Positions 1 through 64,000 of a stretch of DNA of 64,000 bases are shown here, one piece after another. Numbering within the stretch: position 1 is the first letter of the stretch; each line of letters begins with the position of its first letter. The translations under genes were made by a program, and so were the position numbers. The stretch covers positions 12,236,466-12,300,465 of the forward strand of contig NC_092322.1 of NCBI RefSeq assembly GCF_036785885.1. Direction: 5' to 3'. The notes beneath the pieces are model-generated. The model ran no database searches. It was not told where the DNA came from and saw only the letters and a list, made by a program, of their open reading frames with translations. Source of the DNA: Coffea arabica (taxonomy: Eukaryota; Streptophyta; Magnoliopsida; Gentianales; Rubiaceae).

Positions 1-2568
1 TCCATGTTGGAGAAAGTACCATTAAAAAAGTATTTTGAGAAGTGAGATGATAATGTTGTTTCATTTGTACCATTTTTTCCTCTTGTAAGGTTGTATTAGT
101 AAAATAATGAAAAATATTAAAAATTGGAAACAATTAGTAAAACTCAAGGGGATATAAGTGCAACAACAACAACTAGAAGAAGCAACAAAAATATGTTCAG
201 AAATCTGAAATTCTAAAACATATAAAATGTACAGCCAACTCAAAAAATTTTTCTTCACTAGTGTGCATAGAAACTTCTCAAAAACAAACAGAAGTTTTTT
301 TTTTTTTTTTTTTTTTGTGTGTGGTTAGTTTGCGAACTAAAAGTAAAGTAGTGGTGCCAAAAGAATGGCTTCATCAAGCTATTGGAGAGAATCATGGACT
401 TCACCAAAGTGACAAAGTCAGACCAACCAAATGCCACAGTCGATACACTACTTATCATCAATTTGATAATTACTTTGATGACTATTCCTGTTGTACCTTT
501 ATTTCTGCTTTCTTTCTCCATTCGTTTTATGAATGCTTAAGATGAAGTGAGTTCAACCAAAACCGCTAGAATTTATTCTCTTATGGAGGTTTGCTTGGAG
601 TTCTTTCCTCTGCATTTTTCTTGCTTTTGCTTTTCTTCTATGTAGATAATGTACAACTTGGATTGTCTTCTCAAGAGCTGTCAATTACAAAATGACACCA
701 TGTTGAAACATTAATTGGCACCATTTTGTAAGTGCACTTGTAGTGCCTGATCAGGTAAGAAATAACCGTTAATCTTGTTTAATTAGTTATCATGAAAGTA
801 TTTATTGCCTAACTTTTTTACCCCAAATTTGTTTATTAACAACCTTAAATTCTTAGGGTATAGAAGTAAATTCACCCTATCTTATATCAGTTATGCCCTA
901 AATTCGTGCTAGGGGTAGTGGGAAGTCAGTGCTATTTTCAAAATCTTTAGAGGGTAAATGCAACTGTCAAGACCTCTCCTGAGGTTTCTCCAATTATCCC
1001 AGAATGTTATGATTTGGCTTGGGTGGCAGAGAGAGCAGTTGGGATTCTCTATGTTACTACTCAGTGCCAAATCCAGTACCAATTCCACTTATCACGTGAT
1101 GATAGAAGAAATTTAAATAAATAGCACATGATAAATTAAATAAATAGGACACTTGTCATAAATATGAAAATGGCACTGAATTGCCACGGAAAAATTGGCA
1201 CTAAAGATCTCGTGTGCCTTTTATGGCATGTGTAAAAAGGAATATTTGGAGTAACCCTAAGTTAATAGAACTAATGGATGAAATTAGACTTAATAGGGAT
1301 AATTTGGTCAGTTCTCATAGTTTAATGACTGTAGTGTACGATACAAAAAAGAATACTTCATTTCAATTTTTTAATGTAAGTGAGAGAAGTCGAACTCTAG
1401 ATTTCTCACCTATATTCTCTCCATCCGAATCATCCAATTCATCTCTCCCCTTCCCCACTTTATTTCAAATTTACAGACGCATAGTACACATATTTTAAAT
1501 TGAGAAATGCACAGTACACCACAAGAAAAGAAAAAAAGTACAGCATACAAATGAAAAGGAATAGAAATGCAACTTTTTTTCTTATTCTGAATGTTCCCTA
1601 ATATACGACTCTTAGTTTAATTTGCTTCCTTCCAGTTGCTTGTGAAATTTCGAAAATGCCCTGCAAGCTAAGAACTCTGTTGTTTGTGATTTTCGATCAT
1701 ACGATCTTTCGCAGAGCCTGTTGAATATAACTGGCAAGCACCTCTACCGTCATGCAAAATCCTTCATCAACCCGCAACCGAAAAATAAATGGGATCAGGT
1801 CCTCGTCCATTTCTGGACGTGGCAAGTCTTCAAATTTTCCTTACATCCACCAAGCTCCCCTTGTATTTTTTTTTTTTTTTTTTTGGCAAATAAATACCAT
1901 TCAATTGGGAATGCAAATGTACTACCACAAGCTTCTTGCAATCCTTTCTTGTGATGAACTAAAGAACTGTTAACAAGGGTGAGACTGGGATCAGGTTACA
2001 ATCTCTTCCACCATGCAAAAAACTTGGATCAGGGTACAAATACTTAAAATGTTATCAAACAGGACGATAGGATAAAAAGGTGAACTACTTAGTCAAGGGC
2101 TTGTCAAATAAGATCTAAAACTTGTACAATATTCCAGGAATGAGAAAAAAAAAATTCTATAGTCTATCGAAGATTTTCACAAATCATTTGCAATTGAAAC
2201 TAAACAAAACTTTTTACCTTTTGGTAAGCAATAGTGCAAGTATCTTGCAAAGCAATAAAAACAAGAACAGCAAAAAAGAAAAAAAAAAATCAATTTACTC
2301 CAAAAAATCCAAAAGAAAAAGGACTACTCAAATATTGATAAAGCAACGCAAATACCACAAGATTTCAAGTCAAATATTACAAATCCTTTGTGTAACATCA
2401 TTGTAGCGCATGTTAAGCTAATATTCTAGAATTTAAATATGTTAAACTTACAGGTTAATTAATTAGAAGGTAAGGTTTTAGATTCCCTCCATCATCATGT
2501 ATTCATTTGTGAATAACTTAATAAATGGTAGGCTTTATAAGAAAAGGTAGTGCTCATAAAAAAAAAAC
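1..2568. other. Gene-poor AT-rich intergenic DNA
   Basis: I see no supportable gene here. The stretch holds poly-T/poly-A runs (for example near 296-316 and 1867-1884), many short open frames with low-complexity translations, and a weak inverted pair of AGTGCCAA sequences near 1062 and 1197. No coding frame shows a recognisable domain or splice pattern. Confidence 0.6.
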
Positions 2569-2924
2569 CTGTGCCACTGCATTAATAAGGTGCATCTCAT
2601 CTTCGAGTGGTACAAAGCTGCAGCTTTTGATGCTTAAACCGATCTTTTCAATTAAGGAAATGAACTCCAACAGTATCTTTTTGTGATTCTTGCACTGGAC
2701 TCTTATTAGCTCTTCTTCTCCTGTGATTTTTACTTGAACTTCGGCAGCTGATCAGAGCTGCCACCATCAGAGACATTCTCACAAGGACGAGGTTTCTTTG
2801 TTGGAGAAACAACCGATTCCTCCGTCGGCTTCCTCTTCTTCACTTCTTCTTCAAGTAACTTCTCCCGTTCTACGAGTTGTTTTATGCACTTTACTGGACT
2901 TCCAATTACAGATACCTCGTCCAA
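2569..2924 (-). pseudogene. bHLH transcription factor fragment (NAI1/bHLH18-25-like), 3' exon only
   Basis: Reading the minus strand, an acceptor (TATGCAG) at about 2925 opens an exon encoding LDEVSVIGSPVKCIKQL, the second helix of a bHLH domain. A charged linker with KKPRP and an ACT-like C-terminal part (AEVQVKITGEEELIRVQCKN, then FISLIEKIGLSIKSCSF) follow, ending at a possible CAG|GT donor at 2569. The linker and the ACT-like part lie in different frames, which points to a one-base indel near 2745. No basic-helix exon is visible upstream before 5.3 kb, and no final exon is evident downstream. The fragment resembles the bHLH gene at 22.7-25.2 kb (shared KKPRP and ENVS motifs) and lies in opposite orientation to it. 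In this family (Arabidopsis NAI1, bHLH18/19/20/25) the proteins bind E-/G-boxes as dimers. I call this a truncated, decaying paralogue. Confidence 0.75.
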
Positions 2925-5152
2925 CTGCATAGGCAACAAAAACAAATCTCAGTTCACCAACCAAAGTTGTGGGGTGGAGGCTGGAGGGGAGCCAATCCAT
3001 CCAATAGTCATCTTATTCTAGTACTTTAATTGGTTCTTTAAGCTACAAATTCTCCCAGGATTTACATTTAAAATTAACATCTAGTGTACAGCAGTCCGAT
3101 AAAAAAAAAAAAAGGGAATTTTTATCCTCCCAACCATCTTAAGATCAGAAACTACAGCTGATGAAGCTGTGAACTGCAGGCACAGCTTCTGTCATCGTTT
3201 TCTTGCCAATTCAGACAAGCATTTTGCTGTTGAAAAATCCATATGATGGTGAGATTTGTTAAGATCCTGGAGAAAAGGAAAACAACCGAGAAATATTCGT
3301 CGGTTGATAAACAAAATCTATGCCTTTAGTCCTAGATCTATGTTATGTGCCTCGAAATTTCAACCCTAAATAAGTACGTGGGTTTTGGAATGAAAAAAAA
3401 GAAAAAGGATCTAACGATGGATTCACTTGCTAAAATAAGAGAAAATTAAGCGAATAACAAAATGAGGCTAAATCTAGTCAAATGAATTTCAACCGGCAGA
3501 AATCCCCATTATATTACAAAAGCACGTTGGCATGATTAACACATCAGACATCTTACCATGAAAAAACAGGCGCAAAACACATATGCTGTCAGATCACATG
3601 GTACAGGTACTATCTTAGGACTTGGGAAAATCATGATTCAGATATAGTAATAGAAGTATGTGAAGCAGAGACCACACAGGACATCAAGAGTGGGTGGAGA
3701 GGGTTACCATTACCGCGGAGAAAAATCAACAAAGTGTCCAATTGCTGTTCCTTGGAGAAGGGTTGTCAAGAATTGTCTCTGCTTTAATTGGCTTGCTTTC
3801 CACAATTTTTTTTATAGTATTCTGTCGTAGAAAACAGCAGAGCAGACAAGAGATCGAGATGGAGAGAGCTTGAATACTGTGTTAAAAATTCAATCAAGAT
3901 GCAGTAGCAAGTTTCTTTCGGATGACTGTACGAAGAATGAATAAACTACAATTCCTGATACTGGCATGTGAGCCGTGCGGAAATCAATATAAGTATATCC
4001 AATCAAAAGGGCGATCTCTTTCTTAATTAATTTCTTCTGTTGTCTCATCTTAATTCCTGTATTACCCTCTTGACCTTCATTATTTGATTTTCTTTTAGAT
4101 GTGATCAAATTTGTGCGCCCCAGTTTAGCTTCATATTCATGAGAATTATTTCCACTCAAGGACAAATATCATGGGCATTTTATCCAACTCCTTTACTAGA
4201 AATTGGGACGTGTTGATTATGTTGTATCGTGTCTAGTTATATTGGTTGTTGAACATGGCAATCTGTAGCGTACAACCTTATTATATTATTCACATATTCT
4301 AATTTATAACAATATGATATGATTGTATGCCAAACAATGTAATAAATATAATAACAGTACAGAACCGATATGTACAATCTAGTTGACCCCTTCCACCTTT
4401 ATCATTACTGTTAACAAGTAGTCTTATGATTTCATTTATTTAAGACTAGTTTACAATAACACTTTATGTTTTTTGGTCATGTAAGAAAATACAAGAATCC
4501 TTCATTATTTTGGTCTTAAGAAATGAAAAAATTAAGTAGGTAGGGAGGATTGAGTATCCGATGTCAACAACTCCATAATGGAGCAATAGATTAAACGTTT
4601 TAATGTATGCATGCACCTGTAGGGTGTGGTATAATTAAGACACAAGTTGGTATGTTCATTTGAGAAATTATAAGTTAACAATGATTTATATATATGCTAT
4701 GACAATTCGATAGGGGTAAAATTCAAGGGATCCACGTGCTTTTTTCAGTGTCGGAGTTCTGGGGTCCCTTTGGGTTGTTTTTGTTTACTGTTTAGGCACA
4801 TTTGCTCTCTCTGGTTCTCATGAACGAATGCTCTTGTACCCTGACTTTGTCTTTCAGACTTCTTCTTATCCTATACCATTTTGGGTATGATTTTTTTATG
4901 CATGCCAACATTTTTTGGTGCTTTTTGTAGTTAATTATCTCCATCCTTTTTTGGTGTTCCATGCTCAAATCTTGATTTTGAGTTCGGCTTACATTCTGGC
5001 CCCTTGAGCTTTATGACATATTTCTTTCAATAAATAATTTCATATGACAGTTCATAAGTCTTATGATCAATCAAACTGTCTTTGTATGCAACCAATCATT
5101 AAAATGCAGGTATTAAACAATTTTTATTGCTCTTATGATTTTCCCTCTTTAA

Positions 5153-5199
<47 letters not shown>

Positions 5200-5322
5200 T
5201 CCTGAAGCCAACTCACTTTGGTATGCATAGCAAGCCAAAAGGAAATAATAAGAACATCAACTTCCGCATGTGCCATATTATATTCTGGTGATGAAACATT
5301 TCAACTTGCTTCCTCTAATTTT
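2925..5322. other. Intergenic AT-rich DNA
   Basis: No gene is recognised. A 91-codon minus-strand frame (3890-4165) has no family resemblance. A (TA)n microsatellite followed by poly-T lies at about 5163-5200, 130 bp before the LTR element. Confidence 0.55.
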
Positions 5323-5327
5323 GACTC
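5323..5327. repeat. Target site duplication GACTC (left) of LTR element 1
   Basis: The same five bases GACTC occur directly outside both LTR ends (5323-5327 and 15574-15578). Ty3/gypsy integrases make 5-bp duplications, so this fixes the element ends. Confidence 0.9.
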
Positions 5328-5799
5328 TGAAGAAGCGCTGAGCTTTTCCGGACCGAGCTGAACTGATGAGTTCGGGATGCTGATGGAAGAGCTGGTCCTA
5401 ATCCTGCAAAACAAACAGGAATGAACTAGAAGAGGGGGCCCGAGGGTTGTCCCCGAGGGCACTCCGACGGTCAAATTAGTTTTCCGGTGAGTAGAGTTCA
5501 CGGGAAGTAGGAACAACCGGGAGTAATTTGCCAATAGTGAGCGTACCTTGTACAGTCGACGTGTGTTACCTTTTATACCTGCTAGGGGAGTCCGACCTCC
5601 GCACGTTCTGGGACCTGCCCAGAATAGCCCCCTATCCCGCATTCAGGGGGATCTTCCCCGACCTCTTCGGGATGGATCCTTGCCCCCTTTAGGTGCCCTA
5701 GCAGCGCGGCCCAGGACGACCGCCAGGGGCCTGGGGCCGAGGCCCAACTCGATTAGGCCTGGGCTGCCACGTGTCCAGATCCAGGACGGGGCCTCTGCA
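5328..5799 (-). repeat. 3' LTR of element 1
   Basis: 472 bp, matching 15102-15573. On the plus strand it starts TGAAGAAGCG and ends CCTCTGCA. A purine-rich AGGGGGCTAG tract (minus strand, around 5801-5811) directly abuts it and is the likely polypurine tract. Confidence 0.92.
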
Positions 5800-6276
5800 C
5801 TAGCCCCCTAGATTAGGTAGGGCTGTCAGGCAGACCTAATCTACCTTTGCCACGTGGGAGGCCAGCGCCGTGCACTACCCTGCCAAGGTCACCTCTGGTA
5901 CAGTACTGTCACAGGGACGCTGCGCCCGCGTCCTTTCAGTTGTCACGCCTCTTCGGTTTTCATACCAGCATTAAATGAGTTTATATGGGGGACGGTTCAA
6001 ATCCACGCAACCGTTTTCCCTCCACTCCTCCCCCTATAAATAGGGGTCACCAGATTTCCATCTGTTCCGTTTGCCACTTCTCCTTCCTCTTGTGCATTTT
6101 GCACTCCCATTTTCCTTGTGCATTCGCATTTCCATTTTCCAGCAACTTCCGGCGTCCCGTGCCCAGATTTCGGCGAGTCTTCCATCCTTCCTCTGCCTTG
6201 ATCATCAGTAAGTCCCTGTTGCGATTCCTTTTCCTTTTACAGTATCCCTTCTGCCTTCCGCTACCTCCTGCTTTTT

Positions 6277-8722
6277 ATGTCGGATCATTCCGACGTTACT
6301 TCCACCGCATCCCAAAGTCCGGTCCGCCGTAGAGCCACCAGGATCTTCATTTCTTCTTCATCCTCGTCTTCACCTTCTCCTCCTCCTCCCTCATCTTCTT
6401 CTGCATCTAACCCGGATCTGCTTGATCCCATAGACATCATGAGCTCTCCTTTCAACCGTTCTCCTTCTGCCCACTCCCCCTCAGCCCGGGAGCTGGAGGA
6501 GGCTGCCGAACTCGATGCCCAACTAGAGCGGCGGGCCGGCTCCACCCCCTCCCCCAGGTCCCCCCATGACTCCCCTGGCGGAGCCCAGGAAGGAGCTGGG
6601 GAGGATAGGGACTCCCCCGAGGGGACCCCTGACCCCCCGCAGGGGGATGCTCTTGAATTCAGCTACGGCTACCCTGACCACGAGGAGGTCACCATCTCAC
6701 CCGAGGCGGTGGCCGAGCTGGTCAGGTCGTACTCTATCCCTCCGGTCTTCGAGCCAAGGGCTGCCGGACCCGACGACCGAGCCAGCCGACCTCCCCCTGG
6801 TTTCGTAGCTATCTACAAGGAACAGCTGATCGGGGGGCTTCGTCTACCGATCCCTCCGGCCCTGGCCGAGATCCTGAGCTACATTGGGCTCACGATCACC
6901 CAGGTCCACCCTAACTCGATCAGGATCGTCATAGGATTCCTGATCTATTGCCAACTCTGCTCCATCCCTTACTCCCTCTCCCTCTTTCGAGCTGCTTTCG
7001 TCCTCAAGGCAGCCCTTATTGGGTGGTATTACTTCTGCCGCCGGATCGGGAGCCAAGGTCGGGGGGACAAGGGCTGCCAGGACTTGTTCTATAAATTCTC
7101 CTCTTCCGTAAAAAACTGGAAAGGGGACTTCTTCTTTGTGAAATCCACCGATTTTGACGCCACCGTGTGGAGGGTCGGGGAGGTCAAGACTGACCCCTAC
7201 CCTAAGGACCTGGACTCTGAAACCCTCATCCAGCTGTTGAGCTCTAAGGTGAAACTCACTGCCACCAAGTTCTCCAGCAAGCAGATCTCTGCGGCCGGGC
7301 TGATGGGGACATTGTCCGGGTCCCCTGGCGAAGTGGTGGCCTCCCCTGTCGACCTCGACGCCTGTAACGCTGGCCCTGACCTTGTAGCTCGTTGCATTTG
7401 CATATATGTATATTTTCTTACCGTCCTGTTTTGGCTGATCCAGCGATGTTTCTTGCAGTGAGGAAGCTCTCACAGCTGCTAGGCGCACCCACTGAGGCGG
7501 CCACCGCCACTCTCCAGCCAGAAGCTGCCAAGGAGGTTCCTGGGGCGACCTCGACCCTGAGGGGCGGCCAAGCCCCCCAGAAGGAAACGCAGGACACCTC
7601 CTCCCCCTCCAAGAAGGCTGCCAACAACAAGAAGAAGGCAGCCGGGCAGAAGAGGGGCCGAGGGGACGAGCCCTCCCAATCCGGGAAGAAACTCGCGCTG
7701 GTCCCCGCACAGCCTCCTCCTCTTACGCTGGTATCCGGGGGGCCAGTCCACCTAGGCGTGGGCTCTGCCAAGGAGCATGCCCAGGAGTCGCCTCCCCCAA
7801 GCTTGTGGCACTTCCGCCACATAGCTCCCATGAACCCGGGCCAGGCCCCCATTATGCACGACCCCCGCCGCTTCTGCCCGTCCTGGGAGCTCTCCATTAA
7901 CGACCGAACCCAGTTTTCCGAGGTGGTTCGCGAGCTGATGGTGAGCTCGGTCCTCCCACGCGACAGGAGGTGGATGGAGCTGGCTGACCCCTACGAGCTC
8001 CTGGACGCGTATTACACTGCCCAGGCTCAAGTAAGTCTTCTAGCCCATGGGTCAGCTTTGCCTCTATGTTCGAGTTAGGTAGCGTAATGTGCTGACCTGT
8101 TTTCCCTGCACCTCAGGCCAACGCCGCGGGTGCCGCCCTGGCGACCCGCTTCTCCGAGCTGTCTCCCGACTTGGAGAAATTACGGAAGAAGAATCGGGAG
8201 ACGGAGCAGAGGCTTACCCAGACTCTTAAGGACGCGGACTCCCTTAAGGCCAAACTGGGCAAGGCCGAGAAGGAGCTGGACACGGCTCAGGTTCAGCTCG
8301 CTTCCACTAGGTCGGAGCTCGACCAGGAGAAGGCTGGTGTGGCCAAGCTGAAGGAGGACCATGCCATCGAGCTTTCCGGCACTGTCAGCCGGGAGCGAAA
8401 GAGGGCTGTCCGGGAGTTCATCTCTTCCGAGCAGTTTGAAGAGGACATCGCCCTCCTTAACCTGCCCATCCACCAGGTCAGCTCTACGCGGGTCCTGAAC
8501 AAGGTGAAGAGCCTCAACCCTCCTGGCTTCAACTTGGCGGACTTCAAGGACTACAATCCCGAGGCCGAGGAGAGGCTGGACTGGCTCTTCGACGGGTACC
8601 GCAAGAGGCATGCCCTGAAGAAGCTGGTAGGCCGAACCGACGTTGGAGCCGAGCTGGCAGAGGTGCCCTTGGAGGAAAGCGAGTCTCCCGGCAGAGCTTC
8701 CGGGAAGGAGCCAGTGGCCTAG
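6277..8722 (+). mobile_element. Antisense gene region of element 1 (putative gypsy-type transposon family, PF04195-like)
   Basis: This region lies opposite to gag-pol, between integrase and the 3' LTR. The first part (6277 to about 7390) opens with a Ser/Pro-rich acidic N-terminus. It then carries a segment with VHPNSIRIVIGF and SLSLFRAAF, which I recognise as the plant 'putative gypsy type transposon' (Transposase_28) domain, followed by a Lys-rich, nuclear-localisation-like middle. The last part (about 8117-8722) is a heptad-rich coiled coil. The frames are separated by short stretches with GT...AG borders that could be introns (inference). Antisense ORFs in this position are described for Tat-lineage elements such as Grande and Retand; their function is unsettled. 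A host gene carried along is less likely, because the region lies wholly inside one LTR pair. Confidence 0.75.
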
Positions 8723-9039
8723 GGCAGCGGCCACTCCAGGAACCCTTTCCATCTTCTTATAAGGATGTGACCATACTCCAGTTGAAAATGCTCTCGAAGG
8801 TCCATCTGAGACGGAAAGGCTCCCCTGCTTGAATAGCCTTCACCATACGCCTCTCAGCATGCTTAGGGTGTACCTTCAACTCCTGCTCCAGGCGGGCTAC
8901 CAGCAAGAAGAAGGGGGTCCGAGCTGTCTTCTTTTCATGGCTAGGCACACTTTGTGACAGATAGGCAGCTCGGAAATTTTGTAATAGATAGGCTTTGAGT
9001 GCATATACGAGTCGAAGGAAATTTCCTTGCAACTTTCGC

Positions 9040-9430
9040 CTGCACGCAAGCCATGTGCCGATCTCCGGGGCCGAGCACCAAATACGTCACCCTTTTTAAT
9101 CCAACAGTGGAATTGTCCAACGACAATCAAACTATCATGTGCCGGCCTCTTGGGTCGAGCACCAAATAGACCCATCAGGGGATGTGCCAGCCTCTTGAGG
9201 CTGAGCACCAAACGTTGAGAGTATTTCTGCCGACCTCCCGGGTCGAACGCGGAGCCCTCAAATTCGAATGCTTGGAGCCTGGCCAACCTCTTAGGGTCAG
9301 ACCGTGCCGACCTCTCGGGGTCGAGCATCAGGCTTCAAAGGCCTCTTCGCCGACCTCCTGGGTCGAGCGTCAGGCTTTCGGGTTTCCCAGTTTTTCCCAA
9401 TCGTGCCAACCTCCTGAGCCGAACACTTCA
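9040..9430 (-). repeat. Degenerate tandem repeats in the 3' region of element 1
   Basis: Roughly 40-55-bp spaced copies of a motif reading GTGCCGACCTC...GGGTCGAGCA on the plus strand (starts near 9056, 9131, 9183, 9229, 9307 and 9350). The complementary motif (CTCGACCCAGGAGGTCGGC) forms the cleaner tandem array in the sibling element at 35.0-35.8 kb. Short tandem repeats in the 3' untranslated zone are typical of Tat-lineage elements. Confidence 0.7.
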
Positions 9431-9739
9431 CCTCGATTCCTTACTACCCTTAGCCCCCCACTAGGATATTTAGTGAGGGAACGTTAAGTGTGCTAGTGCA
9501 AGGTGCAAACTTAAAGACTTTAAAAGCGGACAAGTACAAGTGAAATTAAGACTGTAAAGTCGGGCTTTTATTGAATGGTAAAACAAAAATTCGGATTTCA
9601 GAGAACAGACAACTGAACACCCTGGTCCAACCTATGCTACAAACAGTCGCAGATTGGAGAAGTGCCAAGTACGGGGTACTTCAGATCCATCCATCTTGGC
9701 GAGCCTGCAGTAGCCAGCTCGGCTCACCTCAAGGACCTT

Positions 9740-11881
9740 TTATGGGCCCTCCCAATTTGGGTCGAGTTTGTTGGAGCTGTGAACTCGGCTAACCGAGTTC
9801 TTCCTTAGGACGAGGTCCCCCGGTTGGTACTGCACAGTCCTTACTCTGGCGTTATGATAGCGGGCGAGCTGGCTTTTGTACTTAGCCATCCGTACCGCTG
9901 CTTCTTCATGCTTAACCTCCAGCATGTCCAAGCTGTACCGCAACTCTTCTTCGTTGGTCGACGCAACGAAGTTCTGTGTCCGGGGCGAGGGGAGACTAAT
10001 CTCCGCGAGCACCACCGCCTCTACTCCGTAGGTTAAAGAGAACGGGGTCTCGTGGGTGGCCGTCCTATGCGTAGTGCGGTAAGCCCAGAGGACACTAGGG
10101 AGTTCATCCAGCCAGCTCGATTGGGCTGACTCCAACCTAGTCTTCAACCCTTGCAGAATGGTTCGGTTAGCGTTCTCCACCTGACCATTGGCCTGGGGGT
10201 GACCGACCGACGTGAAGTGCTGGTTGATCCCAAACTCGGCGCACCAGTTCCGGAAGGGGTTCTCAGCGAACCGGCGCCCGTTGTCGGATATCAAGACATG
10301 CGGGATGCCGAAGCGGCAGACAATGTTCCTCCAAAAGAATTTTTGGATTGCTCGGCCAGAGATGGTGCCCAGGGGTTCCGCTTCCATCCATTTCGTGAAG
10401 TAGTCGATGGCAACCACGAGATGCTCGTACCTTCCCAGAGCTCAGGGGAAAGGGCCTAGGAGGTCTATCCCCCATTGGGCGAAGGGCCAGGGGCTATGGA
10501 TGGGGATCATTTCCCGAGCTGGCTGGTGACGCAGTGGGGCGTGCACCTGGCAAGCTCGGCATTTCTGTACCAGTTCTGCGGCATCCCGGAAGACGGAGGG
10601 CCAATAATAGCTCGAGAGAAGGCACTTTTTGGCCAACACCCAGGACCCTACGTGCGCCGCACATATCCCTTCATGGATTTCGTGGAGGACGTAGTCCCCC
10701 TCCTCGAGAGTCACGCACTTTAGCCAGGGAGACAGGTATGACTTTCTGTAGAGGGTTCTCCCAGCGTAGGCGTACTTGGCAGCTCCGAGCTGGATTCGGC
10801 GGGTCTCGGTTTTGTTCTCAGGAAGGACACCCGAGCTGAGGTAGTCGATGAGGGGTGTCATCCAGGTGGCCGAGTTGTCTATAGCCATGACTCGAACCTG
10901 ATCGATACTTTTCTGTTTTACTACCTCTATCAGAACTTCTTTGCTCAAGTGCGTGAACGAGGAGGATGCCAGCTTCAACAGGGCGTCCGCACGCTTGTTT
11001 TGCGATCTTGGCACCCGCTCAATCTCAAAGGTATCAAATAGGGTTGTTGCCTCCTGCACCTTGGCCAGATACTTCTTCATGACCTCCTCCTTGGTCTCGT
11101 ACTCCCCGAGGACTTGGAGGACGACGAGCTGAGAATCGCTCCGAACTTGGATCGCGGTTATACCCATCTGGTGGGCTATCCACAATCCCGTGAGCAGGGA
11201 CTCGTACTCGGCCTCATTGTTGGACGCGGGGAAGTCAAATCTGAGAGTGTAGGTCACCTCTTCCCCGGTGGGTGAGATGAGTAGCAGACCCGCTCTGCTA
11301 TCTTCCTTGCTGGAGGCCCCGTCTACAAACAACACCCATGGCTCCTTCGGCCGTACCTCCTCGCGCAGGGGGCTTAGCTCGGTTAGTGTTAAACTAGCCC
11401 TCTCAGCAAGGAAGTCTGCCAGCTCGACGGCCCACATGATCATCCTACCCGAGACTTTGGGCTTGGTGAGTATCCGCCGTAGAGGCTGATCGGTTAGGAC
11501 GACGATGCTGTGGGTCTGGAAGTAAGGTCGGAGCTTCCGGGCAGCATGCACTAAAGCCAGGACTAGTTTTTCAGCTGGCGTGTACCGCATCTCCGGCCCT
11601 TGTAGAGTACGGCTGACATAGTATATTGGCCTCTGAACCCCCCTGTCCTCCCGCACCAAGATCGCGCTAACGGCTTCGTTGCAAGTAGACAAGTATAGGA
11701 ACAGGGTCTCCCCCTGCTCCGGGGCCGTCAGAGTGGGTAGCTCTGCTAAGTATGCCTTGAGATCGGCGAAGGCTTTCTGGCACTCCTCCGTCCATTGGAA
11801 ATCTCTAGGCGTTTTTAGGATGCGAAAGAAAGGCAGCCCCCGGACCGCGGAACGCGAGAGGAATCTGTTCAGGGCGGCCAT
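9740..11881 (-). mobile_element. Element 1 pol part: RNase H domains and integrase
   Basis: In element orientation the first part holds the RT-linked RNase H region (IYYVSRTLQGPEMRYTP, LVLALVHAARKLRPYF). The plant Tat/Ogre-type RNase H follows (WVLFVDGASS, SNNEAEYESLLTGL), then the integrase zinc finger (HEGICAAHVG...KCRACQ). The integrase core carries VAIDYFTKWMEAEPL and GHPQANGQVENANRTI. These are ordinary gypsy pol modules and identify the lineage. Part of a broken fossil. Confidence 0.9.
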
Positions 11882-11973
11882 CCTTCCTGTGAGCCGCTGA
11901 ACCTCCTTTACGTTCCTCGGGGGGCCATGTCCATGATGGCCTGGAGTTTATCCAAGTTGGCCCGGATCCCATC

Positions 11974-13380
11974 CTAGGATACCAAGAACCCCAGAAACCT
12001 TCCCGATCTAACCCCGAAAGTGCACTTTTTCGGATTCAATCGCATCCAACTTTCCCGCAGGATGCCAAGGATCTCCCTCAAGTCAGGGACGAGCTGCTGG
12101 TCTGTCCGGCTCTTGATGATCATGTCATCTACATAGACTTCCATGCTCCTGCCGATCTGGTTCTGGAACAGTTTGTTGACCAGGCGCTGGTAAGTGGCTC
12201 CAGCATTTTTTAAGCAAAACGGCATGGTCCGGTAACAATAGGTTCCCTCCTCGGTGATAAAGGAGGTCTTCTCCCGGTCCTCCTCAGCCATCTCTATCTG
12301 GTGGTACCCCTTGAAAGCATTCAGAAAACACAAGACATCAAAGCCTACAGTAGAATCTACTAACCTGTCGATTCTCGGCAGAGAAAAACAATCCTTTGGG
12401 CAGGCTTTGTTGAGATCCGTGAAGTCCACGCACATCCTCCAGGTCTGATCCTCCTTCTTTACCAGCACCGGGTTGGCTAACCAGGTCGGGTAGTAAACCT
12501 CCAGGATGATCTTAGACTCCAGCAGTTTTCCGACCTCCTTCTTGATCACATCGTTCCTTTCTGAGGCGAAGCTCCTCTTTTTCTGTTTGACTGGCTTGAA
12601 GCGGGAATCCACGTCGAGGTGGTGGACTGCCAGGTCGGTCGGGATCCTGAGCATGTCATCCACCGACCAAGCGAAGACCTGGGAGTATTCCCTTAACAGA
12701 GCCTTCAAGCCCTCCTTCTCCTTGGGGGGCAGCAGCGCGCTTATGCGGATCACCTGGTCTGGTCGGTTTTCCCTCAAGGGGAATTCCTAGATTTCGTCCT
12801 GAGTGCTCGGCTGCTGGGCTTCATCCCCTGGGATGTACGGCTCCAGACAGGTCGTCTAGGCGACCACCCTCTCCGGCCCGCGGAGAGTGGCCAAGTAGCA
12901 AACTCTGGCTACCTCTGGATCACCGTGCACCTCAGCTATCCCTCCTGGAGTGGGGAACATAACACTGAGATGGAGGGTAGATGAAATAGCTCGAAGGGCG
13001 TTCAGAGCTGGCCGACCCAGGAACAAGTTGTACGAGGATTGCTGTTTGACCACTACGAAGTTGACGGGGATGGTCCGGCATTTGGGGGCCTGCCCTACCG
13101 TGACCATCGGGGTGATCATTCCCTCCGGATTAATGGGCGGCCTGGTGAAGCCCACCAGAGATGTTCGAACCGGGGTCAGTTGGTCATCCTTCAATCCGAA
13201 CTCCTTGAACACCCGATAGAACATAATGTCAACCGCGCTACCTTGGTCGACATACACCTTCTTCACCCGGTAGTTGTTGGTGACAATGTCTATCACGATG
13301 GCCTCGTGGTTCTCGAACGCCAGGGGAACCGCATCCCTTGGTCCGAAGGTGATCTCCTCGTCCATGCGCAAGCGTTTCAA
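11974..13380 (-). mobile_element. Element 1 pol part: aspartic protease and reverse transcriptase
   Basis: The protease-like stretch carries VYVDQGSAVDIMF, a variant of the retroelement aspartic protease signature. The reverse transcriptase follows with WRMCVDFTDLNKACPKD, FKGYHQIEM and the YVDDM catalytic box. The order gag-PR-RT-RH-INT is that of Ty3/gypsy. Confidence 0.9.
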
Positions 13381-15056
13381 GGAGTCGTCTCCCTCGGGGG
13401 GTGGTCGCTTGTTCTTCCGATTTGCATGACTGTCCCCCCCGTGGGGCCCCCGGCGATGGTGTTTATCACTCCCGCCAAGTTCGGGGTGTCCTGGTCGGGA
13501 GAGTGGCCCCGAGGAGCGTCACGCCGCTCAGGGCGGTCGCGACGCTGTCCCTCACACCGGTCTCCATAGTAATGGCGCCCGGACTCCTGGCCCGGCCGGC
13601 CATGGCGTACGAACCGTCCCAGAAAACCGCGCTGGATCAGGTCCTCGATCTCCTTCCGTAGGGCCCAACATCCCTCCGTGTCGTGTCCCACGTCGCGGTG
13701 AAAGGCACAGTACCGGTCCTGGTTCCTCTTGTTCCGAGGTGTCCCCATCTTTGGCGGCCGATCTCCCAGCCCTTCCACCTCCATAACAGCCAAGATCTGT
13801 GCTCTAAACAGTGTCAGAGGGGTGTAACTCTTCTCCGGGAGTGGCGGCGGAGCAGGTGCCTTCTCCTTCGAGAGCCGATCAAAGACGTTCTTCTTGGTCG
13901 GGACGTCCTTGCCCTCTTGGGGGTTTGTCCGACCCTTCCGATCTCCGAGCTCCCGATCTGATTCTTTCTTCAGGCGGCCTGCCTCCTCCGCATTAGCAGC
14001 CGCGTGTGCCCGGGTTAGGAGCTCCTCAAGGTTTACGGGAGGCTTCTTGGCCAACTCGTAGAAGAGCTCCTCTACCCTGAGCCCGTTCGTGAAGGCGGCC
14101 ATTACCACTTTTTCATCTTTGTCCCTGACCTGCAAGCTCTCCGCGTTGAAGCGGGTCATAAAGTTCCCCAGCGACTCGTCGGACTTCTGCCTGATAGACA
14201 TCAGGTGGGTGGCGTTCTTCGCATAGGTCTTCGAGGAGACGAACTGGGCGACGAACTGCCTAGCCAGCTCGGGGAAACTCCGGATAGACCCTGGTGCCAA
14301 GCCTTGGAACCAGAGCCGAGCTTTCCCCTTCAGGAACATCGGGAAAGTCTTGCAGCGGATCTCGTCCGCAGCAGTTTGCAGTCGCATGTGCGTCAGGAAG
14401 ACCGAGAGGTGGTCTTCCGGGTCAGTGGAAGCGTCATACATCTCGATGCTCGAGATCTTGAACCTCCGGGGTAGGGGGTAATCCTCTATCTCCCTGGGGA
14501 AGGGCGAGGTGGAGTAGTTGTCTTCGTACAATCGCGGCCGCAAGATCTGCTCAAGCTCGTCTTGGACAGGCCTCAAGTGGAGGGGGTCGCGCGGTCGGCT
14601 CTTGGCAGACCGGGCTGGAGAGCGGTCAAGCCCATTTCGCACAGGCCTCCTCGGCGAGGGGTCCCTCGGCCTACTCCCCGCGGACCTGTAGCGGGAGTAC
14701 CTCTCGCTGTCCCCGACTACCGAGGCTCGCGGGCGAGGTGGAGTCCGTGGCCATTTCCTTCTAGGGGGTTGGTCGCGTGACTCATCCTCCGAGGGGTCGG
14801 GGAGTGGCTCTTTCTCTTTTCCCTTTGCCTTCGAGGTCTGCGGGCCTCCAGCCCCCTCCCCCTCCTTCGCCTGCCGGATGATGTCTTCCAGCATAGGGAG
14901 GTTCTCCGTCACGAACTGGAAAATCTGCTGCTTCCTTTCTCCTGAAAGGGCCGAGCCTCCGGCGCCCCGAGACACCTCAGCCTCCCTTCGCTGGGACCCC
15001 TCACCGCCTCCAGGGCCGGTGCTCTCTACCGTTCGCTTGGATCGCGTCCTGGCCAT
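13377..15056 (-). mobile_element. Element 1 gag
   Basis: Starts at MARTRSKRTVESTGP about 45 bp inside the 5' LTR. A charged Arg/Pro-rich N-terminal part precedes the gag core (MYDASTDPEDHLSVFLTHM, LWFQGL, ARQFVAQF). The C-terminal Cys/His cluster YCAFHRDVGHDTEGCWAL is typical of plant gypsy gag. It forms the particle that packages the element RNA. Confidence 0.9.
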
Positions 15057-15101
15057 CAACACAATCTTAACTACCTTACGTTTCCCACAGACGGCGCCAA
15101 C

Positions 15102-15573
15102 TGAAGAAGCGCTGAGCTTCCCCGTACCGAGCTGAACTGATGAGCTCGGGGTGCTGATGGAAGAGCTGGTCCTAAGCCTGCAAAATAAACAGGAATGAAC
15201 TAGAAGAGGGGGCCCGAGGGTTGTTCCCGAGGGCACTCCGACGGTCAAGTTAGTTTTCCGGTGAGTAGAGTTCACGGGAAGTAGGAACAACCGGGAGTAA
15301 TTTGCCAATAGTGAGCGTACCTTGTACAGTCGACGTGTGTTACCTTTTATACCTGCTAGGGGAGTCCGACCTCCGCACGTTCCGGGACCTGCCCAGAATA
15401 GCCCCCTATCCCGCATTCAGGGGGATCTTCCCCGACCTCTTCGGGATGGATCCTTGCCCCCTTTAGGTGCCCTAGCAGCGCGGCCCAGGACGATCGCCAG
15501 GGGCCTGGTGCCGAGGCCCAGCTCGGCCAGGCCTGGGCTGCCACGTGTCCAGGCCCAGGACGGGGCCTCTGCA
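15102..15573 (-). repeat. 5' LTR of element 1
   Basis: 472 bp, the partner of 5328-5799. In element orientation it starts TGCAGAGGCCCC and ends GCTTCTTCA, directly followed by the primer-binding-site-like stretch. Confidence 0.92.
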
Positions 15574-15578
15574 GACTC
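15574..15578. repeat. Target site duplication GACTC (right) of LTR element 1
   Basis: Exact copy of 5323-5327, directly outside the right LTR. Confidence 0.9.
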
Positions 15579-17003
15579 CAGTTGAAATATGCAAGTAATC
15601 AATGGCTTTTCCAAAAACAAAACAGGGTCTTGAATCTACTTGTCGAAATAAATTAAAAAGTTTGGAGTTATGTGATCATGAAATTTATAACTTTTTTTCA
15701 AAAAAAAAAAAAAACCAGAGGCAACTACGACTTCTGTAAAAATCTTGCAATTGCTACTAACATATATTATTTGACAAATTCAACTGCTAATGAACATATT
15801 CACTGATATTTTGTAAATGGCCCGGGTATAAATCACTGATTTTGCATAGATTGATTCAGTGTCTATGGAAACTAAAATATTAGACCCTCAAATTCTTTTT
15901 GTTGCTACATTAATAAAACCCTTTAGTTGAGAACAATCATGTCGTCTTGCTTTTGTTGGAAATAGTTTGCAATACAACTCAGAATGAAAAGAGTTGAAGT
16001 GTGGCACCTTTTTATGTGAATTTTCTGAAAGGTTGCCTGTGAATTTTCAGCAAATTCGTTTGACACCTTTTCATGTGAATTTTCTGAAAGATTGCACTAT
16101 CAATTCATGCCTATTAACATGAATGGTTTCTGGGTGTTATAGCAAAATAAATAACTGCTTTAACACAAGAAAAAAAAAACTAGGTAATTTTCAGTATTCT
16201 AATTCTTGTCAAAACAATCCAAGAACTTGCTACTCGGTTGTCTTTTCGAATTCATTGCATCCTAGAGTTTTTGCCCAATACCTTATTAGCAAGATAGTGG
16301 GGGCAATTAAACTTCAAAAAGTGATTACACATCTTGAATTCACTTAGTGTTTATCAGATTCTCCTCATTTGTATTTCTGCAATTTTCCTGGAACTTCGTT
16401 ATCAATTCTCTTGTTTTTAACTTACTTATTATCTTATATACAATTACAACCCCTTTATTTCCTATAGCTTTAATTAACTTCTGCCAAATGCTCGCTGGAT
16501 TTACTATGTCAAGGAGAACTTATGGTTAAACCTTACATAGGTTTACTTGTAAAGAAAAATGCGAGAAAAAAAAAATGAAGGAAAGGCAGTTTGTTTTCTT
16601 TCCATTTTGTTCATGTTAGAAGGAAAATTTGAAGGTTTTCTTGCATTTTATTAAATTATGAATCTTGTAAAATTTGCAACTCAAAAAATGGTTTGTTAGA
16701 CATATCAATAGAAATAACAATGATTGAGTAAATTTTCCCAAAAGATTGCTGCATGCTTGCCCATCATGATTCGATAACCTAAAATTCACAAGTCACTACT
16801 CAAGACACATTCATAAACATGAATTGCCATGTAAATAACTTAAATAAAAAGGAGCCCCCAAGTGTTAATATTTATCAAAATTGAAATTAAAATAATGAAT
16901 ATAGATTCTTCACTTTTTTATTCACTGTAACATATTCACATCTATTAATTATACATTTAACAAGTGGTAGATGCATCTGAATTGACAAGGACAACCGATG
17001 TGA
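15579..17003. other. Intergenic DNA downstream of the MYB gene
   Basis: AT-rich with no gene recognised. It holds a short diverged direct repeat (about 16003-16039 and 16059-16096, sharing TGTGAATTTTCTGAAAG) and several poly-A runs. The stretch adjoining 17003 would contain the 3' end of the MYB transcript. Confidence 0.55.
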
Positions 17004-18662
17004 TCAGAAGTGATCAAATTTCCAAGAATAATCTTCATCCAATAGCACCATTTCTACATGGTACTGTGCTGGAGAAGGTTCAAGTCCGATGACAGCAGCT
17101 AAATTGTTCCTGTCACTATCATCATTCGTCAACTTATCCAAATTGCTGATGAAGTCATCATCCCAGAAATCCACGATCATCTTGTCGGTGGGGTAGTGGT
17201 CAAAAGATGATTGCGAGTGATTAATTGTCGGGAAGAACTCTTGATGATGACCAAATACATTGCAATTACTTGAGTTGCGGTCAAAAGAAGAACACGATGA
17301 TGATGATGTTGAAGAAAGGGTTGATGAAGCTCTTGCGAATGGTATAAATATTTCATCAGGTTCAATCATGGGAACTTCATCTATGCTGAAAACATTGTTG
17401 AATTCCACAGAGGAAGAATCGATTTGACATTGTGGAATACTAATGCTCTTGTCTTCTTCTTCTTGTATGGCATCTGTTAAGGTTGACTGCATTGAAGTCT
17501 CCGCCTCTCTTTTTTGCTCATCCATTTCAGAGATTATATCATTAATACTAACAGACGACGCAGGCTCTTTCTTGGGTTCTTGATCAGAATCAGGGTGATT
17601 CTTTGGCTGCTCCTCTTGGGGTTGTTCAGTAGAAGATGTTGATTGGGGCAGTGGCTTGTGAGTGACAGGATCAATCCCCATATTCATCAGCTTCTTCTTT
17701 ATGTGAGTGTTCCAGTGATTCTTGATCTCATTATCAGTTCTTCCAGGGAGATGAGAAGCAATCTTGGACCATCTACAGAGAATACAGATAATGAGCATAA
17801 AGAGGTGTGACATAACTTTCTCGTTATTTTTCCAGTTCTTTTTTTTGGTGGAGAGGATAGAAGATGAACCTGTTGCCAAGTTGAGAATGGAGGTCAATGA
17901 CCATCTTCTCTTCATGTTCTGACAATAACCCCCGCTTCAAGTCTGGTCTGAGATAGTTAGTCCATCTCAATCTGCAGCTCTTTCCGCATCTCAAGAGCCC
18001 TGTCAAAATTTGCAATGCACTTAATCAACAGAAAGAAGACCTTGGCATCAAAGAAAGATAAGAAAAGGGCTAAAAAGTTTTCATTAATCTCTTCTTATCT
18101 GGCAATAGTACCATGTCGGGTATTATTGGACATTCCCAAAGTCACCACCCCCAAGAAATAAAGTATTCCCATCTCTCAGCCCTTTTTCGATCAATTTGGA
18201 ATTCCCAACAATGTTCACCTCATACATTGGACCTATGTTAGATTTGATATAAACCTAGTTACCGGAACTGTTCGTTGGCAGAGTAATTGTAGTTAAGCTC
18301 TGATGCATATATTGATATTCGACATTTCCACCCCAAAATCTAGCTCAACAAGTCAGGTTTTTACTCGATACTGGTGAACCAACATCTACCCTTATGACAG
18401 TCGAACTGAAATAACCTAAACAAATTGCAAATGCACTATTGAGTGAGGACGTAAATTTCGGCTAAAATTTCTCTCAATCTCTCCCTAGAGAACTATTGAA
18501 TACTATAAGAATTTGGAGAAATGGGAGACCTGCAAGTTTAGGGACATCCCTCCAGCAGCATTGGCCATTAGTAAGAATGAAACTGATGAGTTTCATGTCT
18601 TCATCAGCAGACCATGGCCCTCTGGTCAAGCCAACTTTGTCACAGCAGGGTCGCCTTCCCAT
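17004..18662 (-). CDS. R2R3-MYB transcription factor (MYB20/40/42/43/85-like group)
   Basis: Three exons on the minus strand: 18530-18662, 17870-17999 and 17004-17772, all with GT-AG borders and joining in frame to 343 residues. The 133-bp and 130-bp sizes of the first two exons are the standard R2R3-MYB pattern. The protein starts [18 protein letters not shown]2 spans about residues 14-61 and R3 about 67-112, with the expected Trp spacing and [19 protein letters not shown] at the end of R3, followed by [12 protein letters not shown]. The GQCCWR...[13 protein letters not shown] sequence and this tail fit the group around MYB20/42/43/85 and MYB40, several of which act in secondary wall or phenylpropanoid control; the exact clade is a guess. 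The bHLH-interaction signature is absent from R3. The acidic Ser-rich C-terminus (for example [14 protein letters not shown]) is probably the activation region. I see no break. Confidence 0.9.
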
Positions 18663-18881
18663 CCTTTTTATTTTCTGAAACAAGTAGATTGGATGATCAA
18701 ATATGTACTGATCAATAATGAGAGACAAGAAAACAGACAGTACCAAGATTTGTGATTAAGAGAAACTGGCAAATACTAGGAACAGTACCAGAGCTGCCTA
18801 ATATACATATATAGGACAGAATCGAACGCCAGGCTGCCCCTAAGTTCAGACTGACATTGTCTTGCATCCTTATTTTATATA

Positions 18882-18921
<40 letters not shown>

Positions 18922-20092
18922 TCTCGTTTCCTGTGGCATTTTCTTAACCTAAAGAATAAATATTTAAACAACTCAGCACGGGGAGAAAGAGGGGTTAAGA
19001 GTAAAATATAGTACCAAGTTTACAATTAAATTTAAGCAAAGACTAAGGAGACTGCGCACTTAATGTCATCATGGTTGAGTGCATTTTTTTTAATCCTACT
19101 TTTTGGTCCCGCAGCCGTGTACTTTAAAATTTAAATGAGTGTTTAATTTTCCAAATCGTGAATTATTTTCTTTCCCAAGTTGAGGATTGAGATGTTCTAG
19201 CTAACTATATGTCTAATTTATCCAACGATTCAACTAATGATTAAGACAACTTCGTAACTAATTTTTCGGAATAGATTCCATGAAAAATTGCTTAAATATA
19301 ACTATCAGCATTAATTTGGCTTCCGCTACATTGACAATATCTGATTTTCTGAATTTGTTATACTACTACGCTAACTAATATTATGCTACCGATGGGTAAT
19401 TTGCAACTAAAGTTGGATTATTCATTTGCGAGTGGAGAATTGGAAGGAAAAGAACATCATTGCTAAAAAAAAATGTCTACTTTTATCAGGAAAAAGAAGA
19501 CAAAATTCTATCTAAAAGTTTTATCCCCCTAAACACCAAGGATTCAGAAGATGATCAAAACGGAGAAGGAAACACCAAGAGGCTGCTGGCAACTTGGTAT
19601 TTTCTACGTCAAATGTGTTTCTTGTGTATCCATTTTTCGTCTTCGAACTCGTGGCTCTACCTACTCTATAAATAATGAAGATCCTATCGTTTTTGGCAGC
19701 GAATTCCTTCCTTCACATGGCCTTCCTTCACATTGCACGTAAAACTCATTACAAACTATATTTTGAAATAGAAACCTTGATTGACTGGCTTGCAAAAATT
19801 TATTTGACTACTGAGCTGGTTTTTTGCGTAACTGCTTCAATCAATGATACAGTACTAGTTAATTAGACTTAGTTTAGTGGTTGATAATGATGTTGATATC
19901 TTCTTTTTGTTTTTTGAGTTAAATAGTATAATACAATGTTGCCTGTCATAGGCCATGCAAAATTACAAAGGTAATAATTAGGGGAAATTTGGGGTATGGG
20001 CGGAATAGGTGTTGAATTAAATTTGGTAGTGGAGCATATATTTGGATAATTCTTATATTAAGAGTTGAAGTAGGGTAGAGTCTTGTTTAATT
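18663..20092. other. Upstream region of the MYB gene and intergenic DNA
   Basis: About 220 bp upstream of the MYB start codon lies a (TA)n run (18884-18918), in the promoter or leader. The remainder is AT-rich. A few short frames (19460-19866) show no family resemblance. Confidence 0.5.
18884..18918. repeat. (TA)n microsatellite upstream of the MYB gene
   Basis: About 17 TA dinucleotides in a row, close to the MYB start. Likely length-polymorphic. Confidence 0.9.
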
Positions 20093-20100
20093 TACCAAAT

Positions 20101-20909
20101 TAGGGATGGCAATGGGGCGGGTGCCCGCGGGCAACCGCCCCGGAGGGGGTTCTCGGGGCGGGGGGAATTTTTCCCCCCGTTTAGAAACGGGGCGGGGGGC
20201 GGGGCAGTATACCCCCGCCCCATCCCCCACCCCGCCACCCGCAAAAAAAAAGTATATATATAATATGTAATTTAATTAGTTATAAACTTATGATAATGAT
20301 ATTATTAGTTAGATGTATTATATAATGTATATTAATGTATTAATATAATTGATATTATCAATTATATGAATAATTAGACATGTCTACTAATAGAATTTAT
20401 TAATTAGTTATACTAAATTTACTAATACATTTATACTAAATTTCTAATTACACTTAATAGAATAACACTTTTTTCTCAAAAAAAAAAACACAAACACAAT
20501 AATGAATTAGTGATTGTATTTATACCAAAAGTGAAAACTTGACTATTTTAGTTGTATTTATTTTATCATGTTGGATTGTATTCAAATAACTTTTGTTTGA
20601 TTATTTTTATGAGTTTCAATTGTAAAATTACAATGAATAATAACTTGATGATATGTTGATATTTTAGTATTTGATAATTTATTAAAATTTAACTATAATA
20701 AAATTTTATTAACCCCGCGACGACAATTTTATTAACCCCGCGGGTGCCCCCGTGGAGGAAGCGGGGCAGGGCGGGGGCAGTGGGAGGCAGGGGACGGGGG
20801 GAATTAATAGGCAACGGGGCATCCCTATATTTGACCCCTCCCCCACCCCCTACCCCGTTGCTATCCCTATATTTGACCCCTCCCCCACCCCGCCCCGTTG
20901 CCATCCCTA
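20101..20909. mobile_element. Non-autonomous hAT-type DNA transposon (809 bp)
   Basis: The ends read TAGGGATGGCAATGGGGCGGG on the left and, reversed, TAGGGATGGCAACGGGGCGGG on the right. Exact 8-bp duplications TACCAAAT flank them at 20093-20100 and 20910-20917. The 8-bp duplication and short TAGGG-type ends fit the hAT superfamily. The interior is AT-rich between very GC-rich ends and encodes no transposase, so the element would depend on enzyme supplied elsewhere. At the right end a roughly 40-bp subterminal unit (ATCCCTATATTTGACCCC...) is present twice (20821-20862 and 20863-20902). A short direct repeat (TTTATTAACCCCGCG) lies near 20705 and 20730. Confidence 0.88.
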
Positions 20910-20917
20910 TACCAAAT

Positions 20918-22731
20918 ACATCCATTTACCACGAGAAATTTTTTTGTGCCAAAACGATGCTCCATAGATCGTTGGGTGTTTACACACTAGCGTTGATCCT
21001 ATATGGTTCGTACATCTAAGTCAAATTTGACGTGAGGTTAGGTTCAGAAATTGTTGTTTTTCCTCATCTCAATCATTACTGATCCCCGTTCTGTCACCAA
21101 TTGGCTGAATCGGGTTACTTTGTGGGTCCTCTTAGATTGTTTTTTAGATCGTTCTTTGGTGACTCTCTGAGTGTTAATCTAACTGTGTGCGTGTGTTCTT
21201 GACTTCTTGAAAGAAAAAAATAGTTATTGATCAGCGAATTTGAGTTTCTTTTACTTTTAACTCTATTACTTAATGATTTCACCTGAAATTAACTCTATCA
21301 GTGTTGTTTTTAGGTTCAGAAATTGTGTTTTTTTTTTCCCTTATCTCAGTCTCTTTGGCTAAGCATCAAAACACATGATTCTTGTAAACTAAAAAAGCAC
21401 ATCATCTCACTGTTGGTAATTTTTTTTAAAAGGTTTTTGCGCAAAATTCAGAGCTTCCAATTGCTAATGAAGAAATTGTAAGTTTGCGCAATGGTAAAAG
21501 AAAAGCTAAAATTACATCTGGGGTTCCTGTGTACGTTAATTGCACTTCATTTGTGCCCTAAATTCCTTCTCCCAGAAAGTGGGAACATATTCTTGAAACC
21601 TAGCCCAAAAAGAAAAAAATGAATAAATTCTTGAAAACATTTTCCTGAACTTCAGCCCAAAAAGAAAAGAACAGAAAAGAAAAGAAAAAGAGAGAGAGAA
21701 TAAGTTCTTGAAGACATTCCTCCCTCCTTCCCAACCCACCAGCCTTTAATATTTTAATCACATTCCTGGAGTATGGAAGCAGATTGGAAGGTTACCCTAA
21801 AAAACTGGGGCAAAGTTGCACAAACTTGACCTGACAGAAAATGAAATGATAAAGGTCAAAAGAGTTAGGTAGATCAAACCTAGAAGGTCAGGGAGATGGG
21901 GCAACAAGCCAGAAAGAAAGATAGAGCCCCTTTCATTTGATATAGGATTCTAAACGTGTAATAAATATTGGAAATTAGTTTATTCTTTCTTCCCAGTCAT
22001 CCAAAAGCGACTTCCTGACCTATCTTGAGTGAGTTTCAGTTCTCATTACATTATTGGACCTTTCCTGGTTGGTTGAGGGTATTGGTACGTACATACGTAA
22101 AATCACAGACAATTCTCGACCAACCCTTTTCAGGAAACAGCAGTTGGATACCTTTTTGATTTGGTCTGAGGTAAACCTCTCCACTCAGTTTTGGTTTTCT
22201 ATCTCGTCTTCTCGTCTATTCTTCACATATTTGTAGTACCATATGGGAATCTCATTCTAAGTCCCATGATAGCACTAGCATTATAAGATATAACAGCATA
22301 TCTGTATTCTGCTTTAATCTAAGTACTTCTGTTCTGTGGTAATAGGTTACCAAATCTTGTTAAAGTTAACTTTTTCTTCTTAGCTTTCGGCATTCCAAAG
22401 CCCCCTTTTCCAGATTCTCAGGCACTAGGATAGGTAGATAGATCTGAAGAGTAAAGAATAAATTTTGTAGATCTCCCTTGTAATCTAATGAAGATTAATG
22501 GGTTGCTTTTCTTTTCCTCTAGGATCTTAAATTATATGTCACACAATTAATGGCGAGAAGCGAAATTAACCATATGGATCTTTGAACAGAAAAATGGTTA
22601 TCTGAACTACTGGTAAGATTACTACGTAAGTACCTTAGATTTTCACTTCTGACCACTTCTGAAAGTATGTTCTGCCTTCCAATATCTGAATACTTGCCTT
22701 GACAACCTCCACTTTTCAATTTCTATAGGAA
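20918..22731. other. Intergenic DNA and leader of the bHLH gene
   Basis: AT-rich, with a diverged direct repeat around 21039 and 21312 (TTAGGTTCAGAAATTG). No gene is recognised. The bases before the bHLH start (CCTCTAG near 22520, TCTATAG near 22728) could be 3' splice sites of leader introns, but nothing proves this. Confidence 0.45.
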
Positions 22732-23024
22732 ATGGATGTTCCTGCCCTCTGTTATCAGTGGCCGATGATGAACTCCATTGACCAATCTGTTAACGAGGAC
22801 ATCCTTTTCAACCGATTCTCCTCCTCGGATCATGAGAGCTACCCAATTCATCCATCCTCCAGAATAAAGAACAAGCAACTTCATGAAGCTTCTCAAACTA
22901 GTGGCGTTAGTCTTAGCCAACCCATCCATCTCATCAACAATGACAAAGATTCGAGATTAATCTGCACATCCCGAAAGTCCTCTTCTTCTCCGTCCCCCAG
23001 AATTATTTCGTTTGGGGCTGGAAC

Positions 23025-23033
23025 CTGCAACTA
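23025..23033. repeat. 9-bp target site duplication CTGCAACTA (left)
   Basis: Identical to 24115-24123; 8-11-bp duplications are the mark of Mutator-like elements. The duplication followed by the element's first G makes an in-frame TAG in the bHLH exon. Confidence 0.9.
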
Positions 23034-23118
23034 GGGTGAATTCTTAGTTTATGATGAAAAAAAAAAGGAATTCTACAACGAGGGCGTTTCTTGGAGAGGG
23101 TTCTACAAATAGGGTGTT

Positions 23119-23218
23119 CGCATTCCGGGAATGCGAGCTCACTGACCTCGCATTCCCAAAATGCGAGCTCATTGTCCTCGCATTCCCAAAATGCAAGCTC
23201 ACTGAGCTCGCATTTAAT
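23119..23218. repeat. 30-bp tandem subterminal repeats with palindromic core in the Pack-MULE
   Basis: CGCATTCC...AATGCGAGCTCA units recur at an exact 30-bp pitch (23119, 23149, 23179, then a partial unit at 23209). The first core, GCATTCCGGGAATGC, is a palindrome. A related palindrome, CGCATTCCTGGAATGCG, lies near 24034 at the other end. Confidence 0.85.
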
Positions 23219-23256
23219 GTGATCTTCTTTTGTGTAATATGAGTTGTTTTTACGTG

Positions 23257-23905
23257 ATCTCAGGAAGATTAGAGTGCTCGATTTGATTGAGTCAGAGTTG
23301 GTAGAAGATGAAGTGGACTGGATTTCATGTTTTCCACAGAATGGAACTTGTCTCGAGTCTTTGATATTTGACTGTGTGGACTCCCCTATTAATTTTGAGG
23401 CATTGGAGAGACTTGTGGTTAAGTCACCGTCTTTGAAGAAGCTTAGATTGAATCGACATGTAACAATTGTGCAGCTCTATCGTTTGATGGTTCGAGCTCC
23501 ACAGCTCACCCACTTGAGAACTGGTTCATTTGGCCCCGGAGAGATTGTTGCTCAGGGTGAACAGGAGCCAGACTATGTTTCTGCTTTTGCTGCATGCAAA
23601 TCTCTAGTTTGCCTTTCTGGATTCAGAGAAATCAATGCTCATTATCTGCCTGCAATAGTTCCGGTGTGTGCTAACCTTACCTCTCTGAATCTTAGCTACG
23701 CCACAATCAGTACTGAACAACTGAAATCCTTTATCTATCATTGCCATAAGCTCCAGACTTTGTGGGTAAGTAAATGGAATTTCCGTTTGAATGTTGATTC
23801 TGTCAATCTTTTGGTTTTCCTTACCCTTGATTTATGCAGGTGCTTGACTCGGTATGCGATGAAGGACTGCAGGCAGTGGCTGCAACATGTAAAGATCTCC
23901 ATGAG
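23257..23905 (+). pseudogene. Captured fragment of a TIR1/AFB F-box LRR auxin receptor (AFB2/3-like)
   Basis: A CTCAG acceptor ends a captured intron piece. An open exon follows at 23262-23765 encoding LRR sequence such as [53 protein letters not shown] and [23 protein letters not shown] donor and a 74-bp intron come next, then a TTTATGCAG acceptor and a second exon piece from 23840 ([20 protein letters not shown]). Similarity stops near 23905, where transposon sequence resumes. The first exon keeps its frame with no internal stop. TIR1/AFB proteins are the F-box subunits of SCF complexes that bind auxin and Aux/IAA proteins. This fragment has neither the F-box nor the C-terminal LRRs, so it cannot be a receptor. 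Retained introns show that capture was from DNA, not from an mRNA. Confidence 0.85.
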
Positions 23906-24114
23906 CCAGTGCAGGTGTCATTTGGGAGAGATTAAATTCCCAAAGCTTAAATTTGCGAATGCGAGCTCTCTTGCCCTCCGAAAAAAAAAATGGCGAAAAA
24001 TTCTGCTAAGCTCGCATTCCTGGAATGCGAAAGACCGCCCTACAAAATACCTCACCAAAATCACCCCTTTTGTAGAATTTTTTTAAATTTCATCACAAAC
24101 TTGGAAATTTCTCC

Positions 24115-24123
24115 CTGCAACTA
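24115..24123. repeat. 9-bp target site duplication CTGCAACTA (right)
   Basis: Exact copy of 23025-23033. The bHLH frame resumes here (CTGCAACTACCCAAA). Confidence 0.9.
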
Positions 24124-25170
24124 CCCAAAACACACTGTCAAGACCAAGTCAGATAAGATGATGCATCTTGGAACTGCATACTACTCTTATATATCTCCCA
24201 ATTCCTTTAATCAGGAACCATCTGAAGCTCTAGAATATGGTGTCAGCAGCCCCTTTGAAAAGGGTTTCTCTGGGACACCCGTGCGGGCTCAAGATCACAT
24301 TTTAGCAGAAAGGAAACGACGACAAAAGCTGTCCAACCATATCGCTGCTTTATCAGCTGTAGTTCCTGACTTAAAGAAAGTGAGTGAGATTAGAAGTAGC
24401 TGAGATCTATTGTTTGTTTATTGTGACAGGGTAAAGATTTCTTCGGAATAATATTTGTTCATACTTACACATTATATTGTAGGTAACAATGATATTGTGA
24501 GTATTAAAATAATTCAATTTATAACACATTGGAGTCTATCACTTTTTGTTTCACTTTCAGTTGGTTTCACTAGTTACAATGAGTTCCTATTCCTCTATTC
24601 CTCTCTTGTATAGATTGTTAGGCCAAAAGATTTTGTCATTCATCTATTTAATAACAAGGTCATACAACACATAACTACAACGACAAAATATGTGCTAGCT
24701 AGTGATTGTGAATCCGGGAATGAACTTGAAGCTGAGAGAACTAATTAATTAGTCACTAGAACAAGATGACTACAATGGAATGGCTTTTCCTAGCTTGGGT
24801 TGGTGCACTGAGATTTTTTTTGTTTGGCATGCAGTTGGACAAGGCTTCTGTGCTTGGAGGTGCTGTAAAGCATATAAAACAGCTCGACAAACGAGTCAAG
24901 TTTTTCGAGAAAGAAGAGAAAAAGAGGAATCAGCCGGAGGAATTGCTTGTTTCTGCAATGAAGAAACCTCGTCCTAATAACGACAATTCATCTTCATCCG
25001 CGGAGAACGTCTCTAATAACAGCAGCTGTGATCATCACTCCTCATCATCTGTTGAGGTTCAAGTAACAAGCTCAGGAGGTGATATGCTAATCAAAATCGA
25101 ATGCAAGTCCTTGTCCTTGTCCAGAATATGGAAACTGAAAAAGAAGAAAATTTTTGAATATATCTATTGA

Positions 25171-26696
25171 AAACTAAATGGTCGTTTAATTTATATGGGG
25201 TGTTGTCTTTTCCTTTCTTTTTTGTTACTATGCACTTGTCAATTGAGTAGAAAATGTTTCTATTAATTTATGTCCTACCAGCTACCTTTTTGGGAGGCTT
25301 GGTTTATTGCCACAGATGCAATTTATCACACCCTCCTATTGTTTTGTCACATAATACTCATATAATTTAATACAAAGTAATCACCCCTTTATTGCTTGGT
25401 TAAGGATAATGTTGACATTTCAATTGTCGTTACAGAAAATACTTTCCATCAATTTTCACTACACATAAATCATTGGCGGTTATTGAATATTTTGAAATAT
25501 CAAGAAAATTATGTGATAATAAACGAAACCACAAAAAGGTACACGGGAATTTACCTAACTGAAAACCAGAATTCATAGTAAAAATCGAACAACTAGAGCT
25601 CAAACTAGAGGCCAATAACAACACATTTTTGTCCAATGACAATTCGGAAACAAAATCTTCTTCACCCAAAAAAAAGAACAAAAATGTGGTTAATTAATTT
25701 CTTATACCTGCATTGGAATATTGATTGCCCCTTTTATTTTAATTAGGCTATACGTTCAGTGATTTTCAGACGACTGGTGGAAACAGGTCCCGTACAAGGA
25801 AAGAGAAACTTGCCAAATGTCCATATGATTCGTGCAAGAAATAACTCACAAATCTGGGATGAGAAAGCCCTCTAAATGGATTCAGTTAAGGTAGCTTCTA
25901 TCAAGATTTCAAGTTCATATACTTATTCTTTAAGTGATGATTGATTGTAATATTACTTCCGTCAAATATTGTAAACAACCATGGAAACCTATAGCTATAG
26001 GGTTTTTATGACCTTTACAAGCATGTATTAGAAGCACGAAAGATCTTTGTGCTTTATACTTTCATAAGTGTGTTATATTGGTCATCCAACCTTTTTGTTT
26101 TAATCATTTTTTTAGCAGTGAAGGGGTAAGATTGAATCATCAAACTCTCACAAATATCACATTCTACCGATTTTGTTTGAATTACACATGTAATCGTCTT
26201 ATCTCTTTCATAGCATTTTTATCCTTTTGATTCATCAAATACCTATAAGTATGCCACATTTCCCTTTTTGTTAATATAGAGACTACCATGTCATTTATGA
26301 GATCTGTACTAACGATAAAAAAAAAAAAAAAAAACATTATCAATATGTCACAGAAATAGCAAATCTGCAAAATCTACAAATGCATCATATGTGAGAAAAT
26401 TACGAATATTATAGTATGAATCCCAACCAGTTCCAAATGATATTAGTCTTTTTGAACCTAACAAACATCTGTTTATTTAGTAGATCATCTATTGTCTTTT
26501 TTTTTTTTTTGGTAAATATAATCATATGTGAATCAGCCTCTATTGATCTCACTACGACTGCCCGACATACACTGTTAATAGTTTTTATTTTTTTCAAAAA
26601 ATATAATTAATTTAAAAAAGTATCTAAATACAAAAGAAGATGTAATAAATATGAGCGTGCATATTCATATAATAAGTTAGATGCGATTTAAGCATA
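25171..26696. other. Intergenic AT-rich DNA downstream of the bHLH gene
   Basis: No coding frame with family resemblance. Contains poly-T runs and many A/T-rich stretches. Confidence 0.5.
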
Positions 26697-26704
26697 CTAA
26701 TGAT

Positions 26705-26940
26705 CAGTGGCGGAGTTAGGAATTGCAATTAGGGGGGACGAGTCTCTGTTATTTGGACTTTGTCCAAATAACTTTCAAACATTATTATTTGGACCCTTAG
26801 GAGGGGGCAAAGTAAAAATTTTTATCAATATTTTGGGGGGGCAAAACAATAAAATAAAAATTTTTTTACTTAGAAATTTTTTTTTAACAATTGGAGGGGG
26901 GGCGGTTGCCCCCCCTGGCCCCCCCTTCCCTCCGCCCCTG
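26705..26940. mobile_element. Short hAT-type MITE (236 bp)
   Basis: Ends are CAGTGGCGGAG on the left and, reversed, CAGGGGCGGAG on the right. Exact 8-bp duplications CTAATGAT flank them (26697-26704 and 26941-26948). The CAGxGGCGGAG end with an 8-bp duplication fits non-autonomous hAT elements. The right subterminal part is a G/C run and there is no coding capacity. Confidence 0.85.
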
Positions 26941-26948
26941 CTAATGAT

Positions 26949-29900
26949 GTGCGCACCATTCAAAAAATTTCATCTCTTTATTATAAAAATTTTTTTATTT
27001 ACATAGTCCACTTGATTTATAGTTTAACTATCCCGCAAGCACAACGTAATCCAACAGTTAATCATCTGTTTTTAAAACTCTTGCAACTTGCTTACATCCC
27101 ACAAGCACAGGATGTAAGTTAATTTGCACACGATATAACTCACTTTGCACAACGTGTAACTATATAGAACAAATTTTTGTAGACTCCACGTATGGTGTTA
27201 AAAATGATGTACAAGATAAAATTTGAATCTTATATTTTTTTTTTTGCCAAATCTTTCCACGTATTTTTCAAATTTAAACATCGTAATTCTTCATTAGAAA
27301 GTCTTTTTTTTAAAAAAAAAAAAATTTGTTCAGTTTTTTCTTAATACCACTTGTTTGTTGGTGTGCCCTAGTGGGATTTGGCTTCTTTCTATTTTTCACA
27401 GCGCACAACTAAATACATGTCATATATCTTTATTTATTAGAAAGGAATATGATCATTTTAAATTTGATTAATCCTAACATTTATTAATAAATGAAAATAT
27501 GTGTCATACATCCAAATGCGGATTGCAGGAAATTGAGAGAGAATTCGCTAGAGAGAAGTCAAGCCTTGCCCTAATGCACCCGGCCCATGTGTTCGTGTCT
27601 AATATTGGACAATTTATTTTTTGCACTTAAAAAGTCAAGGTATTATTGCATTAAATTATTAGGTATTGGCGATTTATACAAGTAATTTTTTACGAGGTTT
27701 TGCACCTTCTATCCCAATTCATGCTAAAATGCTTTTTTATTTTTATTTTTTTTTACTCTCCTATCCTTCCTCACATCATTCTCACCTCCAACTACCAGCC
27801 AAAGGATTCGATGCTCATGCTAAAATCCTAATTTCTATGTCACTTCTTATTTTTCTCACAGCGCTATTCTCATGTATTGAGTACACTAAAATAGAGAGTG
27901 AGAAACGAGTATAGCATGTCAAATTAATTAAGTTGCTTGCATCCAAGAAGTCCATGCAATAAGCTTAGGATACCGAAATATGTGTTCTCTTCTCGGACTT
28001 GGAATAAGTGGATTAGCAAAACTTTTTTACTTTTATTTCATTAGTGTGAACTTGTGCAAGAACAGATAATTCACAAAAAAAAAAATCAATAATAATAGTC
28101 TTACATATTCATCATATTTGTTTTAGAAAGTCATAATATGTTCCAAATGTTTAACTCCAATACCAATTTTCAAGTACCTTCTATACAAACAAATGAAAAG
28201 GTTGGAAATTGGGCTGAAGAAGAGTTATTTCAAGATATAGAGTATATATAAAAGAAGGACTTTTGACTGATATATAATGGAAATTACTTGTTAAATATTG
28301 TAGTCTAGAGAATATTAAGGTATGTTCATATATATATATATATATATATATATGTAAATATCGTTGATAAAGGTGTACTTAAGCTATGATCACTTCGATC
28401 AGGTCTATTCAATTGTTGGTAAGTCTACTTGTAAACATATTCAGATGGAAAATGGTTTTTTTTTTATTGTTAATTTACATGATTAAATGTTGGAAGAATG
28501 AGAGGAGGCAAAATGGCTGAGAAGCAAAGATTGTGATGGGTCAACACCCAAAATTAATTAACAGTTATCCTTAATTAAGGCTATGATCAGCATCTACTCT
28601 TTTTTAAAATATAAGAGAGTTATCCTCAAAACTTTCCAGTTTGACTGATTATTGTTATTAATTATCAACATTAATATTGAAGGGAAACAACATATTTTGA
28701 CACTAAGCTTCGTTTGGGGCTGCCGTGCATTATAAAAAAAGCACTTTTGACACAAGTGTGTTTAACTTGTTAAAAGATAAGCTCTTTATGTTGCAAAAAA
28801 TCAGTTATCAAAAACATTTTTAGTGCTTAAAAGCGCTTCATTTTTTTTTTTTTTTAAAGGCAACATGTGATCAGATTGGGCCTTTGTTTGGCAAGAACAA
28901 ATCAAAGTTGAGATGAAGACCATATGTTAGCCCATACCAATTTAGCCGAAAATTTACAAGATGCAATGGTCCAAGTCAATCTTTATCAGCCCGCCCCATT
29001 TCGTTGTCCATGGTTTAACCATATCATGTCTTGGATATTTTTTATTTTCCATTTCAATTACAATAAGAAAATGGCGCACACTTTCTTTAATTTAAAATGT
29101 TCAAAAAATGTGAGGTGTTCATTAAAAATTTTTGTATCATATCTTCTTTTCTCAACAACACATAATATAATAAAAGCCTTTTTTTTGTTTTTTTTTTTTG
29201 CTTTAGTTTCTCCTTATTCTAAATTCATTGTCTTATTCTCTTTGAATTAATTTTGTAACCACAAGGGATACATTTGTCCAGAAAGAACCCAAACTGGAAG
29301 CAAAAAAGAATTAAAATGTATCCAGAAGTAATTGGGACCAAAGCTGGAATTAGAACTAGAGGTTCTAAAACCATAGCTGTAATTGTTCTTAAAGGTTCGA
29401 TTCTAATTCCACCTTTCAAAGAAAATGAAAACCGGCATTTCTAAAATCATTACCACCCATATTCCTTCCTTTTCTCCTTGCAATGTGCAGTGGTCCAACC
29501 CAATCTTTACCAGCTCGGCCATTTACTTGAAAACTTCAAGATGTAACTAAAAGTTCCAAGTTTGGCAATCATACTCTTCCCTTTCTCCTCTTTCCTACCG
29601 TATTACTTAGAATCCCCCTTAAATCGAAAAGATAATTACAAATTATATTGGTCCAACCCTGTTTCAATACTCGATGCATGCTTATTAATTAGCTTACCAT
29701 ATTCAGAAGGAAAACTAATTAATGGAAAGTTATTGTATCCTCTTAATTTCAAGAGTAATTACCAATAATATTGAGAGCTCAAAATTGGATAATTCATTTT
29801 TAAACTTGGTAACAAACTAAATAACATTTTCAATAGCTATTAAGGTGAGAATTATTGAGAGGGAAGAAAAACAGGTTAACTATGTGAAATATAGGGCTAA

Positions 29901-30001
29901 AAAGAAAAAAAAAGTGTTATGCATGCCTCAGAATTATAAGTATTACGTACATACATGCAGATATACACATTCATATATATAGATATGAGAAATTAATAAC
30001 T
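26949..30001. other. Intergenic AT-rich DNA
   Basis: No gene is supported. It holds a (TA)n run (about 28328-28353), long poly-T tracts, and two similar passages around 28966-29005 and 29490-29525 (TGGTCCAA...CAATCTTTA.CAGC), which suggests decayed dispersed repeats. An imperfect 11-bp inverted pair (TGGAATTAGAA) around 29344 and 29402 is the only structure I would note. Confidence 0.5.
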
Positions 30002-30171
30002 CTTGTTATTGCCAAAGATTATTGTGGACGCCTTGAACAGTTCAGACCCCATTAGCCCAAACAGCCCGTTTGGACAAGAGACACATAGTCTCGGTCATTT
30101 TCAGCCGAGCTAGTTGGCGAGCTCATCCCAAATAGCTATTTCACTATATTCCTACCTTCACCTAAGGTCCC
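30002..30171 (+). repeat. Likely older Ty3/gypsy LTR remnant, left part
   Basis: Sequence between AT-rich host DNA and the left target duplication of element 2 has a more balanced composition and resembles LTR U3 DNA (AGCCCGTTTGGACAAG, GCCGAGCTAG). With 36414-36790 it may form one LTR into which element 2 jumped. The outer ends are not fixed. Confidence 0.4.
30167..30171. repeat. Target site duplication GTCCC (left) of LTR element 2
   Basis: Same five bases as 36409-36413, directly outside the LTRs. Confidence 0.88.
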
Positions 30172-30643
30172 TGCAGAGGCTCCGTACTGGGCCTAGACAC
30201 GTGGCAGCCCAAATATAGCCGAGCTGGGCTCCGGCCCCAGGCTCCTGGCGACCGCCCTGGGCCGCCCCCCCCGCTAGGGCTCCAGGGGGATCAGGAGACC
30301 GTCCCGCAGAGGTCGGAGGAGATCCCGCTCGGCGCTGGATTGAGATTATATCAGGAAGGTCCTGGAACGTACGGAGGTCGGACGCTGGCCCAAGTATAGA
30401 TAGTGCTACACACCCATTGTCCAAGGTACGCTCACTATTGGCAATTTACCCGAGACTATCACTACTTCCCGTGAACCTTACTCATTGGAAAACTAACTTG
30501 GCCGTCGGAGCGCCCTCGGGGACAACCCTCGGGCCCCCTCTGTCAGCTCACCCTTTCTGTTTTGCAGGCTTAGGATCAACTCTTCCATCAACACACCGAG
30601 CTGATCAGGTCAGCTCTCCCCGGGGAAGTTCCGTGCTTCTTCA
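30172..30643 (+). repeat. 5' LTR of element 2
   Basis: 472 bp, TGCAGAGGC...CTTCTTCA. It carries the AACTTGGCCGTCGGAGCG motif common in LTRs of this lineage. Confidence 0.92.
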
Positions 30644-30688
30644 GTTGGCGCCGTCTGTGGGAACCGTAAGGTAAGTAAGATTGTGTTG

Positions 30689-32196
30689 ATGGCCAGGACG
30701 CGATCCAAGCGCACGATAGAGAGCACCGGCCCTGGGGGCGGTGAGGGGTCCCCGCGGAAGGAGGCTGAGGCGTCTCAGGGAGCCGGGGGATCAGCCCTCT
30801 CAGGGGAACGGAGGCAGCAGATCTTCCAGTTCGTGACGGAGAATCTCCCCATGCTGGAGGACATAATTCGACAGGCGAAGGAGGGAGATGGGGCTGGGGG
30901 TGCGTAGACTTCCAAGGCCAAGGGGAAGGAGAAAGAGTTACCCCCTGACCCTTCGGAGGATGAGTCCCGAGACCAGCCCCCAGAAGGAAACGACCACGAA
31001 CTCCACCTCGCCCGCGAGCCTCGGTGGTCGGAGACAGCGAGAGGTATCCCCGCGACCGGTCCGCGAGGAGCCGTCCGAGAGACCCCTCCTCACGGAAGCC
31101 CGCACGAAATGGGCTCGAGCGTTCCCCTGCTCGGTCCGTCAAGAGCCGACCCCGGGACCTCCTTCATTTGGACCTTGCTCGGGATGAGCTCGAGCAGATC
31201 TTGAGGCCCCGGCAGTACGAGGACAACTACGCAATCTCGCCTTTTACCCGGGAGATAGAGGACTACCCCCTACCCCGGAGGTTTAAAATTTCGAGCATCG
31301 AGATGTACGATACCTCTACAGATCCGGAGGACCACCTTTCGGTCTTCTTGACGCATATGCGCCTGCAAACCGCCGCGGATGAGGTCCGCTGCAAGACCTT
31401 CCCTATGTTCCTAAAGGGGAAGGCGCGGCTCTGGTTCCAGGGGCTGAAACCGGGGTCTATACGGAGCTTTCCTGAGCTGGCCCGGCAGTTTGCAACCCAA
31501 TTCGTCTCCTCGAAGGTCTACGCGAGGAACGCAACTCACCTGATGTCCATCAGACAGAGGCCCGATGAGTCGCTGAGGAATTTCATGACCCGTTTCAACG
31601 CGGAGAGCCTGCAGGTCAGGGACAAAGACGAAAAAGTGGTCATGGCCGCCTTCACAAATGGGCTCAGGGTAGAGGAGCTCTTCTACGACCTGGCCAAGAA
31701 GCCTCCCGTAAACCTGGAGGAGCTCTTACGCAGGGCGCATGAGGCCGCTAATGCGGAGGAGGCAGGTCGTCTGAAGAAAGAATCAGATCGGGAGCTCGGA
31801 GATCGGAAAGGTCGGACAAACCCCCCAGAGGGCAAGGACGTCCCGTCCAAGAAAAACGTCTTCGACCGGCTCTCGAAGGAGAAGGCCCCTGCTCTGGCGC
31901 CACTCCTAGAGGAGACCTACACCCTTCTAACACGGCCCAGAGCCCAGATCTTGGCGGTTATGGAGGCGGAAGGACTGGGAGATCGGCCGCCCAAGATGGG
32001 GACGCCCCGGAACAAAAGGAACCAGGACAGGTACTGCGCCTTTCACCGCGACGCCGGGCACGACACGGAGGGATGCTGGGCCCTGCGTAAGGAGATAGAA
32101 GACCTGATCCAGCGCGGCTTTCTAGGGAGATTCGTGCGCCGACTAGGTCAGGAGTTCGGGCGCAACCACTACGGAGATAGGCACGAGGGACGGTGA
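30689..32196 (+). mobile_element. Element 2 gag
   Basis: Begins MARTRSKRTIESTGPGGG, as in element 1. It carries the gag core (MYDTSTDPEDHLSVFLTHM, LWFQGL) and the Cys/His cluster YCAFHRDAGHDTEGCWAL. Fossil part. Confidence 0.88.
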
Positions 32197-32357
32197 CGCG
32201 ACCGCCCTGAGCGGCGTGACGCTCCTCGGGGCCACTCTCCCGACCAGGACACCCAGAACCTGGCGGGAGTGATAAACACCATCGCCGGAGGCCCCACGGG
32301 GGGGACAGCCATGCAGCTCGGAAGAACAAGCGACCACCCCCCGAAGGGGACGACTCC

Positions 32358-35055
32358 TTGAAGCGCTTGCGCATGGACGAGGAGATTACCTTCGGACCAA
32401 GGGATGCGGTCCCCCCGGCTTCCGGGAACCACGAGACCATCGTGATAGACATTGTTACCAACAACTACCGGGTGAAGAAGGTGTATGTCGACCAGGGTAG
32501 CGCGGTGGACATTATGTTCTATCGGGCGTTCAAGGAGCTCGGATTAAGGGATGACCAGCTGACCCCGGTCCGGACGCCTTTGGTGGGCTTCACCGGACCA
32601 CCCATCAGCTCGGAAGGGATGATCACCCTGATGGTCACAGTAGGACAGGCTCCCAAATGCCGGACCGTTCCCGTTAACTTCGTGGTGGTCAAGCAGTCGT
32701 CCCCGTACAATGTGTTTTTGGGGAGACCTGCTTTAAACGCCCTCCGGGCTATTCCCTCTACCTTCCACCTCAGCGTCAAGTTCCCACCCCTGGAGGGATA
32801 GCCGAGGTGCGCGGCGACCCAGAGGTAACCAGGGCTTGCTACCTGGCCACGCTCCGGGGGCAGGAGAAGGTGGTCGCCCAGACAACCTGTTTGGAGCCCT
32901 ACATCCCAGGAGATGAGGCCCAACAGTTGGGCACCCAAGATGAGATTGAGGAGTTCCCCCTAAGGAAGGATCGGCCCGATCAGGTCATCCGCATCGGGGC
33001 ATTGCTGCCAGCCGAGGAGAAGGAAGGCTTGAAGGCCTTGTTGAGAGAGTACTCTCAGGTCTTCGCATGGACGGTGGAGGACATGCCTGGGATCCCTACA
33101 GACCTGGCAGTCCATCACCTCGACGTGGACCCTAACTTCAAACCAGTGAAGCAGAAGAAAAGGAGCTTTGCCCCCGAGAGGAATGAGGTGATCAAGGCGG
33201 AGATTGGCAAGTTGCTGGAGTCCAAGATCATCCTGGAGGTCTACTACCCGACCTGGCTGGACAATAGTCTGGTCAGGAAGGACGACCAGACCTGGAGGAT
33301 GTGCGTAGACTTCACAGACCTTAACAAAGCCTGCCCGAAGGACTGCTTTCCCCTACCTAGAATCGACAGGTTAGTAGACTTTACTGTGAGTTTTGACGTT
33401 TTGTGTTTCCTGGATGCCTTTAAGGGATATCACCAGATAGAGATGGCTAAGGAGGATCGGGACAAGACCTCTTTTATCACCGAGGAGGGAACCTACTGCT
33501 ACAGGACCATGCCGTTCGGGTTGAAGAACGCGGGAGCCACTTACCAGCGCCTGGTCAACAAGTTGTTCCAAAACCAGATCGGCAGAAGCATGGAGGTCTA
33601 TGTCGATGACATGATCGTCAAAAGTCGAACTGACCAGCGGCTCATACCCGACCTGCGGGAGATCTTGGACATCCTACTGAAGAGCCGGATGCGCTTAAAT
33701 CCGAAGAAGTGCACCTTTGGGGTCAGATCGGGAAGGTTTCTCGGTTTCCTGGTGTCCCGAGACGGAATCCGGGCCAACCCGGATAAGCTACAGGCTATCA
33801 TAGACATGGCTCTTCCAAGGAACGTGAAGGAAGTCCAGCGGCTCACAGGGAGAATGGCCGCCCTGAGTAGGTTCCTCTCGCGCTCCGCGGTCAGGGGCTG
33901 CTCTTCTTTCGAGTGCTGAAAGCGCCTAAGGACTTTCACTGGACGGAGGAGTGCCAGAAAGCCTTCACCGACCTGAAGGCCTATCTGGCTGAGTTGCCCA
34001 CTTTGACCGCCCCGGAGCTAGGAGAGACTCTGTTCCTTTACCTGTCCGCCTGCAACGAGGCCATCAGCGCGGTCTTGGTGCGGGAGGACGGGGGGGCTCA
34101 GAGACCGATGTACTACATTAGCCGCGCCCTACAGGGGCCAGAGACGAGGTACACGCCCGTGGAAAAGCTGGTCCTTGCCTTGGTACACGCCGCTCGCAAG
34201 CTCCGCCCTTACTTCCAAGCTCACAGCATCGTAGTCCTGACCGACCAGCCCTTGCGCCAGATCCTCACTAAGCCCGAGGTCTCGGGCAGGATGACCAAGT
34301 GGTCCGTCGAACTGGCCGAGCATGACCTCACTTATCGGCCTCGCACCGCGATCAAGGCTCAGGCCTTGGCAGACTTCCTTGCTGAGGGGGCTGACTTGAA
34401 CCTGACCGAGTTAGCCCCGACACCCCCGGACACCCCGGCTGAGGAGCCGTGGGTGCTGTTCGTGGATGGCGCCTCGAGCAAGGAAGGGAGCGGAGCTGAC
34501 CTGCTGCTCACCTCGCCCACGGGGGAAGAACTGACCTATGCGCTTAGGTTCGACTTCCCTGCGTCCAACAACGAGGCAGAGTACGAGGCCCTGTTGACGG
34601 GGTTGCGGATAGCCTACCAGATGGGCATCACCGCGATCCGGGTTCGAAGCGACTCTCAGCTCGTCGTCCTCCAAATCCGTGGGGAGTATGAGGCCAAGGA
34701 CGAGGTAATGAAGAAATACCTGGCTAAGGTACAAGAGGCGATAGCCCTGTTCGAGACCTTTGAGATTGAGCGGGTGCCGAGATCCCAAAACAAGCGCGCG
34801 GACGCCTTGTCCAAGCTGGCGTCCTCCTCGTTCGCCCACCTGAGCAAGGAGGTCTTGGTAGAGGTGGTGAAGCAGAAAAGTATCGACCAGGTCCGGGTCC
34901 TAACGATAGACAGCTCGGCCACTTGGATGGCTCCCCTCGTTGACTTCCTCAGCTCGGGTGCCCTCCCGGAGAACAAAATCGAGGCTCGCCGAATCCATCT
35001 TCGAGCTGCCAAATACGCCTACGCCGAGGGAACCCTCTACAGGAGGTCGGCATAA
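32358..35055 (+). mobile_element. Element 2 pol region: protease, reverse transcriptase, RNase H
   Basis: Protease-like VYVDQGSAVDIMF, then RT with WRMCVDFTDLNKACPKD, FKGYHQIEM and YVDDM. Next come the RT-linked RNase H (YYISRALQGPETRYTP) and the Tat/Ogre-type RNase H (WVLFVDGASSKEGSG, SNNEAEYEALLTGL). The modules are closely similar to those of element 1 but on the opposite strand. Confidence 0.88.
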
Positions 35056-35815
35056 TTGTCTTTAACATATCTGACGCTCGACCCAGGAGGTCGGCGTGAC
35101 TGCCTTTGAAGTTTGGTGCTCGACCCAGGAGGTCGGCATGATTGTCTTTAACATATCTGACGCTCGACCCAGGAGGTCGGCGTGACTGCCTTTGAAGTTT
35201 GGTGCTCGACCCAGGAGGTCGGCATAATTGTCTTTAACATATCTGACGCTCGACCCCGGAGGTCGGCATGACCGTCTTGAAGGTACGATGCTCGACCCCA
35301 AGAGTTCGGCACGCCGTGACTTACTTTGAGGTAGCTTGTCAAAACCAGGGAGCACGCTGGCTCGGCCCAGGAGGTCGGCACGATTGCCCTGAGAGTGTAA
35401 TGCTCGACCCAGGAGGTCGGCATGACTGCCTGGAAAATGTGATGCTCGACCCCAAGAGGTCGGCACGTCTGCTAAAATCAGGGAGTTCAATGCTCGACCC
35501 AGGAGGTCGGCATAACTGCCTTGGAAATGTGATGCTCGACTCCAAGAGGTTGGCATATCCGCTAAAATCAAAGTTCGACGCTCGACCCGGGAGGTCGACG
35601 TGACTGCCTTCAAAGTATGATGTTCGGCCACAAGAGGTCGGCACGGCTTGAAATTTTGAAGTCGGAAAGTACAATGTTCGGCCCCAATCTTTAAAAGTTG
35701 GGGGCTTAAACCATGTCAGTGGCAATTTGATGTTCGGTCCCATGAGGTCGGCACGCATTGATCAAGTTTGTCGAAACTTGGGAGTTTGACGCTCGACCCA
35801 GGAGATCGGCGCGGT
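35045..35815 (+). repeat. Tandem repeat block in element 2 (42/44-bp units, 86-bp dimer)
   Basis: Units start with GGTCGGC at 35045, 35089, 35131, 35175 and 35217, alternating 44 and 42 bp. The two unit types have different middles (ATTGTCTTTAACATATCTGA and ACTGCCTTTGAAGTTTGGTG), giving a dimeric 86-bp period. Further copies to about 35815 are more diverged but keep CTCGACCCAGGAGGTCGGC. Repeats in this 3' position are a known source of satellite DNA in Tat-lineage elements. Confidence 0.9.
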
Positions 35816-35936
35816 TTTCTCAGTGACAGCACTTCACCAGAGGTGACTGGGGCAGAGCAGTGCGCGACGCTGGTCTCCCACGTGGCAGAGTATAGATTAG
35901 GTCTGCCTGGAAGCCTTACCTAATCTAGGGGGTTAG

Positions 35937-36408
35937 TGCAGAGGCCCCGTACTGGGGCTAGACACGTGGCAGCCCAGATATAGCCGAGTTGGGCTCCGGC
36001 CCCAGGCTCCTGGCGACCGCCCTGGGCCGCCCCCCCCGCTAGGGCTCCAGGGGGATCAGGAGACCGTCCCGCAGAGGTCGGAGGAGATCCCGCTCGGCGC
36101 TGGATTGAGATTATATCAGGAAGGTCCTGGAACGTACGGAGGTCGGACGCTGGCCCAGGTATAGATAGTGCTACACACCCATTGCCCAAGGTACGCTCAC
36201 TATTGGCAATTTACCCGAGACTATCACTACTTTCCGTGAACCTTACTCACCGGAAAATTAACTTGGCTGTTGGAGCGCCCTCGGGGACAACCCTCGGGCC
36301 CCCTCTGTCAGCTCACCCTTTCTGTTTTGCAGGCTTAGGATCAACTCTTCCATCAGCACACCGAGCTGATCAGGTCAGCTCTCCCCGGGAAAGTTTCGTG
36401 CTTCTTCA
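35937..36408 (+). repeat. 3' LTR of element 2
   Basis: 472 bp, the partner of 30172-30643. Preceded by AGGGGGTTAG, the likely polypurine tract. Confidence 0.92.
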
Positions 36409-36413
36409 GTCCC
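36409..36413. repeat. Target site duplication GTCCC (right) of LTR element 2
   Basis: Exact copy of 30167-30171. Confidence 0.88.
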
Positions 36414-36790
36414 CAAACACCTTGGCCGCCTACTCTACTTAGGACCAACAGTGACATGACTATCAGCCACCCTACTATCTGACATGACTATCAGCCACCC
36501 TACTATTTAGGCCTGCATCCGATACCGCAGTCATAAACTGTCTCTTAGTAGCTGTTAGGGAGTAGACCTCCTTATCTCCCTCATAGCTTCCTCAACTATA
36601 TATACGTTTTCACTATTTACAAAAGAGGTACGCAACCAACCATTCAACTAGTAAATACTTAATACTTTCAATCAATAACTAATTTAAGTATCGGAGTGGA
36701 ACTGGGGAATAAAACCCCGCAAGGCTTATGTCGGTCAAGCTAGAGATCGCATCGTCAATTATCAACTATTAGAACCAAAAAAGAGAAGGG
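36414..36790 (+). repeat. Likely older Ty3/gypsy LTR remnant, right part
   Basis: It contains a TATA-like CTATATATACG (about 36595-36605) and ATTTAAGTATCGGAGTGGA near 36683, which resembles the conserved motif of Tat-type LTRs (compare CTTGGCCGTCGGAGCG in element 2). A 27-bp direct duplication (TGACATGACTATCAGCCACC...) lies at about 36453-36507. It continues the segment left of element 2, so element 2 appears nested in it. Ends and duplication were not found. Confidence 0.42.
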
Positions 36791-37072
36791 GAAAAAGATA
36801 ACCAATATAAGGGGTTCTACTTTTGTCCCCCAAGGTCTAAGAAGGGGTAAAATGATAATAATGAAATCAGAGAGGGCATAGGTGAGACAAGAGTAAAAAT
36901 ATAAGGGCTTAATTTTTATCTATAAAACTCAGAAAGTCACAAAAGTTTCCCTGTTCAAATTCCAGTTAACAAACAGTCATTTCCTCCCCACTTCACAGGC
37001 CACGACAGGTCGTTTTGTTTAGCTTAACCGGCCAAGCAATTCTTCTCAACTTCAATTTGAGTTTCAATCAGA

Positions 37073-40000
37073 ATGGGAAACAATAAGCAGAGACGGTTCA
37101 AGACCCATCACCACTCTCATCGGGGTGGAGCTGCTGGTGCCCAGTCCAGTCGAACCCATCAGCCACTTCACCCAACTTGGTACAAACATACAATCAAGGC
37201 TCTTTCTTGTTTTATGTCTTTTTCTGATATAAACTGCTAAATTTTTTCTTTTTAATGTTGTTTTAATTGCCTAGGAATGATGAGTCTTTACCGATTGACC
37301 CAGGTATGGATTTGATCTGATGTCTTCGTTCTGTCTCTAGTTTTGGTTATCCGTGTTTTACCTGCAAGGGAGAATTATGCAAACAAGGTGTTTGATTTTA
37401 TTATTCTGCGGAAGTTTAATGTGTTACTCGTCTACTTAATGCATTGTTTGCCATTTTATATCCTTGTTCGGTTGTGATAATAAAGAAGGGAATGCTGATG
37501 AAGCAGCAGTGCCAGCAGGTCCTACAATTCAGCTTGCTATGTGGGTATGCACTGAAAGTTGCAGTACTTTGAATAAAATGCTTTCTTTCTGTAGTTGCGT
37601 TTATTTTGTATTATTGACAAAATAAAAGAAAAAAAGAATTGTTAACGGGGGGATGGTCTTTTATTAAGTTGGGGACAACATTTTTGGAAATTGTAACCTT
37701 GAAGTTTTATGGATTGTCAAACAAAATTTTACCCGTTCCAGATTTAGACTGTGAAAGAGTGTGCTTCAGGGAGTCATAGTTGTATTCAGATGGTGATTTT
37801 TTGGACTATAAGAAATTCGTCAGTCTTGGAATAAAGTTGCTACTATTTTGAAAAAAAAGCAAATTTTATCGAATTTAGTATTTCTAGCTGAATGTATACT
37901 GCTTCACTTTGTTTCTTCCAGGATTTTGGCCAGTGTGATGCGAAAAGGTGTACGGGGCGCAAGCTTGCAAGATTTGGTTTGTTGAAAGAAAGTATCAGTC
38001 TGTTCTGAATATTTGTAGGAAATGTTGTTTTTTGGTTGACCGTTGATACACTAATATTCTTGTATAACAAGTTACAGAGTTTTTGTTCCTTTTTTTGGTG
38101 GTTGTGGGAATGATGCCAATGTAAAATCTTCTGATTAGTTGACTGCCAATGTTTTGCAGGAGTTGCGTGTCGGTAGTGGTTTTGGCGGCATTGTCTTGAG
38201 GTATTTACCATGGTGTAGTCTTATTAAACGTGTTGTATTCTTTAATCTGGTTATGAATGAATATGGAATCTGAGTTATGGCTAAAACTTTTATAAGAAGG
38301 AAGAAAGGAATATTTTCCTCATTATATATCGCCTACTTTCTGCACTTTCTTGTCCCTGAACTTAACTTGAGGCACAAGGAACCTCTCTATGTCATGAATC
38401 CTGTTCTTAGGAGTGAGCAGCAATATCCTATATGTTAAAGCCATCATATCCTTTTATTTTAGTGAAATGAGCAAGCTTTTTGTGAAAGTAAGCCTCATAT
38501 TGTTTATGGTGTTGAGGACATAAAACTGTGTGGCTACCTCTAAGTGCTTGCACATGGAGGCCCATTGCTCTCAGTCATATTGGCAGACAGTATTTAGTTG
38601 ATACTAAATTATCTAATGGCTCAGTCTTGTGTTTGCAAGACTGATCGATTCTCCAATAGAGTTGAGAATTCACGTTCAAAAGGAATGGTTGAAAAATAAA
38701 AATCTAGAAGAACAGTGAAAAGATATTTATGAGCCTTTAGGGAATATGCGTCTCTCATTCGGGCCTGTAATGAAACTTGATGAATTGTTTATCACTAATA
38801 ATTTAACAGAAAATTATCTTTACATACATAATTTGGTAGACTTGCTGATCACCAAAGAATAACGGATCTTTTTTCCAATATGTTTTGTGATCATGACAGA
38901 TCCCAAATGACAAAACAGAAAAAATATGCTTTTTAGTTCCTGCCAAGAAAGCTATTTGGACCTTGAAACTGAATGCAAAAGCAAATGTAACTTTCTCGTT
39001 TAGATAATTAGCATGATCGGATGAAAAAGTTTTGAAACATCTGCAGGCCTACTTTTTCATGTCTTTTGTTTTGTTTTATTATTAACTTATTTTTATCTGT
39101 ATTATGCTATTTATTTTTGGTACCATTCATATGTTTCAGTCCTGCTGGGGTGCAGTGCGTCTCAAGAGAAGATCAACCGTTAATTAATAAGAAAGGATTA
39201 GCTGTTGTTGATTGTTCTTGGGCACGTCTGGATGATGTACCTTTTGCTAAGCTGCGATGTGCTGCTCCTCGCCTTTGTATGTGCCTTATCCATGCACTGA
39301 CAGCATTATGTCTTGTCTTCTGGCAACATCCATTGACATTGTTTCTCAGAAATTTCCTTATTGAGTGCAAAAAGAAGGGAAAAGAAAAGTGTTTTCTTTA
39401 GAAATCATTGAAGTCCTAATCCTCCACAATGTATAAGGTGTTCCACTTTGGTCACAAATTGTTTTGATAGTAATAAAGAGCGTAATTTTTTGGTTTAGAA
39501 TTAATGGTAGTCAGTTGCTATTGTCAGCTATGAGTCTTATTACACGGCATCTTTTGTCATGTACATGAACTAATTCTTGATTCTACACTGTCATACTTTG
39601 TTATGCCAATCTTCACACTTCTCATTATGTTTTGGCAATTGAACACAACATTTGAGTATTGTATCCATGGTAGTGCTTGTAACTTGAGCTCCTATATGTG
39701 TACAATTTTCGAAGGAAATTTCGACCATAGTAATTGAAGAACTGAAATTGTTGGCCTGAGAATACTTTTTTGCTTTGCTATGCACTACCAGATTTAGTTC
39801 ATACTAATATATTTTCTTGGACAGGGGGTCAAATAATAAAGGCTGACACTATTTTTTGTGTACCTGTAGTAAGCTAAAGTTTTAGTGGTCAGCTTTCTCC
39901 CTTGGTTTGGTTTGTTAGGAACTAGTAAAAGAGCAGACTAACTGCTAGTAGAGTAGTAGTTGGGCTCACATTGAGGTTTCAAAAGGTTTGATTAGCCTTA

Positions 40001-42165
40001 ATCCTGATTGTAGGTGATCAATAGTCTTCTTGAACGTCATGTCAGACTTTCCTAAGGGGTGTAGGTGGAATTTTGTTGAATATACCAATTACATAAACTT
40101 TAAGCGATATACATATAATGATTCCTTTTTGATTTGTATTCATATGGTCATCTTTGTTTCTTTCATTTCCCACATCTTTTCTCTTAAATTGAGTATTTGT
40201 CTGTCATGCAGTGCCATGGTTGGTAGCAGCAAATCCTGTCAACTATGGTCGTCCATGTGAGCTATCTTGTGTTGAAGCACTTGCTGCAGCTTTAATCATA
40301 TGGTAGTGGACATAATCATTTGTGGCTTGTTATGCTAATGCTTAGTAGTACCTCATCTTCCTGTAGGTGGTGTTCCACACTAGTCAAGTTTATAGTGTTT
40401 CACTGATCTATGTGAAATAATCCAATGGCTGTGCAGTAGCAGATTGTAGAAGTGTTGAAAATCAAATTCAGACGGATTATATGAGCTACACTCACTCAAT
40501 TTTTGTTGTAGTATCATAGTATTGCTCGTCCTAATTATTGGCAGACAATCTTTAACAGAAGAAAGAGAAGCAGCCTTACCATGTTTCCGTGTTCAGTCTT
40601 CATATTAGTTAAGGAACCAACTTGTTCATTGAACCCATTTTGTTCTTGTATGCTGTTATTGTTGAGAAATTTTTCGAATGCTTTTGTATGCATCAGTAGT
40701 TTTTGGCGTATTATGGTGAAATCGCCTATTCAATCCTGTACAGAAAGGAAATCCTAAAGTTCCTGTAGTTTGATATTCTAAGCATATGTTCGTATATTTC
40801 TGTTCTTTCATCTTTTGAGATAATATGGACCCAATGAGACATTGTCCATCCGCTGGTAAATGAAAATTTGCTCATGTCAAGCCACAGTTTGCTAATCTTG
40901 ACTGATTATCCTATTGTGGAACACTCATTGGAAGTCTTGATGGCTTCTGAGACATTCGATTGAGCACCTGTTTCATTCTTTTCCTTTTAAGTTCTTATTT
41001 ATCCTTTTGATTTTTGTCTGGTGCTCTATTTCATGGATGTTGATGTCATAAATTTCTTTATCTGGTTGAACAGTGGTGAAGAGGAAACTGCAAATATATT
41101 GTTAGGCAAGTTCAAATGGGGTCACGCTTTCTTGTCCGTCAACAGGTACCTTGTACTTATAATCGAAATATCTCCTCATTGATTTCAGTTCTTTCATACT
41201 CTCTTTTTGGTTTTCATTCCTTTCAGCTTAAATGGTTTTGCAATTGCCTATTAGGTGCATGTTTTTGTGTTGAGATACGGTTCTTGGGGATTCTGGATGA
41301 GTTGAACAAGCAAAGATTGAACTCTAATAGTCTCTGGATCTCTTTTATTCTTTAGAAGTACCCTCCTAAACCTTTGGAACATTTATCTGACACCGTTGAA
41401 TATTAATAGTCCTCTTCTATTTTGGTACACTGCAGTAGAACCCACTTTCCAGAACATCATTGTTATAGAGCAAACAAAAACCATTGCAGGAGAGTTGACT
41501 ATGTAATTGAATTGGAGGCTCTTTGTGCCTTTTCTGAGTAAATGATTGTTTCTGCTATTAGTGTATGGTTTAGACATCCAATCTTTAGTAGAAGACAAGT
41601 GATTACTACGAGTCTGTTTACCTTGTTATGTGTTAATAACTCTTGATAATTTTTCTAGCTGTTGCCTAGTTTGACAATGTCCCAAACTCAATATTTGCAG
41701 AGAGCTTCTGAAGTCATACTCGGAATGTAAAAATAGTGCGGATATCATTTCAGTCCAAAATGATTGGCTGTCCCAGCAAAGCTCGCATATTACTAGGACT
41801 TCCACAAATGCTCAAGGTAGATCTTCTTCTATTAAAAGACGATGATGCTAATGTCACCATGTCATAACTCTTGTTTATCTGTTCAACCTTGTGCTATGCA
41901 CTTGGATAGCAGTCATGACTTGTAGACGCGCAAGAATGTAGATGGTATTCACACACTCTTCTCACAAAGAGCAAATCTCAATCAGCTTTACATCTTCTTA
42001 CTAGCTTGAGATATTATATCACATTCTGCTGTTTCAGGGGAAAAAGTTGAACCTTCTGGAGAGGATGAGGGTTCATCTAATGATTCTGATGATGGGCTTC
42101 CACCACTTGAACGAAATATGAATCATTTGTACTTGGATAATAGTGATAAAGAAGAAAGTGAGTAA
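37073..42165 (+). CDS. TSR3: TSR3 homologue, 18S rRNA aminocarboxypropyltransferase
   Basis: Ten exons: 37073-37179, 37275-37303, 37489-37544, 37922-37987 (end uncertain), 38160-38200, 39140-39276, 40212-40302, 41074-41145, 41701-41816 and 42038-42165, about 280 residues. Family blocks are [75 protein letters not shown] and [13 protein letters not shown]. In yeast and human, TSR3 transfers the aminocarboxypropyl group of S-adenosylmethionine to a hypermodified pseudouridine of 18S rRNA late in cytoplasmic 40S maturation; the same role is inferred here. The N-terminus is basic ([19 protein letters not shown]) and the tail acidic. All introns except the fourth have clear GT-AG borders in phase. 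After GLLK the sequence reads GAAAGTATC, and the only GT there is four bases out of phase with the next exon, so either a non-canonical donor is used or the frame is damaged. Confidence 0.92.
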
Positions 42166-43349
42166 CCAGGAGACTGCTTTCCTTTTCTTTCTTTGATAAG
42201 GGACATAGAGAACTTTGAGCATGTGATGCATTCAGGAATCAAAGAGCTTGCAGCTGTATTTTGTCATCCTGCAGCAGTACTGAACAAGTAGAAAATCTTT
42301 CATGTCATGCAAGTTAAGATTTTACATGCTTTCTGGGTTTTTTACCCCTTGTAACATTCTGGTTTAGCGTGTTTTTAGGAAGATTGTTCTATTTCAATTT
42401 TGCAGGCACTCTTTCACATCCTCTTTTATGTTAATGTAAATTACACAGCCTCATACTAGAATAGTATTATATTATCCAACCTGTATCTTTTAAGGTGACA
42501 AAATCGGCCTTAAGGTCATTCATTCATATTAATAAACTCCTCTCCTCCTTTTCAAATTTACGTTTTTATCCTTCAAACTTGTTAGATGCGTAAATTATTT
42601 GAGTCATATTCAACAATCACATCAAATTACAAGTAAATAAAACCTTAGGTTTCTAGAAATTGTATCATCAACACAAGACATTCATCTCCGAGTATTCCAT
42701 AGATTCAAGAACCACTCTAGATGTATCTCTCACTGTATTAAATTAAATTATAAAAAAAATCTTTTCAAGTTGAGAAAAATTAAATAACTCTTAATGAAAT
42801 GGTTCTCGTATTTTAACTTCTATACCCAAATCCTAAAAGTCCTATGCTTTCACAACAAGTAAAGAATAAAAATGCAATTCATGTAGTAAAATTTACTTGA
42901 ACATTAGCCTCAACTCAAAGATTCCACCAATCAAAATTCTTTTTAGGGTCAATCAAGTTTCATCAAAAAGGCCAAAAAAAAAAAAGGACAGAGAAATTCA
43001 TCAAGGGTATCCAGGTAATTCCACAAATTCCCACTCAATACATTAGTCCTCTTGACTTCCACGTAGAGCCAACAATCCAAGCTTATTGATCATTAAGACA
43101 TCTCTAAATCTTGATGGAAGTGGGAGGTCAAGGGTTCGATCTTAACCTCCCACCAGCCACTATTTGTCGCTTCCCTCTCCCTCTCCGCTAAAATAGTTTA
43201 TAGAAATGTTATCGTTGTTGGTAAAAAAAAAGTAGAAGGCTAGTATAAATGTGACGCAAACACATAGTCACACACTAAAACTGGAACCCAAGGGCATTCA
43301 GGTAATTCCACAAATTCCCATTCCATGCCCCTCAGTCCTCATGACTTCC
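42166..43349. other. Intergenic region between TSR3 and the Acinus gene
   Basis: The TSR3 3' end lies at the left. The centre is AT-rich. The right part (43006-43462) is an imperfect tandem duplication with a SINE-like insert, described separately. Confidence 0.5.
43090..43228 (+). repeat. Possible decayed SINE
   Basis: GGGTTCGATCTTAACCTCCC near 43133 resembles the B box of tRNA-derived SINEs, and an A-run (about 43221-43229) could be the tail. It fills most of the extra length of copy 1 of the promoter duplication. The A box and the target duplication are not clear. Confidence 0.3.
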
Positions 43350-43358
43350 TATATAAAA
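43350..43358 (+). promoter_or_regulatory. Candidate TATA box of the Acinus gene
   Basis: TATATAAAA precedes a pyrimidine-rich stretch (CTCTTCTCTCCTCACTTCC) suited to transcription start about 30 bp downstream. A (TTC)n run (43547-43574) and possibly a leader intron (donor about 43737, acceptor about 44602) lie before the start codon at 44642. Confidence 0.5.
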
Positions 43359-44641
43359 TAGCCCTCTTCTCTCCTCACTTCCCTGTCTTCATCCGTCGCC
43401 ACGAGGGCAGCTAGTATATAATGTGACGCAAACACACAGTCACACAGTAAAGCTCGAACCCCCCACCGAACGAAAACCCTAAAAACTCCCAATCCCTTTT
43501 TTCAGCGCAATCCCAAAAATTCCCGCATAAAATCCTCGTTGCCTTGTTCTTCTTCTTCTTCTTCTTCTTCTTCTTTCGATTGCTCTGTTTCTTTTTTCTG
43601 TTTATTTCCATTTGTCTTTTCTATTTTTCGTGTTTTGATTCTTCGTCTGATGCTTATTTTTGTGTGTTGTGATTGAACCTAGGGTTTTCCTTATATTCAC
43701 ATATACATTCAAGCCTCCGAATTTCGAGTTATCTCTGTAAGCTTTTGTTTCGCATTATTCATTTCCGTTCATGCACGTATTTTTTCGTTCTTTTTTTTCT
43801 TTCGATTGTTGCTTTTATGCTGACAATTGATGGTTTAGTTGTTGACTAAAGATTAAATCATGTCTCAGCAAATTAATAGTTCGTTGAAGTTGTAATTTTT
43901 ATTTTATCATTCTTGGGTCTTCTTATGTGGTATATGATTTTTTTTTGTCCTTTAATGGTACAGATTTAGAGGATTGTAGGATTGTAAGTGTAAGGTAAAT
44001 TGTGGGATGATAATGGCTTTTATTTTTACTGATTATTGCATTAGAAGTTAGCCATTGGACTCCAATTTGGTTGCTGGTTCTTGGGGAATACAAGGAAAAT
44101 GCATGCTTTATTCAAGTTAGCTCTTGTACCGACTCGAATTATTTTGACTTAATGACATAGTGGTTAAACCGTTTCTGTTTTCCATGTAAACCAAGTTCTA
44201 AGCGATGATATGCTTGGATTTTGTCATTGACTTCGTATTACTTTCCAGTTTTGGTTCTGAAACGAACTTTGAAAGATGGGTTTAGATTTAGAGCAGCTAG
44301 TGACATAGTATCTGCTGGCTTTCAAGGTTTGGAATATGTGTGCAAATTGGGTTCTACTTGAATTTTTACTTTATCCTTTTACATATATTCCATTACTTTT
44401 ACTTTTTATGTTACAAATGAAATATTAAATGGCTAGGTTGTGTTGTCTTCAGGCAATCTACTGCTCCCATGCTCTTTTTTCTTGTTTAGCTTGGGAATAT
44501 TTTTTTTTCCTTTTGACTTCCGTTTGAAAATATCAATAACTTGGTTATCAGTCAATTGTCCCGAGTATCTAACAAGTTTTTTGAATCTAATGCTTTGGTC
44601 AGGGTGAATTTCTGTCTGAGGTATACTTTTGGACTATCAAA

Positions 44642-47328
44642 ATGTCCTCACCCTATCCTGTTCTTGGCAGTCGACCCATTGATCAATGGAAGGTTGCAGA
44701 ACTAAAGGAAGAACTTAAGAGACGTAAATTGATGACGAAGGGTTTGAAAGAGGATTTAATCAAGCGGCTGGATGAAGCAATTCGTGGTGAGCAAGGGAGA
44801 AGTGATCTGAATAATGTCAACGGTCATGATTCTGTTGTTCCTTCTGAGATGCTGACTGGGCATGAAAGTACAGTAGCATATGTTTGTGATAGTGCTCAGA
44901 ACAACATTGGTATTGGTAATACTATGACTCAGGAAATAAATGAAGATTTGCAACCCCAGGTCACCTATGAGCAAGAGAGGAGTAACACGCCTAATTCAAT
45001 TAACCATGGTGTGCCTGTAAATGAAAAAGTCAGTGGCAACATGCTTAATGTTGACATCAATGAGGGCCAAGAGTCAATTGAAGAGAAACTTAGAGAAGAG
45101 GAAGAGGTAGATGATTCTTATTCTGCTGGGTTGGAAGGGAAGCAGACAGATCAAGTTACTGATAAGGAAACCAGTGACTTTTTCACCCAGAATCTGGAGC
45201 CTGTCATAACTCTGGGTGAGGAAGACTTGCAGAAGACCGTAACTCATAATGAGAGTCATGGTTTGCAGGCTCAGCTGGAGAATGACGATTCGAAGCCCTT
45301 ACATGTGGATGCTAAAGACAACGTATATGATACAAATAACCAGGTATCTGAGGTCAAGCCTGTTTTAGGGTTTCAAGTAAAATCTGATTCTATTTCTACT
45401 GAAACTGTCTCAATTATTGAAAACAATGAACTAAAGGATAATATAATTGCTGATGATGTCAAACTAGAAGTAGATGTTAAGCCTGAGATGGTGCAGCCAG
45501 CGTCTAGCAGTGTTGTTCATCAAGGTGGCAAATCACATCCATTGGATGTTGAAGAGCCACATGCTAACAAGGTATCTTTGAAAGAGACAGGTAGTAGTAA
45601 TGTCAAAAATGCAGATGTTATTCCTAAAAATGAGACTGGAGATTTGGGTTTTTCAGAAAAACCAAATGTAGCCAGAAGTTCTGGTGATTACATGGAGGAG
45701 GATGTAAGGGAGAGTAAGCAGATGAATTCTAAGACGGATTCCGTTGAAATAAGGATTGAGGCTGGAAAAGTTGATGGACCAACAACTAAGGATGAAGGTC
45801 TCGTTGATATTGTAAGCGAAGATGCACCAGCTGAGAAGAAGGTTGCTATTGTTGAAGACAAGGGTGTCCCTGCTCCACCATCAGTAAAAAGAAAGTTTAA
45901 TGGTGAGGCTTATATCTCATTGTTCATGATTTCCTGCTTCCCTGTCACTCTTCAAGCTCCTCATGTCATGCATTAGTTGTGGCCTTTTTCTTCTTTTAGG
46001 TGTTTGTTTGCCTTATTTTGAGCTATGTTTTTTGAAAACTCACCTATTTCTGGTCTTAAATGTCCATAATGTAATCTGAAGATCTTCTAGGTCCTGTAAG
46101 TCTTGCCTATTGTCTTTACTTCTGTGGCAAAGTATGTGATTTCCCCTTTATGCAGGGACCAAATCTGTTTGTGTCTCTCTCTCAACTGTTCTTGGTGAAG
46201 GAAATATCTTTTGGCTTTGGAATATTGGATTATTACTATGATTAGCACGAATACAGATGTGTGTCCCTGAAAATTTGGTCTCAGCTAGCATTAATCTAGG
46301 TTTACCCAGCTTGCCATTGAAATTGAGATCAGAAATTATCAGTTTTTTACTAGTATGGTGTGTGTGTGTGTGTGCATATTCTTGTTGGTATGGTATGCTG
46401 CATGCAAGAATATATGCTAATACTTACTGTGCTGTATGGAATCTATTTTACTATATTGTTCATTGTTAGACTGCTGTAGGATATGTTGCATCTTTGCCAG
46501 GGTAATTTAATGCAGTATATCCAGAGACATTTGTTTTTCAGTAAACTGTTTTAGCCTTTCGTCTGCGACATTATACATCTCTAAATACTGAAGTGAATGG
46601 TAAACTATATAATAATGTTATGCCTTATGAAATGGTTGTTTCTTTGGCAATTGTACATAATGATCTGTAATGATCTCTTTTGCAGATCAACAAACAGTTG
46701 GGAACAATGACATTGCAAAAAGGCAGCGTCGATGGAACTCAGAAGGGTTAAAGATCCCTGAGCCACAAAGTACTGATGTTTCTACTACACCAAAGGATAT
46801 ATTTCAACCTGCACTTAGGCGCAGTTTCTCTAGGTCTGATTCAACAGTTGGTGAAGAAATGCCAAAAGAACGTGATGGTGAGTTAATGTTTTATCGTGCT
46901 TCTGGCTGCATTGCACAAAAGTATGAGATGTTGTTGTAGCAGAATATCTGGTTAATGTTCACTCTGAAAAGGATTGGGCAGGCTCAAGAAGTTCACTGAT
47001 CTCTTTAGAACCACTAACCTGTATCGAATACATGATTTTTTGTAATTTCATTTTCTTCCTTTATTTTTTTATATAAAATTTTTCTTAGTAAGTTTCTCTA
47101 GTTTTGCTTAAATTATGTTAAATGGAATTCCATTTCTTTCCAATAAAAGTTGTCTGTTCGTGTGACAGTGCCACCATCACCAAAGCCTCCTACCGATTCT
47201 CTAAGAATTGATCGTTTTCTGCGGCCTTTCACATTGAAAGCTGTCCAAGAACTTCTTGGCAAAACAGGGACTGTCACCAATTTTTGGATGGATCAGATCA
47301 AAACACATTGCTATGTATCTGTGAGTAA

Positions 47329-47359
<31 letters not shown>

Positions 47360-48019
47360 GTGTGCATCTTTGTTATATTTGTCTTGTTTTTGGTTTGAAT
47401 ATTGGCAATCTGTATGCTGTAAATATTTGGGGACTGTGTTTCCATTCAAGTAGCGTTTGGGTGTACAAGTATTTTAAGACTATTTTGTGTGATTGGACAT
47501 CTCATTGTGGCTTTCTACATGCAGTATTCATCTGTGGAAGAAGCTGTAGAAACACGAAATGCTGTATACAACTTGCAATGGCCACCCAATGGGGGACGCT
47601 TATTGGTCGCTGAGTTTGTTGACCCCCAGGAAGTTAGAGTGCGTGCAGAGGCTCCTCCGCAGTCTCCTGCAACCCCTGTAAGCTCAGGTGCTGGTGCCCC
47701 TCCTGTTCCCCAGAATGTGCATCCCCAACCCTCTCCCAGGCCACAGCTTCCAAAGCAGCAACTTCCACAGCCTCCGCTTCCCCCTCCACCACCCTTGTCG
47801 AATCCACCACCTTCAAGGGAACATCCTGCATCGGTGAAGGAGCGGCTGACTCTCCCACCACCACCACCTCCCCTTCCTGAGAAAATTGATCCGCCAATTT
47901 TGACATTGGATGATCTCTTTAGGAAAACTAAAGCAACCCCGCGCATCTACTACTTACCACTCTCTGATGGTCAAGTTGCAGCAAAGCTCCAGGCTCAGGG
48001 AAAGACTGGCAAGCAGTAG
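44642..48019 (+). CDS. ACINUS: Acinus homologue (SAP domain, RRM, RSB motif)
   Basis: Four exons: 44642-45902, 46686-46877, 47169-47320 and 47525-48019, all GT-AG and joining in frame to 699 residues. Residues about 10-46 form a SAP domain (WKVAELKEELKRRKLMTKG, LIKRLDEAI), a DNA/RNA-binding helix pair. A long acidic low-complexity region follows. Residues about 497-575 form the RRM (RIDRFLRPFTLKAVQELLG, THCYVSYSSVEEAVETR, NLQWPPNGGRLLVAEFVD), and its start matches metazoan Acinus. After a Pro-rich stretch the C-terminus has the RSB motif (LDDLFRKTKATPRIYYLPL, about 663-681), which in animals binds RNPS1 and SAP18. Acinus is the scaffold of the nuclear ASAP complex tied to the exon junction complex and splicing; in plants the partners are SR45 and SAP18. 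A (TC)n run (47329-47355) lies next to the third donor. Confidence 0.92.
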
Positions 48020-49962
48020 GGCTTAGGCTGTTACTTAAACCAAAGCTCCTCTTCGATTTCTAATGGTTTCATGAGAATGTAAGATAATGGTAAGAAAGTA
48101 TCATTATAATTGCATCTTTGCAGGTATGCAGGTCTTGCTTGTAGGATGTTCCCGTTAAGGTGGTTCTGGAGAAGCTGGTTCGATGATGGATTTGTGTTTT
48201 TTCAAGGAGTTTATTGGGTTGAAGCTGAATTGACATTAAGTTTTGCAATGCCTCAGATGGAACCTGGTCTTCTGACTAGACGTGCTCCTTTCTGGGCTTG
48301 CTTTGCTGAATTAGAAAACCCATTTCTTGACTCCTTGTTTGTACCTGAGTTGTTACAATCTTATGCTTTAGGGGATGAGAGAAATGTACTGTCATCGTAT
48401 AAATCTGGACTTGCAAGTAGTTCATGGCATGCAGTGGAAGCTTCAAACTTCATTTGTTTTCTTATGACTCCAACATTTGTCCACTCCTTAATCCGTCTGG
48501 CTGTGAAGGATCATGACTCAATCTGCTTCCTCTCATTTTCTCCCCCGTGATTCAAAGTAATATAGCGGATTAATGCTCAAAAAAGTTTTAAAATGTCATT
48601 TGATGTCAAAAATAGAAAAGCATTTCACTAATCTAACTTGAAAGCTAAAATATTATGGACTTCAATCTGAAGTTGGACTATTCAATACATTATCAGTAAT
48701 ACAGAAATTGAAGTTTGCAACATCATCCAATCGCAAAATTTGTAAAAGCTCAGCAAACAAGGTACAATTAATTGGGCGGTGTAACTCTAAAAATTCTATA
48801 CATCCATAACCACATTGTTAAACAGCTACTGTTTCCTCCCAAAAAAATAAAAAATAAAAACAGCTATTAGCGATGTATATAATGCAGACAAATGCATATT
48901 ATGAAGTTTCAGAAACCGTGTGTCTATTTGATAAATCTATAACGCATCATGTGATTTTCAGGGGCTTGTTTCTGTTGAGATTAGCTGCTAAAAAATGTTA
49001 ACACGACCTAAATTTACTTTACAAGTTTAAAAAATATTTAGGGAAATGTTGTTTGTATTCTGTTTTTTGTTATTTGCACTCTAATAATTTGTTTTATCAT
49101 ATAATTTAATAAATGAAAATTATATGATTAAAATGACAGTGAGAATGCGATTAACAAATACAGAAGTGCAAATAGTAACAATTTTCATTGTTTATTAAAA
49201 AAAAAAATGTATCTAGTGGCCGAGACTCTTTAAGATAAGAAGAAATTAAATGATTCATCCCAGTATTGATTATAGTCATCACTATACTTCCTTAAATTCC
49301 CATTTCCAAAATCACAAATATTTACTTACCATAAAGATGTATATTACAATTAAACATACAAAAGTAATGATAAAAAATTAAATTTGGTTACCATGTTATC
49401 ATATGAACATACACAATTAAATCAATTGCAGCTTCATATTTAAACACTTTTTTTCAAATTAACTGTACTCTCTTTTTTTTTTTTTTTTGTAGGAAATTAA
49501 CTGTACTCTTAAAGGTGTCATAGTGACATGCAACTACGGTAACTGTAATTAAAACCGGAAAACAGTAAATAATAATAATAATCCGTTTCTGTCCCAGAAA
49601 AGAGAGGGAGAGGAGAAAAATGAAAAAAACGAAAGAAAGAAAAAAAGCCCATTTACCTCAAGAACTTCAAACTCTGGAGCAATCTGCAGCAAGCTCCCTC
49701 TCTTTCGTTTTTTTGCTGTTCAATGCGTCTCTCTTGTTTTACTTCCCTGCAAAACTCCAAAAGAGAGCGTTACAACCATTTCTTGGATTCTTTGAATTCG
49801 TATCTCATATCCCAGCTTTAATTAAGCTCTCTTGTTGAAGTTTTTGATTTTCTTTTTTCTTGAAGGGCTGTAGTGTGAACACAAATCAGCAAAATTTGCC
49901 ACTTGGGATTTGGATTCTGTGAATTCTTCCCCCTCAACTACTTTCCTTCTTTGCTAGGGTAG
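48020..49962. other. Acinus 3' region and intergenic DNA
   Basis: The first 500 bp probably include the Acinus 3' untranslated region. An open frame at 48110-48550 has no family resemblance and is not called. The rest is AT-rich with an imperfect inverted repeat at 49041-49187. Confidence 0.5.
49041..49187. repeat. Imperfect inverted repeat, MITE-like
   Basis: The left arm (GTTATTTGCACTCTAATAATT around 49069) pairs with the right arm (GAAGTGCAAATAGTAACAATT around 49163) across an AT-rich centre containing ATCATATAATTT / AAATTATATGAT. It could be a small foldback MITE. No target duplication is clear. Confidence 0.45.
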
Positions 49963-49970
49963 TATATAAA
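49963..49970 (+). promoter_or_regulatory. Candidate TATA box of the CID gene
   Basis: TATATAAA lies about 220 bp before the start codon at 50188. Purine-rich DNA further upstream (49600-49660) also looks like a plant 5' leader, so the real start site may be upstream. Confidence 0.35.
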
Positions 49971-50187
49971 AGCCCTTCTGTATAGCTAATTCTTTGCTGG
50001 CCAATGCAATTTCTCATCAGTCCCTTCTCAGCTTTTGCTCAATTAGGTAGTTTCCCAGAAACCATTTTAGTTTTCTTGCTTAAAGATGAGAAATTTATTC
50101 TTTTTTCAGCCCCAAATTCAACTGATTTTGTGGGTTTTACTTTTTCAACAGGTTGGCGGTGCAGGTGGGCTGTTTTTGGCAGTTGGG

Positions 50188-53100
50188 ATGAATAGTGTTT
50201 TCACTGAAGAGATACTTGCCGAGAAGCTTTCAAAGCTCAACAGCTCTCAGCAATGTATCGAAAGTATCCTACATTTTTTTTTGCATGATTTTTTTCTTGG
50301 GTTCAGAATTTAATTTTCTAGGCCTTTTTTTTTTATGCTTCTGAAATTTGTTGTGGTGGTATACATGCAGTTGGTTTTCTTGGGAGATTTCCCCAGCAGT
50401 TATTTGTCTTGTGGACTGATTAATTTGAATTTCAACTTGAATATGTGTTTGTGATGATTTATTTTTATGTCTCTTTCTGGGAAATTTGGTGTGTCTATAT
50501 GTTTTTAGGAGGTTTATCATTTCTAGTTACTGTTGGTTCTAGGGTTTTGTTCTGATTAAGTCCTGTCCATCAAGAAAACCATGAAGCTGAGATTTCGATT
50601 CAAGAGGCAATTATGCGTATATTTAAGTTCACGTTTTTGGTACTTTCATGATGATCTGACATGTCTTTCTGGAAATTCTTAATCTTTTTATAAATTTTTG
50701 GATGTTGCTTCATGTTTGCCAAGTTTGCTGTTCTTGGGTTTTGGTTATAGTTAGCAACATACAATGTTAGAAATGATAACTTTTGGATTTTGGTCTTCAG
50801 TTGGGCAATTATCATAGGATAATTACCTGTATCATTAATAAGTTGACTTCTGTGCCTGTTCTTTCATTAATCTTATGACCACCGATGTTTGATGTGGTGG
50901 TCTTTTTGTCGGTCACCATTCTGCTAGTGCAGAAAAATTCTGGGATACTGTTGGAAGAAATTGTTTTCTGTGATGTTTCCATCTTAATTGGATTTTAGAG
51001 GCCACAATTTGTTGACAAGTGAGCTAGAAACAATGTGGTGCTAAGCTTTTGATGTAGCATCTATGGATAATTGACTCTTCTTAATTGTTTCTTTTTATGG
51101 TTTAAAATATTAATTGGTTTTCATTTTCCTTTTCCCAGATGTATTTCAGCCATTACCCAATTCTAGGATTCGAAATCTTTTAGATTTCTTATTAGCTACT
51201 ATCGTAATTGATGGGAATATCTAGTCAATGGGAAAAACAAAGATGCTTAAGTTACTTTTGAAATAAGACTATGAAAGTGCATGCAAGCACATTGCTTGGA
51301 AAATAGAATCACAATAAGGTTTGAGTAGTTTACATGCAAAATACAGACTAGGGTTCAGTGAATGTAAAATTCAACAACTGCCTTATGGAAATTTGATTAC
51401 ATTTTGATAACATATTTTTCCTCTTAAAACCTAACTTCCAAGAGCCTGTAGTCACAACTTATTTTTATGTGCTTCTGTCCACACGTGTTTAAAGTTTCTA
51501 TCTTGGAACAATAGTTATCTTTGGGAAATTATTTTTTGGTCACCAGTTGTCAAGAACCTGAGTTGGGAGGATATATAGTTCTAAATTCTACCTTCCCTGG
51601 TTACAAAATGTGTTGGTTGTATATTTGATGTTGATCTTTTTCTTTTCTGGTGAGAGACATGTTCATGAAGCATGTTATGCAGTTAATCTCTAATCTACTC
51701 TAAGCTGTCCATTTTTATCTGGCCATTAATGTTTTTGCGTCTTTATTGAGTTAGTTTATTTGGCTATATTTCATGTTAGCCTTGTTTATCTTGACCTCTT
51801 CGAAAAGCGTTGTCACATTGGTGCATTTTCCACCGCACTAAAGCAGAGCAGGTTGTTTCGACATGGGATAAACAATTTCATAGTTCAGACATGACTCACA
51901 AAGTTCCTCTTCTGTATCTTGCAAATGATATCCTACAGAATAGCAAGCGCAATGGAAATGAATTTGTTACTGGATTTTGGAATGTTCTCCCTTCGGCACT
52001 CAAAGACATTTTTGAGAAAGGTGATGATCATGGGAAAAGTGTTGTCTCCCGATTGGTACGTCTTTTGTCTCTTTGTTTCTTCTGCAAGATCAGTCCCCTT
52101 AATTCCTAATCCATACCTTATATTGTTGCAAACTCAAAAGTGACAAACTGGAGAAAAGCTAAAAGCATGCAAAACATTAGAACCCCAGATATTTGTAACA
52201 AATGCTTACTATTTGAATTGTCAAATAAATGATTGCATGCCTGCTCATGCAAAAGGGTACATGAAAAAAGAAGCAATTTGTGTGTGCTACAAGAGATATA
52301 ATAGATGTATTTAGTAAGTATAATATCACCTGTCAGCTAACACTGGTATCCATTTATCATGCTGATCACCAAATTTCGAATTTAGTGATACAAGGTTGTT
52401 GGTTTTGCAGCTTTAAGTGAAATTTTATGGATTAATATGATGTAATATTATTTAGGTTAATATATGGGAAGAAAGGAGAGTTTTTGGCTCTCATGCAAAA
52501 AGCCTGAAAGATGTAATGCTTGGAGAAGAGTCACCACTACCCTTGGAGTTTGGGAGGAAACGTTCTCGTTCTGTCAGAATAGTTAAGAGGGATTCACGAA
52601 CTGTAAAAACGGTGAGGATGATGGTTTTTTATCCTTCATTTGAAGCCTTGCATTGATTCCTGTAGCTTGTATTGCATTTTTATTTTCTTGCTTTACATAT
52701 TTTCAACATTAATGTATCTCTTGAAAGCAGAAATTGACTGTCGGAGGCACAGCAGAAAAGATCGTCACAGCAATTCACTTGGTGCTCAGTGAACAAAGCA
52801 GTGAAAGTGAAGAGATGAACAGATGTATGTCTGTGGTCCATCGTGTGAGCAAAATGGAAAGGGATATCGATGTGGCCCTTTCAAACGGTATGTAGAATTA
52901 ACCTCCGTATTTTATGAATTCTAAATAGCTACATATCAGGGAGAGAAGGAGACTTGTTTGACATTAACAATTTATGTGTTCTGATGCAGCACAAGATCCA
53001 AAGCGCAAAACTTTGGCCAAAGAACTGGAAGAAGAAGAAAAATTATTAAAACAGTCTATTGATAAACTTAAAGTTGTTGAAGCAAATAGAATGGCTCTTG

Positions 53101-55452
53101 TATCTCAGTTACGAGAAGCACTACATGAACAGGTATTATATGGTCTTGCTGTGACATGTTTAAGTTTTGTATCAAAGCAGTTATGAATATTTGAGTAATG
53201 GTGCAATTTGTTTTTTGTTTCTTGATTTCTCAGGAATCTGAGCTAGAGAATGTTCGTACTCAGATACAGGTTAAATTCTGCAACCTTTTTACCAATATTG
53301 TTTTTTCCCTTCAGAAGTTCACTGTTATGTGAATTGGTAAAATGAATGCATGACTTGGTGATTTGTCCAGCTATCTTCTTAATATGTTGTTTATTGCACT
53401 CTCAAGTATAAACACCTTCATCTTTTAACCTATCAAGTGTAGTTAAAATCTACCTTTTTTGAGTGTAATGAAGGTTGAGTATCGTTACGGGTATAAAACT
53501 GTTCAGTTATGGGAAGTAGAAATCACCTTTAGAACATATTTGTCAAAACATGCATTTAGACAAAGATGCCCAGTTATAAGTGTGAACATGCATGAATATT
53601 CTGGTTTTTAGATGGCAAACAGTCTTGCTCATTATTTCTAAGAGGTTGTGTCCCGCCTTCTCAAAGTTCAAACTTCTCCTAGATCAAGCTTAAGCCAACT
53701 TGAGAAGGTTTTGTGAACCAGCCCATGTTCCATTCTCCCTCATCCCAGGAATAAGGAAGTGGAGCAAAACTATGTAAAAATGGAGATTTAAAAGTTAAGT
53801 GAATTTCAAAAATTAGGAAGACATTTTTAAAAGGCCTGTTGCTTTGCAGGTTGAGCTAGGATTGCTACAAGTTTCAGTTCATCTGTTAGCTATCATTAAA
53901 TTTGAGCACACTTAGCTTCTAGAACAAAACAGAATAAACAGGGATGAAATCAAAGTATGACTAAATCCAGTTAAATATGGATGAGCTTCCAGTCCAAACA
54001 TGAATGAGCTCAGGATCAGCATTTCTTCCTGTTGGCTCAAGTATAGCATCCTTTGACTCCTAGTTGGGATTTTTTTCCCATTCAGATGGTAGTCAGTGGT
54101 AATTATGTTGGCAAATACCGGCTGTTTTTGTTTTATTATTTTTTTCTTCTGTAATTGGCAGTCAGTAAACAATACTTGATAAATAGGGTTGGTATTAATT
54201 AGTTAATAATCTTATGGTTACAAATCACAGACATCAGAAGTTTCAAATTATGTGTTTCTCTTGGGAGGAACTTATTTTTTATAGATTTTTTCTTACTACA
54301 TTAACATCTCTTTATTGTATTCCTTTTTAAAGAGAATTTTCTCTTTGTTATGCTTGAAATGATATTGCTTCTGAAGCATACCTGGCCTGACATTGAATCA
54401 TACCTCAGAGCCATTGTTTTCATTCTCGATAAGAAACTTTCACTGTCTAACAAAGAATACTTCATTTAGCGATGAGCAATTTGTGCACCTGGCAAAACTC
54501 CGTGGATTTGTTCAACTCTGTTATTTTTCTTTTCTCTTTTCTATTGACCTTCACTTTTGTATTTGATGTGGGGGCTTTGCTGGACATTACAACTATTTCA
54601 AAAAAATCAGGTTCTGTATGATGCTAATGTGTCAATTAAAGTGGTTTTCAGGTCGCTCAAGCACAGCAAGAGTTGGCCAGCAACAGGAGGAAGCATTTAG
54701 AAGATGAAACCTATGTAGTAGATTCAAGATCTTCTGTTACTTCTGCATCATCAATTGATGTAACTGCACAAACTGGGCAAACAACCAAGAAAACGACTGC
54801 AGCAATTGCTGCTGAGGTTGCGGACATGCTTGCAGCTTCAAGCTCCTCACAATATATTATGAGTTCTGTTCTTTCTACATTTGCAGCTGAGCAGGAGAAG
54901 AATGCTGGTTTGACAAAGTCATCAACTGCATCCACTCCTTACCCTGCACTGCCGAATAATGCAACCAAAAATTCAGAGATAAAAGCAGAGGGAACGATGC
55001 TAGATCCAATTGTTTTCCTGCCAGGAAAGCAACTCAATCCTTCACAAAATAACCTTTATAAGATACCACCAGCAACCATACAGGCTCAGATCACCAACTC
55101 TCAGGCTCAATACCATTTACTTTCTACTCCACCTTCACAGCAATATATACAACCGTCAGGTGGAACTTTGAGTTCATACGCCTATGGTAGCTTTCCACCT
55201 TTGCCTCCTGGTCCACCCCCACCACCACCACCCCCGGCATACATGATGAGCCCGATGACCCCCTTGACTCAGCAGCAATTACAAGTAAATCAGCAACAAC
55301 CTCTGACAATGAGCCACCAGCCATCACCATTAAATCAGCAGCACACCGTTCCATTACCCCCTCCACCACCAGGCCCTAGTTTCCGACCAGTAGCTCCTAT
55401 GCAGCAGCCTACTGGGATGGTATATTATGCTCATCCGCATCACACACAGTGA
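50188..55452 (+). CDS. CID-domain (RPRD1/Rtt103-like) RNA polymerase II CTD-binding protein
   Basis: Seven exons: 50188-50263, 51808-52055, 52456-52611, 52731-52887, 52990-53132, 53234-53269 and 54652-55452, all in phase, 538 residues. Residues 1 to about 135 form the CID, an all-helical ENTH/VHS-like fold (MNSVFTEEILAEKLSKLNSS, LSHWCIFHRTKAEQVVSTW, KVPLLYLANDILQNSKRNG, FWNVLPSALKDIF). It binds the phosphorylated CTD of RNA polymerase II in Rtt103, Pcf11 and RPRD1. A Lys/Arg-rich linker, a helical coiled coil (about 215-275) and a long C-terminus rich in Gln and Pro (PPLPPGPPPPPPPPAYM) follow. The likely job is 3'-end processing or CTD phosphatase recruitment in the nucleus. Plant databases often label these 'ENTH/VHS family'. 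Intron 1 (about 1.5 kb) has U12-type signals. The neighbouring Acinus gene also acts in mRNA processing, which may be chance. Confidence 0.9.
50264..51807 (+). other. Probable U12-type (minor spliceosome) intron 1 of the CID gene
   Basis: The donor reads A|GTATCCTAC (the U12 consensus is RTATCCTTT). The sequence before the acceptor has TCTTGAC with its branch A at 51794, 13 bases before the AAAAG|CG acceptor, and no polypyrimidine tract. Branch sequence and spacing fit the minor spliceosome. The joint gives the expected family protein sequence (CIE-T-LSHWC). Confidence 0.75.
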
Positions 55453-57825
55453 AATATGTTCATTTGCAGTGGCAGGAAAGTAGCATCTTGAGGTGGATAG
55501 ATTGTAAGCGGACCAATGAAGTTTTGCGAATTTAATTGGTTTTGTTGTGCTGATACATAGATAGGACTAAAGGATAAATATGCAGGTAGATCGACAGAAG
55601 AGCAACTGGTAGTGCAGGCCTTAAATAGCTGTTTCTTTTCTCATCTTGAAACCTAGTTCCAAACTAGAACCATAGGGAGATTGCACCGGCTCCATCAGCT
55701 GTTGTTTGTCATTAGTGTTTGTCTTGTTGCCCCAACTCCTACCTTTGTTTTCAAATTTATAATACCTTGTAAAATTATGTCTGAAGGGGTACATTTTTGC
55801 ATTTGTAATTCAAATCTCGGACGTTTTAGCTCTTTTCTTCCTTTCTTTCTTTCTTTCTTTCTTTTTGTTAATTTGTTGTAAATTCGTTTTAGCTTTCTTG
55901 TATGTTGCTTTTTAAAATTTCATTGTGAAGCTGTTGTTCAGTCAGAACATTTGGCCTTGGGTGCTTTTGCCAGTACTTCTGAACCTTGAGGAAGTATCTA
56001 GCAGCACTCAAACTTGGAAATGGAGGAGAAATGTGATTTTTCCTTGTTTAACAGGGCAAATTAATTTTTGCGCTAGTGATGACTTGATATCTATGGTTAA
56101 AGAGCTGGGCAGGTATTCTGATAAAAGGTAAAAAAAAAAAAAGTGGCAGGAAGGCACTCCCTTCGATTATGCAAACTTTCATCTGTTTCACTTTCTTCTT
56201 TCTGCTACTGTAGTAAACTGAACCATGTTTTTCGGTTGTGCAGTAATTCTGATTTCCTTTCTGCTTCTACATTAACATCAACATTCATCTATTTCATTGC
56301 TTCTTTCTGCTTCTATGGTAAGAATGAACCATTTTATTCGCTGAGAAAGCGAGGTGTACTTAACAAAGCAAAGATGTGATAATAAACTTAACAAAGTTCA
56401 ACAGAAACATGTAAGAAGCTACAAAAAACAAATAGGCAAACTTGCATAACAAGAGAAGGGTTGAGTATTCTTCCTAGATGTAACAGGGAACATTAATAAG
56501 AGGAGGAGTTTACTTTTAGTAAGAACAATTTCTTCCCTAATGTAATGAAGAATTATTAATTGTTGCAAAAATGGTATCATTTCTACTTGCAAATGGAGTT
56601 TTAAATGTTGGATAATTATTTAAAAGACATATGATTATCTAAAAGCTTTCAAGGATTTTGACATTTTTTTTGTCCAAATTCTTAAATTGTGTATGTTTTA
56701 AGCTCATGGGCATAATACGTATATCCGAAAGGGCAAAAAAAAAAAAATACATTTTAGCGTAAATCATTTATCAATAATCATTTTAACACAAATCATTTAG
56801 CAGACTTTTATTTGTAATATGTAGCAAACTTGCAGACTTTTGATGAGGAAAGGGAGTTAATAGCAAAAGCTGAGCACATTCTTTTGATTACAGCAGCTTA
56901 GCAGCAAGACATAGGGTGACGGAAAATATTTCTTTGACATCAGTGGGAGTTAAAAACCAGGCTGAATGTCCATGCGAATGGTGTTAAGCTGCTTGTGTAC
57001 CTAAAATCTGGACATGATGATATAGAGCAATGCAGGGAATTTGTTCCTTAATGAGCTTTGGAAGAACTTGAGGTGGTAGTATGTACTGTGATGACTGATC
57101 ATATTTCACTGAGCAGGCAAACTGTCAGCTTGGACATACTGCAGGATTAGTTTACTTTCAGTACAATGAGGCTAGCAGAATCAAGACATTTGCCTCTAAG
57201 AACTGATTCTCAGGAACTTTTCAAACATTATAGAAAGAAAAACGACAGCTTCCTGAGTTCTAGATAGAGTTCATAGCTTTACAATAGGAAATTACAGCAA
57301 AAGATGACACTTGGAAGGAACCAGAACAGGGTTTGTGATTTTCCATCTCTTAAGAAACTCAAATGGTTGTCCTGCAAATCTGCTTAAAGCGCACTATGCA
57401 CCTCTTCCAGATATGAAAGTTCTCAGGGGAGCTGTTGAACGATGGGAGCTGGTTAGATGAGCAGGAGAGAGGGCTCACAGAATATGTGCGATGTGTGCTA
57501 TCTCCAACTTGTAGCCAAATTAAGAAGTATGGCCCTGTTCTTCCTCAGTCATTAATAACAAGGACAAAAGAAACAAAAGGAATTCCAATAACCAACAACT
57601 TTTTATGTTTACTTTTACTAAAGGATATACATTAGGTTATACATACATAGCATGATAATTTGCATTGACATGCCTGCACTGTCTTTAAGCATGCCATATG
57701 GAGAGGAAATCAATTACCTAATCTTTTCTGCATCAAACAAGACAAATGGGTGGCAAAGAGTAGAGAAAAGTGCAATATGGTAAAAGGATAACGGAAAGAA
57801 AATGGTCTCTCTCAATTTACACTAT
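55453..57825. other. Intergenic region between the convergent CID and dehydrogenase genes
   Basis: Both genes end into this space. It holds a (CTTT)n run (about 55835-55865) and AT-rich DNA. Short frames here show no family resemblance. Confidence 0.5.
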
Positions 57826-60800
57826 TTAACACTTTATAGCCTTTCGGAGAATGTAATCTTTAAAAGAGAGTGGCAGGTGATACATGATCGCCATTATAGT
57901 AGAGTACTGCCCTGCAGAAAACCAAGCAGGTGGATTCTTCTTTAGAACTTCATTGACCGTCTTCTTTGCAACTCTTCTGCTGGGGTTGCTTTCTGGCCTT
58001 GTGAGAAATATGCTCTGGCTTTGATTGATTCTTCAAATTGCTTGTATAACTTCCACTCTGGCATTTTGACGTAAGTCGCGATAGCTGAATTTCCTATATT
58101 GGACTTCACAGCCCCAGGGACAACATTTATTACATCAATTCCAAATGGTCGAAGTTCCAATCTGCATAAAACATTACAGAAAGTTGAATTGATAGAACTT
58201 CAACGCACTCAAAAGTAATATGCATATGCAATCATGTTGCTGTATACATATTCGTATTTTATTCAGAAAACATGCATGAAGACTTCCAGATGAGGATAAG
58301 AACATGCTCTGAGATACTGTATGTCGAGAATGGGTACATATTAAGTAAGAGTCTGCCAGAACATGAAAAACATGTATTAAAGTACACAAGCCAGATACAA
58401 GCACAAATTTCTTAAAGTTCCAGATCCAAGCACGAACAGAAGATCAGTCAAAGAAATGGAGATGGCAGAGGGATGGATTTATTGGTAAGCAGGAGAAAGT
58501 TGATCTTTTCTCCATACTATAGCTTTAGCAAAAGCCAGTGGGTCTGTAAAGAAGTATAGTGGAGAAAAGTAAAAGGAGAAAACTCTGACAAATCGACCCA
58601 AAGTACTTAATTCCAATACGAGTGTATGCAAAGGCTACATTGAACGATTTTCAGTCCAGAACTAAAAAGATCAATGATTCCTCACCCTCCGGGCTGTCCA
58701 CATAAGTCACAAGAGGAACCATCCTTAGTTCTATTCCCAGCTTTACTTTGCTAACCCTTCTAATGCCATTCCTAATGCTTTTTTCCCAACCCAGGTAAAG
58801 TTTTAACTCTTCAGTAAATTTCCAGTGTAGCTATAAGAGACTAGCAGTTTCTTCAGATTTCTTTCACAAAAAGCATCAGCTAACATGAACCACCTGTTGG
58901 GCAGATCATTTCACCAGTTAGAATGGCATCCTGAGTGACCTTACACAGAAAAAGAAATGTTAGTTTTCTTTGGGTTTCGCTTTCCAGATGGTCTCTCTCC
59001 TACTCCCTTAGTGCCATAGCCTCAACAAAGGGGTCATTTACTTAATTTTACCTTATTATATTGGAATTAAGAAAAAGGGAAAAAGAGAGAAGAAAGCTCT
59101 TGGTTTAAGTAGTTGTTCAAAAGTATGGAAGTCAAATTCAGTTAATGTATGCTTCCTCTCCGCTTCACAAAACTATTCTGACTCTCAGTCTGCTCTCTCA
59201 ACCTTCAGATGATGCTCCTGACAGTCAGAACATTAGCAGAGTCTAGTTTGTAAACTTCCCCAAGGAAAATCATGTCCTTTTGCAGATCTACTATAACTGA
59301 GTCCAGTTTTTTCCTCAAAACAGAGAACCTCCGGCTTTGACTTTGCTGCAGCATCCACAAACTTCAGCAGCCTTGTTTTTTAACCAAATGCTTGCCATAG
59401 AATTTGAAAAAATATATATATATATATATATATATTTGCTAGTGCTGCTTTTGCAGACTTAGCACCATGACTTCTATTAGTCATGTTGAAGAGCCATGAA
59501 AATCCATGACTCTGCTATTAAATTTTGCAACTCTAGTCACCTTCTTTGTTCTCTTAGTCATGTTGAAGAGCCATGAAAATCCACCACAGGGTTGAGTGAA
59601 TTGAAGGATGGGACCACAAAAAACCCCCAGAGCTCCTTTGCAGTCATAGGGGAATTGTTCTTCATAGAAGAAACCAAACACGGAGTATACCTTGTTTTTG
59701 GGAAGGGAAGATGAAGTAAAGGAAATGAGAAAATCTTCTGGACAATGGAAGGTGACTTCTGTATTCTTGGTTGTCCATAAAAAAAAACAATATTTATTTA
59801 ATTTCACATAAAAGGCAATATTTGAGTAAATAACCCCTCAACATAATGTAGAAGAACTTCACTGAGAATGTGCAATCTGCCTAGCCAGTCAGAGTATTTT
59901 ATTCTCCCCGTTACCTTGTGCAGGTTCCAATCTGAAAATCAGGTTTAGCCTACTGGTAAAGGGTCCTGATTCCAGCTCTTACAATGATTTTCTGAACCTC
60001 ATAATCTTATTTCTCTCCCAATTGCATTATGAAAAATAAGAAAACAAGTGCCCCAAATCCAATCCTGGATATTTCCCCTGAATTTTACACTTCATTTTCT
60101 CTTCCCAAAAGTTCAACCATGATCTCTGCTAGCAAAAATGTGTTTTTCATCAGACTAACACATATTTACTGATAGCCAGCAATAGGGCTCATATGACGCA
60201 TTATACTCCATTGTGGCATTTCTTTCACATCCCCATTATGCTCTCTTGTACCCCAAATGTGTGCTCTGTTGTGCCCCATTTCTTTCACATCCCCATTATG
60301 CTCTCTTATGCCCCATTTCTTTTCTATTTCTCATTTGGGCTGGGTGCAAGGGAAATTTAATGCTTTTGTGATGAAAAAAAAAAGATGGAAGAACTTATCT
60401 TAAAACAGCAAATTTTCGCAAACCTCAAAGTGTCGGTTAAAGAATGTAGAGCAGCTTTGGATGCAGTATAAACACCCGCCCAGGGTCCAGGGCCAAGGAC
60501 AGTAACACTTCCAACATTTACAATCTTTCCCTTCTTCCTAGATTCCATATGAGGAATTACAGCTTGAATCAACCTCATGGTACCTATTCATAGATAAGTA
60601 GACCATAATAAACACAGGAAGCTAAGACAGCTTCAGTCAATGAGGTATAGAGGTACACTGCATAATCTTCCTCAATGAAATTTAACATAGAAATACAAGC
60701 TATGCAAGTGATGGAAAACAGCACAAACAATCCAGCAAAGCATGTGAAAGGAGGACTCATAAAAGGCAAAAGAAAAATTCTTGGTTTTATGAATTAAAAA

Positions 60801-62983
60801 AGGCCAATTGCCATTTGAGGATCAGAACAAGAACATACAGTTTTTCTGCTGGTTGAAAATGTTCAGAAATGTGAAATAGTTAGTATGCGATTGGCCACTT
60901 GAATAAGTTTATATCAACTAACAAATGTAAATATTGATGTGCAGTTATTGTGTGGGAAACTTGATGACCAATGCTTGGACTATTTGCTTTGCATCAGATC
61001 AGAAGAGAGGATAGGGAGTGGTATGACAGGCTCTTAGAAAATCATGACATTCTTTAAGCGACAAAGCGAATGGATGTAACAAGGTTCGTGGTGGATTTAC
61101 TGTGCCATGATCCAACATTGTGGAGCATCTTCAAAGACAATTTTCAGGCCATGGAGAAAAATCATTCTTTCAAAACACTGATAGAAATGAAAGACAGATA
61201 TAGTTGTTTTTCATATGGATCAAAAGTCCTGATATAGTCACACGCGAGGCTTCTGAAAATCTTAGTGTAAACGTAATTGCCAGTTCCATATAGAATTTCC
61301 CCAGCATTCATATTGATGCATTCAAATTATTCTCAACAATGTAAAAACTCAACCACTAAGATGACAACATTGACCAAAACACAATAAGTCAAATCATTCT
61401 TAAATCATAGATTCTGAAGATCTTTTTCATTTAGCCTTCCAATTAAAAGCAGAATTTTGGTACAGGTATTAAGGTTGATACTAATTAGGGTTAAATGCAA
61501 AAAACCCCCACAAACTATATACCCAGTTGCAGTTTACCCCCTAAACTATAATAATAGGCATTTTGTCCCCTTGAATGATATGTTTTTACAGTTACTCAAC
61601 TACTTATAATAAAAGTAACATTTTATATCACATAAAAAAGAAAAGTTAGCAATTGTTATTTGTAGTGAAATAAAAAATAAGAATAAACAACAATAGTAGT
61701 TCATCTTTTTTGTTATTGATACTACTAATGATTGATTAATCAATTTCTCTATTTTGTTATTATACATTTGAAAAGTTCAATTTCTTAAATGACATTGACT
61801 TCAACATTTGGAAAAAAAATCTTGTATTCCATAGATTTTTTTTTTTTAATAAAATATTGGCATACGAAATTAAGAAATAAATTTTTGACTAATCTAGTCT
61901 ACTTATTTAAACAATGTTTAAAGAAAAAAAAGAAGAATTTAAAAAGAAAATGATAGGGAAAAAAGAAAAATAACAATACTTAAAATAAAAGGGATAGATT
62001 TGTCCAAACATATCATTCAAGGGGGCAAAATGCCTATTATTATAGTTTAGGGGATAAACTGCAATTCGGTATATAGTTTGTGGGGGGTTTTTTGCATTTA
62101 ACCCTACTAATTATAGCAACATGACACTTCAAGTATATGCATCACCTTATTGACGGAAATAATGGTGTCTCCAGTCGCTAGATTCACATTGTACTAACAT
62201 AATACTATTTCTTATCTAGATATGTTCTTACATTGACTGAAAAACCAATGTCCCTCCATGAACAACTACACCAATTTTGTCCATTAGTACACTAATTTAG
62301 TCAGGACAAATAGCTTGAACTACCTGACAACAAATAGTCAGGACAAAGCAGTACAAAATTGGGCAAAAATCTAAGAAAAACAGATTCAGGCCACCCACAT
62401 AAATTAAACAAAAACCTAAGAAAAACAGATTCAGGCCATCTAAGAAAAACAGATTCAGGCCATCTAAGCAAAACAGATTCAGGCCACCCACATAAATTAA
62501 ACAAAAACCTAAGAAAAACAGATTCAGGCCATCTAAGCAAAACAGATTCAGGCCACCCACATAAATTAAACAAAAACCGTATACACGCAAGGAAAAATTG
62601 AAATTGAAAAAAAAAACAATTTAAACAATGATCAAACTCTAACCAAATACATTAGTATCGAAGGTTTGTTGAGCATTAGACAAAGGGACCTCAGCAAGAG
62701 GGCCAATGCACTGAACACCAGCATTGTTAACAACAATATCAATCCGTCCAAACTTCTCAATAACACTGGAAACCACACGATGCACGCTTTGATCAGACAA
62801 AATATCAAGTTCTTGAAGAAAGAAACGAGGGTCATTTGACAAATCAGCCATGGAGGACAACGATCGAGCTGTGGCCACAACTAGGCAATTCTTGGCTGCA
62901 AAAGCTCGAGCTAGAGCGTGGCCTATTCCCCCTCCTGAACACCCTGTTAGTAGCACCACCTGCTTGCCCTGGTGATCTTCCAT
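57826..62983 (-). CDS. Short-chain dehydrogenase/reductase (AYR1-like), last exon frame apparently damaged
   Basis: Minus strand exons: 62644-62983, 60424-60583 and from 58161 down. The start [21 protein letters not shown] holds the TGxxxGxG cofactor motif. NNAG and the catalytic Tyr-Lys pair ([18 protein letters not shown]) follow, then [22 protein letters not shown], as in NADPH-dependent 1-acyl-dihydroxyacetone-phosphate reductase relatives (ether-lipid or glycerolipid metabolism in fungi; the plant role is unsettled). As read, the frame stops at 57942 after ATPAEEL, giving 239 residues. One base out of frame the expected tail continues cleanly ([39 protein letters not shown]) to a stop at 57826. 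So a single-base loss near 57968-57972, or a sequencing error, shortens the protein by about 40 residues. Catalytic residues remain. Intron 1 hosts a MULE-type MITE and a minisatellite. An in-frame upstream ATG at 63154 would add a transit-like N-terminus. Confidence 0.85.
59415..59435. repeat. (TA)n microsatellite in dehydrogenase intron 2
   Basis: About ten TA dinucleotides in the intron between exons 2 and 3. Confidence 0.85.
61488..62104. mobile_element. MULE-type MITE (617 bp) in intron 1 of the dehydrogenase gene
   Basis: Terminal inverted repeats of about 100 bp begin GGGTTAAATGCAAAAAACCC on both arms and share CCCTTGAATGATATGTTT at their inner end. Exact 9-bp duplications TACTAATTA flank them (61479-61487 and 62105-62113). 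Long ends with 9-bp duplications fit non-autonomous Mutator-like elements. The centre is AT-rich without coding capacity. The arms are about 95% alike by eye, so the insertion is not old. Confidence 0.92.
62371..62577. repeat. Minisatellite of 45-bp and 24-bp units in intron 1 of the dehydrogenase gene
   Basis: Six units in the order long-short-short-long-short-long (45 and 24 bp, 207 bp in all). Each starts CTAAG(A/C)AAAACAGATTCAGG; the long unit adds CCACATAAATTAAACAAAAA. It lies 66 bp from the exon 1 donor. Confidence 0.95.
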
Positions 62984-63154
62984 TTTGGGCTTGTTCTTGA
63001 GTATGACTGAGGGAGAAAATGAGAAGCGAATCGGTGGAATTCTGAGGTGAAGAGGTGGAGCCGACAGGAGTTTCCGCGCAAGCAACTTTGTAGTTGACGT
63101 GTAGGTTGTTTGCAGTTGGGAAGATCGGCCAGACAGCAAGTTGGATGGAGACAA

Positions 63155-64000
63155 TGACAGCGTTCCCCTCGGCCCTCAATAGAACACCTCAGCAGGCCAG
63201 GACGTGTGTGCGGAGTGGCTTTCCCTCATTTGATCAAACATGTAATGAGCCATTGGCTCTCCTTAGCATCCAAAAATAAAAAATAAAAAATAAAAAATAG
63301 AACACCTCGGTAGGTAGTCATTCACCCACCCCAATGGCCTGTGCTCTAAATCTTTCTTTCTTTCTTTCTTTTTTAATTTTACAAACACATTTACCAAGAG
63401 TAAAATTCTGTAGGAGCACTTCCAGACCACAATAATGATTTAAATTGAAATTGCATATTCTCCCATCCCAATTTGATAGTCTTAATTTTGTTTTCTTTTT
63501 CACACAATTTAAGAAAAATTAGTCAGTTTTGTTAGAAGAATAAATCTAATTTAGTGTTTTTGTAAAATACCCTTATATTGACTGCTCATCCTACATTTAC
63601 ATCAATTACAAGAATAATGTTTGTGAAAAGTTGCACTAGCCAAAGTAATTATTGATGGAAAGTTGAATTACGTTTTGGAAAAGTTAACTATATCAAATTA
63701 GGTAGTTTATACTCATAAAGTACATTAAATAAAGATATTTTAGAGAAATTTAAAAGTTAACTATATTCTTTAATTAGAAAGTGAACCATTATTCCGGATG
63801 GATAAAAAAAAAAATAAGACTGTCAAAATGAAAGGACGGAGCAGGTAAAAAAAATGGACGGACACAAAACTCAATATTGCCTCAATTATCTCTCCTATGC
63901 TAAAGCAACAAAAGAAACTTCAACTGCCAAAACTCGTCTTAATCTTCTTCTTGATATTTATAAATAATTGATCCTTTTCTTTCAAATCTTAATCGGAAAT
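63155..64000. other. Upstream flank of the dehydrogenase gene
   Basis: AT-rich, with a (TAAAAAA)n-like run near 63270-63298 and a (CTTT)n run near 63353-63372. No gene is recognised up to the window edge. Confidence 0.5.

Follow-up and report, generated by a model that had tools for sequence, protein, structure and literature searches.

The window, by which we mean the whole stretch of 64,000 nucleotides that was analyzed (G000:C13:12236466-12300465), comes from a 1.198-Gb assembly of Coffea arabica in 131 contigs, all of which was searched. It contains a bHLH gene whose first exon is interrupted by an element of 1,080 bp (23034-24113, + strand). The contigs form adjacent pairs, namely C13/C14, C19/C20, C9/C10, C17/C18 and C15/C16, and C13 and C14 probably represent Chr7c and Chr7e of C. 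arabica, respectively. A primer pair for caffeine synthase 1 (PMC2629470) gives its exact 68-bp product at two of six loci fetched with the reverse primer, which indicates Coffea. That reverse primer matches C1 once and C2 three times, a pattern similar to the single DXMT of Chr1c and the duplicated DXMT of Chr1e (two copies) described in PMC10805892. Elsewhere in the window, long open frames at 9740-15416 and 30964-35055 resemble gag-pol and belong to what we take to be two LTR retrotransposon copies. Within the window, neither a search against Rfam at gathering thresholds nor a tRNA scan returned a match. The features of the locus are as follows (no strand is given for those without orientation):

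22732..23033, +: bHLH exon 1, 5' part; 100 codons, then TAG
23024..23033: left target-site duplication, CCTGCAACTA; present once where C14 has no element
23032..23034, +: TAG stop, formed by the end of the duplication and the first element base
23034..24113, +: Pack-MULE-type element, 1080 bp; ends common to eight copies
23034..23139, +: left terminal inverted repeat of ~106 bp, matching the right end at 72%
23118..23214: subterminal 30-bp palindromic repeats; number differs among copies
23217..23906, +: 690 bp captured from an AFB4/5-type gene; differs from the C19 and C20 genes at 9 and 12 positions, respectively
23217..23263, +: 3' end of the parent's preceding intron, acceptor included
23264..23765, +: part of a parent exon, in the LRR region (TIR1 residues ~158-319)
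23766..23839, +: captured intron of 74 bp, complete
23840..23906, +: part of the next parent exon, up to about TIR1 residue 342
23905..23923, +: remnant of earlier (group I) cargo, 19 bp; overlaps the AFB piece by its first 2 bp
23990..24379, +: open frame from an ATG in the right end; in register with bHLH exon 1, which it reaches after 42 codons
24009..24113, -: right terminal inverted repeat, from local alignment with the left end
24114..24123: right target-site duplication, CCTGCAACTA; from comparison with the sister copies and the C14 site
24124..24379, +: bHLH exon 1, 3' part; start of the HLH domain (Pfam HLH, E-value 7.5e-5, above cut-off)
24835..25170, +: bHLH exon 2; 3' end altered
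25107..25113: site of a missing ~350 bp, present on C14 with C-terminal coding sequence

The interrupted bHLH gene and its empty partner

A sequence-only reading of this DNA had placed a Pack-MULE with an auxin-receptor (AFB) fragment inside the bHLH gene, and had described long imperfect inverted ends and exact 9-bp duplications. Both the element, situated within a bHLH exon and carrying the AFB piece, and its ends were confirmed. In local alignment the imperfect inverted ends extend over approximately 106 bp at 72% identity, with a score of 60; this was reached by none of 444 random window pairs (500 drawn, of which 56 near the element were excluded), their maximum being 34. The duplication is exact as claimed, and its length required correction: because the right end of the sister copies is CTC, the element ends at 24113 and the duplication (23024-23033 and 24114-24123) measures 10 bp, not 9. 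The 1080 bp comprise the ends, the repeats, the AFB piece and a short remnant, with no transposase. The number of the 30-bp palindromic subterminal repeats is variable (23118-23214 in the window and the corresponding part of L002-L008), while the cargo is nearly constant.

On C14, the bHLH gene at the insertion site reads GGGACCTGCAACTACCCAAAAC, that is, one copy of the duplication and no element. The bHLH genes of C14 and C13 share 96% identity on the upstream side of this site and 99% on its downstream side, and the C13 and C14 stretches compared are 94-99% identical. An average identity of 94.9% between the collinear subgenomes of C. arabica is given in the portion of PMC10805892 available to us. 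In total, three insertions have empty partner sites, namely those on C13 (partner on C14), C17 (two on C18) and C16 (on C15). The two C18 sites that correspond to the C17 copy (L037 and L038) lie approximately 9.5 kb apart.

When the flanks were joined by script, the exon read open for 186 codons; in the presence of the element, a TAG is met at codon 101. None of eight donor-acceptor combinations tried inside the element avoids this stop, and a simple consensus scan of the exon revealed no host donor upstream of it. There is a second lesion, since the C13 copy lacks approximately 350 bp which on C14 carry C-terminal coding sequence. On C14 the gene reads open through all three exons. The insertion would have abolished the C13 copy, and the C14 copy presumably covers the bHLH function.

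Two further observations concern the C14 gene. Its first intron contains approximately 1.35 kb more than that of the window copy (L029, ~4674-6026). In addition, a second, inverted bHLH paralog (74%) was located about 30 kb away (L030, C14:14003000-14010000); the search gave no counterpart of this paralog on C13.

The captured auxin-receptor piece

TIR1/AFB-like LRR coding sequence with an intron, captured from DNA and lying in sense with the bHLH gene, had been proposed from the letters of the window, and a genome search for its parent had been suggested; the proposed features were borne out. The piece of 690 bp (23217-23906) is in sense with the bHLH gene and has kept its splice sites. Since it retains a complete 74-bp intron (23766-23839) and the end of the preceding intron, capture from DNA is indicated. 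The search located the parent genes on C19 and C20, to which the captured 690 bp are 98.7% and 98.3% identical, respectively. L006, a copy with no private coding change, differs at 5 of 690 positions from the C19 gene and at 8 of 690 from the C20 gene, in a comparison that contained no outgroup.

The parent gene is open across three exons. The auxin-pocket residues of TIR1 are listed as 78, 403, 438, 462 and 487 in the part of PMC9745157 at hand, where Arg in place of TIR1 His78 and Ala in place of TIR1 Ser438 are also given as the AFB4/5 signature. By hand count on the alignment, the parent gene has Arg at the former position and Ala at the latter. Judged by its sequence, the parent is an AFB4/5-type auxin-receptor gene of the C19/C20 pair. 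AFB2/3 had been considered as the parent and was dropped after the gene had been read and aligned with TIR1. The captured piece covers only TIR1 residues ~158-342, and includes neither the F-box nor the pocket residues listed above. One core pattern of the miR393 site is absent from the element; as the same pattern is missing from both parent genes, this absence carries little weight.

Sister copies and the wider family

The genome contains eight full-length copies of the element, 87-100% identical along their length. A protein search of the genome gave 21 matches, which are the eight copies, the two genes and eleven sequences at no more than 47% identity. The capture borders are identical in all eight copies, which also have in common three differences from both parent genes; this points to a single capture followed by amplification. 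Element-specific differences are located at 23348, 23468 and 23489. The seven other copies represent six other insertions carrying the same AFB fragment. Target duplications were seen in six of the eight copies, corresponding to five insertions, and are 9-11 bp long in the five copies other than that of the window; L006 and L008 showed none. A single duplication, AACATGGTTT, flanks both the C9 and the C10 copy, so that the two are one insertion that either pre-dates the split of the pair or was copied between its members. When the flanks of the seven other copies were joined, no locus but L011 (61 codons) and L017 (114) showed a frame of at least 60 codons, in a test that is blind to short exons. 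L004 sits in a repeat that has a 99% sister 7.2 kb away, and a further left end of the family lies approximately 0.8 kb from the L006 copy (L006, 496-679).

Across the eight copies, the changes that followed capture comprise 15 nonsynonymous and 6 synonymous substitutions and no stops. Random placement of the same changes gave an expectation of 6.0 synonymous ones, and no stop arose in 28% of 5,000 draws. The AFB fragment evolves neutrally, with no sign of selection at the protein level, in a test that is weak with 21 changes.

The family extends beyond the AFB-carrying copies. A search for the element ends at other loci had been suggested as a check, and the left end's outer 25 bp gave 240 matches in the genome at up to two mismatches (reversed control, 0). 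Two findings had been named beforehand as contrary to the Pack-MULE reading, ends occurring at no other locus and an AFB gene annotated across this site in relatives with no flanking bHLH sequence. Neither was made, the outer left end matching 240 places and the C14 site being bHLH with no AFB. Eleven further members were fetched. Five carry a piece designated group I, four a NOG1-like piece (one translation reaching a Pfam E-value of 1.2e-4, below the curated cut-off), one a GRDP-like piece (Pfam E-value 6.2e-8), and one another piece. The group I cargo has its source on the C9/C10 pair, and of its eight genome matches six fall within elements, the remaining two marking the source.

The 19-bp remnant at the AFB junction derives from this group I cargo. 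It has both substitutions that separate the group I element L018 from the C9/C10 source at this place, and it is present in the alignment of all eight AFB copies. It shows that an older passenger gave way to the AFB piece. Perhaps break repair with template switching took place, which would explain the exchange of cargo.

The hunt for a transposase bearing these ends was negative: a PF10551 search and four fetched transposase loci gave no convincing match, and among 100 of the 240 ends and 150 scored of 2147 candidates, the nearest end and transposase are separated by 6.7 kb and have the wrong orientation. Since this partial search found no transposase with matching ends, the assignment to the Mutator-like elements rests on the ends and on the length of the duplication.

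Interpretation and comparison with known elements

A non-autonomous, gene-carrying Mutator-like element (Pack-MULE) very probably inserted here, and we propose that one bHLH homoeolog was lost through an ordinary element of this type. In this reading, a member of the family, already loaded with a piece of another locus, exchanged most of this cargo for 690 bp of genomic DNA of an AFB4/5-type receptor gene. The new AFB element then multiplied to eight copies in the genome, one of which jumped into exon 1 of the C13 bHLH gene. Mobilization may have relied on a Mutator-type transposase supplied in trans.

That two genes were joined by an assembly artefact is highly improbable, given that the duplication is exact, that eight loci carry the element and that three of them have precise empty sites, all within one assembly. 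Capture by way of RNA, either as a retrogene or through transduction by a retrotransposon, is scarcely conceivable, for an intron of 74 bp is retained whole, together with the end of the one before it, and the inverted ends and empty sites likewise oppose it. The element might instead supply a new start, the ATG at 23990 leading through 42 codons into the bHLH domain to give an N-terminally altered protein. This frame is open and in register, and in the alignment both this ATG and the extra A downstream are absent from the seven other copies. Chance alone would put one frame in three in register, however, stops lie upstream in all three frames, a putative promoter is without support, and the C-terminal coding sequence is missing from the C13 copy, all of which makes such a protein very unlikely.

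A regulatory link through RNA deserves somewhat more attention, although we still regard it as improbable. Here a chimeric AFB transcript from the bHLH promoter, or small RNAs from the eight copies, would regulate the AFB4/5 gene. The AFB piece is in sense with its splice sites kept, its 690 bp are close enough to the two parent genes (98.7% and 98.3% identity) for perfect small-RNA matches, and reports from maize, in the portion of PMC13317346 accessible to us, lend the transcript and siRNA idea plausibility. Against a special link between the bHLH and AFB genes, the C13 bHLH copy is broken twice, its frame ends at the element border, and the AFB fragment also occurs in seven other copies, so that such RNA would be independent of the bHLH gene. 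The fragment has neither the F-box nor the listed pocket residues. The neutral substitution pattern also speaks against the idea, though it bears on protein and not on RNA function. That the eight near-identical AFB4/5 pieces, one of them in sense in a bHLH gene, yield small RNAs tuning the AFB4/5 pair is a slighter prospect again; if true, a single capture would have created a trans link in an allopolyploid.

Returning to the insertion of an ordinary Pack-MULE, we note that the parent gene, the older cargo, the amplified copies and the empty partner sites are all visible within one assembly. This makes the locus a compact case of gene capture by a transposon in a genome with paired chromosomes, where one copy of a transcription-factor gene pair is broken and the other remains open. 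The element is a clear example of an already known kind and not a new kind. Among the titles listed in the literature searches, none dealt with an AFB-carrying Pack-MULE or with Pack-MULEs of coffee.

Target-site duplications of Pack-MULEs are approximately 8-11 bp long and those of CACTA elements 3 bp. The Pack-MULEs of rice were reportedly described by Jiang et al. in 2004, and the title of a report on a soybean CACTA transposon with gene fragments (PMC1947982) announces alternative splicing of these fragments. The soybean transposon shares gene-fragment cargo with the coffee element but belongs to another superfamily, and the duplications of 9-11 bp separate the coffee element from Pack-CACTA. 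According to the sections of PMC8903248 available, Pack-CACTA and other Pack-TYPE elements also have gene-fragment cargo and inverted ends. The likeness to the Pack-MULEs of rice, as they are portrayed in the available parts of PMC8903248 and PMC13317346, extends to non-autonomy, inverted ends and duplications of about 9-11 bp, and, for Pack-MULEs as described there, to intron-bearing fragments of genomic genes, several cargo types per family and several copies per capture. Compared with these same accounts, the coffee element differs in that a transposase with matching ends was not found in our partial search, that its insertion hits one of two homoeologous genes, and that the replacement of its cargo can be read from a 19-bp remnant.
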